From positions 558,001-622,000 of the forward strand of contig NZ_JAIEZQ010000002.1 in NCBI RefSeq assembly GCF_019679455.1: DNA of 64,000 nucleotides, written 5' to 3'. The DNA is from Nocardioides jiangsuensis. GTDB taxonomy: Bacteria > Actinomycetota > Actinomycetes > Propionibacteriales > Nocardioidaceae. This document shows, piece after piece, positions 1 to 64,000 of this stretch (positions are counted from its first letter, which is position 1; each line of letters begins with the position of its first letter). Both the position numbers and the translations under genes were made by a program. Under the pieces are notes generated by a model. The model worked only from the letters and a program-made list of their open reading frames with translations. It did not search any database and had not been told where the DNA came from.

Positions 1-51
1 GTTACCTCCGCGTGGACGGGGTGTGGAACTGCGCCGAGCATGCTGAAAGGC

Positions 52-477
52 ATGAACCTCACCGCGTTCCAGAAGCTGCGCAGCGGGCTCCGGCGTCACG
101 GGGTGCCGGCCGCCGGCCGTGACCTGCTGTCGTTCGAGCTCCGGCTGCGGACCGCGCTGGAGGAGGTCGGCGTCTTCGCCGACGTCGAGGTGGAGCGCAC
201 CCCCGACCACGACCGGCTGCTGGTCGCGCTGTGCAGCTACCGCGGCGACCTGACCGAGGACGAGGTCGCCTGGACCCTCGAGGACCTCTGGGCCGACCTC
301 GGCCACAGCCACTGGTCGGCGCACAGCTTCCTGACCGACCGCGGTCACGTGGAGCTGCAGGCCGGGTCGCTGAGCGGCGTCGCCGGCTCCTACCTCACCG
401 TGCACCTGGTCGCGCAGGCCCAGGAGCTGCCCGCGCAGCGCACGCGCTCCGACGCCCCGGTCGCCGTCCCCGCCTGA
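52..477 (+). CDS. Hypothetical protein, 141 aa
   Basis: I do not recognise this protein. It is a small soluble polypeptide that opens with a basic amphipathic stretch (FQKLRSGLRRHG) and continues with an acidic middle part and alternating hydrophobic segments. It has no signal peptide, membrane helix or cysteine cluster. An in-frame ATG lies 12 bases upstream at 40, but the purine-rich AAAGG just before 52 favours the second ATG. It converges on the acetyltransferase that follows on the other strand, with 24 bases between them. It is complete and its codon use matches the neighbours, so it is probably a real gene of unknown role. Confidence 0.65.
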   Translation: MNLTAFQKLRSGLRRHGVPAAGRDLLSFELRLRTALEEVGVFADVEVERTPDHDRLLVALCSYRGDLTEDEVAWTLEDLWADLGHSHWSAHSFLTDRGHVELQAGSLSGVAGSYLTVHLVAQAQELPAQRTRSDAPVAVPA

Positions 478-501
478 GCCCGGGCCGTCACCGGGCCCCC
501 G

Positions 502-1506
502 TCAGGCAGCGGTGCCGGTGAGGTACCGGTAGGCGTGGTGGGTGACGAACCCGAGCCGGTCGTACGCCGCCAGTGCCGGCGGGTTGTCGCCCCGGGTCTG
601 GAGGTACGCCGTGGTCACGCCACGCTCCGCGGCCCACTCCAGCAGCGCGCCGACCACGACGGTCCCCAGCCCCTGCCGGCGTCGCGCGGGGGAGACCCAC
701 ACGTTGGTGATCCCGGCCCAGTCGTCGGTCTCCCCGCCGCGCGCCACCCTGCCCTTGGCGACCACGAGCCCGTCCAGCTCCACCGCCGCGAAGCCCACCT
801 CGGCGGAGCCCTCGAGCACGCCGACCGCGTCGTCGCCGTGGGACAGGGCGCGCGTGTCGTCGGCGAGCCAGGCGGGGCCGCACGCGGGCGTGAGGGTCAC
901 CGGCGGCACGACGTCCGGCAGCGTCCGCCGTACCACCCGGCGGGCCTGCGCCACCGACGCGACCTGGAACAGCGTGTCCGCCTCTCCGGGCCGCGCGAGG
1001 ACCCACCCCGCGGACTCGAGGGCGTGGTGCACGTCGGAGCCGACGACCACCTGCGCCCACGCCGGCAGGTCGCGCGCGGCGTAGAACGACCGCACCCGCC
1101 CCGCCGCCTCGTCGATCCCCGTGCCGGGGTCGCCGACGGCCAGCGCCGCGTTGGCCCGTGAGCTGTACCCGCCCGACGCGCGCAGCAGCCAGTCGCCGAG
1201 CCGCTCGGTCTCCCGGGCGCGCCAGGCGGCGTCGGCGCGCAGCTCCGCCTCCTCGGGGGAGACCCGGTGCCGCACCGAGGGACGGGGCGGGACCGGCTTG
1301 CCGGAGACGATGTCGCCGACCGCGATCGTGGTGACCGCACCCTCGGCGTCTCGGATCGTGGTCACGCCGTCGGCCCAGGTCTCCATCACGCCGAGCAGGT
1401 CGGTGAACGCGGGACCGCCGGTGGGGCCCGTCTCGCCACGGACCAGGCGCCGGACCACCACCCGCTGCCCGACCACGTGCGGGCCGAGACCGGGGGGATT
1501 CGTCAC
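502..1506 (-). CDS. GNAT-family N-acetyltransferase, 334 aa
   Basis: This is probably an acetyl-CoA-dependent N-acetyltransferase with unknown substrate. The C-terminal third carries the GNAT fold: a strand (ITNVWVSP) followed by the acetyl-CoA pyrophosphate loop RRRQGLGTVVV near residue 275, and a terminal NPPALAAYDRLGF segment typical of motif B. The first 60 residues look like a small beta barrel (VVGQRVVVRRLV) that could recognise substrate. That two-part layout resembles mycobacterial Rv0428c-type acetyltransferases as I recall them. Translation starts at GTG 1506. It is divergent from fdxA, with 137 bases holding both promoters. Confidence 0.85.
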   Translation of the reverse strand: MTNPPGLGPHVVGQRVVVRRLVRGETGPTGGPAFTDLLGVMETWADGVTTIRDAEGAVTTIAVGDIVSGKPVPPRPSVRHRVSPEEAELRADAAWRARETERLGDWLLRASGGYSSRANAALAVGDPGTGIDEAAGRVRSFYAARDLPAWAQVVVGSDVHHALESAGWVLARPGEADTLFQVASVAQARRVVRRTLPDVVPPVTLTPACGPAWLADDTRALSHGDDAVGVLEGSAEVGFAAVELDGLVVAKGRVARGGETDDWAGITNVWVSPARRRQGLGTVVVGALLEWAAERGVTTAYLQTRGDNPPALAAYDRLGFVTHHAYRYLTGTAA

Positions 1507-1643
1507 GACGGCGGAACTTTCGCTGGATGGACCGGGTCAGGCGCGTCGGCGCCCGAACGAGATACTAGGCTGTACAACGTTCCGGAACGGTGCTCGACCG
1601 TGGTGCGGGACGGACAGCTCAGCTCATCCGAGGAGGAACCAAG

Positions 1644-1967
1644 GTGACGTACGTCATCGCGCAGCCCTGTGTGGACGTCAAGGACAGGGCGTGTGTCGAC
1701 GAGTGCCCCGTCGACTGCATCTACGAAGGCTCGCGGATGCTCTACATCCACCCGGACGAGTGCGTGGACTGCGGGGCCTGTGAGCCCGTCTGCCCGGTGG
1801 AGGCGATCTTCTACGAGGACGACACCCCGGAGCAGTGGAAGGACTACTACAACGCGAACGTCGACTTCTTCGACGACCTCGGCTCGCCCGGCGGTGCCGC
1901 GAAGCTCGGTGTGATCGAGAAGGACCACCCGATGATCGCCGCGCTCCCGCCGCAGAACCAGGAGTGA
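1644..1967 (+). CDS. fdxA: Seven-iron ferredoxin FdxA
   Basis: This is a small cytoplasmic electron carrier of 107 residues. Cysteines at 9, 17, 21 and 25, then 40, 43, 46 and 50, give the spacing C-x7-C-x3-C-P-x2-C and C-x2-C-x2-C-x3-C-P of ferredoxins with one [3Fe-4S] and one [4Fe-4S] cluster. The acidic C-terminal extension is normal for the actinobacterial FdxA/FdxC group. The start is GTG 1644, set by a clear AGGAGG at 1631-1636. Its stop overlaps the GTG of dapC (GTGA), so the two are translationally coupled; the same pairing occurs in mycobacteria (fdxC-dapC). Its redox partner is not evident here. Confidence 0.95.
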   Translation: MTYVIAQPCVDVKDRACVDECPVDCIYEGSRMLYIHPDECVDCGACEPVCPVEAIFYEDDTPEQWKDYYNANVDFFDDLGSPGGAAKLGVIEKDHPMIAALPPQNQE

Positions 1968-3148
1968 GCGTCCCCGTCGACGACAGCCACGTGCCGCCGC
2001 CCTTCCTCGAGAAGTGGTGGGCGGCACGTGCTGGTGAGGGCCCCGTCTCGCGGTCGCTGCCCGACTTCCCGTGGGACAAGCTGACCGCGTACGCCTCGCA
2101 GGCCCGCGCCCACCACGACGGCATCGTGGACCTGTCGGTCGGTACGCCGGTCGACCCCACGCCGGCGGTGGTGCAGGAGGCCCTGCGGGGTGCCGCGGAC
2201 TCGCCCGGCTACCCGACGACCGTGGGGCGCGCAGACACCCGCCAGGCAGCCGTGGACTGGCTCGCGCGACGGTTCGGGGTGACCGGGCTCGGCCTCGACG
2301 GCGTGCTCCCCGTGATCGGCTCCAAGGAGCTCATCGCCTCGCTGCCGAGCCACCTCGGTCTAGGGCCGCGCGACCTCGTCGTGTACCCCGCCCTGGCCTA
2401 CCCGACCTACGAGGTGGGCGCACGGCTGGCCGGCGCCCGCGCGGTCGCCACCGACTCGCTGACCTCGGTCGGCCCGGAGAAGGTCGCCCTGGTCTGGATC
2501 AACTCGCCGTCCAACCCGACCGGCCGGGTGCTCCCCGTCGAGCACCTGCGCAAGGTGGTCGCCTGGGCCCGGGAGCGCGGTGCGCTGCTGGTCTCCGACG
2601 AGTGCTACCTCGAGTGCGCCTGGGAGAGCGCCGACGGCCGCGGGCCGGTCTCCGTGCTGCACCCCGACGTCTGCGACGGCGACCACTCCGGCATCCTCGC
2701 GGTGCACTCGCTGTCGAAGCGGTCCAACCTGGCGGGCTACCGCTGCGCGTTCGTCGCCGGCGACACCTCCCTGGTCGGCGAGCTGCTCGCCGTGCGCAAG
2801 AACCTCGGGCTCCAGATGCCCGGTCCGCAGCAGGTCGCGATGAAGGCGGCGCTCGACGACGACGAGCACGTCGCCGAGCAGCACGCGCGCTACGCGGCCC
2901 GGCGCACCGTCCTGCGCGGCGCGCTCGAGGGCGCCGGGTTCCGGGTCGACCACTCGGAGGCGTCGCTCTACCTGTGGGCGACCCGTGACGAGCCGTGCTG
3001 GGACACCGTGCGCGCCCTCGCCGAGCGCGGCGTGCTGGTGGCGCCGGGGGAGTTCTACGGCCCCGCGGGCGCGAGGCACGTGCGGGTCGCGTTCACCGCG
3101 ACCGACGAGCGCGTGGAGGCCGCCGTACGCCGGCTGGCCGACGCCTGA
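1964..3148 (+). CDS. dapC: Succinyldiaminopimelate transaminase DapC
   Basis: This is a fold-type I PLP aminotransferase of 394 residues. It converts N-succinyl-2-amino-6-ketopimelate to N-succinyl-LL-DAP using glutamate, for lysine and peptidoglycan. Visible motifs are the substrate and PLP segment NSPSNPTGRV, the SDECYLE strand, and the cofactor lysine in SLSKRSNLAGYR. The start GTG 1964 overlaps the fdxA stop by four bases; upstream in-frame codons would run through fdxA and are unlikely. dapD and dapE lie within 4 kb, giving three consecutive steps of the succinylase branch. An aminotransferase of other specificity is possible, but this context strongly favours DapC. Confidence 0.93.
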   Translation: MSVPVDDSHVPPPFLEKWWAARAGEGPVSRSLPDFPWDKLTAYASQARAHHDGIVDLSVGTPVDPTPAVVQEALRGAADSPGYPTTVGRADTRQAAVDWLARRFGVTGLGLDGVLPVIGSKELIASLPSHLGLGPRDLVVYPALAYPTYEVGARLAGARAVATDSLTSVGPEKVALVWINSPSNPTGRVLPVEHLRKVVAWARERGALLVSDECYLECAWESADGRGPVSVLHPDVCDGDHSGILAVHSLSKRSNLAGYRCAFVAGDTSLVGELLAVRKNLGLQMPGPQQVAMKAALDDDEHVAEQHARYAARRTVLRGALEGAGFRVDHSEASLYLWATRDEPCWDTVRALAERGVLVAPGEFYGPAGARHVRVAFTATDERVEAAVRRLADA

Positions 3149-3178
3149 CCCCGCGGCGGGGCGGCGAGACGGCTCCGG

Positions 3179-3457
3179 TCAGTGCTGGAAGCCGTTCGGG
3201 CCGGGCATCGGCCGCGCGCCGGTGGCGATCGGGGTGCGCTGCGGCGCGGCGGCGGCGATCCGGACCGCGGCGATCGCCTCGACGCGGACCACGGCGTGCT
3301 CGCTGTCGCGCGAGCTCAGCACGACGCCGAAGCCGTCCACGGCGGCCACGGTCCCGGCCATCCAGATGCCGCCGACGAGGAGCTCCACGGGGAGCTCGTT
3401 GTCGAGGGCGCGGTTCAGCGCCGTACCGATCGTGTAGAGCGTCGAGTCGCTACCCAC
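3179..3457 (-). CDS. Small Sm/Hfq-like protein, 92 aa
   Basis: This is a short protein that I would not assign from sequence identity alone, but its layout is that of bacterial Hfq. A short N-terminal helix (GTALNRALDNE) leads into LPVELLV-GGI, then G-T-V-x5-D-G-F-G-V-V-L, a variable acidic turn, and a last strand VVRVEAIAAVRI. Hfq has the same order: helix, VPVSIYLVNGI, G-x-I-x-S-F-D-x-F-x-x-L-L, then YKHAIST. The RNA-contacting YKH residues are not kept (VRVEA instead). The proline-rich tail is probably disordered. The GTG start at 3457 has GGAGAGG seven bases upstream. It sits between dapC and a wall-type gene. RNA binding is inference only. Confidence 0.75.
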   Translation of the reverse strand: MGSDSTLYTIGTALNRALDNELPVELLVGGIWMAGTVAAVDGFGVVLSSRDSEHAVVRVEAIAAVRIAAAAPQRTPIATGARPMPGPNGFQH

Positions 3458-3542
3458 GGTGACCTCTCCGGAACGTCCACCGGACGTCCCGGTCGCGCTC
3501 CCAGGATGCCAGCCGGGAGGGACGGTTCGCGGTGGTTTGGGA

Positions 3543-4559
3543 CTACTCGCCCTCGACGACGTCGACGTGGACGTGGTCGCGGTGCTCGAGGACCGCGCGG
3601 TCCCCGGGGCCGTCGCCCGGGTCGTAGTCGCGCCAGCCCTGCTCGGAGCGCAGCCCGGCGGTCCAGATCCGGTCGTCGAAGATGACGTGGTGGACGTCGA
3701 GGCGCTCGGCGTGCGCGACCAGGTACTGCGCGACCGCCCAGCCCCGGCGGTTGTTCGCCTCGTTGACCGGCCGCACGAAGATGTCCACGGCGCGACCGTC
3801 GTAGTGGGCGGACCCCTCCATGTGCCCGTCCTTCACGCCGCCGGGGGCGAAGCCGCCGAGCGACTGCGGGCCGAACGCCTTCTCCACGTCCCTGCGGACC
3901 GCGCTCGCCCGTGGCGTCAGCCCGCTGCGGCCCTCCCTCTCGGCGTCCGGCTCGTCGAGCGGCGCGCGCACGACGCAGCTGAACCGCCCGCCCGGGGAGT
4001 AGCCGGTGAGCGCGGAGGCGAGGGCGCGGGCGTCCTCGGCGTGGTCCTCGTAGGCCTCCGGGAAGCCCGACCGCTGCACCTCCTGCGCGGCCTCGGTGAT
4101 CCGCATCTGGTCGTAGCCGTCGACCTTGACCAGCTCGTCGTAGAAGGTGTTGATCGAGTAGTAGGGGTTGCTGATCTGCTTCTCGGTGCCCCAGCCCATC
4201 GAGGGGCGCTGCTGGAACAGGCCGAGCGAGTCGCGGTCGCCGTGGCTGACGTTGACGATCTTGCTCTCCTGGTACGCCGTGGCGAGGGCGATCGAGACCG
4301 CCCGCGCCGGCAGACCGCGCCGTACGCCGATCGCCGCGATGAGCGCGGCGTTCTCGGCCTGCTCGGTGCTCAGCTCGACGACCACGTCGCCGACCTCGGC
4401 GGTGCAGCCCTCGGGGTCGGGCAGCGGGCCCACGCCCCGGTAGACGAGGAAACCGGCGGCGGCGACCACCGCGAACATCAGGAGACCGACCAGCACGAAC
4501 CGTGCGGCCCCGCCCTGCTCGGTCCTGCGTCGTCGGGGTCCTCGGTCAGTCGTTGGCAT
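3543..4559 (-). CDS. Membrane-anchored transglycosylase-like protein with C-terminal metallohydrolase-like domain
   Basis: This is a 338-residue protein with a basic cytoplasmic tail, one membrane helix at about residues 20-41 and a large extracytoplasmic part. Residues 60-180 read like a lysozyme or soluble lytic transglycosylase core, with [25 protein letters not shown] and a helical tail. Residues 225-335 form a second domain rich in histidine and aspartate ([17 protein letters not shown] and [10 protein letters not shown]) resembling ARB_07466 or M15-like domains. It probably trims or remodels peptidoglycan outside the membrane. The ATG at 4559 overlaps the end of dapD by 14 bases, so it is the second gene of a dapD operon. 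The substrate is not shown by the sequence. Confidence 0.8.
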
Positions 4560-5535
4560 GGAGGTCGACGTTCAGCGCGATGCCCTCTCCCTGCCAGGGG
4601 ACGGCCTCGATGGCGCCGGAGACGGAGTTGCGGCGGAAGAGGACGTTGTCGGAGCCCGACAGCACGGATGCCTTGACGACCTTCGGCTTGCCGTCCATGT
4701 CGCGGATGGTGACCTTGGTGCCCGCGGTCACGTAGCAGCCGGCCTCCACGACGCAGTCGTCGCCGAGGGAGACGCCGATGCCGGCGTTCGCGCCGACCAG
4801 GCAGCGCCGGCCCACGGAGATGACCTCCTTGCCGCCGCCGGACAGGGTGCCCATGATCGAGGCGCCGCCGCCGATGTCGGAGCCCTCGCCGACCACGACG
4901 CCCGCGCTGATCCGGCCCTCGACCATCGAGCCGCCGAGCGTGCCGGCGTTGAAGTTCACGAAGCCCTCGTGCATGACGGTGGTGCCGGAGGCGAGGTGCG
5001 CGCCGAGGCGGACCCGGTCGGCGTCGGCGATGCGTACGCCGGTGGGCAGCACGTAGTCGGTCATCCGCGGGAACTTGTCCACGCCGAAGACGCTCACGTG
5101 CCGGCCGTCGGCGCGCAGCCGCAGCCGGGTCTCCTCGAAGCCGTCGACCGCGCACGGGCCCTCGCTGGTCCACACCACGTTGGTGAGCAGGCCGAAGACG
5201 CCGTCCAGGTTGATGCTGTGAGGGACCACCAGGCGGTGGCTGAGCAGGTGGAGGCGCAGCCAGGCGTCCGGGGTGTCCACCGGTGCGGCCTGGAGGTCCT
5301 CGAGGACGGTGCGGACGACCACACGGCGCACGCCGCGGACCTCGTCGACGCCCTCGAGCGCGCGGAGGGCCGCGGTGGCCTCGCCGTCCGCCGGGGCGGA
5401 CCCCAGCTCGGGGGCCGGGTACCACGTGTCGAGGACGGTCCCGCCGTCCCCTTCCTTGGTCCCGGTGAGGGTCGCGAGGCCGAATCCCCAGGCCTTCGCG
5501 GGGGCTGCTGCGTGCTGCTGGCTGGTGTCGGTCAC
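4546..5535 (-). CDS. dapD: Tetrahydrodipicolinate N-succinyltransferase DapD
   Basis: DapD transfers succinyl from succinyl-CoA to tetrahydrodipicolinate, the first committed step of the succinylase DAP route. The 329-residue chain has an N-terminal helical part and a C-terminal left-handed beta helix built from hexapeptide repeats (roughly residues 170-290, for example [17 protein letters not shown] and [12 protein letters not shown]). Its length fits the actinobacterial class rather than the shorter E. coli form. The start is GTG 5535; the next gene on the strand overlaps its end. It is divergent from the VOC protein and close to dapC and dapE, which confirms the pathway. Confidence 0.95.
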
Positions 5536-5606
5536 GTGTGACAGGCTAGCGAGCCTTCCTCAAGGAGACCCGCCACGCCCGGCGGCAGCAGTGAAGGAGA
5601 TCACGG

Positions 5607-6299
5607 ATGAGTGCGGTCGCACGCTGGAAAGAGCTCTGCATGGACACCACCGGTGGCGAGACGCTGGGCCGGTTCTGGGCCGACGTGCTCGGCCTGGAGT
5701 TCCAGCCGGACGAGGAGAGCGGCAACGTCGTCGGCTCGGCCGAGGGGCAGGGGATCGCGATGTGCCGCGTGCCGGAGGCCAAGACCGTGAAGCACCGGGT
5801 CCACCTCGACGTCTACACGGCGTCGGTCGACGACCTGGTCGCGCGGGGAGCGTCCGTCGTACTGCCTGCCTCGGAGTCCGGCTTCTCCTGGGACGTGCTC
5901 GCCGACCCCGAGGGCGGGGAGTTCTGCGCCTTCCGGCGGTCGGCCGACGAGCTGCCGGCCTACCGCCTCTACGAGCTGAATGTCGACGCCGCGGACGCCG
6001 AGCACATCGCGCGCTGGTGGGGCGACGTGCTCGGCGTCGAGGCGAAGACCGCCGAGGGCCAGGACTGGTGGTGGCTCGAGGGGGTCCCCGACGTGCCCTT
6101 CGAGTGCATCGTGTTCGCCCCGGTCCCCGAGCCGAAGACCGTGAAGAACCGGATCCACTGGGACCTCCGCTCCACGGTCGAGGAGATGCAGGCGGCCGGC
6201 GCCACCCTGCTGCGCTCCCGGGACGACGAGATCTCCTGGGACGTGATGGCGGACCCGGAGGGCAACGAGTTCTGCGTCTTCGACAGACTGCCCTCATGA
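5607..6299 (+). CDS. VOC (glyoxalase-like) protein with two domains
   Basis: This is a 230-residue protein made of two similar vicinal-oxygen-chelate modules, about residues 5-115 and 118-230. Each opens with a metal-site helix pattern (GETLGRFWADVLG; DAEHIARWWGDVLG) and closes with SWDV-ADPEG-EFC. The repeated ending shows an internal duplication. Such proteins bind a metal and a small molecule; some are dioxygenases, glyoxalases or resistance proteins, but the substrate cannot be told here. AAGGAGA lies 8 to 14 bases before the ATG. The end overlaps dapE (ATGA), so both are on one message. Confidence 0.85.
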   Translation: MSAVARWKELCMDTTGGETLGRFWADVLGLEFQPDEESGNVVGSAEGQGIAMCRVPEAKTVKHRVHLDVYTASVDDLVARGASVVLPASESGFSWDVLADPEGGEFCAFRRSADELPAYRLYELNVDAADAEHIARWWGDVLGVEAKTAEGQDWWWLEGVPDVPFECIVFAPVPEPKTVKNRIHWDLRSTVEEMQAAGATLLRSRDDEISWDVMADPEGNEFCVFDRLPS

Positions 6300-7366
6300 C
6301 CCACCTGGACCTGACCGTCGACGCCGTCACGCTCACCGAGGACCTCGTCAACATCGCGTCGGTCAGCGGTGACGAGCAGGAGATCGCCGACGCCGTCGAG
6401 ACTGCCCTCGCCGCCCTGCCGCACCTGAAGGTGCGCCGCTTCGGCAACACCGTCGTCGCGCGCACCGAGCAGGGGCACGCCGAGCGGGTGGTGGTCGCCG
6501 GCCACCTCGACACGGTGCCGCTCAACGACAACCTGCCGGCCCGCCGCGACGAGGAGAACCTCCACGGCCTCGGCAGCTGCGACATGAAGGGCGGCTGCGC
6601 GGTGGCGCTGCGGCTCGCCGCGACCATGCCGGTCACCAACCGCGACCTCACCTTCGTCTTCTACGACTGCGAGGAGGTGGAGGCGGAACGCAACGGCCTC
6701 AAGCTGCTCAGCGAGAGCAACCCCGAGCTGCTCGAGGCCGACTTCGCGATCCTGATGGAGCCCTCGGACGGCGTCGTCGAGGCCGGCTGCCAGGGCACCA
6801 TGCGGGTCGACGTGGTCACCCGCGGCGAGCGGGCGCACTCCGCGCGGGCCTGGATGGGCACCAACGCGATCCACGGCGCCGCGGAGGTGCTGGCCCGGCT
6901 GAACGCCTACGAGCCCCGCCGCCCGGTGATCGACGGGCTGGAGTACCACGAGGGGCTCAACGCGGTCTTCGTCACCGGCGGCGTCGCGGGCAACGTGCTG
7001 CCCGACCAGTGCACGGTCTCGGTCAACTACCGCTTCGCCCCCGACCGGTCCGAGGAGGAGGCGCTCGCCCACATGCACGAGGTCTTCGACGGTTTCGAGT
7101 TCGAGGTCAGCGACTCCGCCCCCTCCGCGATGCCCGGTCTCGGCGTGCCCGCGGCGGCCGCGTTCGTCGAGGCCGTCGGCGGCGAGGTCAACCCGAAGTT
7201 CGGGTGGACCGACGTGGCCCGGTTCAGCACGCTCGGCGTCCCCGCGGTGAACTACGGCCCCGGCAACCCGCACCTCGCGCACAAGCAGGAGGAGTTCGTC
7301 CCGCTCGCGCAGATCCGGCACGTGGAGGAGCGGCTGCGGGCATGGCTCGAGCCATCCGTCCGGTGA
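6296..7366 (+). CDS. dapE: Succinyl-diaminopimelate desuccinylase DapE
   Basis: This M20-family di-zinc amidohydrolase (356 aa) removes succinate from N-succinyl-LL-DAP to give LL-DAP. Metal-site landmarks are VVAGHLDTVPLND (H-x-D), a glutamate pair in FYDCEEVEAE (catalytic base plus ligand), and a late GPGNPHLAHKQEE histidine segment. The dimerisation insert occupies roughly residues 175-285. The ATG at 6296 overlaps the stop of the VOC gene, giving coupling. Presence beside dapC and dapD gives three steps of the succinylase pathway. The size and motifs match actinobacterial DapE; broader M20 peptidases are a less likely reading. Confidence 0.95.
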   Translation: MTHLDLTVDAVTLTEDLVNIASVSGDEQEIADAVETALAALPHLKVRRFGNTVVARTEQGHAERVVVAGHLDTVPLNDNLPARRDEENLHGLGSCDMKGGCAVALRLAATMPVTNRDLTFVFYDCEEVEAERNGLKLLSESNPELLEADFAILMEPSDGVVEAGCQGTMRVDVVTRGERAHSARAWMGTNAIHGAAEVLARLNAYEPRRPVIDGLEYHEGLNAVFVTGGVAGNVLPDQCTVSVNYRFAPDRSEEEALAHMHEVFDGFEFEVSDSAPSAMPGLGVPAAAAFVEAVGGEVNPKFGWTDVARFSTLGVPAVNYGPGNPHLAHKQEEFVPLAQIRHVEERLRAWLEPSVR

Positions 7367-7384
7367 GTCGCTAGCCTCGGGCCC

Positions 7385-8191
7385 ATGACCGAGTCACCCG
7401 AGGTTTCCGCCAGCCCCAGCAAGAGCCGGGGCCGGACCACGATGCGCCGCAGCCAGTTCCAGACCAGCACCACCGACCAGCGGCTGCTCGACAGCCGGGG
7501 TGCCTCGGACTGGGTGCACACCGACCCTTGGCGGGTGCTGCGCATCCAGTCGGAGTTCGTCGAGGGCTTCGGCGCGCTCGCCGAGCTGGGCCCGGCGGTG
7601 TCGGTGTTCGGCTCGGCGCGGACCCGGCCGGGCGACCCGATGTACGCCGTCGCGGAGGACCTCGGCCGGGCACTGACCGACGCCGGCTTCGCGGTGATCA
7701 CCGGGGGAGGTCCCGGGGTGATGGAGGGCGCGAACAAGGGCGCCTGCGAGGCCGGCGGGGTCTCCGTGGGCCTGGGCATCGAGCTGCCCTTCGAGTCCGG
7801 CCTCAACCGGTGGGTCGACGTCGGGGTGAACTTCCGCTACTTCTTCGCGCGCAAGACCATGTTCGTGAAGTACGCCCAGGGCTTCGTGGTGCTCCCCGGC
7901 GGCTTCGGCACCTTCGACGAGCTGTTCGAGGCGCTCACCCTGGTCCAGACGCAGAAGGTCACGTCGTTCCCGATCATCCTGGTCGGCACCCACTACTGGA
8001 CCGGGCTCGTGGACTGGATCCGGCACACGGTGCTGGAGGACGGGGCGATCTCCGAGGAGGACCTCGACATGTTCCACGTCACCGACGACGTCGACGAGGC
8101 GGTCGGGATCCTCGTGGACGCCGCCAAGCGCCGGCAGTCCCCGGAGCCGGGCGGCGGGGAGGCCTTCCCGGACGGCACCAGCCCCGACTGA
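7385..8191 (+). CDS. LOG-family (TIGR00730) nucleotide 5'-monophosphate phosphoribohydrolase-like protein
   Basis: This 268-residue Rossmann-like protein belongs to the LOG family, whose studied members cleave the N-glycosidic bond of cytokinin riboside or purine 5'-monophosphates. The first 40 residues are a polar extension. The core shows the nucleotide loop GGGPGVMEGANKGA, a mid-region NFRYFFARKTMFV, and the signature PGGFGTFDELFEALT with the catalytic glutamate. It starts 18 bases after dapE on the same strand, probably in the same operon. From memory an Rv1205-type LOG gene also lies close to dapE in mycobacteria. The physiological substrate is not known from the sequence. Confidence 0.92.
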   Translation: MTESPEVSASPSKSRGRTTMRRSQFQTSTTDQRLLDSRGASDWVHTDPWRVLRIQSEFVEGFGALAELGPAVSVFGSARTRPGDPMYAVAEDLGRALTDAGFAVITGGGPGVMEGANKGACEAGGVSVGLGIELPFESGLNRWVDVGVNFRYFFARKTMFVKYAQGFVVLPGGFGTFDELFEALTLVQTQKVTSFPIILVGTHYWTGLVDWIRHTVLEDGAISEEDLDMFHVTDDVDEAVGILVDAAKRRQSPEPGGGEAFPDGTSPD

Positions 8192-8245
8192 GCCGGACCG
8201 CCGGTACCGCCCGGGACTGTCGGAGCCGCGTGGCACGATGCACGT

Positions 8246-8518
8246 ATGACCTGGTTCTTCGCCGTCCTCATCGTCCTCGCGATGGGCGCCGTCGCGGTCG
8301 TGGCCACGGGTCGCGGCGGGTCGATGAGCGAGGTGTACGACGACCGCCCCGACGTCCGGGTGCAGGCCGACGGGCCCCTGACGCCGTACGACCTGCGCCG
8401 GGTCCGCTTCACCACCGCCTTCCGCGGCTACCGCATGTCCGAGGTCGACGCGCTGCTCGACCGGCTCTGCGCCGAGATGGCTCCGGAGCCGCGCGCCGAC
8501 GACGGGGGCACGCCGTGA
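8246..8518 (+). CDS. DivIVA-domain-like small membrane protein
   Basis: This is a 90-residue protein with one N-terminal membrane helix (about residues 2-21, FFAVLIVLAMGAVAVVA) followed by a cytoplasmic segment. The piece LTPYDLRRVRFTTAFRGYRMSEVDALLDRL at about residues 44-75 matches the DivIVA N-terminal pattern: phi-TP-x-D-phi-x4-F-x4-RGY-x3-EVD. DivIVA proteins bind curved membrane and recruit growth or division factors. This one lacks the long coiled coil, so it is a minimal form, possibly a membrane adaptor. Its stop overlaps the next GTG (GTGA). Actinobacteria often place such a gene beside tag. Confidence 0.85.
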   Translation: MTWFFAVLIVLAMGAVAVVATGRGGSMSEVYDDRPDVRVQADGPLTPYDLRRVRFTTAFRGYRMSEVDALLDRLCAEMAPEPRADDGGTP

Positions 8519-8982
8519 GGCGGGCGCTGGTCCGCTCCGACGTCCTCGTCGCGGCGCCCGCGCGGCTGGTCTGGGACTACGTCACCGACTGGCCCCGCCA
8601 GGGCGAGTGGATCCCGATGACCCGGGTGGAGGCGCTCGACGCGGCCGACCGGGTCGGCGGGCTCATCCGCGCCTGGACCGGGGTGGGGCCGGTCGGTTTC
8701 TGGGACACGATGACGATCACCGCGTGGGAGGAGCAGCCGGACGGCTCCGCCCGCTGCGAGGTGCTGCACACCGGCCGGGTGGTCCGCGGTGACGGCGAGT
8801 TCGCGGTGGTGGCCGACGGGCCCGACAGTTGCCGGTTCGTGTGGTGGGAGCGTCTCGACCTCCCCTTCGGCCGTCTCGGCGCGCTCGGCTGGCGGCTCAC
8901 CGGCTGGTCGATGCGCTCCGGTGTCGACGCCGCCCTGCGCCGGCTGGCACAACGGGCGGAGGCGCTCCATGCAGCCGTCTGA
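8515..8982 (+). CDS. SRPBCC (START-like) family protein
   Basis: This 155-residue protein has the helix-grip layout of SRPBCC/polyketide-cyclase-like proteins. It opens with a strand and APARLVWDYVTDWPRQGEW, continues with paired beta strands, and ends in a long helix (GVDAALRRLAQRAEALH). The fold makes a hydrophobic pocket for lipids or other small ligands; no catalytic residues are evident. The start GTG 8515 overlaps the DivIVA-like stop, and the end overlaps the tag start by 14 bases, so three genes are translationally coupled. The ligand is unknown. Confidence 0.88.
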   Translation: MRRALVRSDVLVAAPARLVWDYVTDWPRQGEWIPMTRVEALDAADRVGGLIRAWTGVGPVGFWDTMTITAWEEQPDGSARCEVLHTGRVVRGDGEFAVVADGPDSCRFVWWERLDLPFGRLGALGWRLTGWSMRSGVDAALRRLAQRAEALHAAV

Positions 8983-9577
8983 CGAGCTGGTCCGGTGCGC
9001 CTGGGCGCTGGGCACCCCCGAGTACGTGACCTACCACGACACCGAGTGGGGCCGCGCCCTGCACGGCGACCGGGAGATGTTCGAGCGGGTCAGCCTCGAG
9101 GCGTTCCAGTCCGGGCTGTCCTGGATCACCATCCTCCGCAAGCGCGAGGCGTTCCGCTCGGCGTTCCACGGGTTCCACCCCGACGCGGTGGCCCGCTTCG
9201 GCGAGGCCGACGTGGAGCGGCTGCTCCAGGACGCCGGGATCGTCCGCAACCGCGCCAAGATCGAGGCGACCGTGCAGAACGCCCGCGCGGTGCTCGACCT
9301 CGACGGCGGCTTCAGCGAGCTGGTCTGGACCTTCGCGCCCGACGGCGACCGCCCCGCCCCGGCCACCCTGGCCGAGGTCCCGGCGGTGACCCCGGAGTCC
9401 AAGGCGCTGGCCAAGGCGCTCAAGCAGCGGGGCTTCCGGTTCGTGGGGCCGACCACGGCGTACGCGCTGATGCAGGCCACCGGGATGGTCAACGACCACA
9501 TCGCCGACTGCCACGTCCGCGAGGTCTCGGGACCCGCCGCCCGTACGCCCGGTGAACGCGCCGCGCCGAGGACGTGA
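8969..9577 (+). CDS. tag: DNA-3-methyladenine glycosylase I
   Basis: Tag excises 3-methyladenine from alkylated DNA in base excision repair. The 202-residue chain has the family opening RCAWALGTPEYVTYHDTEWG, whose Cys10 and His23 pair with the C-terminal NDHIADCH to form the structural zinc snap. SWITILRKREAFR and the helix-hairpin-helix-like GIVRNRAKI are also typical. The ATG at 8969 has GGAGG a few bases upstream and sits inside the end of the SRPBCC gene. The C-terminus after DCHVREV is short and polar, as usual. Confidence 0.95.
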   Translation: MQPSDELVRCAWALGTPEYVTYHDTEWGRALHGDREMFERVSLEAFQSGLSWITILRKREAFRSAFHGFHPDAVARFGEADVERLLQDAGIVRNRAKIEATVQNARAVLDLDGGFSELVWTFAPDGDRPAPATLAEVPAVTPESKALAKALKQRGFRFVGPTTAYALMQATGMVNDHIADCHVREVSGPAARTPGERAAPRT

Positions 9578-9626
9578 ACTGCCCCACTGACACCGGCGAG
9601 CGCGTGGATCGGGCATGCTCTGATCC

Positions 9627-10040
9627 GTGACTCCGGAAATCATCACCGTCGTGCTCACCGTCCTGGCGACCGTCGTCGTCGTGCTGACGCGTGTCCGGCT
9701 GGCCAAGAACGGGGGTGAGGCGGCGGGTCGTCTCTCCATCCCCAAGAACCTGCTCAACACCCACACGGTCGTCGGTGGTCTCGCCGTGGTGGTGTGGGTC
9801 GCGTTCCTGATCACCGGCAGCCTGGCCCTCGGCTGGCTCGGCCTGCTGCTGTGGTGGGTCACGGTCGTCGCCGGCCTGCTGATCCTCGCCCGGTGGATGC
9901 CCGCCCGCGGCCGGCACTCGTCGGCCCCGGTCAAGGACACCTGGGGCGAGGGACCGGGCCTGTCGATCCTGGCCCATGTCGGCCTGCTCGTCGGCGTCCT
10001 GGTCTTCACCGTCCTGCTGGTGCTCGGCGAGATCCCGTGA
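9627..10040 (+). CDS. Four-helix membrane protein, unknown function
   Basis: This is a 137-residue hydrophobic protein with about four membrane helices (around residues 3-22, 46-68, 70-88 and 112-134) and short polar loops. The loop after helix 1 (RLAKNGGEAAGRLSIPKN) is basic, suggesting it faces the cytoplasm. No channel, enzyme or transporter motif is visible. The start is GTG 9627. The stop overlaps the GTG of the following M14 peptidase gene by four bases, so the two are co-translated and may act at the same envelope site. I do not recognise the family. Confidence 0.75.
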   Translation: MTPEIITVVLTVLATVVVVLTRVRLAKNGGEAAGRLSIPKNLLNTHTVVGGLAVVVWVAFLITGSLALGWLGLLLWWVTVVAGLLILARWMPARGRHSSAPVKDTWGEGPGLSILAHVGLLVGVLVFTVLLVLGEIP

Positions 10041-10780
10041 GCCGGTCGCCGGCCGCGCGCGTCACTCTCGCCGCGTCGGCCGCCCTGGTGCTGGTCGCCG
10101 GAGCGCCCCCGGCGGCGCCCGCCGCGCAGGACGCCCGCCCGGCGGTGGTCCAGAGCCGGGTCATCGGCCACTCCGTCAAGGACCGGCCGATCCGTGCCTG
10201 GCGGGTCGGTGACCCGGACGCGCGGACCCGGGCGGTCGCCCTCGCGAGCCTGCACGGCGACGAGGCCGCGCCCCGGATGATCCTCCAGCAGATCCGCGAC
10301 GGCCGGCCCGTCGAGGGCATCGACCTGTGGGTGGTGCCGGTGGTCAACCCCGACGGGTTCCTCGCGGACCGGCGTCACAACGCCCGCGGCGTGGACCTGA
10401 ACCGCAACTTCCCGCGCGAGTGGGTCCGCACGGCGACCTCGGGCCGGCGGCCCGCGTCGGAGCCGGAGACCCGGGCGCTGATGCGGTTCCTCGACCGGGT
10501 CGACCCCCGCTTCGTGGTCTCCTTCCACCAGCCGCTCTACGGGATCGACACCTACGGCCCCAAGAAGCGCTGGTTCGGCCGGCGGCTCTCCGAGGAGCTC
10601 AACCTGCCCCGCAAGGACTTCGCCTGCGGCTCCGGCTGCCACGGCACACTGACCCAGTGGTTCAACAACCGCTTCGACGGCGTCGCGGTCACCGTGGAGT
10701 ACGGCGCCGACCCGTCCTGGCGGCGCATGAACGTGGTCGCGCCGCGGCAGCTGCTCCGCGCGCTCGGCGGGAGCCGCTGA
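10037..10780 (+). CDS. Secreted M14-family zinc carboxypeptidase-like protein
   Basis: This 247-residue exported protein has a signal peptide to about residue 30 and an M14 fold. Zinc ligands and catalytic residues are visible in order: SLHGDEAAP (H-x-x-E), a DLNRNFP substrate arginine segment, SFHQPLYGID (third zinc histidine), and VTVEYG near the C-terminus (catalytic glutamate). DLNRNFP is characteristic of MpaA/DAP-amidase-like members that cut peptidoglycan peptides, so it may trim wall muropeptides; that role is inferred. It is coupled to the upstream membrane protein and converges on an L,D-transpeptidase-like gene 9 bases away. Confidence 0.88.
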   Translation: MSRSPAARVTLAASAALVLVAGAPPAAPAAQDARPAVVQSRVIGHSVKDRPIRAWRVGDPDARTRAVALASLHGDEAAPRMILQQIRDGRPVEGIDLWVVPVVNPDGFLADRRHNARGVDLNRNFPREWVRTATSGRRPASEPETRALMRFLDRVDPRFVVSFHQPLYGIDTYGPKKRWFGRRLSEELNLPRKDFACGSGCHGTLTQWFNNRFDGVAVTVEYGADPSWRRMNVVAPRQLLRALGGSR

Positions 10781-10789
10781 CCGGTCCGG

Positions 10790-11554
10790 TCAGAAGCGCG
10801 TGCGGACCCAGTCGGCCGGGCCCATCACGATCCGCGGGTCCAGCTCAGGGTCGAGCCACCGCACCAGCCACCGGACGTGGCGGATCGGCGCGGAGACACA
10901 GCCCGCCGTGTAGCGGTTCTGCTGCACGTGCAGGAAGATCCCGCCGCCCCGGTCGGTGTCGGCCGGCCGGCGGGCGACGTACTGGCGCCGGTCCTTCGAC
11001 CAGTGCACGCCGCCGGGCAGGTTGAAGCCGATCACGATGCTGTAGGCGTACTCGTAGCCGTAGTCGGCGAGCCGCTCGACGTAGTCCGCGCGCCAGCGCG
11101 TGGTCCGTGCCTTCGACGGCTGGAAGATGTTGTACGTCGCCGGGTCGCGCGGCTCGTAGGGCCAGAAGTCGTTGCCGTCCACGCGCCGGTAGGGGAGCCC
11201 GCTGCCCGGGTCCGCCCGGTTGCCGAACGCCGAGAGCATCGTGAACCGCCCGGCCGGCGTGGTGCCGGTGCTCTGCTGCCGGTCCTGGGCCCGGACGAAG
11301 CCGTTCCAGCCGAGCCGGGTGCGGATCGGCCCGCGCACGAGCCGCCAGTCGCCGTCCCGCTTGCGCCACACCCGGAGGCTGGCGCGGGTGCTGGACCAGC
11401 CGGAGCTGGTCACCGTGACCATCTGGCGCACGCCGGGACTGACCGAGATCTGCGAGGCGAGGTTGCCGCGGGCAGCGGCGGCGGTCTGCGGGGCCAGCCC
11501 CGAGCCGACCAGGAGCAGGAGGGTGACCAGGACGCCGAGTCGCCCGCGGGCCAT
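10790..11554 (-). CDS. Secreted L,D-transpeptidase-like (YkuD-type) protein
   Basis: This 254-residue protein has a signal peptide (about 1-28) and a catalytic-like domain at its end. The motif GGGIFLHVQQNRYTAGCVS places a histidine and then the A-G-C-V-S cysteine as in the H...S-x-G-C motif of L,D-transpeptidases and ErfK/YbiS relatives. An N-terminal beta region (residues 35-100) could be a wall-binding part. Family members cross-link peptidoglycan between DAP residues or attach proteins. The usual SHGC is altered to TAGC, so specificity may differ. It stands alone on this strand beside the enoyl-CoA hydratase (4 bases). Confidence 0.82.
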   Translation of the reverse strand: MARGRLGVLVTLLLLVGSGLAPQTAAAARGNLASQISVSPGVRQMVTVTSSGWSSTRASLRVWRKRDGDWRLVRGPIRTRLGWNGFVRAQDRQQSTGTTPAGRFTMLSAFGNRADPGSGLPYRRVDGNDFWPYEPRDPATYNIFQPSKARTTRWRADYVERLADYGYEYAYSIVIGFNLPGGVHWSKDRRQYVARRPADTDRGGGIFLHVQQNRYTAGCVSAPIRHVRWLVRWLDPELDPRIVMGPADWVRTRF

Positions 11555-11558
11555 CGGG

Positions 11559-12362
11559 CTACCGCCCCTCGAAGGCCGGCTGCTGCTTCGCCACGAACGA
11601 CGCCACCGCCTGCTCGTGGTCCCGGGTCCTGCCGGTCAGCGCCATCATCTCGGCCTCGAACTCCAAGGAGGTGGCGAGGTCGTTGCCCGCGGAGTGCTCG
11701 ACGGAGCGGCGGATCGCGCCGTACGCCACGGTCGGGCCGGCGGCCAGCCGCGACGCGAGCGCCGCCACCTCGGTCGCCAGCTCGGCGGCCGGGACCACCG
11801 TGGTGGCGAGGCCGAGCTCGAGGGCCTCGGCGGCGGGGATGGTGCGGGGGAAGTACAGCAGCTCGAGCGCCTTGGCCCGGCCCACGAGCCGCGGCAGGGT
11901 CCACGAGGCGCCGGTGTCGCAGGACAGGGCGACCCCGGTGAACGCCAGGTTGAAGCCGGCGGTGTCCGCGACCAGCCGGAAGTCACAGGCGAACGCCATC
12001 GAGGCGCCGGCCCCCGCGGCCACCCCGTTCAGGGCCGCGATGACGGGCTTCGGCATCGTGGCGAGCGCGGTGACGATCGGGTTGTAGTGCTCCGGGACGG
12101 TGGTGAACAACGTGTCGCGGCTGCCGCTCTCGAGGATCCCGATGTGCTCCTTCAGGTCCTGCCCGACGCAGAACGCGCGCCCGGCGCCGGTGAGGACCAC
12201 GCAGCGGACGGCGGGGTCGTCCCCGGCCTTGTGCACGGCGTCGCGCAGCGCCTCCTTGGTGGGCACGTCGAGGCTGTTCATCGCCTCGGGACGGTTCAGC
12301 GTGATCGTGGCGACGCCGTCGGCGACGGCGTAGGTCACGGGCTGGTCGGCCTGGTCGGTCAT
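11559..12362 (-). CDS. Enoyl-CoA hydratase/isomerase family protein
   Basis: This crotonase-fold protein of 267 residues probably hydrates or isomerises acyl-CoA substrates. Motifs are an early NRPEAMNSLD, the oxyanion-hole loop GRAFCVGQDLKEH, and ALNGVAAGAGASMAFACDFRL. The C-terminal helix FVAKQQPAF resembles the ending of many hydratases. The GQDL segment resembles the PaaG branch, so a role in phenylacetate-type or fatty-acid breakdown is possible but not shown. The ATG at 12362 has a GGAGA nine bases upstream; longer in-frame extensions have no support. There are no pathway partners next to it. Confidence 0.9.
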   Translation of the reverse strand: MTDQADQPVTYAVADGVATITLNRPEAMNSLDVPTKEALRDAVHKAGDDPAVRCVVLTGAGRAFCVGQDLKEHIGILESGSRDTLFTTVPEHYNPIVTALATMPKPVIAALNGVAAGAGASMAFACDFRLVADTAGFNLAFTGVALSCDTGASWTLPRLVGRAKALELLYFPRTIPAAEALELGLATTVVPAAELATEVAALASRLAAGPTVAYGAIRRSVEHSAGNDLATSLEFEAEMMALTGRTRDHEQAVASFVAKQQPAFEGR

Positions 12363-12569
12363 GCGGGGTCTCCAGTCTCTGTACGGGCGTTGCGAGAGCG
12401 CAGCGGGTCCCCGCCGAGGTCGAACAGCGCGGACCGGGCGTGCATGGACGGGAGTCTGCCCTACGCCGGGCGGGCCCGCCTCCCCGGACGCGGCAGGCTC
12501 CGCGCGAGCGCCGTACACCGGTCGTCCGGCGGCCGGCGGGGCACCCACTCGTGACGGTTGCGGACAATG

Positions 12570-12600
12570 TGGTCAGCCCCGCGGAAAAATGCGCGATAAT
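12570..12600 (+). promoter_or_regulatory. Candidate promoter for the DUF3117 gene, in a 333-bp gap
   Basis: The 333-base gap 12363-12695 holds no gene I can support. Its downstream half is unusually A/T-rich for this genome and contains GATAAT at 12595-12600, a near-consensus -10 box. TGGTCA at 12570-12575 is a possible -35, but the 19-base spacing is long. Transcription from here would leave a leader of about 90 bases before the ATG at 12696. The upstream half (12363-12550) shows nothing recognisable. Confidence 0.4.
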
Positions 12601-12695
12601 AGTCCGCACACCGGCGCGTCGGGATGCTCTTCACCAGGTGTGCGAGAGCCCACATCGACAGGGGCGCGCTGCATGTAACAGGAAGAGGTGTGCGC

Positions 12696-12863
12696 ATGGC
12701 GGCGATGAAGCCGCGGACGGGCGACGGCCCGCTCGAGGTCACAAAGGAAGGGCGCGGCATCGTGATGCGCGTCCCGCTCGAGGGCGGAGGCCGGCTCGTC
12801 GTCGAGCTGAACGCAGAGGAGGCGGGGGCGCTCGGCGAAGCGCTGAAGGAGGTCGTCGGCTGA
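12696..12863 (+). CDS. DUF3117 small protein, 55 aa
   Basis: This tiny, strongly conserved actinobacterial protein (Rv1211-type) has unknown function. It reads MAAMKPRTGDGPLEVTKEGR and then a beta-rich segment with VMRVPLEGGGRLVVEL, and ends in a helix (EAGALGEALKEVV). It has no cysteines or membrane part. The near-invariant sequence across actinobacteria suggests a structural or regulatory role. The ATG has GGAAGAGG about 8 bases upstream. It has its own promoter-like upstream region and a strong terminator, so it is monocistronic, and probably well expressed. Confidence 0.92.
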   Translation: MAAMKPRTGDGPLEVTKEGRGIVMRVPLEGGGRLVVELNAEEAGALGEALKEVVG

Positions 12864-12900
12864 CCTGACCAGGTCGTCGACATCGTCTTCGGACGTGCGC

Positions 12901-12935
12901 AGACCCTGGACTCTCCTGGTGGGAGTCCAGGGTCT
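12901..12935 (+). terminator. Rho-independent-type hairpin after DUF3117
   Basis: A 13-bp perfect inverted repeat (arms 12901-12913 and 12923-12935, AGACCCTGGACTC) with a 9-base loop follows the DUF3117 stop by 37 bases. No long T run follows, only TTCGGTTGT, as is common in high-GC actinobacteria. It separates DUF3117 from the aminopeptidase gene. Confidence 0.8.
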
Positions 12936-13011
12936 TCGGTTGTAAATGGTCACCCAGTGAGTAGGGTCGTGACCGCAGTCCGTCCACCATCACGTTTCGG
13001 GGGATCCATTC

Positions 13012-14547
13012 GTGTCTCTGCCCAGCCAGGTATCACCGCCCCAGATCGCCCTCGCCGACGTGGCGCCCACCCGGGTCGTCGGCGCCGACCTGGTGGCGGT
13101 CCCGTTCGCCGCGGACGACGACGGGCTGTCCCTCGGGCCCGGTGCCGCCGAGCTCCTCGACGAGGTCGACCTCGACGTCTTCGCGCTCCTCGAGCACGCC
13201 AAGGCGACGGGCAAGGCGGGCGAGGTCGTCGAGCACGTCCTGCTGTCCCGCGCGGGCCTGAGCAACGGCAGCCTGCGGAGCCTGCTGTTCGTCGGGGTCG
13301 GTGCCGGCACCCCGGACGACCTGCGCCGCGCCGGTGCCGCCGTCGCCCGCCGCGCCAAGGGCCGCGAGACCCTCGCCACCTCGATCCCCGCGCTCAGCGA
13401 CGACGCCGGCCTGCGGGCCTTCGTGGAGGGCCTGGTGCTCGGCTCGTTCGGCTTCCACCGCCGCTCCACCGGCCCCAAGGAGACCCCCGTCGCCCGCGTG
13501 GTGCTCGCGGGCCTCGACGACATCGGGACCCGCCAGGTCGCGCTCGACCGGGCGCTCGCCGTCGCCGGCGCCGGCTGGATGTCGCGGATGATGGCGCTGG
13601 TCCCCTCCAACGAGAAGAACCCGGTCTGGATGGCCGAGCGGGCCGAGGAGATCGCGAAGAGCGCCGGGCTGTCGATCGAGGTGTGGGACGAGAAGCGTCT
13701 CGTCGCCGAGGGGTTCGGCGGCATCGTCGGGGTCGGCCAGGCGTCGGAGAACCCGCCGCGGATGGTGAAGCTCGAGTACACCCCGAAGAAGGCCGGCCGG
13801 AAGGTCCCGCACGTCGTCCTCGTCGGCAAGGGCATCACCTTCGACACCGGCGGCCTGTCCATCAAGCCCGGCGACGCGATGATGAACATGAAGCGCGACA
13901 TGACCGGCGGCGGCGTGGTCATGGCCGTCCTCGGCGCGCTGGCCGACGTCGACTGCCCGGTCCGGGTCACCGGTCTCATCCCGTGCGCCGAGAACTCCGT
14001 GAGCGGCAACGCGATGCGCCCCGGTGACGTGCTGCGGCACTACGGCGGCCGCACCAGCGAGGTCACCAACACCGACGCCGAGGGCCGCCTGGTCATGGCC
14101 GACGCGCTGGCGTACGCCGTGGCGGAGCTCGAGCCCGACGTGCTCGTCGACGTGGCCACCCTGACCGGGGCGATGAAGCTGGCGCTCGGGCAGCGCACCG
14201 GCGGTTTCTTCTCCACCGACGACGCGCTCGCCGACCTGATCCGCACCGCCGGCCAGGCCGCGGGAGAGCCGCTGTGGCGGATGCCGCTCGCCGAGGACTA
14301 CGAGGAGCGTCTCGAGTCCAAGATCGCGGACGCCGACAACGCCGCGGGCGGTCCGGGCGCGATCATCGCGGCCCTGTTCCTGCAGCACTTCACCGGCGGT
14401 CTGCCCTGGGTGCACCTCGACATCGCCTCCGTCGGGGACTCCCCGGTCGACGCGCACGAGTGGACGATGGGAGCGACCGGGTTCGGTGCGCGCGCGCTGC
14501 TGCACTGGCTCGAGCTGCGCGAACCGCTCGCCGGGGTCACCGGCTGA
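13012..14547 (+). CDS. pepA: Leucyl aminopeptidase (M17)
   Basis: This cytosolic di-metal aminopeptidase of 511 residues removes N-terminal residues from peptides during protein turnover. The C-terminal catalytic domain has the metal and substrate motifs VLVGKGITFDTGGLSIKP, MNMKRDMTGGG and the family signature NTDAEGRLVMAD. The N-terminal domain (about residues 1-190) is the less conserved macro-like part. The start is GTG 13012 with a GGGGGA just upstream; the preceding terminator isolates it. Some relatives double as DNA-binding proteins in E. coli, which cannot be judged here. The length and motifs are typical. Confidence 0.95.
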   Translation: MSLPSQVSPPQIALADVAPTRVVGADLVAVPFAADDDGLSLGPGAAELLDEVDLDVFALLEHAKATGKAGEVVEHVLLSRAGLSNGSLRSLLFVGVGAGTPDDLRRAGAAVARRAKGRETLATSIPALSDDAGLRAFVEGLVLGSFGFHRRSTGPKETPVARVVLAGLDDIGTRQVALDRALAVAGAGWMSRMMALVPSNEKNPVWMAERAEEIAKSAGLSIEVWDEKRLVAEGFGGIVGVGQASENPPRMVKLEYTPKKAGRKVPHVVLVGKGITFDTGGLSIKPGDAMMNMKRDMTGGGVVMAVLGALADVDCPVRVTGLIPCAENSVSGNAMRPGDVLRHYGGRTSEVTNTDAEGRLVMADALAYAVAELEPDVLVDVATLTGAMKLALGQRTGGFFSTDDALADLIRTAGQAAGEPLWRMPLAEDYEERLESKIADADNAAGGPGAIIAALFLQHFTGGLPWVHLDIASVGDSPVDAHEWTMGATGFGARALLHWLELREPLAGVTG

Positions 14548-14600
14548 GCCGTCGGGCGACACGACCCACGACGACCGATCGACGAACCAGGAGAGTCACC

Positions 14601-14942
14601 ATGCACGGTCTGACCGTCCGCTGGTCCCTCGAGAACGCCCCGGAGGGCGTCGAGGAGGCCCTGTCCGCCTACGTCGAGGCCACCTCGCACCCGAAGTTCA
14701 CGGGACGGCCGGGGCTCAGGTTCAAGACCTGGCGCATGCGCGCGGGGGAGTGGTTCGAGGGGTGCTACGTCTTCGAGACCCCGGCGGAGCGTGACGCGTT
14801 CCAGGAGGAGTTCAGCAAGACCGCGGCCGATTCGCCCGGGTCGCAGATCGTGGGCTCCGCGCCGGTGCTGATCGAGCCGTGCGACATCGTCGCCGTCGCG
14901 GAAGGCGGAGCCGGCTTCCTCGCCGCCCCCTCCTTCCGTTGA
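14601..14942 (+). CDS. YdhR-like dimeric alpha/beta-barrel protein
   Basis: This 113-residue protein has the layout of YdhR-type (ABM-like) proteins: an N-terminal strand (LTVRWSLENAPEG), a helix, then GLRFKTWRMRAGEWFEGCYVF and FETPAERDAFQEEF. Relatives are putative mono-oxygenases or ligand binders with no proven substrate. CCAGGAGAG just before the ATG sets the start, 54 bases after pepA, so the pair may share a message. The C-terminus is glycine/alanine-rich, and its stop codon falls inside the first unit of a 22-bp repeat array, which may have supplied or replaced the original end. Confidence 0.8.
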   Translation: MHGLTVRWSLENAPEGVEEALSAYVEATSHPKFTGRPGLRFKTWRMRAGEWFEGCYVFETPAERDAFQEEFSKTAADSPGSQIVGSAPVLIEPCDIVAVAEGGAGFLAAPSFR

Positions 14943-15003
14943 GACGTCACTCGTTCGGCGTTGAGACGTCACTCGTGAGGCGTTGAGACGTCAGTCGTAC
15001 GGC
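14938..15003 (+). repeat. 22-bp tandem repeat array A (three units)
   Basis: Three head-to-tail 22-base units occupy 14938-14959, 14960-14981 and 14982-15003. Each begins GTTGAGACGTCA, continues C/G-TCGT and ends in GGC. The first unit provides the TGA stop of the preceding gene. The same family occurs in reverse orientation at 15654-15741 and again at 60622-60687. There is no spacer between units, so it is not a CRISPR array. Confidence 0.95.
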
Positions 15004-15058
15004 GCCGTACGGCTGTAAAGCGGTGGCAGGACGCCGTACGCCGACCTAGCCTTTCGCC

Positions 15059-15646
15059 ATGTTCGAGCTCGCGACGCCGCACCCGCGTTTCCACCGGTCC
15101 TTCCTCGCCGCCACGGACGAGTTCCTCGCGGCCGGTGAGGAGCCGTACGCCGGCATCCCGAACCTGCCTCCGGACCGGCAGTTCGACGGACTGAGCCTGA
15201 CCCGCGCGGAGATGGACGACCCTGGGACGTTCGCGAGGTACGCCACGTGGCTGGCCGGCCTGCGCGAACCCGACTCGCCCCGCCCGGCGAACTACGTACC
15301 GAGCACCGTGCGGTGGATGGCCGACGGCGACGAGTACCTCGGCCAGATCAGCGTGCGCCACGAGCTGACCGAGCTGCTGCTCACCTGGGGCGGGCACATC
15401 GGTTACTCCGTCCGCCCGTCCGCTCGTCGTCGCGGCATCGCCACCGCGGCGCTGCGGATGATCCTGCCGACGTGCGCGGAGCTGGGGATCGACCCGGTGC
15501 TGGTCACGTGCGACCCCGACAACGTGGGCTCGCGTCGCGCGATCGAGGGCAACGGCGGGGTCTATGAGGACACCCGCAGCGGCAAGCGGCGGTACTGGGT
15601 CCCGGCGAACGTCGGCGCGCCCACGGTCGCTGACACCCCGGCCTGA
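15059..15646 (+). CDS. GNAT-family acetyltransferase between inverted repeat arrays
   Basis: This 195-residue N-acetyltransferase resembles small-molecule or antibiotic/amino-acid GNATs. Visible parts are an N-terminal PNLPPDRQFDGLSL segment, a central strand IGYSVRPSARRRGIATAALR containing the acetyl-CoA loop R-x-x-G-I-A, and an NVGSRRAIEGNGG helix near the end. The substrate is unknown. It stands alone, flanked by three repeat units in one direction and four in the opposite direction; the whole 14938-15741 block looks like a single-gene cassette. Base composition is not obviously different from the neighbours, so recent foreign origin is not proven. Confidence 0.9.
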   Translation: MFELATPHPRFHRSFLAATDEFLAAGEEPYAGIPNLPPDRQFDGLSLTRAEMDDPGTFARYATWLAGLREPDSPRPANYVPSTVRWMADGDEYLGQISVRHELTELLLTWGGHIGYSVRPSARRRGIATAALRMILPTCAELGIDPVLVTCDPDNVGSRRAIEGNGGVYEDTRSGKRRYWVPANVGAPTVADTPA

Positions 15647-15653
15647 CCGCCGA

Positions 15654-15741
15654 CCGGAACGACTGACGCCTCAAGGTCGCACGAGTGACGCCTCAACGCC
15701 GCACGACTGACGTCTCAACGCCGAACGGGTGACGCCTCAAC
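15654..15741 (-). repeat. 22-bp tandem repeat array B (four units, reverse)
   Basis: Four contiguous 22-base units (15654-15675, 15676-15697, 15698-15719, 15720-15741) read on the minus strand as GTTGAGGCGTCACCCGT-type units ending GGC. The unit at 15654 is the most degenerate. The array lies in the convergent gap between the acetyltransferase and the O-methyltransferase and is the mirror image of array A. Confidence 0.95.
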
Positions 15742-15758
15742 GCAGAGCGCGCGGGGGA

Positions 15759-16409
15759 TCAGGTCTCGGGGGTCCAGACCTTCTTCGCGACGAGCAGCCC
15801 GTCACCCACCGGGAGCATCACCGGCAGCAGCATGTCGTGGTCGCGCACGGTCTTGCCCAGCTCGCGGATCGACACCGTCTCGGCGTCCCGCTGCGCGGGG
15901 TCGGCCACGCGGTCGTGCCACAGGGCGTTGTCGAAGGCCACGATCCCGCCCGGCTTGAGCAGCCGCAGCGCCTCGGTGAGGTACTCGGAGTACTCCAGCT
16001 TGTCGCCGTCGCAGAACACCAGGTCGTAGTGGCCGTCGGTGAGCCGGGGAAGCACGTCGAGCGCCGCGCCGGGAATGAGACGCACCCGCTGGGGCTGGAT
16101 GCCGGCCTCGACGAACGTCTGCTTGGCCAGCCGCTGGTGCTCGCCCTCGGTGTCGACCGTGGTGAGCACGCCGTCCGGGCGCATGCCGCGCAGCATCCAG
16201 AGACCGGAGACACCGGTGCCGGTGCCGATCTCGACCGCCGCGCGGGCCTCGGTGACGGCGGCCAGGAAGCGCAGCGCGGCGCCTCCGCCCGAGCCGATGG
16301 GGACGACTCCGACCTCGGCAGCGCGGTTGCGCGCCGTGGCGAGCACGTCGTCCTCGCTGACGAACTCCTCCGCGTAAGCCCAGCTGGCAGGCTTGAGTCC
16401 CGTAGCGAT
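15759..16409 (-). CDS. SAM-dependent O-methyltransferase (Rv1220c-like)
   Basis: This is a class I methyltransferase of the caffeoyl-CoA/catechol O-methyltransferase type. The SAM loop is VEIGTGTGVSGLWML; TVDTEGEHQRLA, DLVFCDGDK and a late metal-site-like FDNALWHDRV follow. It is the usual divergent neighbour of sigE in actinobacteria. The start is uncertain: an AGGAGG at 16415-16420 lies 5 bases before an ATC codon at 16409 that begins I-A-T-G-L-K-P-A-S-W, where such proteins normally start, while the only upstream ATG/GTG/TTG in frame is GTG 16496 without a good ribosome site. I chose the ATC position; 16496 is the alternative. Confidence 0.85.
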   Translation of the reverse strand: MATGLKPASWAYAEEFVSEDDVLATARNRAAEVGVVPIGSGGGAALRFLAAVTEARAAVEIGTGTGVSGLWMLRGMRPDGVLTTVDTEGEHQRLAKQTFVEAGIQPQRVRLIPGAALDVLPRLTDGHYDLVFCDGDKLEYSEYLTEALRLLKPGGIVAFDNALWHDRVADPAQRDAETVSIRELGKTVRDHDMLLPVMLPVGDGLLVAKKVWTPET

Positions 16410-16526
16410 GGTGACCTCCTGGGTCGATGCGTAACACAGGGTGTGAACGAGACGTGACTCTACCGTCAGCGGCCCCGCCCCGACGCGCGGGAACACCGGC
16501 GGCGCCCCGGTCGTTGCACGGAGGCC

Positions 16527-16554
16527 GGGAAAACCCAGGAAACTACCACCCGTT
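16527..16554 (+). promoter_or_regulatory. Candidate ECF-type promoter upstream of sigE
   Basis: GGGAAAA at 16527-16533 followed after 17 bases by CGTT at 16551-16554 fits the SigE/SigH-type pattern (GGGAA and CGTT, 16-17 bases apart). It would place the RNA start about 100 bases before the ATG at 16668 and suggests autoregulation. The match is short and the call is tentative. Confidence 0.35.
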
Positions 16555-16667
16555 CCTTCAGGGATCTCTCAGGAGCGGCTCCTAGCGTGGAAGAGGTCAG
16601 CGCCGAGAAGATGGCGACCACAGTCAGCGGCACAGCTGCCGGAGCCCGCTGGGGCAAGGAGCGCCGG

Positions 16668-17273
16668 ATGAACGAGTCCGACCTGAACACCTCCTGGGAG
16701 ACACCGTCCTGGGAGGACGTCGTCACCCAGCACTCCGCGCGGGTGTACCGCCTCGCCTACCGCCTGACGGGCAACCCGCACGACGCCGAGGACCTCACCC
16801 AAGAGGTCTTCGTCCGTGTGTTCCGCTCGCTGTCGCGCTACACCCCCGGCACGTTCGAGGGCTGGCTGCACCGGATCACCACCAACCTCTTCCTCGACCA
16901 GGCGCGACGCAAGACGAAGATCCGCTTCGACGCGCTCGCCGAGGACTCCGAGACCCGGATGCCCGGCCGCGCGCCGAGCCCCGACTCCCAGGTCGCCGAC
17001 CGGCTCTTCGACGACGACGTGGAGGCGGCGTTGTCCGCGCTCCCGCCGGACTTCCGCGCCGCGGTCGTGCTCTGCGACATCGAGGGCCTGTCGTACGACG
17101 AGATCGCCGACGTCCTGGGCCTCAAGCTCGGCACCGTGCGATCCCGCATCCACCGCGGGCGGTCGATGCTGCGCAAGGCGCTGGCCCACCGGGCCCCCGG
17201 CTCCGGGCGCGTGCGCTACTCCGGACCGACGGAACCCCGCGGGCTCCCCGGCCTCGCCCCGCAGAGGTCGTGA
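16668..17273 (+). CDS. sigE: ECF RNA polymerase sigma factor SigE
   Basis: This envelope-stress sigma factor has 201 residues. Region 2 (about 18-85) shows [20 protein letters not shown], for core binding and -10 recognition. Region 4 (about 118-170) shows [20 protein letters not shown] and the helix-turn-helix [15 protein letters not shown], for -35 binding. The ATG at 16668 has AAGGAG six bases upstream; an ATG at 16611 is a possible longer form, and alternative starts are known for mycobacterial SigE. It is coupled by TGATG to the anti-sigma gene, followed by htrA, an arrangement conserved in actinobacteria. Confidence 0.95.
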
Positions 17274-17830
17274 TGCGCTACCTGGGAGGACACCTGGGAT
17301 CCGCGGTGAGCGCGTTGGTCGACGGCGCCCTCGACGACGCCGCCACCGAGCGGGCCTGGGCGCACGTGCTGGGCTGCGCGCCGTGCCGGCAGGCGGTCGA
17401 GCGGGAGGGCTGGGTCAAGCGCCAGCTCGCCACCATGTCCCCCGACGAGCCGCCGAACCACCTGCTCGGCTCGCTCTACGACCTCGACGGCGCCCCCGCA
17501 CCCGGCGACGCTGACCGGCTCGAGGAGTCCTGGGTGGCCGTCGGCGAGATCGAGCGCCGCGGCCGGGCCCGCCGGCGTACCGGCATCGCGCTCGTCGGCG
17601 CGGGTTCGGTGTCCGTGGCGGTCCTCGGGTTCGCGTCCCTGGGCGGTGGCACGCTCGGCATCGGCGGAGCGCCCGGTGGCGCCCCGACCGCCTCCCTGAC
17701 GCGGCCCACCGGTACGACGACCCCGACCACCGCGGTCATCGCGCCCACCGTGCGCGTGCACGGCAGGGTCGACCTCCGGCGTGGCAGCGACGGGGCGCAG
17801 CGCAACGCCGTGGACCTCCGCCGCGACTGA
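17273..17830 (+). CDS. rseA: Anti-sigma-E factor RseA (zinc-finger type)
   Basis: This 185-residue protein should bind and inhibit SigE. An N-terminal zinc-associated anti-sigma domain is shown by ERAWAHVLGCAPCRQAVE, giving the H-x3-C-x2-C motif near residues 37-44. A linker follows, then one membrane helix at about 103-123 (TGIALVGAGSVSVAVLGF) and a short extracytoplasmic tail, so it could sense envelope conditions and be cleaved. It starts at an ATG overlapping the sigE stop by one base, so the two are produced together. Confidence 0.9.
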   Translation: MRYLGGHLGSAVSALVDGALDDAATERAWAHVLGCAPCRQAVEREGWVKRQLATMSPDEPPNHLLGSLYDLDGAPAPGDADRLEESWVAVGEIERRGRARRRTGIALVGAGSVSVAVLGFASLGGGTLGIGGAPGGAPTASLTRPTGTTTPTTAVIAPTVRVHGRVDLRRGSDGAQRNAVDLRRD

Positions 17831-17878
17831 GTCCGGTGAACCCGCGACGCGTTTGCGGGCGTAGGACAAAATGGCGGG

Positions 17879-19240
17879 GTGAGCGAGAACGAGCCCGGCC
17901 GACCCGACGCCGCGCAGGACGACACCCGCCCGTTGTGGCAGCGCGACGCCGCGAGCGCCCCGCCGCAGCAGGCGCAGCCGCAGCACGCTCAGCCGTCGGC
18001 GCCGTACGGCACCTCGCCGCACAACCCCCAGCCGCCCCAGGGCGCCCCGGGCCCGCAGCACCAGCCCGACTACCAGCACCAGCCCGGCTACCAGGGCTAC
18101 GGCTACCCGTACCAGACCACCCCGATGCCGCAGGCGTACTACCAGCAGCCCCGGCACGCGCGTCCCACGCTCCCCGGTTGGGTGTGGCCGCTCGTGGCGG
18201 TGACCGCGCTCGTCGTGGGCCTGGTCGGCGGCACGATCGGCGGGGCCCTGGTCTCGACCAGCATCACCGGCGACGCGGGCTCGAGCCTCTTCGAGGGCGG
18301 CGCTGACACCCCGGCCCCGCTCGACCCTGAGAACGGGTCGGTGGCCGCGGTCGCCGACGCCCTCCTGCCCAGCACCGTGCAGGTCCTGACCCGGGGCGGG
18401 GCGGACGGCGCGGCCTCCGGTTCGGGCTTCGTCGCCGACCGCAGGGGCCACGTGATCACCAACAACCACGTGGTGTCCGGGGTCGCCGACGACGGCACGA
18501 TCCGGGTGGTCGACCACCAGGGCGTCGCGCACCAGGCCGAGATCGTCGGACGCAGCCCGGTCTACGACATCGCGGTGCTCGACGTGGACGGCGCCGAGGA
18601 CCTTCGTCCGGCGGCGATCGGCTCCTCCCGCTCGATGAACGTGGGCGAGACCGTGGTCGCGATCGGGTCGCCGCTCGGCCTCAGCAGCACGGTCACCTCC
18701 GGCATCGTCAGCGCGCTCGACCGGCCCGTCACGACCGGTGACGAGGACGAGTCGTCGTACATCAACGCCGTGCAGACCGACGCTGCGATCAACCCCGGCA
18801 ACTCGGGCGGCCCGCTGGTGAACCTGCGCGGCGAGGTGGTCGGCGTGAACTCCGCGATCGCCACGATGGGCGGTTTCGCCAACGACGCCGGCAACATCGG
18901 GGTCGGGTTCGCGATCCCGATGGAGCAGGTGAGGATCACCGCGTCGCAGATCGTGAAGACGGGCGAGGCGAAGTACCCCGTGATCGGTGCCAACGTGAAC
19001 ACCGGCGGGGCACGCAGCGGCGCGGAGATCGTCGAGGTCCCCTCCGGTTCGCCGGCCGCGGACGCCGGCCTCGAGAAGGGCGACGTCGTGGTCGCGGTGG
19101 ACAGCAAGCCCGTCGACGACGGGATCTCGCTGATCGTGGCGATCCGCAGCCACCAGCCGGGGGAGACGATCGCGCTGACCGTGCGCCGGGACGGCGACGA
19201 GCGGACCGTGCGGGTGACGCTGGACGCGAAGGTCGGCTAG
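17879..19240 (+). CDS. htrA: HtrA/DegP-type serine protease
   Basis: This 453-residue membrane-tethered S1C protease works in extracytoplasmic quality control. A 100-residue cytoplasmic tail rich in Pro, Gln and Tyr precedes a membrane helix (about 101-127). The protease domain carries the triad His197 (ITNNHVV), Asp230 (VYDIAVL) and Ser309 (NPGNSGGP). A PDZ domain spans about 360-445. The start is GTG 17879. AACC and CGTA 17 bases apart in the upstream gap could be an ECF promoter. It is the third gene of the sigE block and shares its last four bases with the converging tatB stop. Confidence 0.95.
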   Translation: MSENEPGRPDAAQDDTRPLWQRDAASAPPQQAQPQHAQPSAPYGTSPHNPQPPQGAPGPQHQPDYQHQPGYQGYGYPYQTTPMPQAYYQQPRHARPTLPGWVWPLVAVTALVVGLVGGTIGGALVSTSITGDAGSSLFEGGADTPAPLDPENGSVAAVADALLPSTVQVLTRGGADGAASGSGFVADRRGHVITNNHVVSGVADDGTIRVVDHQGVAHQAEIVGRSPVYDIAVLDVDGAEDLRPAAIGSSRSMNVGETVVAIGSPLGLSSTVTSGIVSALDRPVTTGDEDESSYINAVQTDAAINPGNSGGPLVNLRGEVVGVNSAIATMGGFANDAGNIGVGFAIPMEQVRITASQIVKTGEAKYPVIGANVNTGGARSGAEIVEVPSGSPAADAGLEKGDVVVAVDSKPVDDGISLIVAIRSHQPGETIALTVRRDGDERTVRVTLDAKVG

Positions 19241-19575
19241 GTCGAGTCGCTGTCGTACGGCGGCAGCTCGCCCGACTCGAGCGGGCGCAGGCCGGGCCTG
19301 ACCGGGACGGTGTCCTGCTCGTCCTCGTCGTCCTCCATCGCCTCCAGGATGTGCTTGCGCACCGCCTTGCGGGGGTCGAGGTCGGCGAGCTCGAGGTCGG
19401 CGAACTCCGGGCCCAGCTCGTTGCGGAGGTCGTCCCGGGCGGCCTGGGTGAAGTGCCGCACCTGGCGGACGAAGCGCCCCGCCTGACGCGCGAACTCGGG
19501 GAGCCGATCCGGCCCGAACACCACGATGGCGACCACGAAGATCACCAGGAACTCAGGAAGACCGACTCCGAACAC
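19237..19575 (-). CDS. tatB: Sec-independent protein translocase subunit TatB
   Basis: This 112-residue Tat component has the family opening FGVGLPEFLVIFVVAIVVFG (single membrane helix), followed at once by PDRLPEFARQAGRFVRQVR, an amphipathic helix, and an acidic disordered tail. With TatC it binds twin-arginine substrates. The glutamate in the first helix and the FGP hinge are as expected. The stop overlaps the htrA stop on the other strand (CTAG). Adjacency to sigE/htrA is typical for actinobacteria. TatA is similar, but the longer charged tail and location favour TatB. Confidence 0.92.
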   Translation of the reverse strand: MFGVGLPEFLVIFVVAIVVFGPDRLPEFARQAGRFVRQVRHFTQAARDDLRNELGPEFADLELADLDPRKAVRKHILEAMEDDEDEQDTVPVRPGLRPLESGELPPYDSDST

Positions 19576-19578
19576 GGG

Positions 19579-20745
19579 TCAGAACCTACCGGCAGGCGTG
19601 AGGCCCAGCTGCATTCCCGCCAGTCCGCGGCCGCGCCCCGAGAGGGTCGCGGCGATCTTGTTCAGCTCGCGCGCGGCCGGTGACTCCGGGGCGGTCTCCA
19701 CGATCGGCCGGCCGCTGTCACCGCCCTCGCGCAGCTGGAGGTCGAGCGGGATCTCGCCGAGCACGGGCACGTCGTACCCGAACCGGCCGGCCAGCGTGGT
19801 CGCGACCCGGGCGCCGCCGCCGGAGCCGAACACCTCGAGCCGGTGCTCGGGGCCGCAGTGCGGGCAGGGCAGGAAGGACATGTTCTCGACCACGCCGACC
19901 ACGCGCTGGTGCATCATCGAGGCCATCGTCCCGGCGCGCTCGGCGACCTCGGCGGCCGCCTCCTGCGGCGTGGTGACCACGACGACCTCGGCGTTGGGCA
20001 GGTGCTGGCCCAGCGAGATCGCGATGTCGCCGGTGCCGGGCGGGAGGTCGAGGAACAGGGCGTCGAGGTCCCCCCAGTAGACGTCGCTGAGCATCTGCAC
20101 CAGTGCCCGGTCGAGCATCGGGCCGCGCCAGGCGACGACCTGGTCGCGCCGCGGCTTGAGCATCCCGATGCTGATCACCGAGATCGGCGCCCCGGAGGCC
20201 GACCTGGTCGGGACCGGCATGATCATGTCCTCGACCTGGGTGGGGCGCACGTCGCCGACCCCGAGCATGGCGGGGATCGAGTGGCCGTAGATGTCGGCGT
20301 CGACGATGCCGACCTTGAGGCCCTGGTCGGCCATCGCGACCGCGAGGTTGACCGTGACCGAGGACTTGCCGACGCCGCCCTTGCCGCTGGCGATCGCGTA
20401 CACCTTGGTCAGCGAGCCGGCCTGGGCGAACGGGATCTCCTTCTGCGCCTGGCCGCCGCGGAGGACCTCCTGGAGGCCAGAGCGCTGCTCGGGGGTCATC
20501 ACGCCCAGCGTCAGGTCCACCGACGTGACTCCGGGGACCCGCTCGACCGCGGCGGTGACGTCGCGGGTGATGGTGTCCTTGAGCGGACAGCCGGCGACGG
20601 TGAGCAGCACGGTGAGCGCGACCTTGCCCGCATCGTCGATCTCCACGGAGTCGACCATGTTGAGCTCGGTGATCGGACGCCGGATCTCGGGGTCGTTGAC
20701 CGTCGCGAGCGCAGCCTGGATCTGTTCGAGAACAGGGGACGTCAT
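19579..20745 (-). CDS. mrp: Mrp/NBP35-type P-loop ATPase (Fe-S carrier)
   Basis: This 388-residue protein probably carries or inserts iron-sulfur clusters. The N-terminal 90 residues form a MIP18/DUF59 domain (EQIQAALATVNDPEIRRPI). A deviant Walker A GKGGVGKSSVTVNLA follows near residue 120, a switch region DADIYGHSIP, and a C-P-x-C pair (FLPCPHC) in the C-terminal half that can bridge a cluster between subunits. The ATG at 20745 is preferred because the upstream extension is basic and low complexity. Three bases separate it from tatB on the same strand. Confidence 0.93.
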   Translation of the reverse strand: MTSPVLEQIQAALATVNDPEIRRPITELNMVDSVEIDDAGKVALTVLLTVAGCPLKDTITRDVTAAVERVPGVTSVDLTLGVMTPEQRSGLQEVLRGGQAQKEIPFAQAGSLTKVYAIASGKGGVGKSSVTVNLAVAMADQGLKVGIVDADIYGHSIPAMLGVGDVRPTQVEDMIMPVPTRSASGAPISVISIGMLKPRRDQVVAWRGPMLDRALVQMLSDVYWGDLDALFLDLPPGTGDIAISLGQHLPNAEVVVVTTPQEAAAEVAERAGTMASMMHQRVVGVVENMSFLPCPHCGPEHRLEVFGSGGGARVATTLAGRFGYDVPVLGEIPLDLQLREGGDSGRPIVETAPESPAARELNKIAATLSGRGRGLAGMQLGLTPAGRF

Positions 20746-20749
20746 GACG

Positions 20750-21343
20750 TCAGCGTACGTCGTGGGACGGGGGCGTCGACCGGCGGTCCGCATGGGGTTC
20801 GTCACCCGCGGCGTGCCCGTGCTCGGGCTGCGGCTCGTCCTCCTGCAGCCGCTCCTCGAGCTCGTGCATCAGCTGTCTCAGCTCCGAGCGGACGTAGTCG
20901 CGGGTGGCCACCTCGCCGATCGCCATCCGCAGCGACGCCATCTCGCGGGCCAGGAACTCCATGTCGGCGTGGGCTCGGCTGTTGGCCTGCCGGTCCTGCT
21001 CGGTGACGACGCGGTCGCGGTCCTCCTGCCGGTTCTGCGCGAGCAGGATCAGCGGCGCGGCGTACGACGCCTGGAGGCTGAGCATCAGGGTCAGGAAGAT
21101 GAACGGGTACGCGTCCCACTGCATGTCCGCCGGCACGGCCCAGTTCCAGCCGAGCCAGATCGCCACGAACAGCGTCATGTACAGGAGGAACTTCGCGGTG
21201 CCCATGAAGCGGGCGAAGCGCTCCGCGAAGCTGCCGAAGGCGTCCGGGTCGTACGTCGGCCGGCGGACCAGCTGCCGGCGCTGCTCCTTGGGGGTGTCCA
21301 GGCGGACCCGGGCGGTCTCCTTGCGGGGGGTGTTCCTAGGCAC
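20750..21343 (-). CDS. DUF1003 membrane protein
   Basis: This 197-residue protein has two membrane helices at about 53-70 and 79-97 (LLYMTLFVAIWLGWNW; YPFIFLTLMLSLQASYAAPL) and a long charged, probably coiled, C-terminal tail. The conserved F-x-x-x-x-x-P-F-x-L-L/M-x2-x-x-S-x-x-A-x-x-A-P-x-I pattern with a following NRQ is the DUF1003 hallmark. No function is established. The start is GTG 21343, overlapping the upstream CBS gene by 8 bases, so expression is coupled. A similar pair (Rv1231c/Rv1232c-like) lies near mrp in mycobacteria, from memory. Confidence 0.88.
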   Translation of the reverse strand: MPRNTPRKETARVRLDTPKEQRRQLVRRPTYDPDAFGSFAERFARFMGTAKFLLYMTLFVAIWLGWNWAVPADMQWDAYPFIFLTLMLSLQASYAAPLILLAQNRQEDRDRVVTEQDRQANSRAHADMEFLAREMASLRMAIGEVATRDYVRSELRQLMHELEERLQEDEPQPEHGHAAGDEPHADRRSTPPSHDVR

Positions 21344-22595
21344 GGAGCAACCCTCCTCGGCTCGGCCGGTCACGCCAGTTCTCGGGCAGCAGGTGGTCGA
21401 GCAGGTCGTCGACGGCGACCGCGCCCAGCAGGTGGCCGTCCTCGTCGACGACCGGGGCGGCGACCAGGTTGTAGGTGGCCAGGTGGCGCGCCACGTCCTC
21501 GAGGGTCGCGGTCGGGCGCAGCGTCTCCATGTCGGTGTCGAGCACCGCACCGACCAGGGTCGACGGAGGCTCCCGCAGCAGCCGCTGGATGTGCGCGACG
21601 CCGATCAGCCGGCCGGTCGGGGGCTCGAGCGGGGCGCGGCACACGTACACCAGGGCGGCCAGGGACGGCGTGAGCTCGGCGTTGCGGACCAGGGCCAGCG
21701 CGTCCGCGACGGTCGCGTCGGGCGGCAGGATCACCGGCTCGGTGGTCATCATGCCGCCGGCGGTGCGCTCCTCGTACGACATCAGCCGGCGGACGTCCTC
21801 GGCCTCCTCCGGCTCCATCAGCTCGAGCAGCTGCTCGGCGGTCTCCGGGGGGAGCTCGCGGATCAGGTCGGCGGCGTCGTCGGGCGACATCTCCTCGAGG
21901 ATGTCCGCGGCGCGCTCGTTGTCGAGGTTGCCGAGGATCTCGACCTGGTCCTCCTCCGACATCTCCTCGAGCACGTCGGCGAGCCGCTCGTCGTTCAGCG
22001 CCGCCGCGACCTCACCGCGGCGCTTGGACGGCAGGTCGTGGATCACGTTGGCGAGGTCGGCGGGGCGCATCTCGACCAGCGCGGCGAGCAGGTGGGTGGC
22101 GCCCTGCGTCTCGTCGGGGAGGGTGAACCCCTCGACGTCGGCCCAGTCCACGACGTGGGTCTGCCCCTTGCGACCGAAGCGCTTCGACCCCTCCTGCAGG
22201 GCGACCTTCGACAGGACCCAGTCACGGCTGCGGGCCTGCTCCATCGCGACGTCGTACACCGTGCCCTCGACGCCGGTGTCCTTGACGCTCACCTTGCGGT
22301 CGAGCATCTGGCCGAAGACGAGGGTCTCGGTGGAGCGCTGCTCGAAGCGGCGCATGTTCACCAGGCCGGTGGTGATCACCTGGCTGGAGTCGATGTGGGT
22401 CACCCGGGTCATCGGCACGAAGATCGAGCGGCGGCCGAATACCTCCACGACGAGCCCGAGCACCCGCGGCTGCTGCTTGCCGGTGCGCAGCGCCACCACG
22501 AGGTCGCGCACCTTCCCGACCTGGTCGCCGGCCGGGTCGAACACCGGCAGGCCTGCCAGGCGGGCAGCGAAGACGCGGGTGGGAGAGGTGCTCAC
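21336..22595 (-). CDS. PRC-barrel, MgtE-N and CBS domain protein without membrane part
   Basis: This 419-residue soluble protein contains the sensor half of MgtE magnesium channels but no channel. Residues 1-160 look like one or two PRC-barrel-like beta units (LPVFDPAGDQVGKVRDLVV). Residues 170-285 are MgtE-N-type helical repeats (MRPADLANVIHDLP, NERAADILEEMSPDDAADLI). Two CBS motifs follow (about 285-410; MMTTEPVILPPDATVADAL; TLEDVARHLATYNLVAAPV). It may sense Mg2+ or nucleotides and act on the co-encoded DUF1003 membrane protein; that partnership is inferred from the 8-base overlap. Confidence 0.9.
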   Translation of the reverse strand: MSTSPTRVFAARLAGLPVFDPAGDQVGKVRDLVVALRTGKQQPRVLGLVVEVFGRRSIFVPMTRVTHIDSSQVITTGLVNMRRFEQRSTETLVFGQMLDRKVSVKDTGVEGTVYDVAMEQARSRDWVLSKVALQEGSKRFGRKGQTHVVDWADVEGFTLPDETQGATHLLAALVEMRPADLANVIHDLPSKRRGEVAAALNDERLADVLEEMSEEDQVEILGNLDNERAADILEEMSPDDAADLIRELPPETAEQLLELMEPEEAEDVRRLMSYEERTAGGMMTTEPVILPPDATVADALALVRNAELTPSLAALVYVCRAPLEPPTGRLIGVAHIQRLLREPPSTLVGAVLDTDMETLRPTATLEDVARHLATYNLVAAPVVDEDGHLLGAVAVDDLLDHLLPENWRDRPSRGGLLRA

Positions 22596-22651
22596 GTCTG
22601 GATACGTTAGCGCCCAGGGCCAGTTCCGCGGCGCTCTGGGAGGATGCCGCC

Positions 22652-23563
22652 ATGCTGACCTACGACATCGTCGACGTGTTCACCGACCGCCCGTTCGCCG
22701 GGAACCAGCTCGCCGTCGTGCACGGTGCGGACGACCTCAGCACCGCGCAGTGCCAGCAGATCGCGAAGGAGTTCAACTTCTCCGAGACCACGTTCCCGTC
22801 GTCGCGGGTCGAGGACGGTACGACGTACGGCATCCGGATCTTCACCCCCTCGAACGAGATCCCCTTCGCGGGGCACCCGACCCTCGGTACCGCCTGGGTG
22901 CTGCGCGAGCGGGGGCTGGTCAAGGGGCCAGACCTGACCCAGGTGTGCGGCGCCGGACCGGTCGGCGTCCGGTTCGCCGACGACGACCGGGTCGAGCTCT
23001 CCGCGACACCGCGCGACCTGCTCGGCCCCCTCGACGACGAGCTCGTGGTCGCACTGCTCCAGGACGTCGGCCTGTCCCTGACCGACCTGGCCGGGCCGGT
23101 CTGGGTCGCGGGCTGCGGGCTGACCTTCGTGCACCTGCCCGTGGTGGAGGACGCCGTGGTCCGGGCGGACCCGTCGAGCCGGCCGCTGCGGTCCTACGCT
23201 GCGGACTTCGCCAGGGTGGGGGAGGCGCGCGACCCGATCGAGGGGATCAACCTGCACCACGTGGTCGCCGACGACGGCGCCGGACGGCTCGAGGTGCACG
23301 CCCGGGTGTTCGTGCCCGGCCTGTCGGTCGAGGAGGACCCGGCGACCGGGTCCGCGGCCGTCGGGCTCGGGATGGCTCTGGTCGCGGCCGGGCGGCTGCC
23401 CGAGGGCGGGGGCTACGCGATCACGCAGGGCGTGGAGATGGGCAGGCCCTCGCAGCTGCTCGGCCGGGTCGAGGCGTCGGACGGGGTGGCCAAGCGCTGC
23501 CACGTGGCCGGGCGGGTGCAACCCGTCGCCCGCGGCGAGATCGCGGTCCCGCGGCCTAGCTGA
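22652..23563 (+). CDS. PhzF-family isomerase/epimerase-like protein
   Basis: This 303-residue protein has the duplicated hot-dog-like fold of PhzF and DAP epimerase. Landmarks are DVFTDRPFAGNQLAVV at the start, the active-site glutamate in FNFSETTF, GHPTLGTAW, and the C-terminal VEEDPATGSAAVGLG. PhzF isomerises a phenazine precursor, but most relatives have unknown roles and no other phenazine gene is present. It overlaps the converging FMN-barrel gene by 8 bases. The start ATG is 56 bases from the divergent CBS gene. Confidence 0.92.
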   Translation: MLTYDIVDVFTDRPFAGNQLAVVHGADDLSTAQCQQIAKEFNFSETTFPSSRVEDGTTYGIRIFTPSNEIPFAGHPTLGTAWVLRERGLVKGPDLTQVCGAGPVGVRFADDDRVELSATPRDLLGPLDDELVVALLQDVGLSLTDLAGPVWVAGCGLTFVHLPVVEDAVVRADPSSRPLRSYAADFARVGEARDPIEGINLHHVVADDGAGRLEVHARVFVPGLSVEEDPATGSAAVGLGMALVAAGRLPEGGGYAITQGVEMGRPSQLLGRVEASDGVAKRCHVAGRVQPVARGEIAVPRPS

Positions 23564-24083
23564 GGCGGGGGCGGCGCCGTACCCGCCGGTGCAGGATCCG
23601 CGGCAGCGGCCCACGCGTGGTCGCGGTGGTCTCCCGCGGGACGGCGAGGTGCGCGTCGTCGGGCAGCGCCCCGGGCGCCTCGACGACGCGGGCGGTCGGC
23701 ACGATCCGGGACACCACGCTGTGCGCGGCCCAGTCGTCGGCGGCGACTTCGAGGTCCGCGAGGTTGAGCCGGTCCGCGACCAGGGCGGTGGTGACCGGCC
23801 CCCACAGCTCGTCACCGGGGCGTACGACGGACACCGTCCCCTCCCACGTGAGGAGCCGGCCGCCGTTCTCCTTGCTGCGCATCACGACCTCGACCGTGTC
23901 GGCCGACTCGATCCGGGGGAGCGGCTGCTCGTTGCCGCCGGAGACGACGTAGAGCGCGTCGTCGTGCCACAGGTGCCACACGGCGTGGTCGCGCCCGTCG
24001 TACCGCAGCCAGCACACGCCGGTCTTCTTGCCCACCTCGGCGGTGAGCGCCGCGGTGAACGCGTCGGCGGAGGGCTCGGTCAC
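23556..24083 (-). CDS. Split-barrel (pyridoxamine 5'-phosphate oxidase-like) protein
   Basis: This 175-residue soluble protein consists of alternating strands: VCWLRYDGRDHAVWHLWHDD, ALYVVSGGNEQPLPRI, TVEVVMRSKENGGR, and a WEGTVSVVRPGDE strand-turn. That pattern fits an FMN-binding split barrel, though no definite FMN-phosphate motif stands out, so it may bind another ligand. The C-terminal 35 residues are basic. The start is GTG 24083. The palindromic element at 24131-24201 lies in its upstream region and could act as its operator. Confidence 0.7.
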   Translation of the reverse strand: MTEPSADAFTAALTAEVGKKTGVCWLRYDGRDHAVWHLWHDDALYVVSGGNEQPLPRIESADTVEVVMRSKENGGRLLTWEGTVSVVRPGDELWGPVTTALVADRLNLADLEVAADDWAAHSVVSRIVPTARVVEAPGALPDDAHLAVPRETTATTRGPLPRILHRRVRRRPRLS

Positions 24084-24130
24084 GGCACGAGCCTGCCACA
24101 CACCGCGCCGCCCGTGCCCGTACCCGCGAC

Positions 24131-24201
24131 CGACACAACGGCACACGTGTGCGCGCGTTGCACGTCTCCGGCGCGAGAACGCGCCAACGGCACACGTGTG
24201 C
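24131..24201. repeat. Palindrome-pair repeat element, copy 1
   Basis: This 71-bp element contains two exact GCACACGTGTGC palindromes (24141-24152 and 24190-24201), each preceded by ACGG or CAACGG. A closely similar element lies in the same orientation at 24526-24598. The pair brackets a truncated AbiEi-like gene. It begins 47 bases upstream of the divergent split-barrel gene. Confidence 0.9.
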
Positions 24202-24279
24202 GCTTGCCGCGGGCCGGCGAGACGGTGGCCTGTGGACGGAGCCTTCGTCGGCGCACCGGCTCTTGGCAGAGTCGCGGGC

Positions 24280-24501
24280 ATGGCCGTCGCCACCTCGCCC
24301 GAACCCGAGCCCACCACCGCGCTCGACCTGCGCCGTCCCTTCACCCGGGCCGACGCGGTGCGGGCCGGGATCTCCCCGCGGGTGCTGCGAACCTCGCGGT
24401 TCCGGCGGATCTTCCGCGGTGTCTACGTCCTGCGCGAGCAACCGGGGCTCCCGCGCCGGCTCGCCGAGGACTGGCGCCCGTTCTTCCCCGGCCGCCCCTG
24501 A
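24280..24501 (+). pseudogene. Truncated AbiEi-type antitoxin-like fragment
   Basis: This 73-codon open frame begins like actinobacterial type IV toxin-antitoxin AbiEi-family proteins. A winged-helix segment FTRADAVRAGISPRVLRTSR leads into FRRIFRGVYV. The family normally continues for some 200 residues more; here the sequence departs after VYV into an unrelated arginine/proline-rich tail and stops. No partner toxin (AbiEii) is present. Together with the flanking direct repeats this suggests a deletion remnant rather than an active antitoxin. It could still encode a short DNA-binding protein, so loss of function is inferred. Confidence 0.6.
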
Positions 24502-24525
24502 CCCGGGTCCGCTCACCCACGCCGA

Positions 24526-24605
24526 CGACACAGCGGCACACGTGTGCGGTTGTGACAGGGTCCCGGAGCGCGAACGTGCCACGACGGCACACGTGTGCCG
24601 TCGTG
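24526..24605. repeat. Palindrome-pair repeat element, copy 2, with a 26-bp perfect palindrome
   Basis: This second copy of the element has GCACACGTGTGC at 24536-24547 and 24587-24598. The latter sits inside a perfect 26-bp palindrome at 24580-24605 (half-site CACGACGGCACAC). The first 23 bases differ from copy 1 at a single position; the middle is more diverged. Degenerate CCCGTGTG repeats follow to about 24655. The element is about 80 bases upstream of the EamA gene and may affect its transcription. Confidence 0.9.
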
Positions 24606-24683
24606 CCCGTGTGCCCGTGTGCGTGCGCCGTCCTGCCCGTGTGCCGTGTGCGGTGGTGGACGCGCGGCGGGGAGGATGTGCTG

Positions 24684-25574
24684 GTGCGCACCCTCCTGCT
24701 GATGGCCGTCGGCGTCCTCGCGGTCTCGTTGTCCGGCCCGCTGATGGCCGCGATGGTGGTCCCTCCGCTGGCGATCGCGTTCTGGCGCAACGCGATGGCG
24801 ACCGCGCTGCTCGCCCCGTCGGCGGTCTCGACCCGGCGGACCGAGCTGACCGGGCTCGGCGGGCGGCGGCTGCTGCTGGTGTCGGCGTCCGGCCTCGCGC
24901 TCGCGCTCCACTTCGGCACCTGGGTCACGTCGCTGACGCTCACGTCGGTCGCCTCGGCCACCGCGCTCGTGTGCCTGCAGATCGGCTGGGTGGTGGCCTG
25001 GCAGCTGCTGCGCGGGGAGCGGTTCCGCGCCGGCGTGGTGGCCGGGCTGGTCGTCGCGTTCGCCGGGGTGCTCGTCGTCTCCGGGGTCGACCTCACCCTG
25101 TCCGTGGAGGCGCTGGTGGGGGACCTGCTCGCGCTCGTGGGCGGGATGGCCGCCGCGGCGTACATGCTGGTCGGCTCCCGGGCCCGCCGGACGATGACCA
25201 CGACGACGTACACCTTCGTGTGCTACGGCACCTGCGCGCTGTTCCTCGCCGTGGCCTGCCTGGTGTCGGGGCAGGAGCTGGCCGGGTACGACGGGCGGCA
25301 GTGGCTGCTCCTGCTCGCCGTGACGCTGACCGCCCAGCTGATGGGCCACTCGGTCTTCAACCACCTGCTCGCGACGACCGGACCGATGGTGGTCTCGCTG
25401 GCGCTGCTCCTCGAGGTGCCCGGTGCCGCCCTGCTGGCGGCCTGGATCCTCGGGCAGCGGCCGCCGCTCGAGGCGCTGCTCGGTCTCCTGGTGATCCTCG
25501 CCGGGATGGCGCTGGTGGTGCTCAACAACACCGCGCCGAAGGCGGAGCCGAGCCTGGAGGCACCCCTCGACTGA
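24684..25574 (+). CDS. EamA (DMT superfamily) transporter
   Basis: This 296-residue integral membrane protein has about ten helices formed by two EamA repeats (residues 1-135 and 148-285). Typical features are PLAIAFWRN in the first repeat, ASATALVCLQIGWVVAW, and GHSVFNHLLATTGPMVVS with LEVPGAALLAAWIL in the second. Such carriers export metabolites, amino acids or drugs; the substrate is not evident. GTG 24684 is preferred because GGAGG (24671-24675) is well spaced; GTG 24678 is too close. The upstream region carries the palindromic repeat. Confidence 0.9.
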   Translation: MRTLLLMAVGVLAVSLSGPLMAAMVVPPLAIAFWRNAMATALLAPSAVSTRRTELTGLGGRRLLLVSASGLALALHFGTWVTSLTLTSVASATALVCLQIGWVVAWQLLRGERFRAGVVAGLVVAFAGVLVVSGVDLTLSVEALVGDLLALVGGMAAAAYMLVGSRARRTMTTTTYTFVCYGTCALFLAVACLVSGQELAGYDGRQWLLLLAVTLTAQLMGHSVFNHLLATTGPMVVSLALLLEVPGAALLAAWILGQRPPLEALLGLLVILAGMALVVLNNTAPKAEPSLEAPLD

Positions 25575-25734
25575 CGGGCGTGCCGCCGGCGCTCCACAGT
25601 CACGGGACGCACCGCCGCGGGTCGCTGTACAGGTCCGCTCACGGTGACAAATGCCACGGGATCCGGGCCTCCCCGCGGGCTGCTACCTGCGAGTAGGCTC
25701 CGAGCAACCTGGCCTGTCGAAGAGAGGTTCCTCG

Positions 25735-26700
25735 ATGTCTGACGCGCTCCGCGCACGCCGTTCCTGCCACGCTGTCCCCGGCTCCAACCCGCGCTTCCTC
25801 GAGAAGGCGCAGGGTCTCGACAGCGACCAGGTGTTCCTCGACATCGAGGACTCGGTGGCCCCGATCGCCAAGCCCGACGCCCGCAAGAACATCGTCGAGG
25901 TGCTCAACACCGGCGACTGGGGGAACCGGGTGCGCACGGTCCGCGTGAACGACTGGACCACGCAGTGGACCTACAAGGACGTCATCGAGGTGGTCGAGGG
26001 CGCCGGGGCGAACCTCGACTGCATCATGCTGCCGAAGGTGCAGACCGCCGACCAGGTCAAGGCGCTCGACGTGCTGCTCACCCAGATCGAGACCACGATG
26101 GGCTACGAGGTCGGCCGGATCGGCATCGAGGCGCAGATCGAGAACGCGCTCGGCCTGATCAACGTCGACGACATCGCCACCGCGTCGCCGCGCGTGGAGA
26201 CGATCATCTTCGGCCCCGCCGACTTCATGGCCTCGATCAACATGAAGTCCCTCGTGGTGGGCGAGCAGCCCCCCGGGTACGACGTCGGCGACGCCTACCA
26301 CTACATCCTGATGCGGATCCTGATGGCGGCGCGGGCGCACGACAAGCAGGCCATCGACGGGCCCTACCTGCAGATCAAGGACCTCGACGGCTTCAAGCGG
26401 GTCGCCGGCCGCGCAGCCGCCCTCGGCTTCGACGGCAAGTGGACCCTGCACCCGGACCAGATCGCGGCCGCCAACGAGGTGTTCTCGCCGCTCCAGTCCG
26501 ACTACGACCACGCCGAGAACATCCTCGACGCCTACGACTGGTTCACCTCCGAGAAGGGCGGCGCCAAGGGCGCGGTCATGCTCGGCGACGAGATGATCGA
26601 CGAGGCCTCGCGCAAGATGGCGCTGGTGATCTCGGCCAAGGGCCGCGCCGCCGGCATGGAGCGCTCCGACGTGTGGACCGCTCCGGAAGGGGACAACTGA
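25735..26700 (+). CDS. HpcH/HpaI-type CoA lyase, probable L-malyl/beta-methylmalyl-CoA lyase
   Basis: This TIM-barrel CitE-like lyase has 321 residues. Conserved parts are RSCHAVPGSNPRFLEKA, the metal-site FLDIEDSVAP, IGIEAQIENALGLIN and FGPADFMASI, and the C-terminal GKWTLHPDQI. Relatives reversibly cleave malyl-CoA or beta-methylmalyl-CoA to glyoxylate plus acetyl- or propionyl-CoA; citramalyl-CoA lyases are close alternatives. One base separates it from an acyl-CoA dehydrogenase, and a MaoC hydratase lies 6 kb away. That set fits the end of the ethylmalonyl-CoA pathway. AGAGAGG precedes the ATG by 8 bases. Confidence 0.88.
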   Translation: MSDALRARRSCHAVPGSNPRFLEKAQGLDSDQVFLDIEDSVAPIAKPDARKNIVEVLNTGDWGNRVRTVRVNDWTTQWTYKDVIEVVEGAGANLDCIMLPKVQTADQVKALDVLLTQIETTMGYEVGRIGIEAQIENALGLINVDDIATASPRVETIIFGPADFMASINMKSLVVGEQPPGYDVGDAYHYILMRILMAARAHDKQAIDGPYLQIKDLDGFKRVAGRAAALGFDGKWTLHPDQIAAANEVFSPLQSDYDHAENILDAYDWFTSEKGGAKGAVMLGDEMIDEASRKMALVISAKGRAAGMERSDVWTAPEGDN

Positions 26701-26701
26701 C

Positions 26702-27895
26702 ATGCCCGAGCTGTGCCGCACCGACGACCTGACCGACATCCAGCAGGAGATCCTGAAGACGGTCCGCTCGTTCGTCGACGAGAAGATCCTCCCCGTCGCC
26801 ACCGAGCTGGAGCACAAGGACGAGTACCCCACCGAGATCGTGGAGGGGATGAAGGAGCTCGGCCTGTTCGGGCTCACCATCCCCGAGGAGTACGGCGGTC
26901 TCGGGGAGTCCCTGCTGACCTACGCCCTGGTGGTGGAGGAGATCGCACGCGGCTGGATGAGCGTCTCGGGGATCGTGAACACCCACTTCATCGTGGCCTA
27001 CATGCTCATGCAGCACGGCACCGAGGAGCAGAAGCAGTACTACCTGCCGAAGATGGCCGCCGGTGAGGTCCGCGGTGCGTTCTCGATGTCCGAGCCCGGC
27101 TGCGGCTCCGACGTGTCGGCGATCAAGACCAAGGCCGTGAGGAGCGGCGACGGCTACGTGATCAACGGCCAGAAGATGTGGCTGACCAACGGAGGCTCCT
27201 CCACCCTGGTCGCCGTACTCGTGAAGACCGACGAGGGCGCCGACTCCGTCTACAAGAACATGACCACCTTCCTGGTCGAGAAGCCCGCCGGCTTCGGCGA
27301 GGTCATGCCCGGGCTCACCGTCCCCGGCAAGATCGAGAAGATGGGCTACAAGGGCGTCGACACCACCGAGCTCGTCTTCGACGGGTTCGAGGTGGGCGCC
27401 GACCAGGTTCTCGGCGGGCAGCCGGGCCGCGGCTTCTACCAGATGATGGACGGGGTCGAGGTCGGCCGCGTGAACGTCGCCGCCCGCGGCTGCGGGGTGG
27501 CGTGGCGCGCCTTCGAGCTCGGCGTCCGGTACTCCCAGCAGCGCGAGACCTTCGGCAAGAAGATCGCCGACCACCAGGCGGTGCTGTTCCGTCTCGCGGA
27601 GATGGGCACCAAGGTCGAGGCCGCGCACCAGATGATGGTCAAGGCCGCCCGCAAGAAGGACTCGGGGGAGCGCAACGACCTCGAGGCCGGCATGGCCAAG
27701 TACCTCGCCTCGGAGTACTGCTCGCAGGTCGTCGAGGACTCCTTCCGGATCCACGGCGGCTACGGGTTCTCCAAGGAGTACGAGATCGAGCGGCTCTACC
27801 GCGAGGCCCCGATGCTGCTGATCGGCGAGGGCACCGCGGACATCCAGCGGATGATCATCGGCCGCCGCCTGCTCGAGGACTACAAGCTGCGCTGA
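26702..27895 (+). CDS. Acyl-CoA dehydrogenase, possible methylsuccinyl-CoA dehydrogenase
   Basis: This FAD-dependent acyl-CoA dehydrogenase has 397 residues. Motifs include the FAD/substrate loop FSMSEPGCGSDVSAIKT, MWLTNGG, QQRETFGKKIADHQ, FRIHGGYGFSKEYEIERL and the C-terminal EGTADIQRMIIGRRLL. It oxidises the alpha-beta bond of an acyl-CoA and passes electrons to ETF. Position one base after the CoA lyase suggests (2S)-methylsuccinyl-CoA as substrate in an ethylmalonyl-CoA route; isovaleryl- or other branched-chain acyl-CoA is the alternative. No crotonyl-CoA reductase or mutase is in the window. Confidence 0.92.
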   Translation: MPELCRTDDLTDIQQEILKTVRSFVDEKILPVATELEHKDEYPTEIVEGMKELGLFGLTIPEEYGGLGESLLTYALVVEEIARGWMSVSGIVNTHFIVAYMLMQHGTEEQKQYYLPKMAAGEVRGAFSMSEPGCGSDVSAIKTKAVRSGDGYVINGQKMWLTNGGSSTLVAVLVKTDEGADSVYKNMTTFLVEKPAGFGEVMPGLTVPGKIEKMGYKGVDTTELVFDGFEVGADQVLGGQPGRGFYQMMDGVEVGRVNVAARGCGVAWRAFELGVRYSQQRETFGKKIADHQAVLFRLAEMGTKVEAAHQMMVKAARKKDSGERNDLEAGMAKYLASEYCSQVVEDSFRIHGGYGFSKEYEIERLYREAPMLLIGEGTADIQRMIIGRRLLEDYKLR

Positions 27896-27977
27896 CCCGC
27901 GCGGCGCCCCTGCCCGTCCACCTGCCGTTCGGCTACTGTCCAACCTTGGGGTGGACGTGCCGGACGGGGTGACACGT

Positions 27978-29543
27978 ATGACAGAGCAGAGCGGGACGGC
28001 GGGGCTGCTGGACGCACGCGTCGACGACGAGGGCGTGCACCTGCGGCACCCGGTCGAGGGCGGTCTCGCGGTGGAGCTCGACGGCCGCCGGGTGTGGGCC
28101 TTCGTGCCCGGCCGGGACGGGCGCCGTACGTCGGACGGCGGGTGCTCGGTCCCCTGGCCGGACCTGCTGCGCCCCCACCTCGACGGCCGCGCCCGGCTGG
28201 CACTGCGGTCGATCGAGCACGGTGAGGTGCTGTACGACGCGCCCGTCTCGCTGGGGACCGGCGAGGGGGTCCTCCGGGTCGTCGGCAAGGACGGCCGGCC
28301 CCTCGCGGTGGACAAGCAGGGCTCGGTCACCCCGATGTTCGCCGAGGCCGGCGACGACGTACGCCGTGCCCTCGTGGAGCACGTCGCGGAGGCGCTGGCC
28401 CAGCTCGACGCGCGGGGCCACCGGGCCTTCGTGGCGTTCGGCGCCCTGCTCGGCGGGGTCCGCGACGGCCGGCTGATCGGGCACGACAACGACGCCGACA
28501 TCGCCTACCTGGCACGGTCCACCCACCCGTTCGACATCATTCGTGAGTCGATGCAGATCGAGCGCGAGCTCAACGAGGCGGGCTGGCAGACGAGCCGGAT
28601 GTCCGGCGGCGACTTCAAGGTGATGGCCCGGCTGCCCGGTGACCGGGTGATCGGCATCGACGTGTTCACCGCCTTCTACCTCGACGGGTCGCTGCACCTG
28701 ATGCCCAGCGTGGTGGCCGACCTGCCGGTCTCGGCGCTGTTCCCGCCGAGCGAGGTCGAGGTGGAAGGGGTGCGGCTGCCCGCGCCGGCCGACCCCGAGG
28801 CCCTCCTCGAGGCCACCTACGGCCCCTCGTGGCGGGTGCCCGACCCGGCCTTCAAGTACGACCCGCCGCGGTGGGCCAGGCGCCGGTTCGGCGGGTTGAT
28901 GCGCGGCGAGCGTCGCCACATCCGTTACTGGGCCGACTTCTACGCCACCAAGGCCGCCCGGGTGCCGACCGAGCCGTCGTCCTTCGCCCGGTGGGTGGCC
29001 GAGCAGGAGCCGCGCCCCGCGTCCCTCGTCGACGTCGGCTCCGGCACCGGCCGCGACTCGCTGTGGCTCGCGGACCAGGGGATCGACGTGCTGGGCTGCG
29101 ACTACGCGTCCTCCGGGGTGGCCTTCGCCGAGGGCAGGGCCCGGGAGACCGGCTCGTCGGCCCGGTTCCGCCGGCTGAACCTCTACGACTACCGGCAGCT
29201 GCTCACCGTCGGCGCGCAGCTCGCGCACGAGCGGCCCACCGACGCGGTCTACGCCCGGTTCCTGGTGCACGCGCTCGAGGACGAGGGCCGGCACAACCTG
29301 TGGCGGTTCGGTCGCAGCGTCCTGCGCGGCACCCGCGGCCGGCTGTACCTGGAGTTCCGCACCGAGGCCACCGAGCACGAGTTCGGCGAGCACTACCGTC
29401 AGTTCGTGCAGCCGGAGACGGTGGCCGGGGAGCTGGCCGGCTACGGCTTCACGGTCACCCACAGCGAGAACCGGCACGGCCTGGCGGTGCACCACCACGA
29501 GGACCCGCGCGTATGTCGCATCGTCGCGAGACTGGAGGCGTAG
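27978..29543 (+). CDS. LicD-like nucleotidyltransferase fused to SAM methyltransferase
   Basis: This 521-residue two-domain protein has an N-terminal beta domain (1-115) followed by a LicD-type core, with FGALLGGVRDGRLIGHDNDA at 154-173 keeping the G-x-LLG-x-x-R and D-x-D-x-D pattern of phosphocholine or sugar-phosphate transferases. From about residue 340 a class I methyltransferase begins, with SAM loop LVDVGSGTGRDS at 350-361. It probably modifies a surface polymer with a substituent that is also methylated; this is inferred. The next gene starts 4 bases later. ATG 27978 is chosen over GTG 27951. Confidence 0.8.
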   Translation: MTEQSGTAGLLDARVDDEGVHLRHPVEGGLAVELDGRRVWAFVPGRDGRRTSDGGCSVPWPDLLRPHLDGRARLALRSIEHGEVLYDAPVSLGTGEGVLRVVGKDGRPLAVDKQGSVTPMFAEAGDDVRRALVEHVAEALAQLDARGHRAFVAFGALLGGVRDGRLIGHDNDADIAYLARSTHPFDIIRESMQIERELNEAGWQTSRMSGGDFKVMARLPGDRVIGIDVFTAFYLDGSLHLMPSVVADLPVSALFPPSEVEVEGVRLPAPADPEALLEATYGPSWRVPDPAFKYDPPRWARRRFGGLMRGERRHIRYWADFYATKAARVPTEPSSFARWVAEQEPRPASLVDVGSGTGRDSLWLADQGIDVLGCDYASSGVAFAEGRARETGSSARFRRLNLYDYRQLLTVGAQLAHERPTDAVYARFLVHALEDEGRHNLWRFGRSVLRGTRGRLYLEFRTEATEHEFGEHYRQFVQPETVAGELAGYGFTVTHSENRHGLAVHHHEDPRVCRIVARLEA

Positions 29544-29547
29544 AACG

Positions 29548-29868
29548 ATGAGGAAGCGACCCGAGAAGGGCCAGGATCCGCAGAACGGTCCGCAGCAGGG
29601 CCCCAGGCAGGGCGGCAAACCGGGCCAGAAGCAGGGCCCGAAGCAGGGCCCGCAGGACGGGCCCCCGCGCTGGCGCAAGGCGCAGCGGGAGATCGAGGCG
29701 CTGCGCGCCCGGGTGGCCCGGCTGGAGGCCGAGGTGCAGGAGTGCCGCCAGCTCAACAAGCGGCTCGCGGAGGTCACCGACGTGGTGGCCGAGGTCCTGC
29801 TCCCGGCCGAGCAGCGCGACGAGGAGCGGCTGCGCGCCCTCCTGGCGAACTACGAACGGACGCTGTGA
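29548..29868 (+). CDS. Small Gly/Gln-rich coiled-coil protein (DUF6752-like)
   Basis: This 106-residue protein has two parts. The first 42 residues are a low-complexity basic tail rich in Gly, Gln, Pro and Lys (QQGPRQGGKPGQ), and the rest is a continuous helix with heptad leucines (IEALRARVARLEAEV). No catalytic site or signal is seen. It may be a scaffold or multimerisation partner of the LicD-methyltransferase protein encoded 4 bases upstream, and is coupled (GTGA) to the DUF2332 gene downstream. It resembles DUF6752 proteins as I recall them; the function is unknown. Confidence 0.75.
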   Translation: MRKRPEKGQDPQNGPQQGPRQGGKPGQKQGPKQGPQDGPPRWRKAQREIEALRARVARLEAEVQECRQLNKRLAEVTDVVAEVLLPAEQRDEERLRALLANYERTL

Positions 29869-30938
29869 CCGCAGGGATGTCGCGGGAGGGTGCCGCCCGC
29901 ACCGCCCGCCTGTTCCGCGACCAGGCGGGGGCCTGCGAACGGCTCGGCTCCCCGATGTACGCCGAGCTCCTCGGCCGGCTCGCCGACGACCTCGAGGCGG
30001 GCGGTGTCACGTGCACCGTGCTCACCGGCCACGAGGACGACCCCGGCCCGTCCGGGCTCGGCCTGCGCCTGCTCGGCAGCGTGCACCGGCTCGTGCTGGA
30101 GCGCCGCGCGAGCGGGCTCGCGACCTTCTACCCGAGCGTCGGCGGCACCTGGGAGCCGGCGGGTGGCTGGCGCGCCTTCGAGGCGCTGCTCGGGCAGGAG
30201 CCCGACGCGGTCCGCGAGTGGCTGGACCGGCCGCCGCAGACCAACGAGGTCGGCCGGGCCGCCGCGCTGGTGGGCGGCCTGCTCCGGCTCGGCGAGACGT
30301 ACCGGCTGCCCGTCCGGCTGCTGGAGATCGGGTCGAGCGGCGGGCTCAACCTGCGCGCCGACCGGTTCGCCTACGAGATGGACGGCGCGGTGGTGCAGGG
30401 GCCCGCCGACAGCCCGCTGCGGCTGGTCGACGCCTGGCGCGGGACGCCGCTCGAGCCCTGGCCGGACCTGCAGGTCGCCGAGCGGCTCGGCAGCGACCCG
30501 ATGCCGGTCGACGTGGGCACCCCCGAGGGCAGGCTGCTGCTGACGGCGTACGTCTGGCCCGACCAGCACGAGCGGCACGAGCGGCTCCGGCACGCGTTCG
30601 CGGTCGCCGCGGCGCACCCGGTGGAGGTACGGCGGCGCGACGCGGCCTCCTTCGTCCGGGACGTCGCGCTCGTGGACGGCACCACCACCGTGCTTTGGCA
30701 CAGCGTGATGTGGCAGTACCTCGGCGAGCAGGAGCAGGCCGAGGTCACCGCGACGCTGGACAGGCTGGGAGCGGCCGCGACGGAGTCGGCGCCGTTCGCG
30801 CACCTGTTCGCCGAGCCCACCCGTCGTACCCCCGGGGCCGACCACGAGTTCCTGGTCGTGCTGCGGCTGTGGCCGGGAGGCGACCGCCGGATCCTGGGCA
30901 CCACGGTCGGCCACGGGCTGCCCACGACCTGGGAGTAA
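29865..30938 (+). CDS. DUF2332 family protein
   Basis: This 357-residue cytosolic protein of the actinobacterial DUF2332 family contains a long N-terminal helical part (TARLFRDQAGACERLGSPMY) and a Rossmann-like stretch LLEIGSSGGLNLRADRF that resembles a degenerate methyltransferase nucleotide loop, then TVLWHSVMWQYL. No activity is established; a SAM-binding role is speculative. The GTG at 29865 overlaps the upstream stop; ATG 29877 is an alternative. It belongs to the LicD-coiled-coil operon by overlap. Confidence 0.85.
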   Translation: MTAGMSREGAARTARLFRDQAGACERLGSPMYAELLGRLADDLEAGGVTCTVLTGHEDDPGPSGLGLRLLGSVHRLVLERRASGLATFYPSVGGTWEPAGGWRAFEALLGQEPDAVREWLDRPPQTNEVGRAAALVGGLLRLGETYRLPVRLLEIGSSGGLNLRADRFAYEMDGAVVQGPADSPLRLVDAWRGTPLEPWPDLQVAERLGSDPMPVDVGTPEGRLLLTAYVWPDQHERHERLRHAFAVAAAHPVEVRRRDAASFVRDVALVDGTTTVLWHSVMWQYLGEQEQAEVTATLDRLGAAATESAPFAHLFAEPTRRTPGADHEFLVVLRLWPGGDRRILGTTVGHGLPTTWE

Positions 30939-31003
30939 ACCCCTCGACCTCGCGGGGTCGCCGTGCCAGGGTGGGCCGTCAGGACCGAGCCGATGGAGGA
31001 CCG

Positions 31004-31198
31004 ATGGCCGCGGAAGAGAACGCCGGAGCAGGCAACGACGACGTGAAGGCCCGGATGCGTGAGGCCCTCGAGCGCAAGCAGAGCAACGACCGCGGCGTCG
31101 AGCACAAGGGGCACGGCAAGGAGAAGGCGCACGAGACCCGCGGACCGATGAGCGGGGTCCGGATGCACCGCCGCAAGGCCGGTGGCGGGGGCGCCTGA
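31004..31198 (+). CDS. DUF5302 small basic protein
   Basis: This 64-residue, highly charged, probably largely disordered protein begins with acidic residues, then DDVKARMREALERKQ (the DUF5302 core helix), and ends in a basic RMHRRKAGG tail. Function is unknown. TGGAGG lies a few bases before the ATG. It is short but conserved in actinobacteria. It lies between DUF2332 and a sulfotransferase-like gene on the same strand, without overlap. Confidence 0.8.
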   Translation: MAAEENAGAGNDDVKARMREALERKQSNDRGVEHKGHGKEKAHETRGPMSGVRMHRRKAGGGGA

Positions 31199-31302
31199 CC
31201 GCCGCACCCCGCTGGCCGACCGCTGCACGCCGGGTGCCGGGGCGACCCGCCGCGGACCGTAGACTTCGAGGCCGGCAGGACCTACGGCGCAGGAGGACTC
31301 AG

Positions 31303-32520
31303 GTGGGCACGCAGGGGCAGGGATCGGGTCCGGCGCGGGTGTTCCTGCACGTCGGGAGCCCCAAGACCGGCACCACGTTCCTGCAGAACGTGCTCTGGTC
31401 GCAGCACGACACGGCCCGTGAGCAGGGGCTGCTGCTGCCCGGCAGCTCCACCGCCGACCACTACCTGGCCAACCTCGACCTGCGCGGCCTCTCCGCGCAG
31501 GAGCACCACCCCGACCGCGCCGTGGGCATGTGGCGGCGCCTGGTCGACGAGGCGCTCGCCTGGGACGGCGACGTGCTGATCACCCACGAGCTCTTCGCCG
31601 GTGCCACCGCCGATCATGCCGCGGCCGCCGTCGCCGCCTTCGGGCCGGAGACCGAGGTGCACCTCGTGGTCACCGCCCGCGACCTGGTGCGCCAGGTGCC
31701 GGCCGAGTGGCAGGAGCGGATCAAGCACCGGCGCACCGCGACCTTCCCCGAGTTCGTCGACGACCTGGTCGCCCGGACCGGGGAGGCCACCTGGTTCTGG
31801 GAGGTCCACGACTACGCCGCGCTGGTCCGACGCTGGGGAAGCACGCTGCCCCCCGAGCGGGTGCACGTGGTGACCGTGCCGGGCTCCGGCGCCGGGTCCT
31901 CCCTGCTCTGGGAGCGGTTCGCCGGCCTGCTCGGGCTCGACCCCGCGTCGTTCGACCTGACCCGGTCCCGCGCCAACCGGTCGCTGGGCGCCGAGCAGGT
32001 CGAGCTGCTCCGCCGGGTCAACGCCGCGCTCGGCGACGCGCTGCCGCACCCCGGCCCGTACTCGGTGGACGTGAAGACGATGCTCGCCCAGCGGGTGCTG
32101 GTCGAGCACCCGGGCACGAGGCTGCGGCTCAGCCCCGAGGACCGGGCGCTCGCGGTGCAGTGGTCCCGCGACGTGGCCCGCGAGCTCGAGCGGCTCGGGG
32201 TCGACGTGGTCGGCGACCTCGCCGAGCTGGTCCCGCCGGAGGGCGACCCCGAGGCGGACCCCACCGCGCCGACGCTGCGCGACGAGGTCTCCGACGAGCG
32301 GCTGCTCGCCGAGAGCGTCGCCGCCCTGGTCGGGGTCCTCGACGAGCACCGCGAGCGCCGTGCGGAGCGCGACAACGCCCGGCGCCAGCTGCAGAAGGTC
32401 CGCGCCGAGCTCGCGCAGGCCCGCCGCGCCCTCGCCGAGGCGCAGGCGCAGCAGCCGGAGTCCGAGGCCGCCCCCCCGGCGCGCGGGCTCGCCGGCCGGC
32501 TGCGCCGTACGCGTGAGTAA
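31303..32520 (+). CDS. Sulfotransferase-like protein with C-terminal coiled coil
   Basis: This 405-residue protein starts with the PAPS-binding loop FLHVGSPKTGTTFLQNVL (phosphosulfate loop at residues 18-25), followed by VVTARDLVRQVPAEWQERI, where the family 3'-phosphate-binding Arg/Ser region lies. This fits a Stf-like sulfotransferase or a related kinase-like enzyme acting on glycolipid or capsule. After residue 340 a 50-residue alanine/glutamine/arginine coiled coil (AELAQARRALAEAQAQQ) ends the chain, an unusual addition. AGGAGGA precedes the GTG by 6 bases. The substrate is unknown; the LicD neighbour suggests a surface polymer. Confidence 0.82.
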   Translation: MGTQGQGSGPARVFLHVGSPKTGTTFLQNVLWSQHDTAREQGLLLPGSSTADHYLANLDLRGLSAQEHHPDRAVGMWRRLVDEALAWDGDVLITHELFAGATADHAAAAVAAFGPETEVHLVVTARDLVRQVPAEWQERIKHRRTATFPEFVDDLVARTGEATWFWEVHDYAALVRRWGSTLPPERVHVVTVPGSGAGSSLLWERFAGLLGLDPASFDLTRSRANRSLGAEQVELLRRVNAALGDALPHPGPYSVDVKTMLAQRVLVEHPGTRLRLSPEDRALAVQWSRDVARELERLGVDVVGDLAELVPPEGDPEADPTAPTLRDEVSDERLLAESVAALVGVLDEHRERRAERDNARRQLQKVRAELAQARRALAEAQAQQPESEAAPPARGLAGRLRRTRE

Positions 32521-32606
32521 TCCCACGGCTCCGGGGGCTCCCACGGGACGCACGGTTCGGCCACGATGGGGGCACCCAAGTCGGACAAACCTGCAAGGAG
32601 CGTGGG

Positions 32607-33125
32607 ATGCAGTTCGGTCGTAGCTACGAGGAGTTCGAGGTCGGTGCGACGTACAAGCACTGGCCCGGCAAGACGGTCACCGAGTACGACGACCACCTGT
32701 TCTGCCTGATCACGATGAACCACCACCCGCTCCACCTCGACACGAACTACGCGGAGAACACCACGCAGTTCGGCAGGAACGTGGTGGTCGGCAACTACAT
32801 CTACTCGCTGCTGCTCGGCATGAGCGTCCCGGACATCTCCGGCAAGGCGATCGCCAACCTGGAGATCGAGTCGCTGCGACACGTCGCGCCGACCTTCCAC
32901 GGCGACACGATCTACGGCGAGACCACCGTGCTCGACAAGTGGGCGTCGACGTCCAAGGACGACCGCGGCGTGGTCCACGTCGAGACCAAGGGCTACAAGC
33001 AGGACGGCACCCTCGTGTGCATCTTCAAGCGCAAGGTGATGGTGCCCAAGAACAACTATCTCGAGGCGCGCGGCGGCGAGCAGCCCGGCCGGCCCACGCT
33101 CGTGGAGCCCCCGGCCAAGGGCTGA
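32607..33125 (+). CDS. MaoC-type dehydratase, possible mesaconyl-CoA hydratase
   Basis: This 172-residue hot-dog-fold hydratase opens FGRSYEEFEVGATYKHWPGK and contains HHPLHLDTNYAENTTQFG, the R-hydratase motif region with catalytic Asp/His, then VVVGNYIYSLLLG. It should add or remove water on a CoA ester. With the CoA lyase and acyl-CoA dehydrogenase 5-7 kb upstream it completes mesaconyl-CoA to beta-methylmalyl-CoA in the ethylmalonyl-CoA pathway; an Rv2499c-like role beside a CitE lyase is the alternative. It has its own upstream gap with AAGGAG and a strong terminator downstream. Confidence 0.88.
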   Translation: MQFGRSYEEFEVGATYKHWPGKTVTEYDDHLFCLITMNHHPLHLDTNYAENTTQFGRNVVVGNYIYSLLLGMSVPDISGKAIANLEIESLRHVAPTFHGDTIYGETTVLDKWASTSKDDRGVVHVETKGYKQDGTLVCIFKRKVMVPKNNYLEARGGEQPGRPTLVEPPAKG

Positions 33126-33136
33126 CCCGGCCCCCT

Positions 33137-33176
33137 CGAGAGCCGCCCGCGCACCGGCTGCGTGAGGCGGCTCTCG
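33137..33176 (+). terminator. Terminator hairpin after the MaoC gene
   Basis: Perfect 11-bp arms CGAGAGCCGCC (33137-33147) and GGCGGCTCTCG (33166-33176) enclose an 18-base loop, 12 bases after the stop. There is no T run. It separates the hydratase from the transporter gene. Confidence 0.75.
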
Positions 33177-33234
33177 TGCGTGAAAAGCGCCACGTCCTCC
33201 CGGTTTGGAGGCGTCGCGGCGGCGGTGGCACGTT

Positions 33235-34704
33235 ATGCCGGTGAGTGTCGAGACAGCCCCCGAACCCCAGCAGCAGAAGACCTTCTTCGGCCAGCCCCGC
33301 GCCCTCGCCAACCTCTTCGGCGTGGAGATGTGGGAGCGCTTCTCCTTCTACGGCATGCAGGGCATCCTGCTGATCTACCTGTACTACCCCGTCGCCGACG
33401 GCGGCCTCGGCATGGACCCGGCGACCGCGAGCGGCATCGTCGGCGCGTACGGCGGTCTGGTCTACCTGTCCACGATCCTCGGCGCCTGGCTCGCCGACCG
33501 GGTCCTCGGCTCCGAGCGCACGCTCTTCTCCAGCGCGCTGATGATCATGGCCGGTCACGTCGCGCTGGCCCTCCTGCCCGGGTTCACCGGGGTCGGCGCG
33601 GGCCTGCTCCTCGTCGGCGTGGGCAGCGGCGGGCTGAAGGCGAACGCCACCTCGCTCGTGGGGTCGCTGTACGCCGAGGACGACGAGCGCCGCGACGCCG
33701 GCTTCTCGCTGTTCTACCTCGGCATCAACCTCGGGGCCCTGGTCGGACCGCTCCTGACCGGTCTGGCCCAGAAGGAGCTCGGCTTCCACTACGGCTTCGG
33801 CCTCGCCGCGATCGGCATGGCCGCCGGTCTGGTCCAGTACGCCGTCGGCCGCAAGAACCTCCCGGCCCACGCCAACGAGCTGCAGAACCCGCTGCCGGCG
33901 CACCGCCGTACGACGGCCCTGGCCCTCGGCCTCATCGCCGCGGCCGTCCTCGCGGCCCTCGTGTGGCTCGGCGTGCTCACCGCAGAGAACCTCGCCAACG
34001 TGGTCATCGGCGCCACCGTCGTGGCCGCGGTCGCCTACTTCGTGGTGATCCTCTCCAGCCGCAAGATCAGCACGGTCGAGCGCCGCCGGGTGGTCGCGTT
34101 CATCCCCATGTTCGTGTCGAGCGCGGCGTTCTGGTCGCTGTTCCAGCAGCAGTTCACGGTGGTGGCGCAGTACGCCGACAAGCGGCTGGACCGCACCCTG
34201 TTCAGCTGGGAGATGCCGGTGTCGTGGGTGCAGTCGATCAACCCGGTGATGATCATCCTGCTCGCCGGCGTGTTCGCGACCATGTGGACCCGGCTCGGCC
34301 CGCGCCAGCCGTCCTCCCCGGTGAAGTTCGCGCTCGGCACGGTCACCATGGGCGTGGCGTTCCTGCTGTTCATCCCGATGGCCGGCGGCGGCACGAACAG
34401 CGCCCCGCTGCTCGGCCTGGTCGGGATCCTCGCGGTGTTCACGGTCGCCGAGCTGCTGCTCTCGCCCGTGGGCCTGTCGCTGGCCACCAAGCTCGCGCCG
34501 GCGGTCTTCAAGACCCAGATGGTCGCGCTGTTCTTCCTCTCGGTGGCGCTCGGGTCGGCGATGTCCGGCTACCTGGCGCAGTTCTACACCGCCGAGAGCG
34601 AGACGGCGTACTTCGGCGTGGTGGGCGCGGTGGCGATCGTGCTCGGCCTGGTGCTGGCCGCGTTCGCGCGACCCATCCGGGCCCTCATGGGCGGCGTGCA
34701 CTGA
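33235..34704 (+). CDS. POT/PTR2 family proton-coupled peptide transporter
   Basis: This 489-residue 12-14 helix MFS-type transporter takes up di- and tripeptides with protons. The signature VEMWERFSFYGMQGILLIYL lies at about residues 31-50 (ExxERF/FYG, proton and peptide site), followed by conserved GAYGGLVYLSTILGAWLADR and NLGALVGPLL. The start is ATG 33235; GTG 33241 is possible, as neither has a strong ribosome site. It stands between two transcription signals and is likely monocistronic. Nitrate and other substrates are transported by plant relatives only, so peptide import is the best reading. Confidence 0.93.
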   Translation: MPVSVETAPEPQQQKTFFGQPRALANLFGVEMWERFSFYGMQGILLIYLYYPVADGGLGMDPATASGIVGAYGGLVYLSTILGAWLADRVLGSERTLFSSALMIMAGHVALALLPGFTGVGAGLLLVGVGSGGLKANATSLVGSLYAEDDERRDAGFSLFYLGINLGALVGPLLTGLAQKELGFHYGFGLAAIGMAAGLVQYAVGRKNLPAHANELQNPLPAHRRTTALALGLIAAAVLAALVWLGVLTAENLANVVIGATVVAAVAYFVVILSSRKISTVERRRVVAFIPMFVSSAAFWSLFQQQFTVVAQYADKRLDRTLFSWEMPVSWVQSINPVMIILLAGVFATMWTRLGPRQPSSPVKFALGTVTMGVAFLLFIPMAGGGTNSAPLLGLVGILAVFTVAELLLSPVGLSLATKLAPAVFKTQMVALFFLSVALGSAMSGYLAQFYTAESETAYFGVVGAVAIVLGLVLAAFARPIRALMGGVH

Positions 34705-34927
34705 CCGGGCGGTTGTGATCGGCGCGCCCGGAACGGTGACCTGGCGGAACGGCCGGAGCGGGTAGCCCAGATGGGTGGTTGGGGGACCACTTCGGTCGAT
34801 TCGGCTCAGATCCGGACGGACCCGGCGAAGACTCACACCTGCCCCTGAACTTCTCGGGGGTGCTGCAGCGCTGCCTGGGGAGGCAGGCGACGCGGCGCAG
34901 TTGGGGACTGCACTCAAAGGTGTTCAC
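34705..34927 (+). promoter_or_regulatory. 223-base gap and leader upstream of the coiled-coil gene
   Basis: No gene is evident in this gap. The last 60 bases contain two compact hairpins: CTGCCT-GGGG-AGGCAG at 34871-34886 and GCAGT-TGGGG-ACTGC at 34897-34911. A smaller GACC-ACTTC-GGTC lies at 34785-34797. Closely spaced hairpins before a secreted-protein gene suggest a structured 5' leader. I could not match it to a known riboswitch. A purine-rich CAAAGG lies about 8 bases before the ATG. Confidence 0.4.
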
Positions 34928-37288
34928 ATGTCTGTTTCTCGCACCAGCCGGCCCACGGCCACCACCGGCCCGGCCTTCTTCGTCAGGCGCGTCGCGCGCG
35001 TGACCCTCGCCCCGGCCGTCTGCGCCGGGCTCCTCCTGGCCGGCAGCCCGGCGCTCGCCGCCTCGACGACGACCTCGGGAGGCATCTGCTCGGGCGTCGT
35101 GAACCAGCTCTCCCACCGCGGCATGGTCCAGGAGAACCTGCTCAAGGCCGCCGCACGGAAGAACGCGGAGGCCATCCGCCTGCTGCAGGCCGAGAGAGCC
35201 GACCTGGAGGCGCAGGCCGAGAGCCTGGAGACCCAGATCGCGGCGGCCGACCAGGAGATCGCGGCGCTCGAGGCGGAGGAGCAGCGGCTCGCCACCGAAG
35301 CCGCGGCGACCGAGACCGAGCTGGCCGGGCTGACCGAGCAGCAGGCGAGCACCGCGGCGGCCGTCGAGGCCGCCGAGCAGACGCTCGTCGACCTGCGGGC
35401 ACAGCGGGCCACGGTCGAGGGACAGCTCGCGCCGCTGCAGCAGCAGCTCGCCGACGCGCTCGCCGCGCACGACGACCTCACCGCGCAGGCCGCCGGTGTC
35501 GAGGCCGACATCACCGCGCTGCAGGGCCAGATCGCGTCCGCCGAGACCGAGCTCACGGGTCTCGAGAGCGACGCGGCGACGGCCGCGGACGCCCTGGCCA
35601 CGCAGCACACGATGATCGAGACCGCCCAGGGTGAGCTCGTCGGGCTGGAGGCCGACGCGCAGCGTGCGGCGGCAGCCGTGGCGGACGCGACCCAGGCGGT
35701 CGCCGACGGCGAGGCCGAGCTGGCCAGGCTCGTGGCCGACGGTGTCGCCGCGCAGGAGGAGCTCGACGCCCAGCGCGCCGAGATCCTCACCGCCCGGGAC
35801 GTGCTCGCGACGCGGCAGGCCGAGGCGCAGGACGCCGCGGACGCGCTGGCCGCCAAGCAGGCGGAGGTCACCCGGGCGCAGACCGAGCTCGCGGCGCTGG
35901 AGTCCGAGGCGCAGGACGCCGCGGACGCGCTGGCCGCCAAGCAGGCGGAGGTCACCCGGGCGCAGACCGAGCTCGCGGCGCTGGAGTCCGAGGCGCAGGA
36001 CGCCGCGGACGCGCTGGCCGCCAACCAGGCCGCGACCGCCACGCTCGCCAAGGAGATCGACGCGCTCAACGTGCAGATCGCCGCCGTGAACGCGGAGATC
36101 ACCGCCACCCAGGCCGAGCTCTCGGCGGCGCAGGCCGACCTGGCCGCGCTGCAGCAGCAGAAGACGGCCCTGGAGGCCGAGATCTCCTCGCTCACCGCGC
36201 GAATCGCCGCCATCAAGGGCAACTCCCCCGAGAAGCAGGCGCTCTTGGACCTGCGGAGGTCGAAGCAGGGTCAGCTCGACGCCGTCAACGCGGAGATCAC
36301 CGACACGAACGCGCTGATCTCGGGGCTGCAGGGTGACCTCACCTCGCTGCAGGGTCAGATCAACGACCTCAACGCCCAGCTGGTGACCAAGCAGCGGGAG
36401 AGCAGCGAGCTCCAGCAGCAGGCCGCCCCGCTGCAGGCTGCGGTCACCGAGGCGAACGCCGCCGTCGCCGCCAAGCAGGCCGAGGTGGCCGGCCTGGAGA
36501 GCGAGCTTCCCGCGCTCGAGGACGCGGTCACCTCCGCCGACCAGGCCGTCACCGCCAAGCAGGGCGAGCTGGCCGGCCTGGAGAGCGACCTGCCCGCGCT
36601 CGAGGGCGCGGTCACGTCCGCGAACGAGGCGGTCGCGGCCCAGGAGCAGGTGGTCGCGGACCTCGAGGCCGAGCTCCCCACCCTCAGCCAGAACGTGGAG
36701 GCCGCCCAGCAGGCGATCGCCGACCAGACGGCGGTGCTGGAGGGACTGCGCGACAACCTCGGCGAGGCGGAGGCCGACCTGGTGGACGCCAATGCCGCGG
36801 TCGAGGCCAAGCGGGCCGAGATCGCCCGGCTCGAGTCCGAGCTGCCGGCGCTGCAGGCCGCGGTCGACGAGGCGAACGCCGCCGTGAACGCCAAGAAGGA
36901 CGAGATCGCGACGCTGAACGCCCGCCTCGACGACCTGGTGGCGACGCTGACCGGGCTCAACGGCCGGATCGCCGTCAAGGAGCAGGAGATCCTGGACCTG
37001 CAGGCCCGGGTGGCCCCGCTCCTCGCGGAGCTGACCAGGATCGACGAGGAGATCTCCGCGACCGAGGCGCAGCTGACCACCCTGCAGGGCCAGCTCAGCT
37101 CGCTCGACCAGAAGATCACCGCCGCCCAGGCGACGCTGCGCACCCTCGAGGCCCAGAAGAAGGCCAACAAGGACGCGATCGCCACCCAGAAGGGCGTCGT
37201 GCTGTCGCTGCAGGCCCAGCTGGGCGACGTGCAGAACCGGATCAAGGCGATCGACGGACAGATCGCGCTCGGCGGCTGTGTCGTCTGA
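34928..37288 (+). CDS. Secreted giant coiled-coil protein, 786 aa
   Basis: This exported protein of unknown function has a signal peptide to about residue 45 (LAPAVCAGLLLAGSPALAAS). It then forms a continuous Ala/Glu/Gln/Leu coiled coil to the C-terminus with almost no breaks. The mature chain has no Phe, Tyr or Trp, and only two cysteines, at 54 and 784, one at each end. A 28-residue period (four heptads) is obvious, including two DNA-identical copies at 35821-35988. There is no catalytic or anchoring motif. It could be a filament, spacer or surface scaffold. Its own leader upstream and a strong terminator downstream suggest monocistronic expression. Confidence 0.85.
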   Translation: MSVSRTSRPTATTGPAFFVRRVARVTLAPAVCAGLLLAGSPALAASTTTSGGICSGVVNQLSHRGMVQENLLKAAARKNAEAIRLLQAERADLEAQAESLETQIAAADQEIAALEAEEQRLATEAAATETELAGLTEQQASTAAAVEAAEQTLVDLRAQRATVEGQLAPLQQQLADALAAHDDLTAQAAGVEADITALQGQIASAETELTGLESDAATAADALATQHTMIETAQGELVGLEADAQRAAAAVADATQAVADGEAELARLVADGVAAQEELDAQRAEILTARDVLATRQAEAQDAADALAAKQAEVTRAQTELAALESEAQDAADALAAKQAEVTRAQTELAALESEAQDAADALAANQAATATLAKEIDALNVQIAAVNAEITATQAELSAAQADLAALQQQKTALEAEISSLTARIAAIKGNSPEKQALLDLRRSKQGQLDAVNAEITDTNALISGLQGDLTSLQGQINDLNAQLVTKQRESSELQQQAAPLQAAVTEANAAVAAKQAEVAGLESELPALEDAVTSADQAVTAKQGELAGLESDLPALEGAVTSANEAVAAQEQVVADLEAELPTLSQNVEAAQQAIADQTAVLEGLRDNLGEAEADLVDANAAVEAKRAEIARLESELPALQAAVDEANAAVNAKKDEIATLNARLDDLVATLTGLNGRIAVKEQEILDLQARVAPLLAELTRIDEEISATEAQLTTLQGQLSSLDQKITAAQATLRTLEAQKKANKDAIATQKGVVLSLQAQLGDVQNRIKAIDGQIALGGCVV
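35821..36024 (+). repeat. 84-bp tandem duplication inside the coiled-coil gene
   Basis: Copies 35821-35904 and 35905-35988 are identical base for base; a third partial copy of 36 bases (35989-36024) follows before divergence. 84 bases equal 28 codons or four heptads, so the duplication keeps the coiled-coil register. Identity including third positions indicates a recent event. Confidence 0.95.
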
Positions 37289-37328
37289 CGTCGAGGTCGC
37301 CTGACCGGGTCACCTGACAACCCGGCGT

Positions 37329-37362
37329 CGAGGCCCCCGCACCCCACGGTGCGGGGGCCTCG
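37329..37362 (+). terminator. Strong terminator after the coiled-coil gene
   Basis: A 15-bp perfect stem (37329-37343 with 37348-37362, arm CGAGGCCCCCGCACC) with a 4-base loop CCAC lies 40 bases after the stop. Its stability suggests an abundant transcript. Confidence 0.85.
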
Positions 37363-37424
37363 TGCGTCCCGGTGCAGCTGCTCGCGAGCCCCTGGGGCGA
37401 TTCGGACGTGGCAGGATCACGGCC

Positions 37425-37985
37425 ATGACCTCTGAGCTGTGGCTGGTACGACACGGGGAGACGGAGTGGAGCCGCGACCACCGGCACACCTCGCACACCG
37501 ACCTTCCGCTGACCGACCTCGGGGTCGAGGTGGCCGGCCACCTCGAGGAGCGGCTGCGAGACGACGAGTTCGAGTTCGTCCTCACCAGCCCGCGGAAGCG
37601 GGCCCGCCGTACCGCCGAGCTCGCCGGCTTCGCCGGGGCGGTCGTCGACGAGGACCTCGTCGAGTGGGAGTACGGCGACTACGAGGGGATCACCACCCTC
37701 GAGATCCGCGAGACCGTGCCGGGGTGGACCGTGTGGACCCACCCCACGCCGGGCGGGGAGCCGCCCGAGCAGGTCACCGAGCGGCTGGACCGCGTGGTCG
37801 AGCGGGTACGACGGGTGCAGGGCCGCGTCCTGGTCTTCGGCCACGGGCACGCCCTGCGCGCGCTGACCGCCCGGTGGCTCGGGCTGCCCGTCGGCGACGG
37901 CCGGCTGTTCCGGCTGGACACCTCCACGATCTGCACACTGGGCTACGAGCGGGAGACCCCGGTCATCCTGCGCTGGAACTCCTAG
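37425..37985 (+). CDS. Histidine phosphatase (phosphoglycerate mutase-like)
   Basis: This 186-residue phosphatase carries the catalytic LVRHGETEWS near its N-terminus, the TSPRKRARRTAEL phosphate pocket, an acid residue in VEWEYGDYEG, and the second histidine in VFGHGHALRAL. It resembles mycobacterial Rv3214 (Gpm2), an acid phosphatase rather than a glycolytic mutase, and shares that gene's vicinity to the ParA-like and DEAD helicase genes. The end overlaps the converging NUDIX gene by 23 bases. The in vivo substrate is unknown. Confidence 0.92.
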   Translation: MTSELWLVRHGETEWSRDHRHTSHTDLPLTDLGVEVAGHLEERLRDDEFEFVLTSPRKRARRTAELAGFAGAVVDEDLVEWEYGDYEGITTLEIRETVPGWTVWTHPTPGGEPPEQVTERLDRVVERVRRVQGRVLVFGHGHALRALTARWLGLPVGDGRLFRLDTSTICTLGYERETPVILRWNS

Positions 37986-38397
37986 GCGCGAGCACGCCCC
38001 ACTCCTCGAGCGCCTCGACGAGGCCCGGGGTGCAGGTGAGCGCGCGCACCTCGTCGGCGGTGAACCACCCGGCGTCGTCCGCGTCGTCCCCGGCGCGGAC
38101 CGCCGCCGGGTCCGCCCCCGGGGCGGGGACACAGCGGTAGTCGCGGATCCGGAAGACCCCGCCGCCGGGGATATCCCTGTCGACGGTGCCGGCCAGCGGG
38201 CCCACCACGACCGCGAGCCCGGTCTCCTCGAGGACCTCGCGGGCGGTGGCCTGCTCGTCGCTCTCTCCGGGCTCGACCCGGCCGCCCGGGACCGACCAGC
38301 AGCCCTTGGCGGGCTCCTGGCCGCGCAGGATCATCAGCAGCCGCCCGTCGGCGCGGGCCACGATGCCCCCGACGCAGTCGACCCACACTCGCTCCAC
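37963..38397 (-). CDS. NUDIX hydrolase
   Basis: This 144-residue pyrophosphohydrolase shows the Nudix box in order: GGRVEPGESDEQATAREV followed by LEETGLAV, at about residues 40-65, with the R-E-x2-EE-x-G catalytic core. It probably cleans damaged or excess nucleoside diphosphate derivatives. GTG 38397 begins just before VWVDCVGGIVA, the usual first strand; a longer in-frame extension is basic and unlikely. It converges on the histidine phosphatase. Confidence 0.88.
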   Translation of the reverse strand: MERVWVDCVGGIVARADGRLLMILRGQEPAKGCWSVPGGRVEPGESDEQATAREVLEETGLAVVVGPLAGTVDRDIPGGGVFRIRDYRCVPAPGADPAAVRAGDDADDAGWFTADEVRALTCTPGLVEALEEWGVLAPRSSSAG

Positions 38398-38457
38398 GTC
38401 GCACGACCTTAGTCCGAAGTTCCTTGACGGCACGGGGTTAACGCCTAGCGTTACCCC

Positions 38458-39096
38458 ATGAGCCTTGCCGCGAGCTGCCCCCGCTGCTCGTCCCCGGTGA
38501 CCGAAGACGACGACGGGTGGCGCTGCCTCGACCACGGCCGGATCACCCCACTGTGGCGCCCGGCCGAGGCCAGCTACGAGGCGCTCACCGAGCACCTGCT
38601 GCGGTGCACCACCGTCCCCACGCTGCTGCCCTGGCCGCTGAGCCCGGGGTGGACGATCACCGACTTCGGCTGTGTCGGCTCACCGCGCGACGGAGAGGCA
38701 CGCGCCAGCCTCGCGTCGTGCTCGGGAACCAGCGACCTCGACGGGGTGGTCGAGCTGACCGTGGTGTCCGAGGAGCCCGGCGTCGGCCTGGGCGCCCGGA
38801 TCGCGGGGGTGGACCACACCGACCCCGGCGCGGAGATCGGCGACGGCCCACCGCACGCGAAGGTCCGCGTGGACGGCCGCCCGGTCTCGCTGTGGTCGGT
38901 CTCGACGAGCCACAGCGACTCCAACTTCGACCGGTCGGTGTTCGCGGGAGAGGCACAGGGGCGCTGGCTCTGGCTGGTGATGCGGCCGGCCTCGGCGGCC
39001 CTGCTGCTCAACGACGAGTGGATCCTGCTCGACGTCTCCGACCTCGGCCCGGAGCTGATGGAGCTCCCCTTCGGCGGGCACCCGCCGCCCTGGTGA
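38458..39096 (+). CDS. DUF6758-like protein with N-terminal zinc ribbon
   Basis: This 212-residue soluble protein begins with a compact zinc-ribbon-like motif (C-P-x-C at residues 8-11, then RCLDHGR). PAEASYEALTEHLLR, LPWPLSPGWTITDFG and a beta-rich C-terminal half follow, ending in ALLLNDEWILLDVSDLGPEL. This matches the DUF6758 family as I remember it. Function is unknown; the ribbon hints at nucleic acid or protein binding. It lies divergent from the NUDIX gene with a 60-base gap and upstream of the PHP gene. Confidence 0.82.
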   Translation: MSLAASCPRCSSPVTEDDDGWRCLDHGRITPLWRPAEASYEALTEHLLRCTTVPTLLPWPLSPGWTITDFGCVGSPRDGEARASLASCSGTSDLDGVVELTVVSEEPGVGLGARIAGVDHTDPGAEIGDGPPHAKVRVDGRPVSLWSVSTSHSDSNFDRSVFAGEAQGRWLWLVMRPASAALLLNDEWILLDVSDLGPELMELPFGGHPPPW

Positions 39097-39138
39097 CGCA
39101 GGTCCGGTGGCGGGGGAGGGCGCGACTAGGCTTCGCAC

Positions 39139-40020
39139 GTGCGCATCGACCTCCACACCCACAGCGACCGCTCCGACGGGACGATGACCCCGGCCGACCT
39201 GGTCCGCCACGCGCGTGAGGAGGGCATCGACGTCCTCGGGCTCACCGACCACGACACCACCGAGGGGTGGGCGGAGGCGGCCGAGGCCGCGGAGGAGGCC
39301 GGGCTCACCCTGGTCCGCGGCATCGAGCTCAGCTGCGTGCTCCAGGGGTCCGGAGTGCACCTGCTGGCCTACCTGCCCGACCCCGAGCACCGGCGGCTCG
39401 GGGACGAGCTCGTGCGGATCCTCGAGGGCCGCAACGCGCGGCTCCCGGCCACGCTCGAGCGGCTGCGCCGGATCGGCATCGACATCGAGGCCGACGACGT
39501 ACGGCGCCTGGCCGGCGACGCGGCCGCGATGGGCCGGCCGCACGTCGCGGACGCCCTCGTCGCGAAGGGGGTCGTGCGGGACCGGGGCGAGGCCTTCGAC
39601 CGCTACCTCGGGCCGCAGGGGCCCGCCTACGTCCACCGCTACGCCGCCGACCTGGTCACGATGATCGACACCGTCGCCGACGCCGGGGGAGTCAGCGTGA
39701 TCGCCCACCCGTGGGCGAAGCGGCACAACCACCAGGCGCTCGACGAGGCCGGCCTCGCCGCGCTGAAGGAGGCCGGGCTGGCCGGGGTCGAGGTCGACCA
39801 CCAGGACCACGACACGGCGACCCGCGACCGGCTGCGCTCGGTGGCCCGCAACCTCGACCTGCTCGTCACCGGCTCCAGCGACTTCCACGGCGAGGGCAAG
39901 GTCGACCACGACCTGGGCTGCAACACCACCGACCCCGATGAGTACGCCCGGCTGCTCGACCTCGCGCGGGCCGCCGAGCGCGCGTCGGGGCGCCGTACGC
40001 CGGAGGTCGTCGGCAGGTGA
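39139..40020 (+). CDS. PHP-domain metal-dependent phosphoesterase
   Basis: This 293-residue phosphoesterase has metal ligands in RIDLHTHSDRSDG (H-x-H...D), LGLTDHDTTEGW, a middle RGIELS glutamate, VIAHPWAKRHN and a late GSSDFHGEGK. This set matches YciV/RnaseAM-type PHP proteins that hydrolyse 3'-phosphonucleotides or short RNA. A 110-residue insert (around 85-190) separates the halves. The start is GTG 39139. The end overlaps the MarC gene by GTGA. Substrate specificity is not set by the sequence. Confidence 0.9.
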   Translation: MRIDLHTHSDRSDGTMTPADLVRHAREEGIDVLGLTDHDTTEGWAEAAEAAEEAGLTLVRGIELSCVLQGSGVHLLAYLPDPEHRRLGDELVRILEGRNARLPATLERLRRIGIDIEADDVRRLAGDAAAMGRPHVADALVAKGVVRDRGEAFDRYLGPQGPAYVHRYAADLVTMIDTVADAGGVSVIAHPWAKRHNHQALDEAGLAALKEAGLAGVEVDHQDHDTATRDRLRSVARNLDLLVTGSSDFHGEGKVDHDLGCNTTDPDEYARLLDLARAAERASGRRTPEVVGR

Positions 40021-40634
40021 GCGACGTCCTCAGCCTGGTCCTGATGACCGAGGTGTTCGTGACCCTGTTCGTGATCATGGACCCGGTCGGCACCATCCCG
40101 ATCTTCCTGGCGCTGAACCGGGGCCGCTCCGCCGCGACCCTGCACCGCGCCGCGTGGCAGGCGGTGGCGGTCTCGTTCGCGGTGATCGTCGCCTTCGCGT
40201 TCTTCGGCCAGCAGATCCTGGGCTACCTGCACATCTCGCTGCCCGCCCTCCAGGCCGCCGGCGGGCTGCTGCTCCTGCTGGTCGCCCTGGAGCTGCTGAC
40301 CGGCAAGGAGCAGGAGGCCACCGCCGCCGCTGACGTCAACGTCGCGCTGGTGCCGCTCGGGACGCCGATGCTGGCGGGGCCGGGCGCGATCGTGGCCACG
40401 ATGGTCTTCTCCCAGCGGGTGCACGACCTGGCCAGCTTCGCGGCGGTCGCCCTCGGCGTGGTGCTCGTGCACGTGGCGCTGTGGCTGGCGATGCGGTTCT
40501 CCACCCCGATCCTGCGGCTGATCCGCGATGGCGGGGTGATGCTGGTGTCCCGCATCTCCGGCCTGCTGCTCTCGGCCATCGCGGTGCAGCTCGTCGCCGA
40601 CGCCGTCCGCGCGTTCGTCGCCGGGGAGGGGTGA
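40017..40634 (+). CDS. MarC/UPF0056 family membrane protein
   Basis: This 205-residue protein with six membrane helices is typical of MarC. Conserved segments are LFVIMDPVGTIPIFLAL in helix 1, QILGYLHISLPALQAAGGLLLL, and LGTPMLAGPGAIVATMV. The family was once linked to antibiotic resistance, but its transport function is not established. It is coupled to the PHP gene by a four-base overlap. The converging SDR gene lies 11 bases downstream. Confidence 0.92.
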   Translation: MSDVLSLVLMTEVFVTLFVIMDPVGTIPIFLALNRGRSAATLHRAAWQAVAVSFAVIVAFAFFGQQILGYLHISLPALQAAGGLLLLLVALELLTGKEQEATAAADVNVALVPLGTPMLAGPGAIVATMVFSQRVHDLASFAAVALGVVLVHVALWLAMRFSTPILRLIRDGGVMLVSRISGLLLSAIAVQLVADAVRAFVAGEG

Positions 40635-40645
40635 GCGGTGCCAGG

Positions 40646-41410
40646 CTACCGGCGGCCGACGGACTGGAACCGGGCGAGCGCGGAGCGGGGCGTGTACCGC
40701 GCCACCGCGGTCAGCACCTTGTACCGCCGGCTCGGGACCGAGAGGCTCCGGCCGCGGTCGAGGTCGGCCAGCGCGTCCTGCACCAGCCGGTCCGCGTCGA
40801 GCCACATCCAGGCCGGCGCGGAGCCCTGGCTGACCCCCATCCGCTCGTGGAACTCGGTTCGCACGAAGCCCGGGCACAGCGCCATCGCCCGCACGCCGCG
40901 GTCCCGGTAGGTGAGGTCCAGCCACTCGCTGAACGAGGTCACGTAGGCCTTGGCGGCGCTGTAGGTCCCGCGCGGCAGGAAGCCGGCCACGCTGGACACG
41001 TTCACGATCGCGCCCCCGCCCCGGGCCAGCATCGGCTTCAGGGCGGCGTGGCTGAGCCGCAGCACCGCGGTGACCAGCACGTCGAGCAGCTGCTGCTCGT
41101 CCTCGACGCTGTTCTCGGCGAAGGGCGTCTTGTGGCCGAAGCCGGCGTTGTTCACGAGCAGGGCGACCGGACGGTCGGGGTCGGCGACCCGGGCCTCGAC
41201 GGTGGCCAGGGCGTCGCGGTCGGCCAGGTCGGCCGGGAGCACCTCCACCTCGACGCCGTACGCCTCGCGCAGCTGCGCCGCGAGCGAGTCCAGCCGGTCC
41301 CTGTCACGGGCCACGAGCACCAGGTCGTAGCCGCGCCCGGCCAGCGCGTGCGCGAAGGAGCGGCCGATGCCGGCGGTGGGACCCGTGACGAGAGCGGTGG
41401 GGCGAGACAT
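40646..41410 (-). CDS. Short-chain dehydrogenase/reductase
   Basis: This 254-residue NAD(P)-dependent oxidoreductase has the cofactor loop [31 protein letters not shown] with the catalytic serine, and the Y-S-A-A-K active site. The classical layout suggests an alcohol or ketone substrate, possibly a lipid. ATG 41410 is chosen because [10 protein letters not shown] is the expected start. The divergent ParA-like gene begins 63 bases away. Confidence 0.9.
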
Positions 41411-41472
41411 GCGCCCAGCATTCCACGGACAAGGGGCGGAACTCCGGCCCCTCTCGGGCACAATGAGAACCG

Positions 41473-42243
41473 ATGACCACCAAGACTCTCGCGATCGCCA
41501 ACCAGAAGGGCGGGGTCGCCAAGACCACGACGGTCGCCTCCCTCGGCGCCGCGCTCGCCGAGCTGGGCCACCGGGTCCTCATCGTCGACCTCGACCCGCA
41601 GGCGTGCCTCACGTTCTCGCTGGGCATCGACCCCGAGGACCTCGAGCTGTCGGTGCACCACGTGCTGACCAAGGGCCTCGACGCCACCGAGGTGATCATC
41701 GAGACCGAGGACGGCGTCGACCTGCTGCCGGCGACGATCGAGCTCGCCCGGGCAGAGGCCGACCTGCTCACCCGGACCGGCCGCGAGTACGTCGTCCGGG
41801 CCAGCCTCGAGGAGCTCACCGACTACGACTGGATCCTCCTGGACTGCCCGCCGTCGCTCGGCGTGCTCACCGTCGCGGCGCTGACCGCGGCCACCGGCGT
41901 GCTGATCCCGTTGCAGTGCGAGACGCTGTCGCACCGCGGGGTCGGCCAGCTGCTCGACACGGTGCACGACGTCCGCCGGTTCACCAACAGGGAGCTCGAG
42001 GTCTGGGGCGTGCTGCCCACCCTGTTCGACGGGCGCACCAACCACGCCCGCGCGGTGCTCGAGACGATCTCGGAGACCTATGACCTCGAGGTCGTCGAGC
42101 CGCCGATCCCGAAGTCGATCCGCTTCGCCGAGGCCCCGGCCGCGGGACGGTCCATCCTGAGCACCACGCGCAGCCACCGCGGCGCCGACGCGTACCGCGA
42201 CGTGGCGGTCAACCTGACGAAACGAGCGGCCTCGGCCACCTAG
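41473..42243 (+). CDS. ParA-family ATPase
   Basis: This 256-residue deviant-Walker ATPase has the loop [42 protein letters not shown] (Walker B) and [15 protein letters not shown]. Such proteins move or position cargo (chromosome, polar or membrane structures), but no parB follows, and it corresponds to the orphan Rv3213c-like gene of mycobacteria by position. The role is therefore open. The stop is followed after 10 bases by an L,D-transpeptidase gene. Confidence 0.9.
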
Positions 42244-42253
42244 GATGGTTCCC

Positions 42254-42928
42254 ATGCCAGGGATGCGAGAAGGACCGACCCGGTCGCCGTCCGTGCGACC
42301 GCGTTACTCGCGGATCACCCTGGCCGGCACCTCCGTCCTGGTCACCCTGGTGGCCGTCCTCGGCGGCAGCGGGCTGTTGCCCAGCGGCGAGGGCGTCGAG
42401 GTCGCGTACGCCGCGCCGGCCCGCGACGCCGTCGGCCCCGAGAGCAGCGGCCTCGCGCTGGCCGGTGCCGGGTCGCCGTACCTGATGCGCGCCCCGGAGC
42501 CGGGCGGGATCCTCCCGGTCGACGACACGCTTCCCGAGGACTCGGGGGAGGGACGCCGGGTGGTCTTCGACATGAGCCGGCAGCGGGTGTGGCTGGTCGG
42601 CGGCAACGAGCGGGTCCGCCGCACCTACCTGGTCTCCGGCAGCCTCACCGACAACCTCGGCCCGGGAACCTACGAGGTGTACTCCAAGTCGGTGGACGCG
42701 ATCGGCGTCGACGACTCGGGGACGATGCGGTACATGGTGCGCTTCACCCACGGCGACCGGGCCGCGATCGGCTTCCACGACATCCCGGTCGACGAGGGGC
42801 GCAAGGTGCAGACGCGGGCCCAGCTGGGCACCCCGCAGTCGCACGGCTGCATCCGTCAGTGGCGACCGGACGCCCGGGCCCTCTGGGAGTTCGCTCCCGT
42901 CGGGGCCACGGTCGTCGTCGTCGCCTGA
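42254..42928 (+). CDS. Exported L,D-transpeptidase (YkuD)
   Basis: This 224-residue protein has a basic N-terminus and membrane/signal helix (about 18-40). The YkuD domain follows: RRVVFDMSRQRVWLV, GPGTYEVYSK, IGFHDIP and the catalytic SHGCIR cysteine near residue 200. It should form 3-3 cross-links between DAP residues or attach protein to wall. ATG 42254 is preferred, but ATG 42245 and 42263 are also in frame. It is 10 bases after the ParA-like gene and ends at a strong hairpin. Confidence 0.88.
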   Translation: MPGMREGPTRSPSVRPRYSRITLAGTSVLVTLVAVLGGSGLLPSGEGVEVAYAAPARDAVGPESSGLALAGAGSPYLMRAPEPGGILPVDDTLPEDSGEGRRVVFDMSRQRVWLVGGNERVRRTYLVSGSLTDNLGPGTYEVYSKSVDAIGVDDSGTMRYMVRFTHGDRAAIGFHDIPVDEGRKVQTRAQLGTPQSHGCIRQWRPDARALWEFAPVGATVVVVA

Positions 42929-42958
42929 CGCGTCACTTCTTCTTCTGCTCCTGCTGCA

Positions 42959-42984
42959 CCGCCGGGACCGGCTGGTCCCGGCGG
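42959..42984. terminator. Bidirectional hairpin between transpeptidase and helicase genes
   Basis: An 11-bp perfect stem (CCGCCGGGACC 42959-42969, GGTCCCGGCGG 42974-42984) with a GGCT loop lies in the 63-base convergent gap. The helicase stop is only 8 bases away, so it can end both transcripts. A T-rich ACTTCTTCTTCTG precedes it, reading as A-rich on the minus strand. Confidence 0.75.
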
Positions 42985-42991
42985 CGGCGTG

Positions 42992-44479
42992 TCACTCCGA
43001 GGAGGACGCGGCGGCCGCGGACGAGCCGCCCCGGGAACGCCGGCGGTTCCGGTTGCGGCGTGGCTTCGAGGTGCCCTCACCGGTCGCCGTCTCCGCGGTG
43101 TCCGACGCGGTCGAGGCGGTGCCGGACGATGTGCCGTCACCCTGCGCGGGCTTGCCGCCGCGGGTGCGGGTGCGGTTCCGGTCACGACGCGGCCGGTCGG
43201 CGCGCTCCTCGCGGGGCTTGCGCTCCTCGGCCGGCTTCTCCGGGACCAGGCGGCCCTTGGTGCCGGGGACGATGCCCTGGTCGTGGAAGAAGTGCTCGGA
43301 GGTGGAGTAGGTCTCGACCGGCTCCTCGAAGGGCAGGTCGAGCACCTTGTTGATCGTCTTCCAGCGGGTCACGTCGGCCCAGTCGACGAACGTGATCGCG
43401 ATCCCGGTGGCGCCGGCGCGGCCGGTGCGGCCGATGCGGTGCACGTAGGTCTTCTCGTCCTCGGGGCAGCTGTAGTTGATGACGTGGGTGACGCCCTCGA
43501 CGTCGATGCCGCGGGCGGCGACGTCGGTGGCCACGAGCACCTTGAGCTTGCCGTCGCGGAACTTCGCCAGCGCCTTCTCCCGCGCCACCTGCTGCATGTC
43601 GCCGTGCAGGGGGCTGCTCGGGAAGCCGCGGTCGGCGAGGTCGTCGGCCACCCGCTGCGCCTGGCGCTTGGTGCGGGTGAAGACGATGGTCAGCCCGGAG
43701 TTCTCGGCCTGCAGGATGCGGGCGATCATCTCCGGCTTGTCCAGGTCGTGCACCTGGTAGATGAACTGGGCGGTCGCCGGCACGGTCTGCTGCGCGTCGC
43801 CGGACTCGGCCCGGATGTTCATCGGGTGGCGCATGTGCGTGCGCGCCAGCGCGACGATCGCCGAGGGCATGGTCGCCGAGAACAGCATGGTCTGCCGGGT
43901 CTCGGGGGTCTTGGCGATGAGCCGCTCCATGTCGGGCAGGAAGCCCAGGTCGAGCATCTCGTCGGCCTCGTCGAGGACCAGGCACTTGACGTGCGAGAGG
44001 TCCAGCGCGCGGCGGTTGGCCAGGTCGAGCAGACGGCCGGGGGTGCCCACGACGATGTCCACGCCGGACTCGAGGGCGTCGAGCTGCGGCTCGTAGCCCA
44101 CGCCGCCGTACACGGTGAGGGTGCGGGTGCCGCGGTCGGCGCCGGCGAGCTTGAGGTCGTTGGAGACCTGGAGCGCGAGCTCACGGGTCGGCGCGATGAC
44201 CAGCGCCTGCGGCTTCCCGGGGGCGGCCAGGTCGAGGTAGTCGGGGTCGTGCGGAGCGACCGTGCGCTGCAGGACGGGGATGCCGAACGCGAGCGTCTTG
44301 CCGGTCCCGGTGCGCGCCTGTCCGATGAGGTCGGTGCCCATGAGGGCCACCGAGAGCGTCATCTCCTGGATCGGGAAAGGGGTGGTGATGCCGGCACGCT
44401 CGAGGGCGTCGGCGATCTCGGGGAGCACCCCGAGCTCTCTGAAGGTGGTCAGGGTCTTGCCTGTTCTCTCTACGTCCAT
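42992..44479 (-). CDS. rhlE: DEAD-box RNA helicase (RhlE-like)
   Basis: This 495-residue ATP-dependent RNA helicase has the Q motif (FPIQEMTLSVALMG), Walker A ARTGTGKTLAFG, APTRELALQV, LDEADEMLDLGF, FSATMP, and the C-terminal ATDVAARGIDV and HRIGRTGRAG. Residues 390-495 form an Arg/Lys/Gly-rich disordered tail (RPRRDRNRTRTRGG) for RNA binding. A ribosome-assembly or mRNA-turnover role is likely. The position beside the ferritin-like gene matches Rv3211-Rv3210c of M. tuberculosis from memory. Confidence 0.93.
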   Translation of the reverse strand: MDVERTGKTLTTFRELGVLPEIADALERAGITTPFPIQEMTLSVALMGTDLIGQARTGTGKTLAFGIPVLQRTVAPHDPDYLDLAAPGKPQALVIAPTRELALQVSNDLKLAGADRGTRTLTVYGGVGYEPQLDALESGVDIVVGTPGRLLDLANRRALDLSHVKCLVLDEADEMLDLGFLPDMERLIAKTPETRQTMLFSATMPSAIVALARTHMRHPMNIRAESGDAQQTVPATAQFIYQVHDLDKPEMIARILQAENSGLTIVFTRTKRQAQRVADDLADRGFPSSPLHGDMQQVAREKALAKFRDGKLKVLVATDVAARGIDVEGVTHVINYSCPEDEKTYVHRIGRTGRAGATGIAITFVDWADVTRWKTINKVLDLPFEEPVETYSTSEHFFHDQGIVPGTKGRLVPEKPAEERKPREERADRPRRDRNRTRTRGGKPAQGDGTSSGTASTASDTAETATGEGTSKPRRNRNRRRSRGGSSAAAASSSE

Positions 44480-44522
44480 TTCGAAGCAATGGCTCCCCCC
44501 ACTCTATCGGTAGGCTGCCGCC

Positions 44523-45317
44523 ATGACCGACTCGCCGCTCGAGCCCGCTCCTGCGACCCTCGCCCCGGCCGCCGTCCCGACGTCCGGAGCGAGGTCCGTG
44601 CCGACCCCCGCCGACGAGCCCGCGACCCCGGCCGGGGACGTCCCGGTCGCCTTCCAGGACCCGCACTACCGGGCCGCGATCGTCGACCTCCTCGGGGCGA
44701 TCGCCTACGGCGAGATGTCGGCGTTCGACCGGCTCGCGGAGGACGCCAAGATGGCGCCCACCCTCGAGGACAAGGCCGAGCTGGCGGCGATGGCGTCGCG
44801 GGAGTTCGGCCACTTCGACCGGCTGCGCACCCGGCTCACCGGGCTCGGCGCCGACGCCTACGAGGCGATGACCCCGTTCCAGCAGCCGATCGACAGCTTC
44901 CACGCGCACACCGCGCCGCGGGACTGGCTCGAGGGGCTGGTCAAGGCGTACGTCGGCGACGGGCTCGCCGCGGACTTCTACCGGGAGGTCGCCGCGTTCG
45001 TCGACAGCGAGACCCGCACCCTGATCATCGAGAGCCTCGAGGACTCCGGCCAGGCCGAGTTCGTCGTGGACCGGGTGCGCAAGGCGATCCGGGCCGACCA
45101 TCGGGTCGGCGGACGGCTCGCGCTGTGGGGCCGGCGGCTGATGGGGGAGGCGCTGACCCAGGCCCAGCGGGTCGCCGCCGAGCGGGACGCGCTGTCCGCT
45201 CTGCTCGCCGGGGGCGTGGACCGGCCGGGCATGGACCTCGCCGCGATCGGGCGGATGTTCACCCGGCTGACCGAGAACCACGACGCGCGGATGGACGCGC
45301 TGGGCCTCGCCCCCTGA
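44523..45317 (+). CDS. Ferritin-like-fold protein (MiaE-type)
   Basis: This 264-residue protein has a disordered Pro/Ala-rich N-terminus (1-45) and a helical bundle. Glutamate/histidine pairs occur in the pattern expected for a di-iron ferritin-like site (AYGEMSAFDRLAEDA, AAMASREFGHFDRL, DFYREVAAFVD, RVRKAIRADHR). Relatives include tRNA hydroxylase MiaE, but function in actinobacteria is unproven. It corresponds to the Rv3210c-like gene beside the DEAD helicase. The ATG is 43 bases from the divergent helicase start. Confidence 0.85.
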   Translation: MTDSPLEPAPATLAPAAVPTSGARSVPTPADEPATPAGDVPVAFQDPHYRAAIVDLLGAIAYGEMSAFDRLAEDAKMAPTLEDKAELAAMASREFGHFDRLRTRLTGLGADAYEAMTPFQQPIDSFHAHTAPRDWLEGLVKAYVGDGLAADFYREVAAFVDSETRTLIIESLEDSGQAEFVVDRVRKAIRADHRVGGRLALWGRRLMGEALTQAQRVAAERDALSALLAGGVDRPGMDLAAIGRMFTRLTENHDARMDALGLAP

Positions 45318-45337
45318 GCGACCCCGTTTCGAGCACG

Positions 45338-45370
45338 AGAGAGCCCCCGGCCGCTGGCCGGGGGCTCTCT
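45338..45370 (+). terminator. Terminator hairpin after the ferritin-like gene
   Basis: A 15-bp perfect stem (AGAGAGCCCCCGGCC at 45338-45352 with 45356-45370) has a GCT loop, 20 bases after the stop. It also lies 38 bases from the end of the converging GlsB gene and may serve both. Confidence 0.85.
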
Positions 45371-45407
45371 GCTGACCGGTGTCTGTCAGACCTCAGGGGT
45401 GGGGCTG

Positions 45408-45689
45408 TCAGACCTTGCGGGTCGTGTTCCTGCCGGTGACCGTCGATGCGATGATCACGAGCACCACTGCCGTCAGGACCGCGACGATGCCCTGGACCCA
45501 GTCGAGCCCGGCGCTGCCGTCACCGCCGAAGGCGGAGTAGATGAAGCCGCCGATGATCATGCCGCCGATACCGCAGACGATCGTGAGCCACAGCGGGATG
45601 TTGTCCTTGTCGCCCGGTGCGATGAACTTGCCGAGCAGTCCGACGATGGCGCCGACGACGAGGTAGAAGAGAATCGTTCCGAGATCCAT
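45408..45689 (-). CDS. GlsB/YeaQ/YmgE stress-type membrane protein
   Basis: This 93-residue protein has three membrane helices (about 5-20, 32-53 and 63-84) and glycine-rich packing (GAIVGLLGKFIAPG; GIGGMIIGGFIYSAFG), the pattern of the GlsB/YeaQ transglycosylase-associated family. Members are induced by general stress; the molecular role is unclear. A GGTT-N16-GGGTAC sequence upstream resembles a SigB/SigF-type promoter, in line with stress induction. It is monocistronic and bounded by a hairpin at its 3' end. Confidence 0.9.
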   Translation of the reverse strand: MDLGTILFYLVVGAIVGLLGKFIAPGDKDNIPLWLTIVCGIGGMIIGGFIYSAFGGDGSAGLDWVQGIVAVLTAVVLVIIASTVTGRNTTRKV

Positions 45690-45748
45690 GCTGACACCTC
45701 TTTTCAGTCTTCCCGCGGCGCGTGATTGCGCCCGGGGGGTGCTGCTAG

Positions 45749-45774
45749 GTACCCGCTTCGATGATCCTCCAACC
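45749..45774 (-). promoter_or_regulatory. Candidate general-stress (SigB/SigF-type) promoter of the GlsB gene
   Basis: On the minus strand GGTTGG (45774-45769) is followed after 14 bases by GGGTAC (45754-45749). This matches the actinobacterial SigB/SigF pattern G-x-T-T, 14-16 bases, GGGTAC/T. The start codon is about 60 bases downstream. Confidence 0.5.
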
Positions 45775-45855
45775 CCTGCAGTTCACAAAGGACTGCGAGG
45801 TCAAATGTCCGTCGCGCCGCGGCGCCGGCAGGCGGCCCGTCGTACGGCGGGGAGG

Positions 45856-46080
45856 TCAGGAGCGGAAGCCGACCTGACCGACGACCGGGGAACCGAGCTC
45901 GAGGTAGGCGAGCTTGTCCTTGGGGACCAGCACCTTGCGGCCCTTGCTGTCCGCGAGCACGATCACCGCGCTGTCGCCCTCGAGGGCCTTCGAGACCAGT
46001 CCCTCGATCTCCTCACCGGACAGGTCCGAGTCGATGACCAGCTCGCGGTTGGCGTTCTGTACGCCGATCTTGACCTCCAT
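45856..46080 (-). CDS. DUF3107 protein (Rv3208A/TB9.4-like)
   Basis: This 74-residue conserved actinobacterial protein reads MEVKIGVQNANRELVIDSDL and ends in a lysine-rich strand VLVPKDKLAYLELG. It is a small beta/alpha protein without cysteines or a membrane part; its function is unknown. GAGGAGG about 8 bases before the ATG sets the start; longer in-frame starts are unsupported. It is adjacent to the TetR gene, the same order as Rv3208A-Rv3208. Confidence 0.9.
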   Translation of the reverse strand: MEVKIGVQNANRELVIDSDLSGEEIEGLVSKALEGDSAVIVLADSKGRKVLVPKDKLAYLELGSPVVGQVGFRS

Positions 46081-46243
46081 CGGAGGACCTCCTCGTTGCA
46101 TCGCGCCGGCGGGGCCGGGCGCTCGTTGGCCGGGTGGCAGGGGCCGGGTCCGGGTCGGTCCGCCGCAGCGGTCCGGGACCTGCCCGCGTACGGCGACCCT
46201 ATCGCCGTCCCGCAACCGGGGGCACGACCGGAGCCGCGCGGGA

Positions 46244-46873
46244 CTAGGAGGGCTCGTCGGTGCGGGGGAACCCGCGGATGCCGCGCCAGGCCAGGCTCGA
46301 CACGAGCTGGGCGGCGTCGGCCTTGTGGATGTCCCGCGGGTCGTCGAGCCAGAACCGCGCGCTGACCTGGGCCATGCCGACCAGCGACACCGCCAGCAGG
46401 CGGGACTGCTCGTCGGGCAGGCCGGTGTCCTCGTGGATGACCGTGGCGATCTCGGAGGCGCACTCGGTGGTGACCCGGTCGACCCGCTCCCGCACGGCCG
46501 GCTCGTTGGTGAGGTCGGACTCGAAGACCAGCCGGAACGCGCCCTGCGCGTCGGCGACGTAGTCGTAGAAGACGTGCATGGTGGCGGCGACGCGCTGCTT
46601 GTTGTCCTCCGTGGACTTTAGCGCCTCGCGGGTGGCGTCGATGATCGTGTCGCAGGACTGGTCGAGCAGCGCGAGGTAGAGCTCGAGCTTGCCCGGGAAG
46701 TGCTGGTAGAGCACCGGCTTGGAGACGCCGGCGCGGTCGGCGATGTCGTCCATCGCCGCGGCGTGGTAGCCCTGGGCGACGAAGACACCGAGCGCGGAGT
46801 CGAGAAGCTGGGCGCGGCGTGCGTTGCGCGGCATCCGCCCGGTGCGCGGCTTCTGGTCGTCGATGGTGCTCAA
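46244..46873 (-). CDS. TetR-family regulator
   Basis: This 209-residue repressor-type regulator has an N-terminal helix-turn-helix in RRAQLLDSALGVFVAQGYHA and MDDIADRAGVSKPVLYQHFP at about residues 18-60, and a helical ligand domain behind it. The start is TTG 46873 with GAGAGG 9 bases upstream; ATG 46834 is the alternative. It corresponds to Rv3208-type regulators in the same neighbourhood. Its target could be the 467-base divergent region shared with moeZ; this is inferred. Confidence 0.9.
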   Translation of the reverse strand: MSTIDDQKPRTGRMPRNARRAQLLDSALGVFVAQGYHAAAMDDIADRAGVSKPVLYQHFPGKLELYLALLDQSCDTIIDATREALKSTEDNKQRVAATMHVFYDYVADAQGAFRLVFESDLTNEPAVRERVDRVTTECASEIATVIHEDTGLPDEQSRLLAVSLVGMAQVSARFWLDDPRDIHKADAAQLVSSLAWRGIRGFPRTDEPS

Positions 46874-47340
46874 GTGCTGGCCTCTCACCCTGGTTCGGTC
46901 TCCGGAGAAGCCTACTCCGCGGTAGCCGGTGACCCCGCGTCCCTCTCCCGGCGTGGACGTCTCACCGGCTCCGCCGGGGTGAACCGGACATTGCCACGCG
47001 GAAGCCCCCGAGCGGCTCCGGGGCCCCGGAGATTTTCCTTGCCGAGGCTTCCCGGCCGGGAGCAGAGTGCGATCGGAGCGCGTTCCACCACCCGTCCGAG
47101 GAGGTCGTCCCCCCGGGGCCTCAGCGGACCCCCACGGCCCTCGCGCCACCCCCCAGGTGGCCGCGGGGTCGTGGCGGGGCCGGACGCGCGGCCGGGGGCG
47201 CGTGCACCCCGTTTCCGCGCCCCGGCCGCGCGTTCCAGATTGCGGGACGCCGTGGGGTTGGTCCACACCGGCGGGGAACATGGAGAGACGTCCTGGTGTT
47301 ACGGAAAGGCACCCCGGACTGTCCACCCTGAGGAGAACTC
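46874..47340. other. 467-base divergent intergenic region
   Basis: I see no supported gene here; open frames in it are incidental to the very high GC content. It separates a TetR regulator from moeZ and must hold both promoters. Complementary GGAAGCC (starting about 46999) and GGCTTCC (about 47044) flank a GC-rich hairpin-capable section. AGGAGAACTC just before 47341 is the moeZ ribosome site. No clear TetR operator palindrome was found. Confidence 0.5.
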
Positions 47341-48531
47341 GTGTCCCTTCCCCCACTCGTCGAGCCTGCCGAGGAGCTCACGATCGACGAGGTGCGGCGC
47401 TACAGCCGGCACCTGATCATCCCCGACGTCGGCATGTCGGGTCAGAAGCGGCTCAAGAACGCGAAGGTCCTGGTCATCGGCGCCGGCGGCCTCGGCAGCC
47501 CCGCGCTGCTCTACCTCGCCGCCGCCGGTGTCGGCACGATCGGCATCGCGGAGTTCGACGAGGTCGACGAGTCGAACCTGCAGCGGCAGATCATCCACGG
47601 CCAGAGCGACATCGGGAAGTCCAAGGCGCTCTCGGCCAAGGAGTCGATCGCCGAGGCGAACCCCTACGTGAACGTGATCCTGCACGACGAGCGTCTCGAC
47701 AACGACAACGTGATGGGGATCTTCGAGCAGTACGACCTCATCGTCGACGGCACCGACAACTTCGCGACCCGCTACATGGTCAACGACGCCGCCGTCCTGC
47801 TGAAGAAGCCCTACGTCTGGGGCTCGATCTACCGCTTCGACGGCCAGGCCTCGGTCTTCTGGGCCGAGAACGGCCCGTGCTACCGCTGCCTCTACCCCGA
47901 GCCCCCGCCGCCGGGCATGGTCCCGTCGTGCGCCGAGGGCGGCGTGCTCGGCGTGCTCTGCGCGTCGATCGGCTCGATCCAGGTCAACGAGGCCATCAAG
48001 CTCATCACCGGCATCGGCGAGCCGCTGCTCGGCAAGCTGATGATCTACGACGCCCTCGAGATGGAGTACCGCAAGCTGGCAGTCCGCAAGGACCCCAACT
48101 GCGCGATCTGCGGCGAGAACCCCACGGTCACCGAGCTGATCGACTACGACACGTTCTGCGGTGCGATCAGCACCGAGGCGGCCGACGCCGCCGCGGACGC
48201 GACGATCTCGGTCACGCAGCTCGAGACCATGCTCAAGGAGCGCGACAACGGAGAGCGCGACTTCGTGCTCGTCGACGTCCGCGAGCCCAACGAGTTCGAG
48301 ATCAACCGGATCCCCGGCTCGGTCCTGATCCCCAAGGGCGACTTCCTCAACGGGACCGCGCTCGAGAAGCTGTCGCAGGACAAGCCGGTCGTGCTGCACT
48401 GCAAGTCCGGGGTGCGCTCCGCCGAGGCGCTCGCGGTGCTCAAGGGCGCCGGGTACGGCGACGCGGTGCACGTCGGTGGCGGCGTGGTCGCCTGGGTCAA
48501 CCAGATCGACCCGTCGCAGCCGTCGTACTGA
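47341..48531 (+). CDS. moeZ: MoeZ: adenylyltransferase/sulfurtransferase
   Basis: This 396-residue protein joins a ThiF/MoeB E1-like domain (1-270) to a rhodanese domain (300-390). The E1 part has the ATP loop VIGAGGLGSP, FDEVDESNLQRQ, and zinc-type cysteine pairs in CYRCLYP and CAICGENP. The rhodanese active cysteine lies in VVLHCKSGVRSAEAL. It activates ubiquitin-like sulfur carriers and transfers sulfur for molybdopterin, thiamine and some amino acid routes in actinobacteria. The GTG start has AGGAG upstream. A strong terminator follows. Confidence 0.95.
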   Translation: MSLPPLVEPAEELTIDEVRRYSRHLIIPDVGMSGQKRLKNAKVLVIGAGGLGSPALLYLAAAGVGTIGIAEFDEVDESNLQRQIIHGQSDIGKSKALSAKESIAEANPYVNVILHDERLDNDNVMGIFEQYDLIVDGTDNFATRYMVNDAAVLLKKPYVWGSIYRFDGQASVFWAENGPCYRCLYPEPPPPGMVPSCAEGGVLGVLCASIGSIQVNEAIKLITGIGEPLLGKLMIYDALEMEYRKLAVRKDPNCAICGENPTVTELIDYDTFCGAISTEAADAAADATISVTQLETMLKERDNGERDFVLVDVREPNEFEINRIPGSVLIPKGDFLNGTALEKLSQDKPVVLHCKSGVRSAEALAVLKGAGYGDAVHVGGGVVAWVNQIDPSQPSY

Positions 48532-48552
48532 CACCACCTCCTCCGAGGCTCC

Positions 48553-48598
48553 ACACGGGCCCGGGACACGGTCGAGAGACCGGGTCCCGGGCCCGTGT
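48553..48598 (+). terminator. Terminator hairpin after moeZ
   Basis: 15-bp perfect arms (ACACGGGCCCGGGAC 48553-48567; 48584-48598) lie 22 bases after the stop. The 16-base loop contains a second small stem (CGGTC/GACCG). Confidence 0.85.
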
Positions 48599-48732
48599 CG
48601 TGCCTGCGGCCGGATCCCACCCGGCTCTTCACCTCGGCTCCACCGCGCCTCCACCCGGCCGTCACCGTGACCTTCGCGGGGCGGGTTCGTTGGGCAGGTC
48701 ACACCCCTGAGGCTCTGGGAAGGAGCTACGAC

Positions 48733-49599
48733 ATGCAGGTAACCCGGACCCGGGCCTGGACGTCCCTCGCCGCGAGCGCGGTCGTCGCCGCCGGCACCGT
48801 CACCGCCACGGCTGCCCCCGGCAGCGCGGCCACCGCGTGGGCCCCCGCCGACACGGCCACGATCCACCCCGGCGTGCAGATGTACACCGAGGGCGCGCAG
48901 TGCACCGCCAACTTCGTCTACACCGACGGCGTCGGCAACGTGTACGTCGGCTACGCCGCGCACTGCGCCGGCACCGGTGAGGCCACCGACACCAACGGCT
49001 GCGACGCCGGCTCCCTCCCGCTGGGCACGAAGGTGGAGTTCGTCGAGGGCGGCAGCCTGGTCAGCGCGGGCGAGACCGTGGGCACCGGCACCCTCGCCTA
49101 CAGCAGCTGGCTGGCCATGCAGGACGCCGGTACCACCGACGAGAACGCCTGCGCCTACAACGACCTCGCCCTGGTCAAGGTGGACCCGGCCTTCGTCGCG
49201 GACGTGAACCCCTCGGTCCCGTTCTGGGGCGGCCCGGCGGGCATCGACAGCGACGGTACGGCGGCCGGCGAGACGGTCTACTCCTACGGCAACTCCAGCC
49301 TCCGCGGTGGCGTCGAGGAGCTCTCGCCGAAGCAGGGCACGAGCCTCGGCACCGAGGGCGACGGGTGGAGCCACCCGGTCTACACGGTGAGCCCGGGCGT
49401 GCCCGGTGACTCCGGCAGCGCCTTCCTCGACGCCGAGGGCAAGGCGCTGGGCACGCTCTCCACGCTGGCGATCGCGCCGCTGGCCGGGTCCAACGGGGTC
49501 GGCGACCTCAGCCACGAGCTCGCGTTCGCGCAGAGCACGTCGGGCATCGCGGGCCTCGAGCTCGCCGCGGGCACCGAGCCGTTCTCCCCGGCTCTCTGA
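48733..49599 (+). CDS. Secreted trypsin-like serine protease
   Basis: This 288-residue exported S1-type protease has a signal peptide to about residue 33 (ASAVVAAGTVTATAAPGSAA). The triad is visible as the AAHC histidine (YAAHCAGTG), an aspartate in YNDLALVKVD and the serine in VPGDSGSAF. Two extra cysteines in the GCDAG and ENACAY segments allow a disulfide. It probably degrades extracellular protein. It stands alone between two hairpins. Catalytic order and spacing are normal. Confidence 0.88.
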   Translation: MQVTRTRAWTSLAASAVVAAGTVTATAAPGSAATAWAPADTATIHPGVQMYTEGAQCTANFVYTDGVGNVYVGYAAHCAGTGEATDTNGCDAGSLPLGTKVEFVEGGSLVSAGETVGTGTLAYSSWLAMQDAGTTDENACAYNDLALVKVDPAFVADVNPSVPFWGGPAGIDSDGTAAGETVYSYGNSSLRGGVEELSPKQGTSLGTEGDGWSHPVYTVSPGVPGDSGSAFLDAEGKALGTLSTLAIAPLAGSNGVGDLSHELAFAQSTSGIAGLELAAGTEPFSPAL

Positions 49600-49615
49600 C
49601 CGCACCGCACCACCG

Positions 49616-49652
49616 GACAGGGCCCAGCCCCGCTGAGGGGCCGGGCCCTGTC
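49616..49652 (+). terminator. Terminator hairpin after the serine protease
   Basis: A 10-bp stem GACAGGGCCC/GGGCCCTGTC (49616-49625 with 49643-49652) encloses an inner GCCCC/GGGGC stem, 17 bases after the stop. Confidence 0.8.
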
Positions 49653-49726
49653 GCATCTCCCCGGGGGCGTGGCCGGGCCCGTTTCGTTGCGCCGGTCCCC
49701 GGCCCGCTCGGCGCTACGCTGCGGGC

Positions 49727-50440
49727 ATGACACGGGGACGCGCGGGCGCCGTGGCCACGCTCGTGGCCGCGGCCGGGCTCCTCGTGCTCACCTGGGCCGC
49801 CGTGGTGGGACCGGGCTCCCTGGTCAGCGGCACCCCCCGGGTCTTCGACCGCGAGCCGCCGGCCGCCACCGCGTCGCCCACCTCCACGGCGCCGCCCGGT
49901 GCGGTCTCCACGCGCGAGCAGCTGATCGAGGACACCGAGACGGTGGTGGACCTGCGCTGGCTCGGTGAGCTGCTCGGCTGGGTGATGGTGGTCGCGGTGC
50001 TCGTCGGGGCGGGGCTGCTCGCCCGGCACCTGTGGCGGCACCGCTGGCACCCGCCGGAGCCGCCCGAGTCGGCCGACTTCGAGGTGCTGCCCGACCTGCA
50101 CCGGGTCGCCGCGGCCCTGGCCCAGAGCAGCGCGGCGCAGCTCGAGGCGGTCGCGGAGGGCTCGCCCCGGGACGGGATCCAGCGCTGCTGGCTGCGCGTC
50201 GAGGAGTCCGTCGCCGAGGCGGGCGTCCGGCGGGAGCCGTGGGAGACCACCGCCGAGCTCACCGTGCGCGTCCTGAGGCTGCTCGACCTCGACCCCCGCG
50301 CGATCGGGGGGCTCGCCGACCTCTACCGGGAGGCGCGGTTCTCCCGGCACGAGCTGGGCGAGCCGGAGCGTACGGCGGCGCGGTCGGCGCTGCACCGGCT
50401 GCACAGTGACCTCGCCGAGCTCGAGGGGCCGCGCCGGTGA
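49727..50440 (+). CDS. DUF4129 membrane protein
   Basis: This 237-residue protein has two membrane helices (about 9-30 and 84-103) around a short extracytoplasmic segment rich in Pro/Thr, then a C-terminal cytoplasmic domain. There IQRCWLRVEESVAEAGVRRE and SRHELGEPERTAARSALHRL correspond to DUF4129. Such genes usually accompany MoxR-DUF58 and transglutaminase-like genes, and this is the first gene of that operon here. Function is unknown. The end overlaps the next GTG. Confidence 0.88.
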   Translation: MTRGRAGAVATLVAAAGLLVLTWAAVVGPGSLVSGTPRVFDREPPAATASPTSTAPPGAVSTREQLIEDTETVVDLRWLGELLGWVMVVAVLVGAGLLARHLWRHRWHPPEPPESADFEVLPDLHRVAAALAQSSAAQLEAVAEGSPRDGIQRCWLRVEESVAEAGVRREPWETTAELTVRVLRLLDLDPRAIGGLADLYREARFSRHELGEPERTAARSALHRLHSDLAELEGPRR

Positions 50441-50936
50441 GCCACTCCTCCGACTTCGACGTGCCGGACACCTCCTGGCGCTCCCGGACCGCCTTCGTGG
50501 CCGGCGTGTGGATCGCCGGGGTGGCGGGCGCCTCGTTCTTCGGGCTCCGGGTCCAGCCCCTGCTCGGACTGCTGGTGCTCCTCGCCGTGTGCGCCACCGT
50601 CTGGCTGTTCACGGACGCCTCGGCGCGCAGCACGCCGACCGGCTGGCGCACCGTCGACGACGACCCGGTCCGGGAGCCGGGGCAGGACCCGCGGCTGGCC
50701 CTGCTGCACCGGGTCGTCACCGGGCACCTCGACGCCCGCGGCCTCGACGAGCAGCTGCCCCGGCACCTCCTGGCGCTCGCCGACCAGCGGCTCCTCGCGC
50801 ACCACGGGGTGGACCGCCGTACCGACCCCGGCCACGCCGCCGAGCTGATGGGCCCGGAGCTCACCGCCCTCGCGGACCGGCCCACCCGCCTCGACCTTCC
50901 CCGGATCACCCACCTCGTCGACAGGATCGAGTCGCT

Positions 50937-50940
<4 letters not shown>
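50437..50940 (+). CDS. Membrane protein of the MoxR operon
   Basis: This 167-residue protein has two adjacent membrane helices (about 15-35 and 40-57) followed by a helical cytoplasmic domain (residues 60-167). I recognise no family motif. It is coupled by four-base overlaps to the DUF4129 gene before it and the MoxR ATPase after it, so it is probably a structural part of the same membrane-associated chaperone system. Confidence 0.78.
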
Positions 50941-51910
<970 letters not shown>

Positions 51911-51914
<4 letters not shown>

Positions 51915-53206
51915 ACCACCCCTGGCGTCCCACCCCGGCGCTGGTCCGGGCCGGCCTCGCCTCGATGGCCGGCGCGGTGGCCGCCGTGCTCCTCGGGCGT
52001 CCCGACCTGCTGGTCCTGGCGGTGCCGCTGGCGGTGTGCGCCGCGGGTGCCGTGCTCACCCGGCCGGCCCGACCGCCGCGGGCGGCGACCGACCTGGTGC
52101 ACCCCAGCGTCCGCGAGGGGGAGGGCACGCTGGTACGCGCCCGGCTCACCGGCGCCGAGGACGTCGAGCACGCCGTCGTGGCGCTGACCCGGCACCGGTT
52201 CCTGGCCTACCGGCCCGCCGGCGGGGTCCACGGGGTCACCGTGCCCGGCGGTGCGCCCACGGTGACCTGGGACGTTCCGGTCGGGTCGCTGCACTGGGGC
52301 CGGCGGCTCGTCGGGGACGGGCTGGTCTCCGCACTCACCCCCTGGGCGGGCTATCGGTGGGGGCCGGTCGAGGTGCTCGCCCAGTCGCTGCTCACGCTGC
52401 CGACGCCGGGGCGCTTCGACGCCCGGAGCCCCGCGCCGCACCCGATCGGCCTGGTCGGCACCCATCCGGCGCGACGCCAAGGGGAGGGCGGCGAGCTCGC
52501 GACCATCCGCCCCTTCGCCCCGGGCGACCGGCTACGGCGGGTGCAGTGGCGGGTCTCGCTGCGCACCGGCACCCTGCACGTGACCAGCACGCTGGCCGAG
52601 GAGGACAGCAGCATCCTGCTCGTCGTCGACGCGGTGGTGGACCTCGGCGTCGGCCGCGGCATCCACGGCTCCGCGAGCAGCCTCGACGTCGCGGTCCGGG
52701 CGGCCGGCGCGGTCGCCGAGCACTACCTGCGCCAGGGCGACCGGGTCGGGCTCCGGGTCCTCGGCACCGCCCGGCACGGGGTGCTGCCGATGGGCGCGGG
52801 CACTCGCCACCTGCGCAAGCTGCTCGACACGCTCGCCCAGGTCACCCCCGGCGCGGACCGTCTCGTGGACCTGACCCGGCTCCGGTTCGGGCTCGCACCG
52901 GGCACCGTCGCGATCGTGCTCTCCCCGATGCTGTCCGAGGAGGCGATCGGCGCCACCCTGAGCCTGGCCAGCGGCGGGGTCACCGTCGTCGTGGTCGACA
53001 CGGTCCCCGAGGACCTCGACCTCGGCGACGACGACCCGGCGCTGCACCTCGCCTGGCGGATGCGGCTGCTGGAGCGCGAGGACCTGCTGCGACAGGTCGA
53101 GGCGGCCGGGATCCCCGTCGTCCGGTGGCGCGGTCCCGGCACCCTCGACGAGGTGCTGCGCGGACTCGGCCGCCGGGCCGCCGCACCCAGGATGGTGCGG
53201 CGATGA
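51911..53206 (+). CDS. DUF58 domain protein
   Basis: This 431-residue protein has two N-terminal membrane helices (about 11-48), then a beta-rich part. The DUF58 signature follows near residue 200 (EGGELATIRPFAPGDRLRRVQW, containing R-x-Y/F-x-PGD-x-R-x-I/V-x-W). A VWA-like fold follows with LLVVDAVVDLG in place of the usual DxSxS metal site. It is probably the partner of the MoxR ATPase. The target is unknown. The end overlaps the next ATG. Confidence 0.9.
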
Positions 53207-53751
53207 GCGGCTCCGCGCGGTCCGAGCGGCTGCTCGACGCACTCAGCCGGCTCAGCCCCCAGCAGGCGGCCCTGCGGCTGCTGGTGCTGCTCGGCGCGGC
53301 CGGTTTCCTGCTCGCCGAGGGCGCGGCCGGTGCCTCGTTCTCGGGGTGGTGGCTGGTCGCGGTGGCCGTGGTCGCGGTCGCGGCGGCGGTGCTCCCCGAC
53401 TCCTTCGCCCCGCTGGCCCTGGTCCTGCTGCTCGGCGGCCACTGGGCCTTCGAGCTCCGGGACGAGCTGGGCGGGTGGCTGCTGGTGGCGACCGGCTGCC
53501 TGCTGGTGGCGCACGTCGCGTCGGCCCTGGCGTCGTACGGGCCGACCTCGGTGGTCCTCGACGCCGGCCTGCTCCGGCTGTGGGCGGTCCGCGGCGCGGT
53601 GGCGGCGGCCGCGGCGGTGCCGGTGTGGGCGCTCAGCCGCGTCGGGGCCGCGTTCGACCTGCCATCCGGTGGCCCGGTCCTCGCGGTGGCGCTGCTCGTG
53701 CTGCTGGGCTGGGCGGTCGTGCTGGGCCGGCACGCCGTCACCCGGTCCTGA
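53203..53751 (+). CDS. Membrane protein at the end of the MoxR operon
   Basis: This 182-residue hydrophobic protein has five or six membrane helices in two groups (about 26-75, 85-105, 130-180) and no catalytic motif. It follows DUF58 by an ATGA overlap and ends the operon, 23 bases before the alkyltransferase-like gene. I do not recognise the family. It may help anchor the MoxR-DUF58 complex. Confidence 0.75.
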   Translation: MSGSARSERLLDALSRLSPQQAALRLLVLLGAAGFLLAEGAAGASFSGWWLVAVAVVAVAAAVLPDSFAPLALVLLLGGHWAFELRDELGGWLLVATGCLLVAHVASALASYGPTSVVLDAGLLRLWAVRGAVAAAAAVPVWALSRVGAAFDLPSGGPVLAVALLVLLGWAVVLGRHAVTRS

Positions 53752-53774
53752 GCCACGTCGGTACGGTGTGGCGC

Positions 53775-54074
53775 GTGGACCACGAGGAGTACGTCGAGGC
53801 GGTGCTCGCCGCCGTGGAGCGGGTGCCCCGTGGCCGGGTCACCACCTACGGCGCCGTCGCCGAGCAGGTGGGGGTTGGTGGGCCGCGCCAGGTCGGCCGG
53901 GTGATGTCGACGTACGGCGGCGCGGTGCCCTGGTGGCGGGTGGTCCGCGCCGACGGGACGCTGCCGCTGGAGAAGGAGGGGGAGTCCCGCGCACGGCACC
54001 TCGACGAGGGCACGCCGCTGCGCCCCGGCGGCCGCGTGGACATGCCGGCCGCGATGTGGTGGCCCGAGGCGTGA
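53775..54074 (+). CDS. Alkyltransferase-like (ATL) DNA repair protein
   Basis: This 99-residue protein has the MGMT/ATL DNA-binding core: RVTTYGAVAEQVGVGGPRQV (recognition helix and arginine finger region) and VPWWRVVRADG. In true O6-methylguanine methyltransferases the latter is PCHRV with the acceptor cysteine; here the cysteine is tryptophan, as in ATL proteins. ATLs bind O6-alkylguanine and pass it to nucleotide excision repair rather than removing the group. The start is GTG 53775. It lies directly upstream of adnA, similar to an Rv3204-like gene by position. Confidence 0.88.
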   Translation: MDHEEYVEAVLAAVERVPRGRVTTYGAVAEQVGVGGPRQVGRVMSTYGGAVPWWRVVRADGTLPLEKEGESRARHLDEGTPLRPGGRVDMPAAMWWPEA

Positions 54075-54120
54075 GGGCGGCCCGCCGGAGCTGTCGGCGG
54101 CGTCTGGTGGGATGGTCCCC

Positions 54121-57100
54121 ATGACGACGTACCGGCTCGCCTACCCGACCGCGGGACGCACCGGCGCGCCCGCGCTCGACGGGTACCAGCAGTCGGTGGT
54201 CGACCACGCGGGCGGCCCGCTGCTGGTGCTCGCCGGGCCCGGCACCGGCAAGACCACCACGCTGGTCGAGGCGATCGTCGACCGCATCGAGAACCGCGGC
54301 GTCCCTCCGGAGTCGGTGCTCGCGCTCACCTTCAGCCGCAAGGCCGCCGAGCAGCTGCGCGACCGGGTCACCGCCCGGCTCGGCCGCACCATGGCGACCA
54401 CGCTCAGTTCGACCTTCCACTCCTTCGCCTACGGGCTGATCCGGGCGCACTCGCCGGCCGACCTCTACGCCGGGCCGCTCCGGCTGCTCTCCGCGCCCGA
54501 GCAGGACGTCGTGCTCCAGCGGCTGCTGACCCACGAGCGAGAGTCGGTGCAGTGGCCCCGGTCCCTGCGCCAGGCGGTCGGCACCCGCGGCTTCTCCCGG
54601 GAGGTGCAGAGCGTGCTCGCCCGGGCGCGGGAGAAGGGCCTGGGACCCGACGAGCTGGTGGCGCTGGGCCGGGAGGCGGAGCAGCCGGCGTGGCAGGCTG
54701 CCGGCCTGTTCATGGCGCAGTACCTCGACATCCTCGACAGCGAGAGCGCGATCGACTACCCCGAGCTCGTGCACCGCGCGGTGATGCTCGCGGAGAGCCC
54801 CGAGGTGCGAGCCGAGCTGCGGGCGCGGTTCTCCTGGGTCTTCGTCGACGAGTACCAGGACACCGACACCAGCCAGGTGCGGCTGCTGCGCGCGCTGGCC
54901 GGGGACGGCCGCGACCTGGTCGCGGTCGGGGACCCCGACCAGTCGATCTACGCCTTCCGCGGAGCCGAGGTGCGCGGCATCCTCGACTTCCCCGACGCGT
55001 TCCGCACCCGCTCCGGCGGCAGGGCGCCGACCGTCGCGCTACGGGTCACCCGCAGGTTCGGCTCCCGGCTGCTGGCCGCGTCCCAGTCGGTCTCCGCGGC
55101 GATCCCGACCAAGGGCGCCATCGACCCGACGCTGTTCCGGGCCTTCCGCAGCCCCGAGCCGGTCGAGCACGAGCTCGGCGAGGGCCGGGTGGAGGTGCGC
55201 ACCTTCGACACCGCCCGCGCCGAGACCGAGCACATCGCCGACCTGCTCCGCCGAGCTCACCTCGAGGACGGCGTGCCGTGGTCGCAGATGGCGGTGCTGG
55301 TCCGCTCCGGCCGGACCTCCATCCCGGGGCTGCGCCGCAGCCTGGGCGCCGCCGGCGTCCCGGTCGAGGTGGCCAGCGACGACACCCCGCTGGTCCGCGA
55401 GCCCGCGGTGCTGCCGCTGCTCGAGGCGCTGCGGGTGGTGGTCAACCTCGACAACGACGACCCCGAGCACGTCGACCACGTCGACGCCACCCGGGCGGAG
55501 GCCATGCTGCTCTCCCCGCTGGCCGCGCTGGACGCCACCGAGGTGCGCGCGCTGGCCCGGCAGCTGCGGCTCCGCGAGAAGCCGGCCGCGGCCGACGAGG
55601 AGCGGTCCCCGCGGCCCTCTCCGGAGCTGCTCCGCGAGGCGCTGCTGCACCCCGCCGTCCTCGAGGGCGTGAGGGGCAAGGGCGCCGGCAAGGTCGCCCG
55701 GTTCGCGACGCTGCTGCAGGAGACCCGCGCCGAGCTCGAGGCCGGGCGCACCGCCGAGGAGCTGCTGTGGACCCTGTGGCAGGGCACCGGCTGGCCACAC
55801 CGGCTCCGCCGGGCGGTCGAGGAGGGCGGTACGGCGGCGCGGCTGGCGCACCGCGACCTCGACGCGATCTGCGCGCTGTTCGAGGTGGCTGCCCGGGCCG
55901 AGGAGCAGCGCGGGCACACCAGCGTCGTCAACTTCCTCGCCGCCCTGTCCGCCCAGCAGATCCCCGCCGACACCCTCGCCGAAGAGGGCGTCCGCGGCGA
56001 CGCGGTCCGGCTGCTGACCGCGCACCGGTCCAAGGGCCTGGAGTGGCGGTTCGTGGTCGTCGCCCAGGTCCAGGAGGAGGGCTGGCCGGACCTACGCCGG
56101 CGTACCTCGCTGCTCCAGGCGGACCGGATCGGCCCCGGCCACGTGCTGCCCCGGGTGACCACCCAGACGCTGCTCGCCGAGGAGCGCCGGCTGTTCTACG
56201 TCGCCTGCACCCGGGCCCGGGAGCGGCTGCTGGTGACCGCCGTCGAGTCCGCCGAGGACGACGGCGACCAGCCCTCCCGCTTCCTCGACGAGCTGTCGGT
56301 GGAGCGGGTCCGGATCCAGGGCCGTCCGCAGCGGCCGCTGTCGCTGCCCGGGCTCGTCGCGGAGCTCCGCCGTACCGTCGCCGACCCGGAGACGTCCGAG
56401 CCGATGCGCGACGCGGCCGCCCACCGGCTCGCGCTGCTCGCGTCGGCCACCGAGCACGGCCAGCCGCTGGTCCCGCAGGCCGACCCCGCTCACTGGTGGG
56501 GCACCCGAGCCCGGAGCCTGTCGGAGCGCCCGGTGCGCAGCGCCGAGGAGCCGGTCACGCTCTCGGCGAGCGCCCTGGAGTCGATCCTGGCGTGCCCGGC
56601 CAAGTGGTTCCTCGAGCGCGAGGCCGGGGGAGAGCGGGCGTCCAGCGCCTCCCAGGGGTTCGGGCTCGTGGTGCACGCCCTCGCCGACCGGGTCGGCAAG
56701 GGCGAGCTGGCGACCGTCGAGGAGCTGATGGCGCAGGTCGACAAGGTGTGGGGGCAGATCGTGTTCCGCACGCCTTGGTCGCGGGTCCGGGAGCGGGCCG
56801 AGGTGCAGGCGGCGCTGACCCGGTTCGTGCAGTGGCACACCCAGCCCGGCGCGCGCACCGTGATCGGCACCGAGCGGCAGCTGTCGGCCGAGGTCACCCT
56901 GCCCGACGGGCAGCAGGTGCGGCTCTACGGGTACGCCGACCGGCTCGAGATCGACGACGAGGGGCGGGTCGTGGTGATCGACCTGAAGACCGGGAAGTAC
57001 CCGCCGCCCGACAAGGACCTGCCGGAGAACGCCCAGCTCGGGCTGTACCAGCACGCGGTCGCGCACGGCGCCGTCGACGACCTGCTGCCCGAGGGGTCCG

Positions 57101-57348
57101 GGCCCGGCCGCCCCGGCGGCGCCGAGCTCGTCCAGCTCCGCAAGGAGAGCAGGGGCTCGGTCAAGGTGCAGACCCAGGAACCGCAGGCCGTCGACGAGAA
57201 CGGCCACTCGACGGTGGAACGGCAGCTGATGGAGGCGGTCACGGTGGTGCGCTCGGAGACCTTCCCGGCCCAGGCCGGCAAGCACTGCGAGCACTGCTCG
57301 TTCACCGCGATCTGCCCGATCAAGGGCGCCGGGACGTTGCTGTCGTGA
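54121..57348 (+). CDS. adnA: AdnA, helicase-nuclease subunit
   Basis: This 1075-residue UvrD-like motor has a nuclease tail. Walker A is LAGPGTGKTTT (about 38-48), Walker B VFVDEYQDTD, and motif III DPDQSIYAFRGAEV. The C-terminal 250 residues form a PD-(D/E)xK nuclease, with VVVIDLKTGKYPP and four cysteines (one in LACPAKW, three in HCEHCSFTAICP) placed as in AddB-type Fe-S nucleases. With AdnB it resects double-strand breaks in actinobacteria. ATG 54121 is preferred over 54112. Size and order match mycobacterial AdnA (about 1045 aa). Coupled by GTGA to adnB. Confidence 0.93.
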   Translation: MTTYRLAYPTAGRTGAPALDGYQQSVVDHAGGPLLVLAGPGTGKTTTLVEAIVDRIENRGVPPESVLALTFSRKAAEQLRDRVTARLGRTMATTLSSTFHSFAYGLIRAHSPADLYAGPLRLLSAPEQDVVLQRLLTHERESVQWPRSLRQAVGTRGFSREVQSVLARAREKGLGPDELVALGREAEQPAWQAAGLFMAQYLDILDSESAIDYPELVHRAVMLAESPEVRAELRARFSWVFVDEYQDTDTSQVRLLRALAGDGRDLVAVGDPDQSIYAFRGAEVRGILDFPDAFRTRSGGRAPTVALRVTRRFGSRLLAASQSVSAAIPTKGAIDPTLFRAFRSPEPVEHELGEGRVEVRTFDTARAETEHIADLLRRAHLEDGVPWSQMAVLVRSGRTSIPGLRRSLGAAGVPVEVASDDTPLVREPAVLPLLEALRVVVNLDNDDPEHVDHVDATRAEAMLLSPLAALDATEVRALARQLRLREKPAAADEERSPRPSPELLREALLHPAVLEGVRGKGAGKVARFATLLQETRAELEAGRTAEELLWTLWQGTGWPHRLRRAVEEGGTAARLAHRDLDAICALFEVAARAEEQRGHTSVVNFLAALSAQQIPADTLAEEGVRGDAVRLLTAHRSKGLEWRFVVVAQVQEEGWPDLRRRTSLLQADRIGPGHVLPRVTTQTLLAEERRLFYVACTRARERLLVTAVESAEDDGDQPSRFLDELSVERVRIQGRPQRPLSLPGLVAELRRTVADPETSEPMRDAAAHRLALLASATEHGQPLVPQADPAHWWGTRARSLSERPVRSAEEPVTLSASALESILACPAKWFLEREAGGERASSASQGFGLVVHALADRVGKGELATVEELMAQVDKVWGQIVFRTPWSRVRERAEVQAALTRFVQWHTQPGARTVIGTERQLSAEVTLPDGQQVRLYGYADRLEIDDEGRVVVIDLKTGKYPPPDKDLPENAQLGLYQHAVAHGAVDDLLPEGSGPGRPGGAELVQLRKESRGSVKVQTQEPQAVDENGHSTVERQLMEAVTVVRSETFPAQAGKHCEHCSFTAICPIKGAGTLLS

Positions 57349-60300
57349 GCGCGGGATTCCAGCCGCGGGTCGTCGACTCGCCGGAGGCCCTCCGTGACCT
57401 GATGGGGGCCGAGTTCACGTTCAGCGACCAGCAGTTCGAGGTGGTCTCCGCGCCGCTCGAGCCGCACGTCGTGATCGCCGGCGCCGGGTCGGGCAAGACC
57501 ACGGTGATGGCAGCCCGCGTGGTGTGGCTGGTCGCCACCGGCCTGGTCACCCCCGACCAGGTCCTCGGCCTCACCTTCACCACCAAGGCCGCCCACGAGC
57601 TCGCCGTCCGGATCCGCGCGGGGCTCCGCGACGCGGGCATCCTCCCCGAGCCCGGACCGCGGGCCCGGATCCTCGACCCCGGCGCGGACGAGGACGCCGA
57701 CGAGCCGGAGGAGCCGACGGTCGCGACCTACAACGCCTACGCCGCCGGGCTGCTCACCGAGCACGGCCTGCGGATCGGCCACGAGCCCGACACCCGGGTG
57801 ATCGCCGACGCGTCGCGCTACCAGCTCGCCGCCCGGGCCATCGACCGGTACGCCGGCCACGTGGAGCACCTCAGCGACCACCCCGGCACCGTGATCAACT
57901 ACCTGCTCGCGCTCGACGGCGGGATGGCCGAGCACCTGGTCACGCCCGCCGACGTGCGCGCCTTCCAGACCGCGGCCCGGCCGCGGGCGGAGGAGGCGCA
58001 GGCCGCCGAGCACCTGAAGACCAAGATCGCGGAGGTGGCGAAGGTGCTGCACACCTTCGGCCGCCGCGAGGAGCTGCTCGGCCTCGTCGAGTCCTACCGC
58101 CGGCTCAAGGCCGACCTCGGGCTGATGGACTTCTCCGACCAGATCGAGCTCGGAGCCAGGCTGGCCACCGAGCGCCCGGAGGTCGGCGCGGCCGAGCGGG
58201 CGAAGTACCGCATCGTGCTGCTCGACGAGTACCAGGACACCTCGGTAGCGCAGGCCCGGATGCTCAGCCGGCTGTTCTCCGGCGAGTCCGAGGAGACCGG
58301 TCGCGGGCACGCGGTGACGGCGGTCGGCGACCCCAACCAGGCGATCTACGGGTGGCGCGGTGCGTCGGTCTCCAACATCCTCGGGTTCGGCGCCGACTTC
58401 TCGACCGCGGCCGGGTCGCCCGACGTGCCGGCCTACTCCCTGACCGTCAACCGGCGCTCGGACCACCGGATCCTGTCCACGGCCAACCAGCTCGCCGCGC
58501 CGCTCTACGCCCAGTTCCCGCAGGTGCAGCCGCTGGAGGCCAAGCCGGGCGCGGAGCCGGGGACGGTCCGCGCGGCGGTGCTCGAGACCTACCCCGACGA
58601 GCTCGAGTGGCTGCCCGAGCAGGTGGTCGCGGCGCACGCCACCATGGTGGAGCCGCGATGGTCGGAGATCGGCGTGCTGACCCGCGACAACTCGCACGCC
58701 GCCGACGTGTTCGACGCGCTCACCGGCGCCGAGATCCCGGTCGAGATCGTGGGTCTGCAGGGGCTGCTCCGGCTGCCCGAGGTCGCCGAGGTCGTCGCCA
58801 CCCTGACCCTGCTGCACGACCTGACCGCGAACGCCGAGATGCTCACCCTGCTCACCGGGCCGCGCTGGGCGATCGGCGCCCGTGACCTGGCGCTGCTGGG
58901 CCGCCGGGCACGGAAGCTGGCCGGCTCGTCCGGTCCGGGCGGGCGCGAAGCCGTCCGCACCGTGGAGGAGGAGCTGGCCGCCGCGGTGGAGGGGGCCGAC
59001 CCGACCGAGGTGGTGTCGCTGAGCGACGCGCTCGACGACCCGGGCGACGCCGAGTACTCCCCGGAGGCGCGGGAGCGGTTCGCGCTGCTCGCCGAGGAGC
59101 TGCGCGTGCTGCGCCGGTTCGCCGGCGAGCCGCTGCTCGACCTGGTCCGACGGATCATCGACACCACCGGCATCGACGTCGAGCTGGCCTCGTCGGTCAG
59201 CCCGGCCGCGGCCGCGCGGCGCGACAACCTCGACCTGTTCGTGAAGGCCGTCGCGGAGTTCCAGGCCGTGGACGGCGACGTCACCCTGCCGGCTCTGCTG
59301 GCCTACCTGGAGGCTGAGGACGACTTCGGCAACGGCCTCGACGTGGCGACCCCCACCGACGCCGACTCGGTCAAGCTGCTGACCGTGCACCGGGCCAAGG
59401 GGCTCGAGTGGGACGTGGTGTTCCTCGTCGGCGTGGCGGCGGAGAAGTTCCCCACCTCCCAGACGCGCACCAAGTGGACCGCCGGGCCGGGAGTGCTGCC
59501 CTACCCGCTGCGCGGCGACCAGCGCGACCTCCCGTCGCTGGCCGGGTACACCGCCGCCGACCTCAAGGCGTTCGCCGAGGAGTGCAAGACCCACGAGCTC
59601 CAGGAGGAGCTGCGGCTCGGCTACGTCGCCCTGACCCGGGCCCGGCACGAGCTCGTGGTCTCGTCGTACTGCTGGTCGCCCACCCGCAAGGGCGCGCTCG
59701 GCCCGTCGCCGTACCAGGTCACGGTCAAGGAGGCGCTCGAGGAGTGGGGGGAGAAGCCCGAGCAGTGGCTGGACCGGCCGGCCAAGGACGAGGTCAACCC
59801 GCTCACCGCGCAGGCCGAGCGGCGGCCGTGGCCCGCCCAGGGGCACACCGAGGAGCTGGCCCGCCGGCAGGAGGCGGCCGTCCGGGTGAACGCCGAGATC
59901 GCCCGGCTCGCGGCCGCCGGTGGTGACGAGCCGCTGCCGCTGGACGAGAGCGGGCTGTCCGACGACGAGGCGGCCCGGGTCGCGGACTGGGACGACGAGA
60001 TGCACCGGCTGCTGGTGGAGGCGCGGCTGGCCCGCGCCCAGGTGGTCGAGGTGCCGCTGCCGTCGAGCCTGTCCGCGACCTCGGTGGCGCGGCTGCGCGA
60101 CGACCCCGAGACGCTGGCGCGCGACCTGGCCCGGCCGATGCCGCGCAAGCCGTCACCGGCGGCCCGGTTCGGCACCCGGTTCCATGCCTGGGTCGAGGCC
60201 CGGTTCGGCCAGCAACAGCTCGTCGGTCTCGACGAGGTGCCCGGCCGCGGCGACGCCGAGATCGACGACGACACCGACCTGCAGCACCTGGTCGAGCGGT

Positions 60301-60626
60301 TCAACGCGGGCGCCTTCGCGGAGCGGACGCCGTACGCGATCGAGCCGCCGTTCGCGCTGGTGCTCGGCGGGCAGGTGGTCCGCGGGCGGATCGACGCGGT
60401 CTACGAGACCGAGCGGGGCTTCCTGGTCGTGGACTGGAAGACCAACCGGGAGCAGACCGCCGACCCGCTCCAGCTCGCGATCTACCGGGTGGCCTGGGCG
60501 GAGCTGCAGGGTGTGCCCGTGGAGCAGGTGGAGGCGGCGTTCTACTACGTGCGGAGCGGCGACCTGGTGCAGCACGACGACCTGCCCGGCCGCGACGAGC
60601 TCGAGCGCCTCGTCACCCCTCGTTGA
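57345..60626 (+). CDS. adnB: AdnB, helicase-nuclease subunit
   Basis: This 1093-residue second subunit of the AdnAB complex has Walker A IAGAGSGKTTVMAARV (about 45-60), VLLDEYQDTSVAQ, DPNQAIYGWRGASVSN and a motif region LLTVHRAKGLEWDVVF. The C-terminal nuclease carries GRIDAVYE and FLVVDWKTNREQ. In mycobacteria the AdnB motor is the one needed for DNA translocation. The start GTG 57345 overlaps adnA. Its TGA stop at 60624-60626 lies inside the first 22-bp repeat of array C; the last codons (VTPR) may have been altered by the repeat. Confidence 0.94.
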   Translation: MSAGFQPRVVDSPEALRDLMGAEFTFSDQQFEVVSAPLEPHVVIAGAGSGKTTVMAARVVWLVATGLVTPDQVLGLTFTTKAAHELAVRIRAGLRDAGILPEPGPRARILDPGADEDADEPEEPTVATYNAYAAGLLTEHGLRIGHEPDTRVIADASRYQLAARAIDRYAGHVEHLSDHPGTVINYLLALDGGMAEHLVTPADVRAFQTAARPRAEEAQAAEHLKTKIAEVAKVLHTFGRREELLGLVESYRRLKADLGLMDFSDQIELGARLATERPEVGAAERAKYRIVLLDEYQDTSVAQARMLSRLFSGESEETGRGHAVTAVGDPNQAIYGWRGASVSNILGFGADFSTAAGSPDVPAYSLTVNRRSDHRILSTANQLAAPLYAQFPQVQPLEAKPGAEPGTVRAAVLETYPDELEWLPEQVVAAHATMVEPRWSEIGVLTRDNSHAADVFDALTGAEIPVEIVGLQGLLRLPEVAEVVATLTLLHDLTANAEMLTLLTGPRWAIGARDLALLGRRARKLAGSSGPGGREAVRTVEEELAAAVEGADPTEVVSLSDALDDPGDAEYSPEARERFALLAEELRVLRRFAGEPLLDLVRRIIDTTGIDVELASSVSPAAAARRDNLDLFVKAVAEFQAVDGDVTLPALLAYLEAEDDFGNGLDVATPTDADSVKLLTVHRAKGLEWDVVFLVGVAAEKFPTSQTRTKWTAGPGVLPYPLRGDQRDLPSLAGYTAADLKAFAEECKTHELQEELRLGYVALTRARHELVVSSYCWSPTRKGALGPSPYQVTVKEALEEWGEKPEQWLDRPAKDEVNPLTAQAERRPWPAQGHTEELARRQEAAVRVNAEIARLAAAGGDEPLPLDESGLSDDEAARVADWDDEMHRLLVEARLARAQVVEVPLPSSLSATSVARLRDDPETLARDLARPMPRKPSPAARFGTRFHAWVEARFGQQQLVGLDEVPGRGDAEIDDDTDLQHLVERFNAGAFAERTPYAIEPPFALVLGGQVVRGRIDAVYETERGFLVVDWKTNREQTADPLQLAIYRVAWAELQGVPVEQVEAAFYYVRSGDLVQHDDLPGRDELERLVTPR

Positions 60627-60687
60627 GGCGTCACTCGTGCGGGGTTGAGGCGTCACTCGTGCGGCGTTGAGGCGTCACTCGTGCGGC
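60622..60687 (+). repeat. 22-bp tandem repeat array C (three units)
   Basis: Three 22-base units at 60622-60643, 60644-60665 and 60666-60687 read GTTGAGGCGTCACTCGTGCG followed by GC (GG in the first). They are nearly identical to each other and to arrays A and B some 45 kb away. The first unit supplies the adnB stop. The array fills the convergent gap before deoD. Confidence 0.95.
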
Positions 60688-60712
60688 GTCCCGCCGCCGG
60701 ATGCGCCGCCCC

Positions 60713-61429
60713 TCAGCGCTGCGCGAGCATCGCGTCGAGCGCGACCTCCACCATGTGCCCGAAGGTCTTCTCGCGTTCCTGCGAGGTCGTCTCCTCGCCG
60801 GTGAGGATGTGGTCCGAGACCGTGCAGATCGTCAGGCCGCGCCGCTTGAACTTCGCGGCCAGGGTGTACAGCGCGGCGGCCTCCATCTCGACCGCGAGGA
60901 CGCCGTAGTCCGCCATCCGGGTGACCAGCTCCGGGCGCGCGCTGTAGAAGGAGTCGCTGGACATGATCAGGCCGACCTTCGTCTGCACCGGCAGGTCCAT
61001 CTCCTCGGCGGCCTCGACCGCCGCGCGCAGCAGGCCGAAGTCGGCGACGGGGGCGTAGTCGAGCCCCTCGAAGCGGATCCGGTTCATCGACGAGTCGGTG
61101 CACGCACCCGAGGCGATCACGATGTCGCGCACGGCGAGGTCCTCGCTCAGCGCCCCGCAGGAGCCGACGCGCACGACCGCCTGGACGTCGTACTCCGCGA
61201 ACAGCTCGTGGGCGTAGATCGAGAACGACGGCAGCCCCATCCCCGAGCCCTGCACCGAGACGCGCTCGCCGCGGTAGGTGCCGGTGAAGCCGAGCATGCC
61301 GCGCACCTCGGAGTAGACCTCGGTGTCCTCGAGGAACGTCTCGGCGATCCACTTGGCGCGCAGCGGGTCCCCCGGCATCAGGACGTACGGCGCGATCTGG
61401 CCCGGCTTCGCTGCGATGTGGGTGCTCAT
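60713..61429 (-). CDS. deoD: Purine nucleoside phosphorylase DeoD
   Basis: This 238-residue nucleoside phosphorylase splits purine (deoxy)nucleosides with phosphate for salvage. Motifs are [42 protein letters not shown] and [13 protein letters not shown] with the ribose-binding Glu-Met-Glu, typical of the hexameric low-molecular-mass DeoD class. ATG 61429 is chosen; a longer in-frame start has no support. It lies between array C and the divergent nudC, 80 bases away. Confidence 0.94.
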
Positions 61430-61508
61430 GGCGCATGATCCTAGGGCGTGGTGGCCCGGCCGCCGCACGCCCCGGCGGCGCGATCAGCCGGGTCGTACAG
61501 TCGGGACC

Positions 61509-62423
61509 GTGACGTCGTTGGAGAGCATGGCCGCCGGAGACCACCAGATCGCGCTGTCGGTGCGTGCGCACGACCGGGTGGGCAGGCGACGGACCGACCA
61601 GGCCTGGCTCGACGAGACCTGGGCCGACCCGGAGACCCGGGTGCTGCTGCTGGCCGGGGGCAGGTTCCCGGTCAGCGCGGACCGTACGGCGGTGGACTGG
61701 CGCAGCCCCGACCAGGCCCCTGCCGGGCAGCGGGTGTTCCTGGGGGAGCAGCACGGCGTGGCGCGGTTCGCGGTGCTGCTCGACGAGCCGCCGGGCGACG
61801 CCGAGGCGGAGCGCTGGGCCGGCTTCCGCGCGGTGGGACCGAACCTGTCGGTCGACGACGCCGGGCTGCTGGTGCACGCGGTGGCCCTGGCCGAGTGGCA
61901 CCTCGCGCACCGGCACTGCCCGCGCTGCGGCGGGCGGCTGGAGACCGCGGCGGCCGGGCACGTGCTGACCTGCCCCGACTGCGGCAAGCAGCAGTTCCCG
62001 CGGACCGACCCGGCGGTGATCATGTTGGTGACCGACGGCGAGCGCGCCCTGCTGGGGCGGCAGCCGAGCTGGCCCGAGGGGCGCTACTCGACCCTGGCCG
62101 GGTTCGTCGACCCGGGGGAGTCGCTCGAACAGGCCGTGGCGCGTGAGGTCGCGGAGGAGGTCGGGGTCGAGGTGACCGACGTGACCTACTTCGGCAACCA
62201 GCCGTGGCCGTTCCCGGCCAGCCTGATGGTGGGCTTCATGGCCCGCGCGGTCACCACCGAGATCAACGTCGACGGCGAGGAGATCGAGCACGCCCGCTGG
62301 TTCTCCCGCGAGGAGATGCGCGCCGAGGCCGAGGCCGGCACGCTCGTGCTTCCGGGCGGGATCTCGATCTCCCGGTCGCTGATCGAGGCGTGGTACGGCG
62401 GCCCGCTGCCCGGCAGCTGGTGA
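61509..62423 (+). CDS. nudC: NAD(+) diphosphatase / NAD-cap hydrolase NudC
   Basis: This 304-residue enzyme hydrolyses NAD(H) to NMN and AMP and can remove NAD caps from RNA. The zinc ribbon is CPRCGG...CPDCGKQQFPR near residues 137-160. The Nudix box follows: GFVDPGESLEQAVAREVAEE, and the family-specific NQPWPFPASLMVGF lies behind it. The start is GTG 61509. It corresponds to Rv3199c in the same cluster with the helicases. The N-terminal 110 residues are the less conserved substrate-side domain. Confidence 0.95.
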   Translation: MTSLESMAAGDHQIALSVRAHDRVGRRRTDQAWLDETWADPETRVLLLAGGRFPVSADRTAVDWRSPDQAPAGQRVFLGEQHGVARFAVLLDEPPGDAEAERWAGFRAVGPNLSVDDAGLLVHAVALAEWHLAHRHCPRCGGRLETAAAGHVLTCPDCGKQQFPRTDPAVIMLVTDGERALLGRQPSWPEGRYSTLAGFVDPGESLEQAVAREVAEEVGVEVTDVTYFGNQPWPFPASLMVGFMARAVTTEINVDGEEIEHARWFSREEMRAEAEAGTLVLPGGISISRSLIEAWYGGPLPGSW

Positions 62424-62473
62424 GTGGGCCGGTCCGTCGCGCGAGCCGCCCGACCCCGTCGTACGACGGGAGG

Positions 62474-62749
62474 TCAGTTCAGGCTTGCGAGCTTCGCCTT
62501 GACCTGCTTCACCGACGGGTTGGTGTGCGCGGTCCCGTCGCTGTAGACGAGCGTCGGGACGGTCTGGTTGCCGCCGTTGACCTGCTCGACGATGAACGCG
62601 GCGTCCGGCACGCGCTCGATGTCGACGACCTCGTAGCTGATGCCCTCGCGGTCCATCTGGCTCCGCAGCCGGTGGCAGTACCCGCACCACTGCGTGGAGT
62701 ACATCGTCACCGCCGCGGCAGAGGTGGTCTCGGCTGAGCTCGCAGACAT
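62474..62749 (-). CDS. Glutaredoxin-type mycoredoxin
   Basis: This 91-residue thioredoxin-fold protein has the active site STQWCGYCHRLRSQM (C-x-x-C), a cis-proline region NQTVPTLVYSDG, and a C-terminal helix. In actinobacteria such proteins reduce mycothiol mixed disulfides (mycoredoxin-1). Position opposite a uvrD2-like gene matches Rv3198A next to Rv3198c. The first 13 residues are a polar extension. A 20-bp palindrome lies in the divergent gap. Confidence 0.9.
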   Translation of the reverse strand: MSASSAETTSAAAVTMYSTQWCGYCHRLRSQMDREGISYEVVDIERVPDAAFIVEQVNGGNQTVPTLVYSDGTAHTNPSVKQVKAKLASLN

Positions 62750-62793
62750 GAATGTCCTTCCCGACGTCTAGGCTGTTCCCTTGGCACATGACA

Positions 62794-62813
62794 GGCCGCG
62801 ACACGTCGCGGCC
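62794..62813. promoter_or_regulatory. 20-bp palindrome between mycoredoxin and uvrD2
   Basis: GGCCGCGAC-AC-GTCGCGGCC is an inverted repeat with 9-bp perfect arms in the 103-base divergent gap. It lies 45 bases from the glutaredoxin start and 40 from the helicase start, so a bound protein could control both. It does not match the actinobacterial LexA box (GAAC...GTTC). Confidence 0.5.
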
Positions 62814-62852
62814 CACAGTTCGTCAACACCCCAATCGAGGAGTTTGTTCCAC

Positions 62853-64000
62853 GTGGTCGGCACCGACGCACCCGCGGGCACCGCCGAGCGGCTGCTCGAG
62901 GCCCTCGACCCCGAGCAGCGGGACGTCGCCCTCGCCCTGCAGGGCCCGGTCCGGGTGCTGGCGGGCGCCGGCACCGGCAAGACCCGGGCCCTCACCCACC
63001 GCATCGCGTACGGCGTCGCCACCGGGGTCTACAACCCGACCGAGGTGCTCGCGGTCACCTTCACCACCCGCGCCGCGGGGGAGATGCGCACCCGGCTGCG
63101 CTCCCTCGGGGCCGGCGGCGTGCAGGCCCGCACGTTCCACTCCGCCGCGCTGCGCCAGGCCCGCTACTTCTGGCCCCGGGTGTACGGCGGCGAGCTGCCC
63201 CAGCTCACCGAGTCCAAGCTGTCCATGCTGGCGATGGCCGCACGCCGCAACCGGGTCGACGTCGACCAGGCCACGCTGCGCGACCTCGCCAGCGAGGTGG
63301 AGTGGTCCAAGGTCAGCAACGTCCGCCCCGACGACTACGCCCGGGTCAGCACCGCCCGCGGTCGTTCGGTGAACGGCCAGGACCCGGCGACCGTGGCCCG
63401 GGTGTTCGCGGCCTACGAGGAGGTCAAACGCGACCAGGGCCGGATGGACATGGAGGACGTGCTGCTGTGCGCCGCCGCGCTGCTCGCGGAGGACGAGCGG
63501 GTCGCCGCCGAGGTGCGCCGACAGTACCGCTGGTTCGTGGTCGACGAGTTCCAGGACGTCAGCCCGATCCAGGCCACCCTGCTCGACCTGTGGCTCGGTG
63601 GCCGCTCCGACCTGTGCGTGGTCGGCGACCCCGCGCAGACGATCTACTCCTTCGCCGGGGCCAGCGCGGACTACCTGCGCGACTTCCCCAAGCGGTACCC
63701 CGGCACCGCGTCGATGGAGCTGGTCCGCAACTACCGCTCCACTCCGCAGGTCGTCGAGACCGCCAACCAGCTGCTCGCCGGCACCTCCAGCGCCGGGGTG
63801 CGGCTGATGTCGCAGCAGGAGGCCGGGGCCGAGGTCGCCTACGCCGAGTACCCGGACGAGGTCGCGGAGGCCGAGGCGGTCGCGGCCGACATCCTCGCGC
63901 TGCGCAACCAGGGTCTCCCGATGCGCGAGGTCGCGGTGCTGTTCCGGATCAACGCGCAGTCCGAGGCGTTCGAGGAGGCCCTGGCCGCCCGGGGCGTGCC
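62853..64000 (+). CDS. uvrD2: UvrD2-like DNA helicase (5' part, runs off the window)
   Basis: An open frame of 382 codons continues past the end of the window. It reads as a superfamily 1A helicase: LLEALDPEQRDVALAL (Q motif), Walker A LAGAGTGKTRALTHRIA, TFTTRAAGEM, TFHSAALRQARYFWP, Walker B FVVDEFQDVSPIQ and VVGDPAQTIYSFAGAS. The HSAAL and SFAGAS forms with the cluster position support UvrD2 (Rv3198c-like), which carries a later cysteine motif and HRDC domain outside this window. The start is GTG 62853 with GAGGAG about 11 bases upstream. Partial at the 3' end. Confidence 0.92.
   Translation, partial: MVGTDAPAGTAERLLEALDPEQRDVALALQGPVRVLAGAGTGKTRALTHRIAYGVATGVYNPTEVLAVTFTTRAAGEMRTRLRSLGAGGVQARTFHSAALRQARYFWPRVYGGELPQLTESKLSMLAMAARRNRVDVDQATLRDLASEVEWSKVSNVRPDDYARVSTARGRSVNGQDPATVARVFAAYEEVKRDQGRMDMEDVLLCAAALLAEDERVAAEVRRQYRWFVVDEFQDVSPIQATLLDLWLGGRSDLCVVGDPAQTIYSFAGASADYLRDFPKRYPGTASMELVRNYRSTPQVVETANQLLAGTSSAGVRLMSQQEAGAEVAYAEYPDEVAEAEAVAADILALRNQGLPMREVAVLFRINAQSEAFEEALAARGV

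What the first reader, a model, noticed from the sequence alone, without database searches (positions are those of the whole stretch)
24131..24605. Duplicated palindromic element bracketing a truncated AbiEi-like antitoxin gene
Two direct copies of a 71-73 bp element, each with two GCACACGTGTGC palindromes about 50 bp apart, flank a 73-codon remnant of an AbiEi-type protein. The layout suggests loss of a toxin-antitoxin locus or a small element by recombination between such repeats, or palindromic repeats used as operators around a defence-type gene.
Basis: partly seen in the sequence, partly recalled or inferred. Interest (0 to 1): 0.65.

Follow-up and report, generated by a model that had tools for sequence, protein, structure and literature searches.

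The report
Nuclease gene with its own repeats
The paired palindromes are a genome-wide family of small mobile-looking repeats belonging to a broken DNA-cutting enzyme gene between them, and related actinobacteria carry intact versions of the same enzyme, each with its own different repeat, an arrangement that appears not to have been described before.

Summary
Observation confirmed. The four GCACACGTGTGC palindromes are real (chance about 5e-5 in this stretch), but local reading missed the main point. The doublet (two palindromes 51 bp apart) recurs about 17 times in this 3.97 Mb Nocardioidaceae genome, mostly just after stop codons. The 73-aa ORF is an internally deleted gene: N-terminal 53 plus last ~16-20 residues of a ~313-aa protein in relatives, an AbiEi-antitoxin fold fused to a Vsr/EDxHD homing-endonuclease domain (AlphaFold pLDDT 95; E, D, H, D invariant in 52 homologues). 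Across Nocardioides, Intrasporangiaceae and kin such genes are bracketed by doublets with nearly fixed 50-52 bp period (26/38 upstream, 22/38 downstream; controls 0-1/58), although palindrome sequence differs by lineage. Each tested genome carries dispersed copies only of its own gene's palindrome. Between two species at ~90% DNA identity, doublets are present or absent as units, while the gene stays at one orthologous site. Best reading: a REPIN/RAYT-like system with a non-homologous nuclease; Y1 transposase is absent from nine genomes. Binding, cleavage and mobilisation are inferred. In the window the nuclease is dead and its repeats are orphaned. The recombination-between-repeats and AbiEi/AbiEii readings are not supported.

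The parts
24131..24210 (.). upstream doublet: palindromes 24141-24152 and 24190-24201 (start-to-start 49 bp)
   Evidence: matches the genome-wide profile R1 at E 1e-15
24280..24501 (+). 73-aa ORF: internally deleted AbiEi-fold + Vsr/EDxHD nuclease gene; winged-helix N-terminus and last ~16-20 residues kept, catalytic E193, D226, H243, D253 (numbering of L064) lost
24526..24607 (.). downstream doublet: palindromes 24536-24547 and 24587-24598 (51 bp)
   Evidence: R1 E 7e-21

Best explanation
A gene for an AbiEi-fold DNA-binding protein fused to a Vsr/EDxHD-type endonuclease is inherited vertically at a fixed site and bracketed by doublets of palindromic hairpins with a 50-52 bp period. Copies of the same doublet are scattered over that genome, chiefly between convergent genes or just after stop codons. 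SHOWN: the protein-repeat association, fixed period, lineage-specific sequence, dispersed copies, presence/absence of whole doublets at orthologous sites, hairpin covariation in one family, and in the window an internal deletion that removes the nuclease while leaving both doublets. INFERRED: the AbiEi domain binds the palindromes, probably as a dimer spanning one doublet (an EDxHD homing enzyme is reported to dimerise on a target of nearly 60 bp); the nuclease cuts or nicks the doublet as duplex or single-strand hairpin; and repair or replication copies doublets to new places. The palindromes thus behave as non-autonomous elements served by an immobile nuclease, as REPINs do with RAYTs. In this genome the nuclease is inactivated, so the doublets should no longer move.
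For: Dispersed doublets in G000. Profile R1 hits only G000, G002, G014 and G030 of 58 genomes; three of these (G000, G002, G014) carry a homologue matching the window protein. Flank periodicity: strong upstream repeats fall at lag 51 (19), 52 (10), 50 (2); doublets up 26/38 and down 22/38 versus 0-1/58 control flanks; shared motif on both sides 21/38 versus 1-2/58. Cognate specificity: CCGTTCGATCGAACGG 56 and 31 sites in its two genomes, 0-5 chance-like elsewhere; CCACAACCGTCC-N4-GGACGGTTGTGG 14 in its genome and 0 in 11 others; 51-bp arrays of GCCACTTCTCGTGGC only in its own genome among the sites listed. Empty sites. Hairpin-arm covariation 558/770 pairs versus 478 +/- 10 shuffled. Gene at an orthologous site with different palindromes (L071, L080, L086/L087). 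Fold: AbiEi 6y8q Z 11.2, I-Bth0305I Z 11.1, Vsr Z 8.9. Y1 transposase absent from nine genomes, positive controls ring. Nearly 60-bp target of an EDxHD enzyme: PMC3943268.
Against: No binding, cleavage or transposition was shown. Empty sites lack target-site duplications and have slightly ragged edges, so loss of the doublet in the other species is not excluded. Covariation is seen in one family only; the window family varies too little, and long-range pairing of the two halves has no covariation support although it folds best. 15 of 52 close loci show no doublet by the criterion used, and the more distant Aeromicrobium/Microbacterium homologues lack the 51-bp period, though many share a motif on both sides.
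Confidence: 0.66

Rival explanations
1. Operator network: the AbiEi-fold protein is a regulator that binds paired palindromes to repress its own gene and others; dispersed doublets are its binding sites kept by selection.
For: AbiEi and Rv2827c bind pairs of 23-bp inverted repeats in their own promoters (PMC7319586); the upstream doublet ends mostly 57-123 bp before the start codon.
Against: Most dispersed copies lie after stop codons or between convergent genes (12 of 20 convergent in G058), where repression makes little sense; doublets also follow the gene; a catalytic nuclease site is invariant; orthologous sites lack the doublet in a sister species.
Confidence: 0.13
2. Bidirectional transcription terminators: GC-rich hairpins selected at gene ends, the link with the nuclease gene being incidental.
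For: Hairpin covariation and position within a few bp of both stop codons in many G058 loci.
Against: No T-tract, no terminator-like site in the window region; exact sequence and 51-bp period follow the nuclease gene and change with lineage; some copies overlap predicted coding sequence (L152, L162). Termination could still be a by-product that makes copies tolerable.
Confidence: 0.08
3. Ordinary transposon with MITE derivatives: the nuclease gene plus both doublets moves as a unit and solo doublets are deletion scars.
For: Gene bracketed by repeats, inverted in some loci (L023/L065); the window copy looks like an internal-deletion derivative.
Against: The gene sits at the same orthologous place in several genomes and no multi-copy full-length cognate was seen in six genomes; no target-site duplications seen; no transposase domain.
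Confidence: 0.1
4. One reading: an AbiEi/AbiEii toxin-antitoxin locus lost by recombination between repeats.
For: The AbiEi_4 domain is weakly detected and repeats flank it.
Against: Both repeats and both gene ends persist; no AbiEii among ten neighbours sampled in six homologous loci; the homologues are nuclease fusions.
Confidence: 0.02

Closest known systems
REPIN/RAYT (REP doublets and their Y1 tyrosine transposases; PMC3116915)
   Same: Palindromic doublets with near-fixed spacing, hairpin formation with compensatory changes, extragenic and dispersed, also flanking a vertically inherited nuclease gene; different families in one genome each with a distinct gene.
   Different: The enzyme is AbiEi fold + Vsr/EDxHD nuclease, not HUH Y1 transposase; lower copy number (about 15-40 per genome); actinobacteria; 50-52 bp period; each half is itself a palindrome.
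EDxHD homing endonuclease I-Bth0305I / Vsr endonuclease
   Same: Catalytic-domain fold and E, D, H, D residues; a long dimeric target near 60 bp is reported for I-Bth0305I (PMC3943268).
   Different: DNA-binding part is an AbiEi fold, not the phage-type modules; not in an intron; copies of the presumed target are dispersed; cleavage untested.
AbiE type IV toxin-antitoxin, antitoxin AbiEi / Rv2827c
   Same: AbiEi-like fold over residues 10-185 and multiple inverted repeats upstream of the gene.
   Different: No AbiEii toxin next door in loci sampled; fused nuclease; repeats on both sides and genome-wide.

Membership tests
REPIN/RAYT | cognate Y1 (HUH) REP-associated tyrosine transposase | tested here: not met
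   PF01797 absent from nine genomes including the window's; rings in five control genomes; gene product has another fold
REPIN/RAYT | doublets of palindromes, hairpin-forming with compensatory changes | tested here: met
   (covariation in the G058/G059 family only)
REPIN/RAYT | repeat flanks the nuclease gene and is dispersed in the same genome | tested here: met
REPIN/RAYT | nuclease mobilises the repeat | not testable with these tools
   only presence/absence at orthologous sites seen
AbiE toxin-antitoxin | AbiEi antitoxin fold | tested here: met
   6y8q Z 11.2 over residues 10-185; PADLOC AbiEi models E down to 4e-9
AbiE toxin-antitoxin | adjacent AbiEii (DUF1814) toxin | tested here: not met
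   ten neighbours in six loci are other genes; wider sample not scanned
EDxHD homing endonuclease | EDxHD catalytic domain | tested here: met
   I-Bth0305I Z 11.1; E193, D226, H243, D253 invariant in 52 proteins; residue-by-residue equivalence with I-Bth0305I not superposed
EDxHD homing endonuclease | homing: cutting an allele that lacks the gene and copying the gene into it | not testable with these tools
   gene is at a stable orthologous site; no activity data
Insertion sequence / MITE | target-site duplication on insertion | tested here: inconclusive
   none obvious at three empty sites, edges ragged

The most novel reading that the evidence does not exclude
A previously undescribed class of bacterial selfish-repeat system: AbiEi-fold EDxHD endonucleases that recognise and spread their own lineage-specific 51-bp palindrome doublets through actinobacterial genomes, a non-homologous counterpart of REPIN/RAYT, with DNA specificity that diverges in step with the protein.
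Probability: 0.6. Interest if true: 0.87.

Novelty: categorically new. Interest (0 to 1): 0.78.

Why it matters
It would show that small palindromic repeat populations tied to one immobile nuclease arose more than once with unrelated enzymes, would give a likely role to a widespread group of actinobacterial 'AbiEi/DUF559' proteins, and would supply a natural series of nuclease/target pairs in which specificity has changed repeatedly. The case of the window, repeats left behind after loss of the enzyme, lets one ask whether such repeats depend on it. A limit: the literature check covered open-access PMC papers only.

Tried and rejected
Pfam at default sensitivity found nothing in the 73-aa ORF, only a weak AbiEi_4 match at relaxed cut-off. 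A zero-gap palindrome-pair detector was too strict; replaced by autocorrelation of flanks. A strict pattern for the window doublet found nothing in relatives, whereas a profile did. GCACACGCGTGC at L014 lies inside a distant paralogue and is a chance hit. Long-range pairing between the two halves of a doublet: folds well but no covariation. Sigma-70 promoters and T-tract terminators: none. Literature: no paper in the library links DUF559, AbiEi or MTES_1575 to dispersed palindromes, nor REPIN and RAYT with actinobacteria. Homologues on plasmids and phages are few and about 30% identical or less.

Full report
1. Observation. By base composition such a 12-mer is expected 0.42 times in the whole genome; it occurs 14 times, nearly always with a partner palindrome (exact or one mismatch) 49-52 bp away.

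2. A genome-wide family. The window lies in a 3.97 Mb, 4-contig genome. Besides the two window copies, twelve further doublets were read, consensus CACAACG GCACACGTGTGC CGTTGTGACACG-N~14-CGTGYCACAACG GCACACGTGTGC CGTTGTG, with start-to-start distance 51 bp in 12 of 14 (49 and 52 in the others). A sequence profile (R1) adds a few more, including a tandem cluster of three at C2:1442922-1443260. Among 58 relatives the profile matches G002 (roughly 35-40 elements), G014 (three) and G030 (one) and no other. G002 and G014 are also the two relatives with the highest-scoring homologues of the 73-aa protein.

3. The gene. Full-length homologues are about 300-330 aa. The window ORF aligns to residues 1-53 and to the last ~16-20 residues of the G002 protein (69% identity over the aligned part; DNA alignment for the 5' part); about 240 codons, with the whole nuclease core, are gone. 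No full-length cognate remains in G000; its two other matches are about 30% identical.

4. What the protein is. The G002 protein is predicted with pLDDT 95 and pTM 0.91. Residues 10-185 match the AbiEi antitoxin (6y8q, Foldseek E 1.7e-5, Z 11.2, 168 residues, rmsd 5.5) and Rv2827c (Z 7.2); residues 188-295 match the EDxHD homing endonuclease I-Bth0305I (Z 11.1, 95 residues, rmsd 2.5), NGO0050 endonuclease (Z 10.4) and Vsr (Z 8.9). E193, D226, E237, D239, H243 and D253 are invariant in 52 homologues. Pfam gives DUF559 and sub-threshold MTES_1575 and AbiEi_4; MTES_1575 was described as a Vsr-family REase (PMC3710099).

5. A general arrangement. One scan of genome contigs gave 80 loci. In the 330 bp on either side of the genes, strong direct repeats peak at lag 51-52. 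With one fixed criterion, 26 of 38 loci have a doublet upstream, 22 downstream, 18 both, against 0-1 of 58 in control intervals of the same contigs; a shared 18-mer motif on both sides is found in 21 of 38 against 1-2 of 58. The palindromes themselves are unrelated between most lineages: CAGCACACGTGTGCTG, CCACAACCGTCC-N4-GGACGGTTGTGG, CAGCGCAATTGCG, CCGTTCGATCGAACGG, GCCACTTCTCGTGGC, TCGGCGTACGTCTTCCGA and others. Paralogues in one genome have different ones (L064/L069; L073/L088). More distant homologues (Aeromicrobium, Microbacterium and others) lack the 51-bp period but 11 of 20 share a motif on both sides.

6. Cognate specificity. Three palindromes were searched in the same twelve genomes. 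CCGTTCGATCGAACGG: 56 and 31 sites in the two genomes whose gene it flanks, 0-5 elsewhere. CCACAACCGTCC-N4-GGACGGTTGTGG: 14 in its own genome, none in eleven others. GCCACTTCTCGTGGC: arrays with 51-bp period (up to four units) in its own genome, only scattered single hits listed elsewhere (raw counts alone do not separate the genomes because the 15-mer with two mismatches is common).

7. Dynamics. In Nocardioides sp. SLBN-35 and Pimelobacter simplex 3E (proteins 88-89% identical, flanks about 90%) most doublets fetched are in orthologous places, but several are absent from the other species. At L157/L196 and L159/L197 the doublet lies between two convergent stop codons in one species and the other species lacks about 80-90 bp there; L155/L195 is similar, L152/L193 less clean. 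No target-site duplication is evident. The gene itself stays put: L071, L080, L086 and L087 share both neighbours although their palindromes differ, and L092/L105/L112/L138 share both neighbours too. Dispersed copies lie mostly 1-60 bp after stop codons; 12 of 20 in G058 are convergent. These gene calls are from a simple codon-usage finder of my own.

8. Structure of the repeat. In the G058/G059 family the arms of each palindrome covary (558 of 770 pairs against 478 +/- 10 when arms are reshuffled, 0 of 2000 as high; left and right unit z 6.3 each; z about 5 in one species alone), while pairing between the two units does not. Reshuffling ignores common descent, so this is suggestive rather than proof. 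The doublet as a single strand folds better than shuffles (z -7 to -12 in two other families, -1.8 and -3.5 in the window copies).

9. Mechanism. Shown: association, period, specificity, presence/absence, hairpin constraint in one family. Inferred: the AbiEi part binds the palindromes (AbiEi proteins bind pairs of inverted repeats in their promoters, PMC7319586), a dimer spans the doublet (an EDxHD enzyme is reported to dimerise on a nearly 60-bp target, PMC3943268), and cutting or nicking followed by repair spreads doublets. This is what REPINs with RAYTs are thought to do (PMC3116915), but Y1 transposases are absent from nine of these genomes, so it is not a RAYT system. In the window the enzyme is lost, leaving its repeats.

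10. Novelty. No paper in the open-access library links these proteins to dispersed palindromes. Subscription papers and preprints were not searched, so priority is not certain.

Noticed in passing
L005:3010-3380 (G000:C2:1442909-1443279): Three copies of the doublet in tandem with a period of about 131 bp, including the spacer between doublets: local amplification like REPIN clusters.
   Followed up: partly
L036 (G003:C67:13677-14182): A second AbiEi/nuclease homologue in a sister species that is broken over several frames, so decay of these genes is recurrent.
   Followed up: no
L134 and L132 flanks: Microbacterium homologues with repeats shared by both sides at other periods (63 bp and 84 bp).
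   Followed up: no
L152:2492-2576: In Nocardioides sp. SLBN-35 a doublet lies inside an open carboxylase-like reading frame and is absent from the P. simplex orthologue.
   Followed up: partly
G062:C130:710-877 (I. chromatireducens): Four hairpin units in a row at exactly 51 bp, so the period rather than the pair may be the basic unit.
   Followed up: no
model m34888c006db4 residues 52-185: The AbiEi-like second domain also resembles nucleotidyltransferase folds (MenT1 Z 7.4, ANT(2'')-Ia Z 7.3), a moderate match that may only reflect a common arrangement.
   Followed up: no

Follow-up and report, generated by a model that had tools for sequence, protein, structure and literature searches.

We identified a family of secreted coiled-coil proteins whose members probably fold as exported single-chain antiparallel hairpins, with both conserved cysteines at the same end, and act as struts of fixed length. 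One member is encoded in the window, a 64,000-nucleotide stretch of the Nocardioides jiangsuensis genome (Table 1). The argument is carried by features read from the chains: an apparent signal peptide, a cysteine near each end, fixed length classes, insertions and deletions centred on a putative hinge, and matched shortening of the two arms; the hairpin fold and its elbow are predictions. In the proposed structure, the chain would run out as one heptad arm, turn at a Gly/Pro/Asn hinge near residue 431 and run back, residue i pairing with approximately residue 864 − i to give a rod of ~50 nm, possibly with an elbow ~155 residues from the hinge. Cys54 and Cys784, like the termini near which they sit, would then lie together at one end (the base). 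Given an oxidising exterior, we infer a Cys54–Cys784 disulfide, most likely intramolecular, together with putative binding sites (at the base, the conserved head and tail; below the tip, a conserved patch at residues 465–506) through which the strut could hold two partners at a set distance.

Table 1 Features of the hairpin-protein gene and its immediate flanks, in window positions
Feature	Position	Strand	Basis
AAAGG, ribosome-binding-like	34916..34920	+	Read from the sequence just 5' of the ATG
Gene for secreted coiled-coil protein, predicted hairpin	34928..37288	+	786-aa ORF, ATG start; nine full-length relatives
Signal peptide, residues 1–44 (ends ALA, then A45)	34928..35059	+	By eye; simple-rule check across the family
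Conserved head, residues 45–86	35060..35185	+	Column conservation; alignment
Cys54 codon	35087..35089	+	Invariant, 55/55 aligned chains
Predicted N arm, helix residues 63–428	35114..36211	+	AlphaFold; heptad phase constant ~97–412
Predicted N-arm break, residues 273–279 (275–277 in one AlphaFold run)	35744..35764	+	AlphaFold
84-bp tandem repeat, 2.7 copies, 96% matches, within N arm	35803..36030	+	
Predicted hinge, residues 429–433 (indel zone ~425–437)	36212..36226	+	Indels; AlphaFold
Predicted C arm, helix residues 434–780	36227..37267	+	AlphaFold; heptad phase constant ~447–755
Conserved patch below hinge, residues 465–506	36320..36445	+	Conservation; present in 616 class
Predicted C-arm break, residues 582–594, level with 273–279	36671..36709	+	AlphaFold
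Cys784 codon in GGC tail	37277..37279	+	Invariant, 55/55 aligned chains
Strong stem-loop 3' of stop codon, terminator-like without T run	37330..37361	+	Folding energy

An earlier note on this DNA had described a secreted, nearly pure coiled coil without aromatic residues, with one cysteine at each end and neither enzyme nor anchor, and this description held throughout. After the signal peptide, ~741 residues of nearly unbroken heptads follow, with a sharp 3.5-residue period of hydrophobic residues and a mature composition of 24.6% Ala, 12.4% Leu, 10% Gln and 10% Glu. Cysteine occurs only at positions 32, 54 and 784 and phenylalanine only at 17 and 18; Cys32 and both phenylalanines are inside the signal peptide, and tyrosine and tryptophan are absent, so the mature chain is free of aromatics and keeps Cys54 and Cys784 alone. 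At the 6.5% F+Y+W of neighbouring proteins in the window, ~48 aromatics would be expected per 741 residues. Aromatics number zero in 11 of 60 family chains, with a median of ~1 and a maximum of 6; their absence is extreme in the window protein and not strict in the family. The chain ends in ALGGCVV, and a C-terminal LPXTG motif, hydrophobic stretch and basic tail are all absent. The lipobox rule calls for a small residue just before the cysteine; in the window protein GGI precedes the cysteine and an AxA site lies upstream, and the rule flagged none of 61 chains.

These observations are real, and the window protein is no orphan: it belongs to a secreted family. Beside the window protein we found 65 further distinct relatives, mostly from Micrococcaceae (61 distinct chains including the window protein and then five more, 66 in total, with L140, a repeat of L046, counted once). 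Nine are full-length relatives at 48–55% identity from a scan of named genome contigs, eight from Arthrobacter and one from a metagenome contig labelled Chloroflexi. Judging from the alignments, the features of the window reading frame are not due to chance, since length, export signal and the cysteine pair all persist in full-length relatives at ~50% identity. Using a profile of the head, we detected the family in 51 of 395 genomes from the taxonomic family of an Arthrobacter (Micrococcaceae), in 8 of 366 from its order (three of them seen already), in 1 of 394 from the window's class, namely the window's own genome, and in 2 of 301 from the phylum to which the metagenome genome belongs, namely that genome itself and one weak match. 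The distribution is thus patchy, common in some Micrococcaceae and rare elsewhere. Whole-protein searches returned the window's copy alone in its own genus (1 of 4 genomes, none in the three other members) and in its own family (1 of 197 genomes, with at most five candidates scored per genome), and it is the single copy in a 3.97-Mb genome. No plasmid or phage copies were found by BLAST, whose low-complexity filter may hide coils. Median pairwise identity among 55 long chains is 49%; the window protein's position in the tree has a support of 0.14, so no donor for horizontal transfer is named. We dropped 24 further weak matches to the first 126 residues (294 genomes), none with the head motif, as well as a Burkholderiales protein (L053, 26% identity) and G1058 (E 4e-4), both of which matched in the coil only. 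A second, shorter member ~30% identical to the window protein, with 398 residues between its cysteines, lies in the metagenome genome labelled Chloroflexi (L139:6490-7716). Searches of the literature did not find this secreted protein family described.

The end cysteines are conserved across the family. Exactly two, near both ends, are present in 65 of the 66 distinct chains, window protein included; the remaining chain (L138) is cut by masked bases, so all 65 complete chains have two. One sits in the invariant head motif (residues 45–86, GICxGVVNQ..HRG.VQENLL+AA..NA..I..L) and the other in a tail motif that reads GGC in all chains except L139 (AGC) and L151 (VTC). A signal-like N terminus was present in 61 of 61 chains under a simple hydrophobicity and AxA rule, and the five later chains were inspected by eye. 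The distance between the cysteines is quantised, at 726–734 residues in 57 chains, 616–617 in seven and 398 in one. Mean column conservation is 0.76–0.82 in the head, 0.74–0.82 at residues 465–506 and 0.67–0.77 in the tail region, against 0.63 overall, and is low at the hinge (0.56). The 616 class is monophyletic (support 0.997) and lacks 56 residues (eight heptads) in the N arm and 28 + 28 in the C arm, with further small changes near the hinge.

These length changes bear directly on how the chain is arranged. The earlier note had proposed that the end cysteines might staple parallel dimers into fibres, and an in-register parallel homodimer would form a rod of ~105 nm with a flexible joint in the middle and a cysteine cross-link at each end. 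Such a rod would fit the continuous heptads and the end cysteines, and a mid-rod joint would also gather indels and shift the heptad phase. Among 54 long relatives, 33 of 34 indel events between the cysteines fall at residues 420–440 (in 24 chains) and one falls in the arms (L090); the heptad phase is flat over ~97–412 and ~447–755, with a single shift, at the hinge. A parallel rod, however, offers no reason for both halves to lose the same 56 residues. Nor does it explain why the N arm exceeds the C arm by 20–28 residues in each of the 11 chains measured, although their sizes differ nearly two-fold (arms of 213/185 to 379/354). In these chains we set the hinge visually at the Gly/Pro/Asn stretch, least surely in L139, the most distant one. 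We therefore consider the parallel dimer unlikely, and the evidence speaks rather for a chain that doubles back at its midpoint.

Structure prediction pointed the same way. AlphaFold, run once with 10 sequences and once with 55, gave helix from ~58/63 to 780 except for short breaks and a 5-residue turn; both models broke at ~273–279, 429–433 and 582–594. The outer two, the first of which adjoins the conserved Gly272, each lie ~155 residues from the hinge, an equidistance that a parallel rod would leave unexplained. Confidence was middling (pLDDT 76.6 and 75.8; pTM 0.32 and 0.40), and a hairpin is a shape that AlphaFold can give to any long amphipathic helix. The antiparallel arrangement of the arms is thus a prediction, one that the arm-length matching supports. 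Mirror signals in the sequences, which like the predicted fold favour the hairpin over the parallel dimer, modestly point to a pairing sum of 861–872: covariation was best at i + j of 861–870 in several settings (8 pairs versus 2.5 expected among the top 100 with j − i ≥ 100), a hydrophobic mirror test ranked 872 best of 330 sums and a charge mirror test ranked 864 third. The covariation is weak, in that this range was not best for the distal arms alone, other ranges led in most settings when 400 top pairs were used, and other sums ranked first when values were averaged over diagonals.

The closest structural likeness is to the arms of SMC, Rad50 and MukB, which are also long antiparallel coiled-coil hairpins with a mid-chain turn, an elbow and termini held together. 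The predicted model matches the SMC-type structures 5xg2, 5nnv and 7ogt; its hinge half superposes on crystal fragments of SMC arms, with rmsd 2.7 over 237 for 5xg2 and 2.2–2.3 over 231–252 for 5nnv. These matches score 13–16, and VIA-align cautions that helical rods commonly reach Z values of up to ~13. Unlike those proteins, the window protein has no ATPase head halves and no hinge domain (a turn of ~5 residues takes its place), and it carries a signal peptide and end cysteines; the NCBIfam model SMC_prok_B scored 148 bits against a cutoff of 567. The enterococcal surface exclusion proteins PrgA and SEC10/PgrA share a long extracellular stalk, and 6z9l was among the Foldseek and VIA matches. 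PrgA is a wall-anchored protein with a protease domain on a ~40 nm stalk (PMC10588982), whereas the window protein has neither protease domain nor wall anchor, and the SEC10/PgrA model TIGR04320 gave 41.4 bits against a cutoff of 70. The peptidoglycan hydrolases RipA and Cg1735 also contain actinobacterial antiparallel coils (6ewy, rmsd 3.3 over 199; 8auc also among the matches), but their coil is much shorter, and a catalytic domain could not be accommodated in the window chain, which is coil throughout. The hairpins of the dynein stalk and of chemoreceptors (3wuq, 2ch7) are antiparallel two-helix rods with a tight turn, a likeness of structure alone.

Among the best 25 of 46 and best 25 of 32 Pfam and NCBIfam matches, all were generic coiled-coil models, and no curated prokaryotic family fits. 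The crescentin model Rod_CreS (56 bits versus a cutoff of 100), the intermediate-filament model Filament (31.3 versus 40) and the S-layer SlaB model NF040788 (62.4 versus 700) fell short. BRE1, ADIP, ATG16 and Fez1 scored above their gathering cutoffs, matches that we read as coil composition and not kinship because these eukaryotic coil models were placed on different parts of the chain. A sequence search of the PDB with the head gave six weak matches, five of them designed coils.

The hairpin reading also bears on how molecules might be joined. Head-to-tail disulfide linkage into an extracellular filament, another suggestion of the earlier note, would use the two conserved end cysteines and the signal peptide. 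If the chain is a hairpin, however, both cysteines lie at one end, which would permit an intramolecular staple or base-to-base pairs and not a head-to-tail fibre; moreover, a fibre would tolerate repeat-driven drift in length, yet the length is fixed, and no assembly-type neighbouring gene is common across clades. We regard such a filament as highly improbable. Of the note's "filament or spacer", the spacer remains plausible; the head-to-tail fibre is the weaker reading, unsupported by the evidence, and should give way to a probable length-locked hairpin. Base-to-base pairing would instead yield dumb-bell dimers of ~100 nm with intermolecular Cys54/Cys784 disulfides and overlapping heads. Because the N arm is 20–28 residues longer than the C arm, the head would overhang, and a Cys54–Cys784 bond within one chain would need the head folded back; this overhang is conserved and constant across the size classes, and it could zip together with the head of another molecule. 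An internal staple is nonetheless the simplest use for two cysteines at one end, and we consider the dumb-bell quite unlikely.

As a stapled hairpin, the protein would have arms of ~51–55 nm by a simple estimate (helices rise ~0.148 nm per residue). Its role is most likely that of a fixed-length extracellular strut or tether between base and patch, since the 616 class retains the base and residues 465–506 and has lost heptads between them. Gene neighbourhood is conserved only inside single clades and no neighbour is common across clades, so this role is read from anatomy alone. We advance more tentatively, as a doubtful possibility, a dedicated extracellular molecular ruler: a stapled strut of two main heptad-quantised lengths that spaces partners across or beyond the actinobacterial wall. 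Long hairpins of antiparallel coiled coil are familiar mainly from cytoplasmic ATPases, where they form the arms, and from stalks that bear another domain. A bare secreted hairpin, constant within a few residues of ~730 and losing arm in equal heptad blocks, would imply strong selection on length outside the cell; near-constant length across many species suggests an unrecognised extracellular molecular spacer in some soil actinobacteria. Such a protein could serve as a simple test object for how cells use distance at their surface, and nanoscale work would gain a naturally stapled rod.

The sequence around the gene offers some hints of its regulation and history. With a ribosome-binding-like AAAGG before the ATG and a very stable stem-loop after the stop codon (−46.4 kcal/mol, z −5.7), the gene may form the end of a transcription unit of its own. 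The 84-bp tandem repeat lies within the N arm of a chain whose length equals that of its relatives, which suggests recent homogenisation without net change in length. Near-direct repeats of the form C(A/G)(A/G)GTA(G/C) stand upstream of many Micrococcaceae copies, often 20–23 or ~33 bp apart, for example CAAGTAGT and CGAGTACT 5' of the start at loci such as L092, L049 and L127, and are absent as an array at the window copy. The pattern occurred 135 times against 43 (s.d. 7) in shuffles, with related loci counted apart; LytTR-type regulators use direct repeats of similar period. A search of ten genomes gave 13 matches, eight at family-gene loci and five with no readable common function. An upstream riboswitch was rejected: with E values up to 1 allowed, Rfam gave no match for the window region, and none of the four gathering-level matches across ten loci (a tRNA-Sec, two tRNAs and a c-di-AMP riboswitch) lay directly 5' of the gene.

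In the window, a POT transporter gene and the hairpin-protein gene stand between genes for a MaoC-like protein and a histidine phosphatase, which adjoin each other at three relatives' loci (L035, L036 and L039), so the intervening pair looks inserted. The same site in another genus of the family to which the window belongs holds a POT transporter and other secreted-looking genes (L038:3030-9554), and could therefore be a hot spot for insertions. The family gene of Arthrobacter hankyongi (L052:8472-11708) adjoins tRNA-Sec, beside ORFs resembling SelB and SelA.
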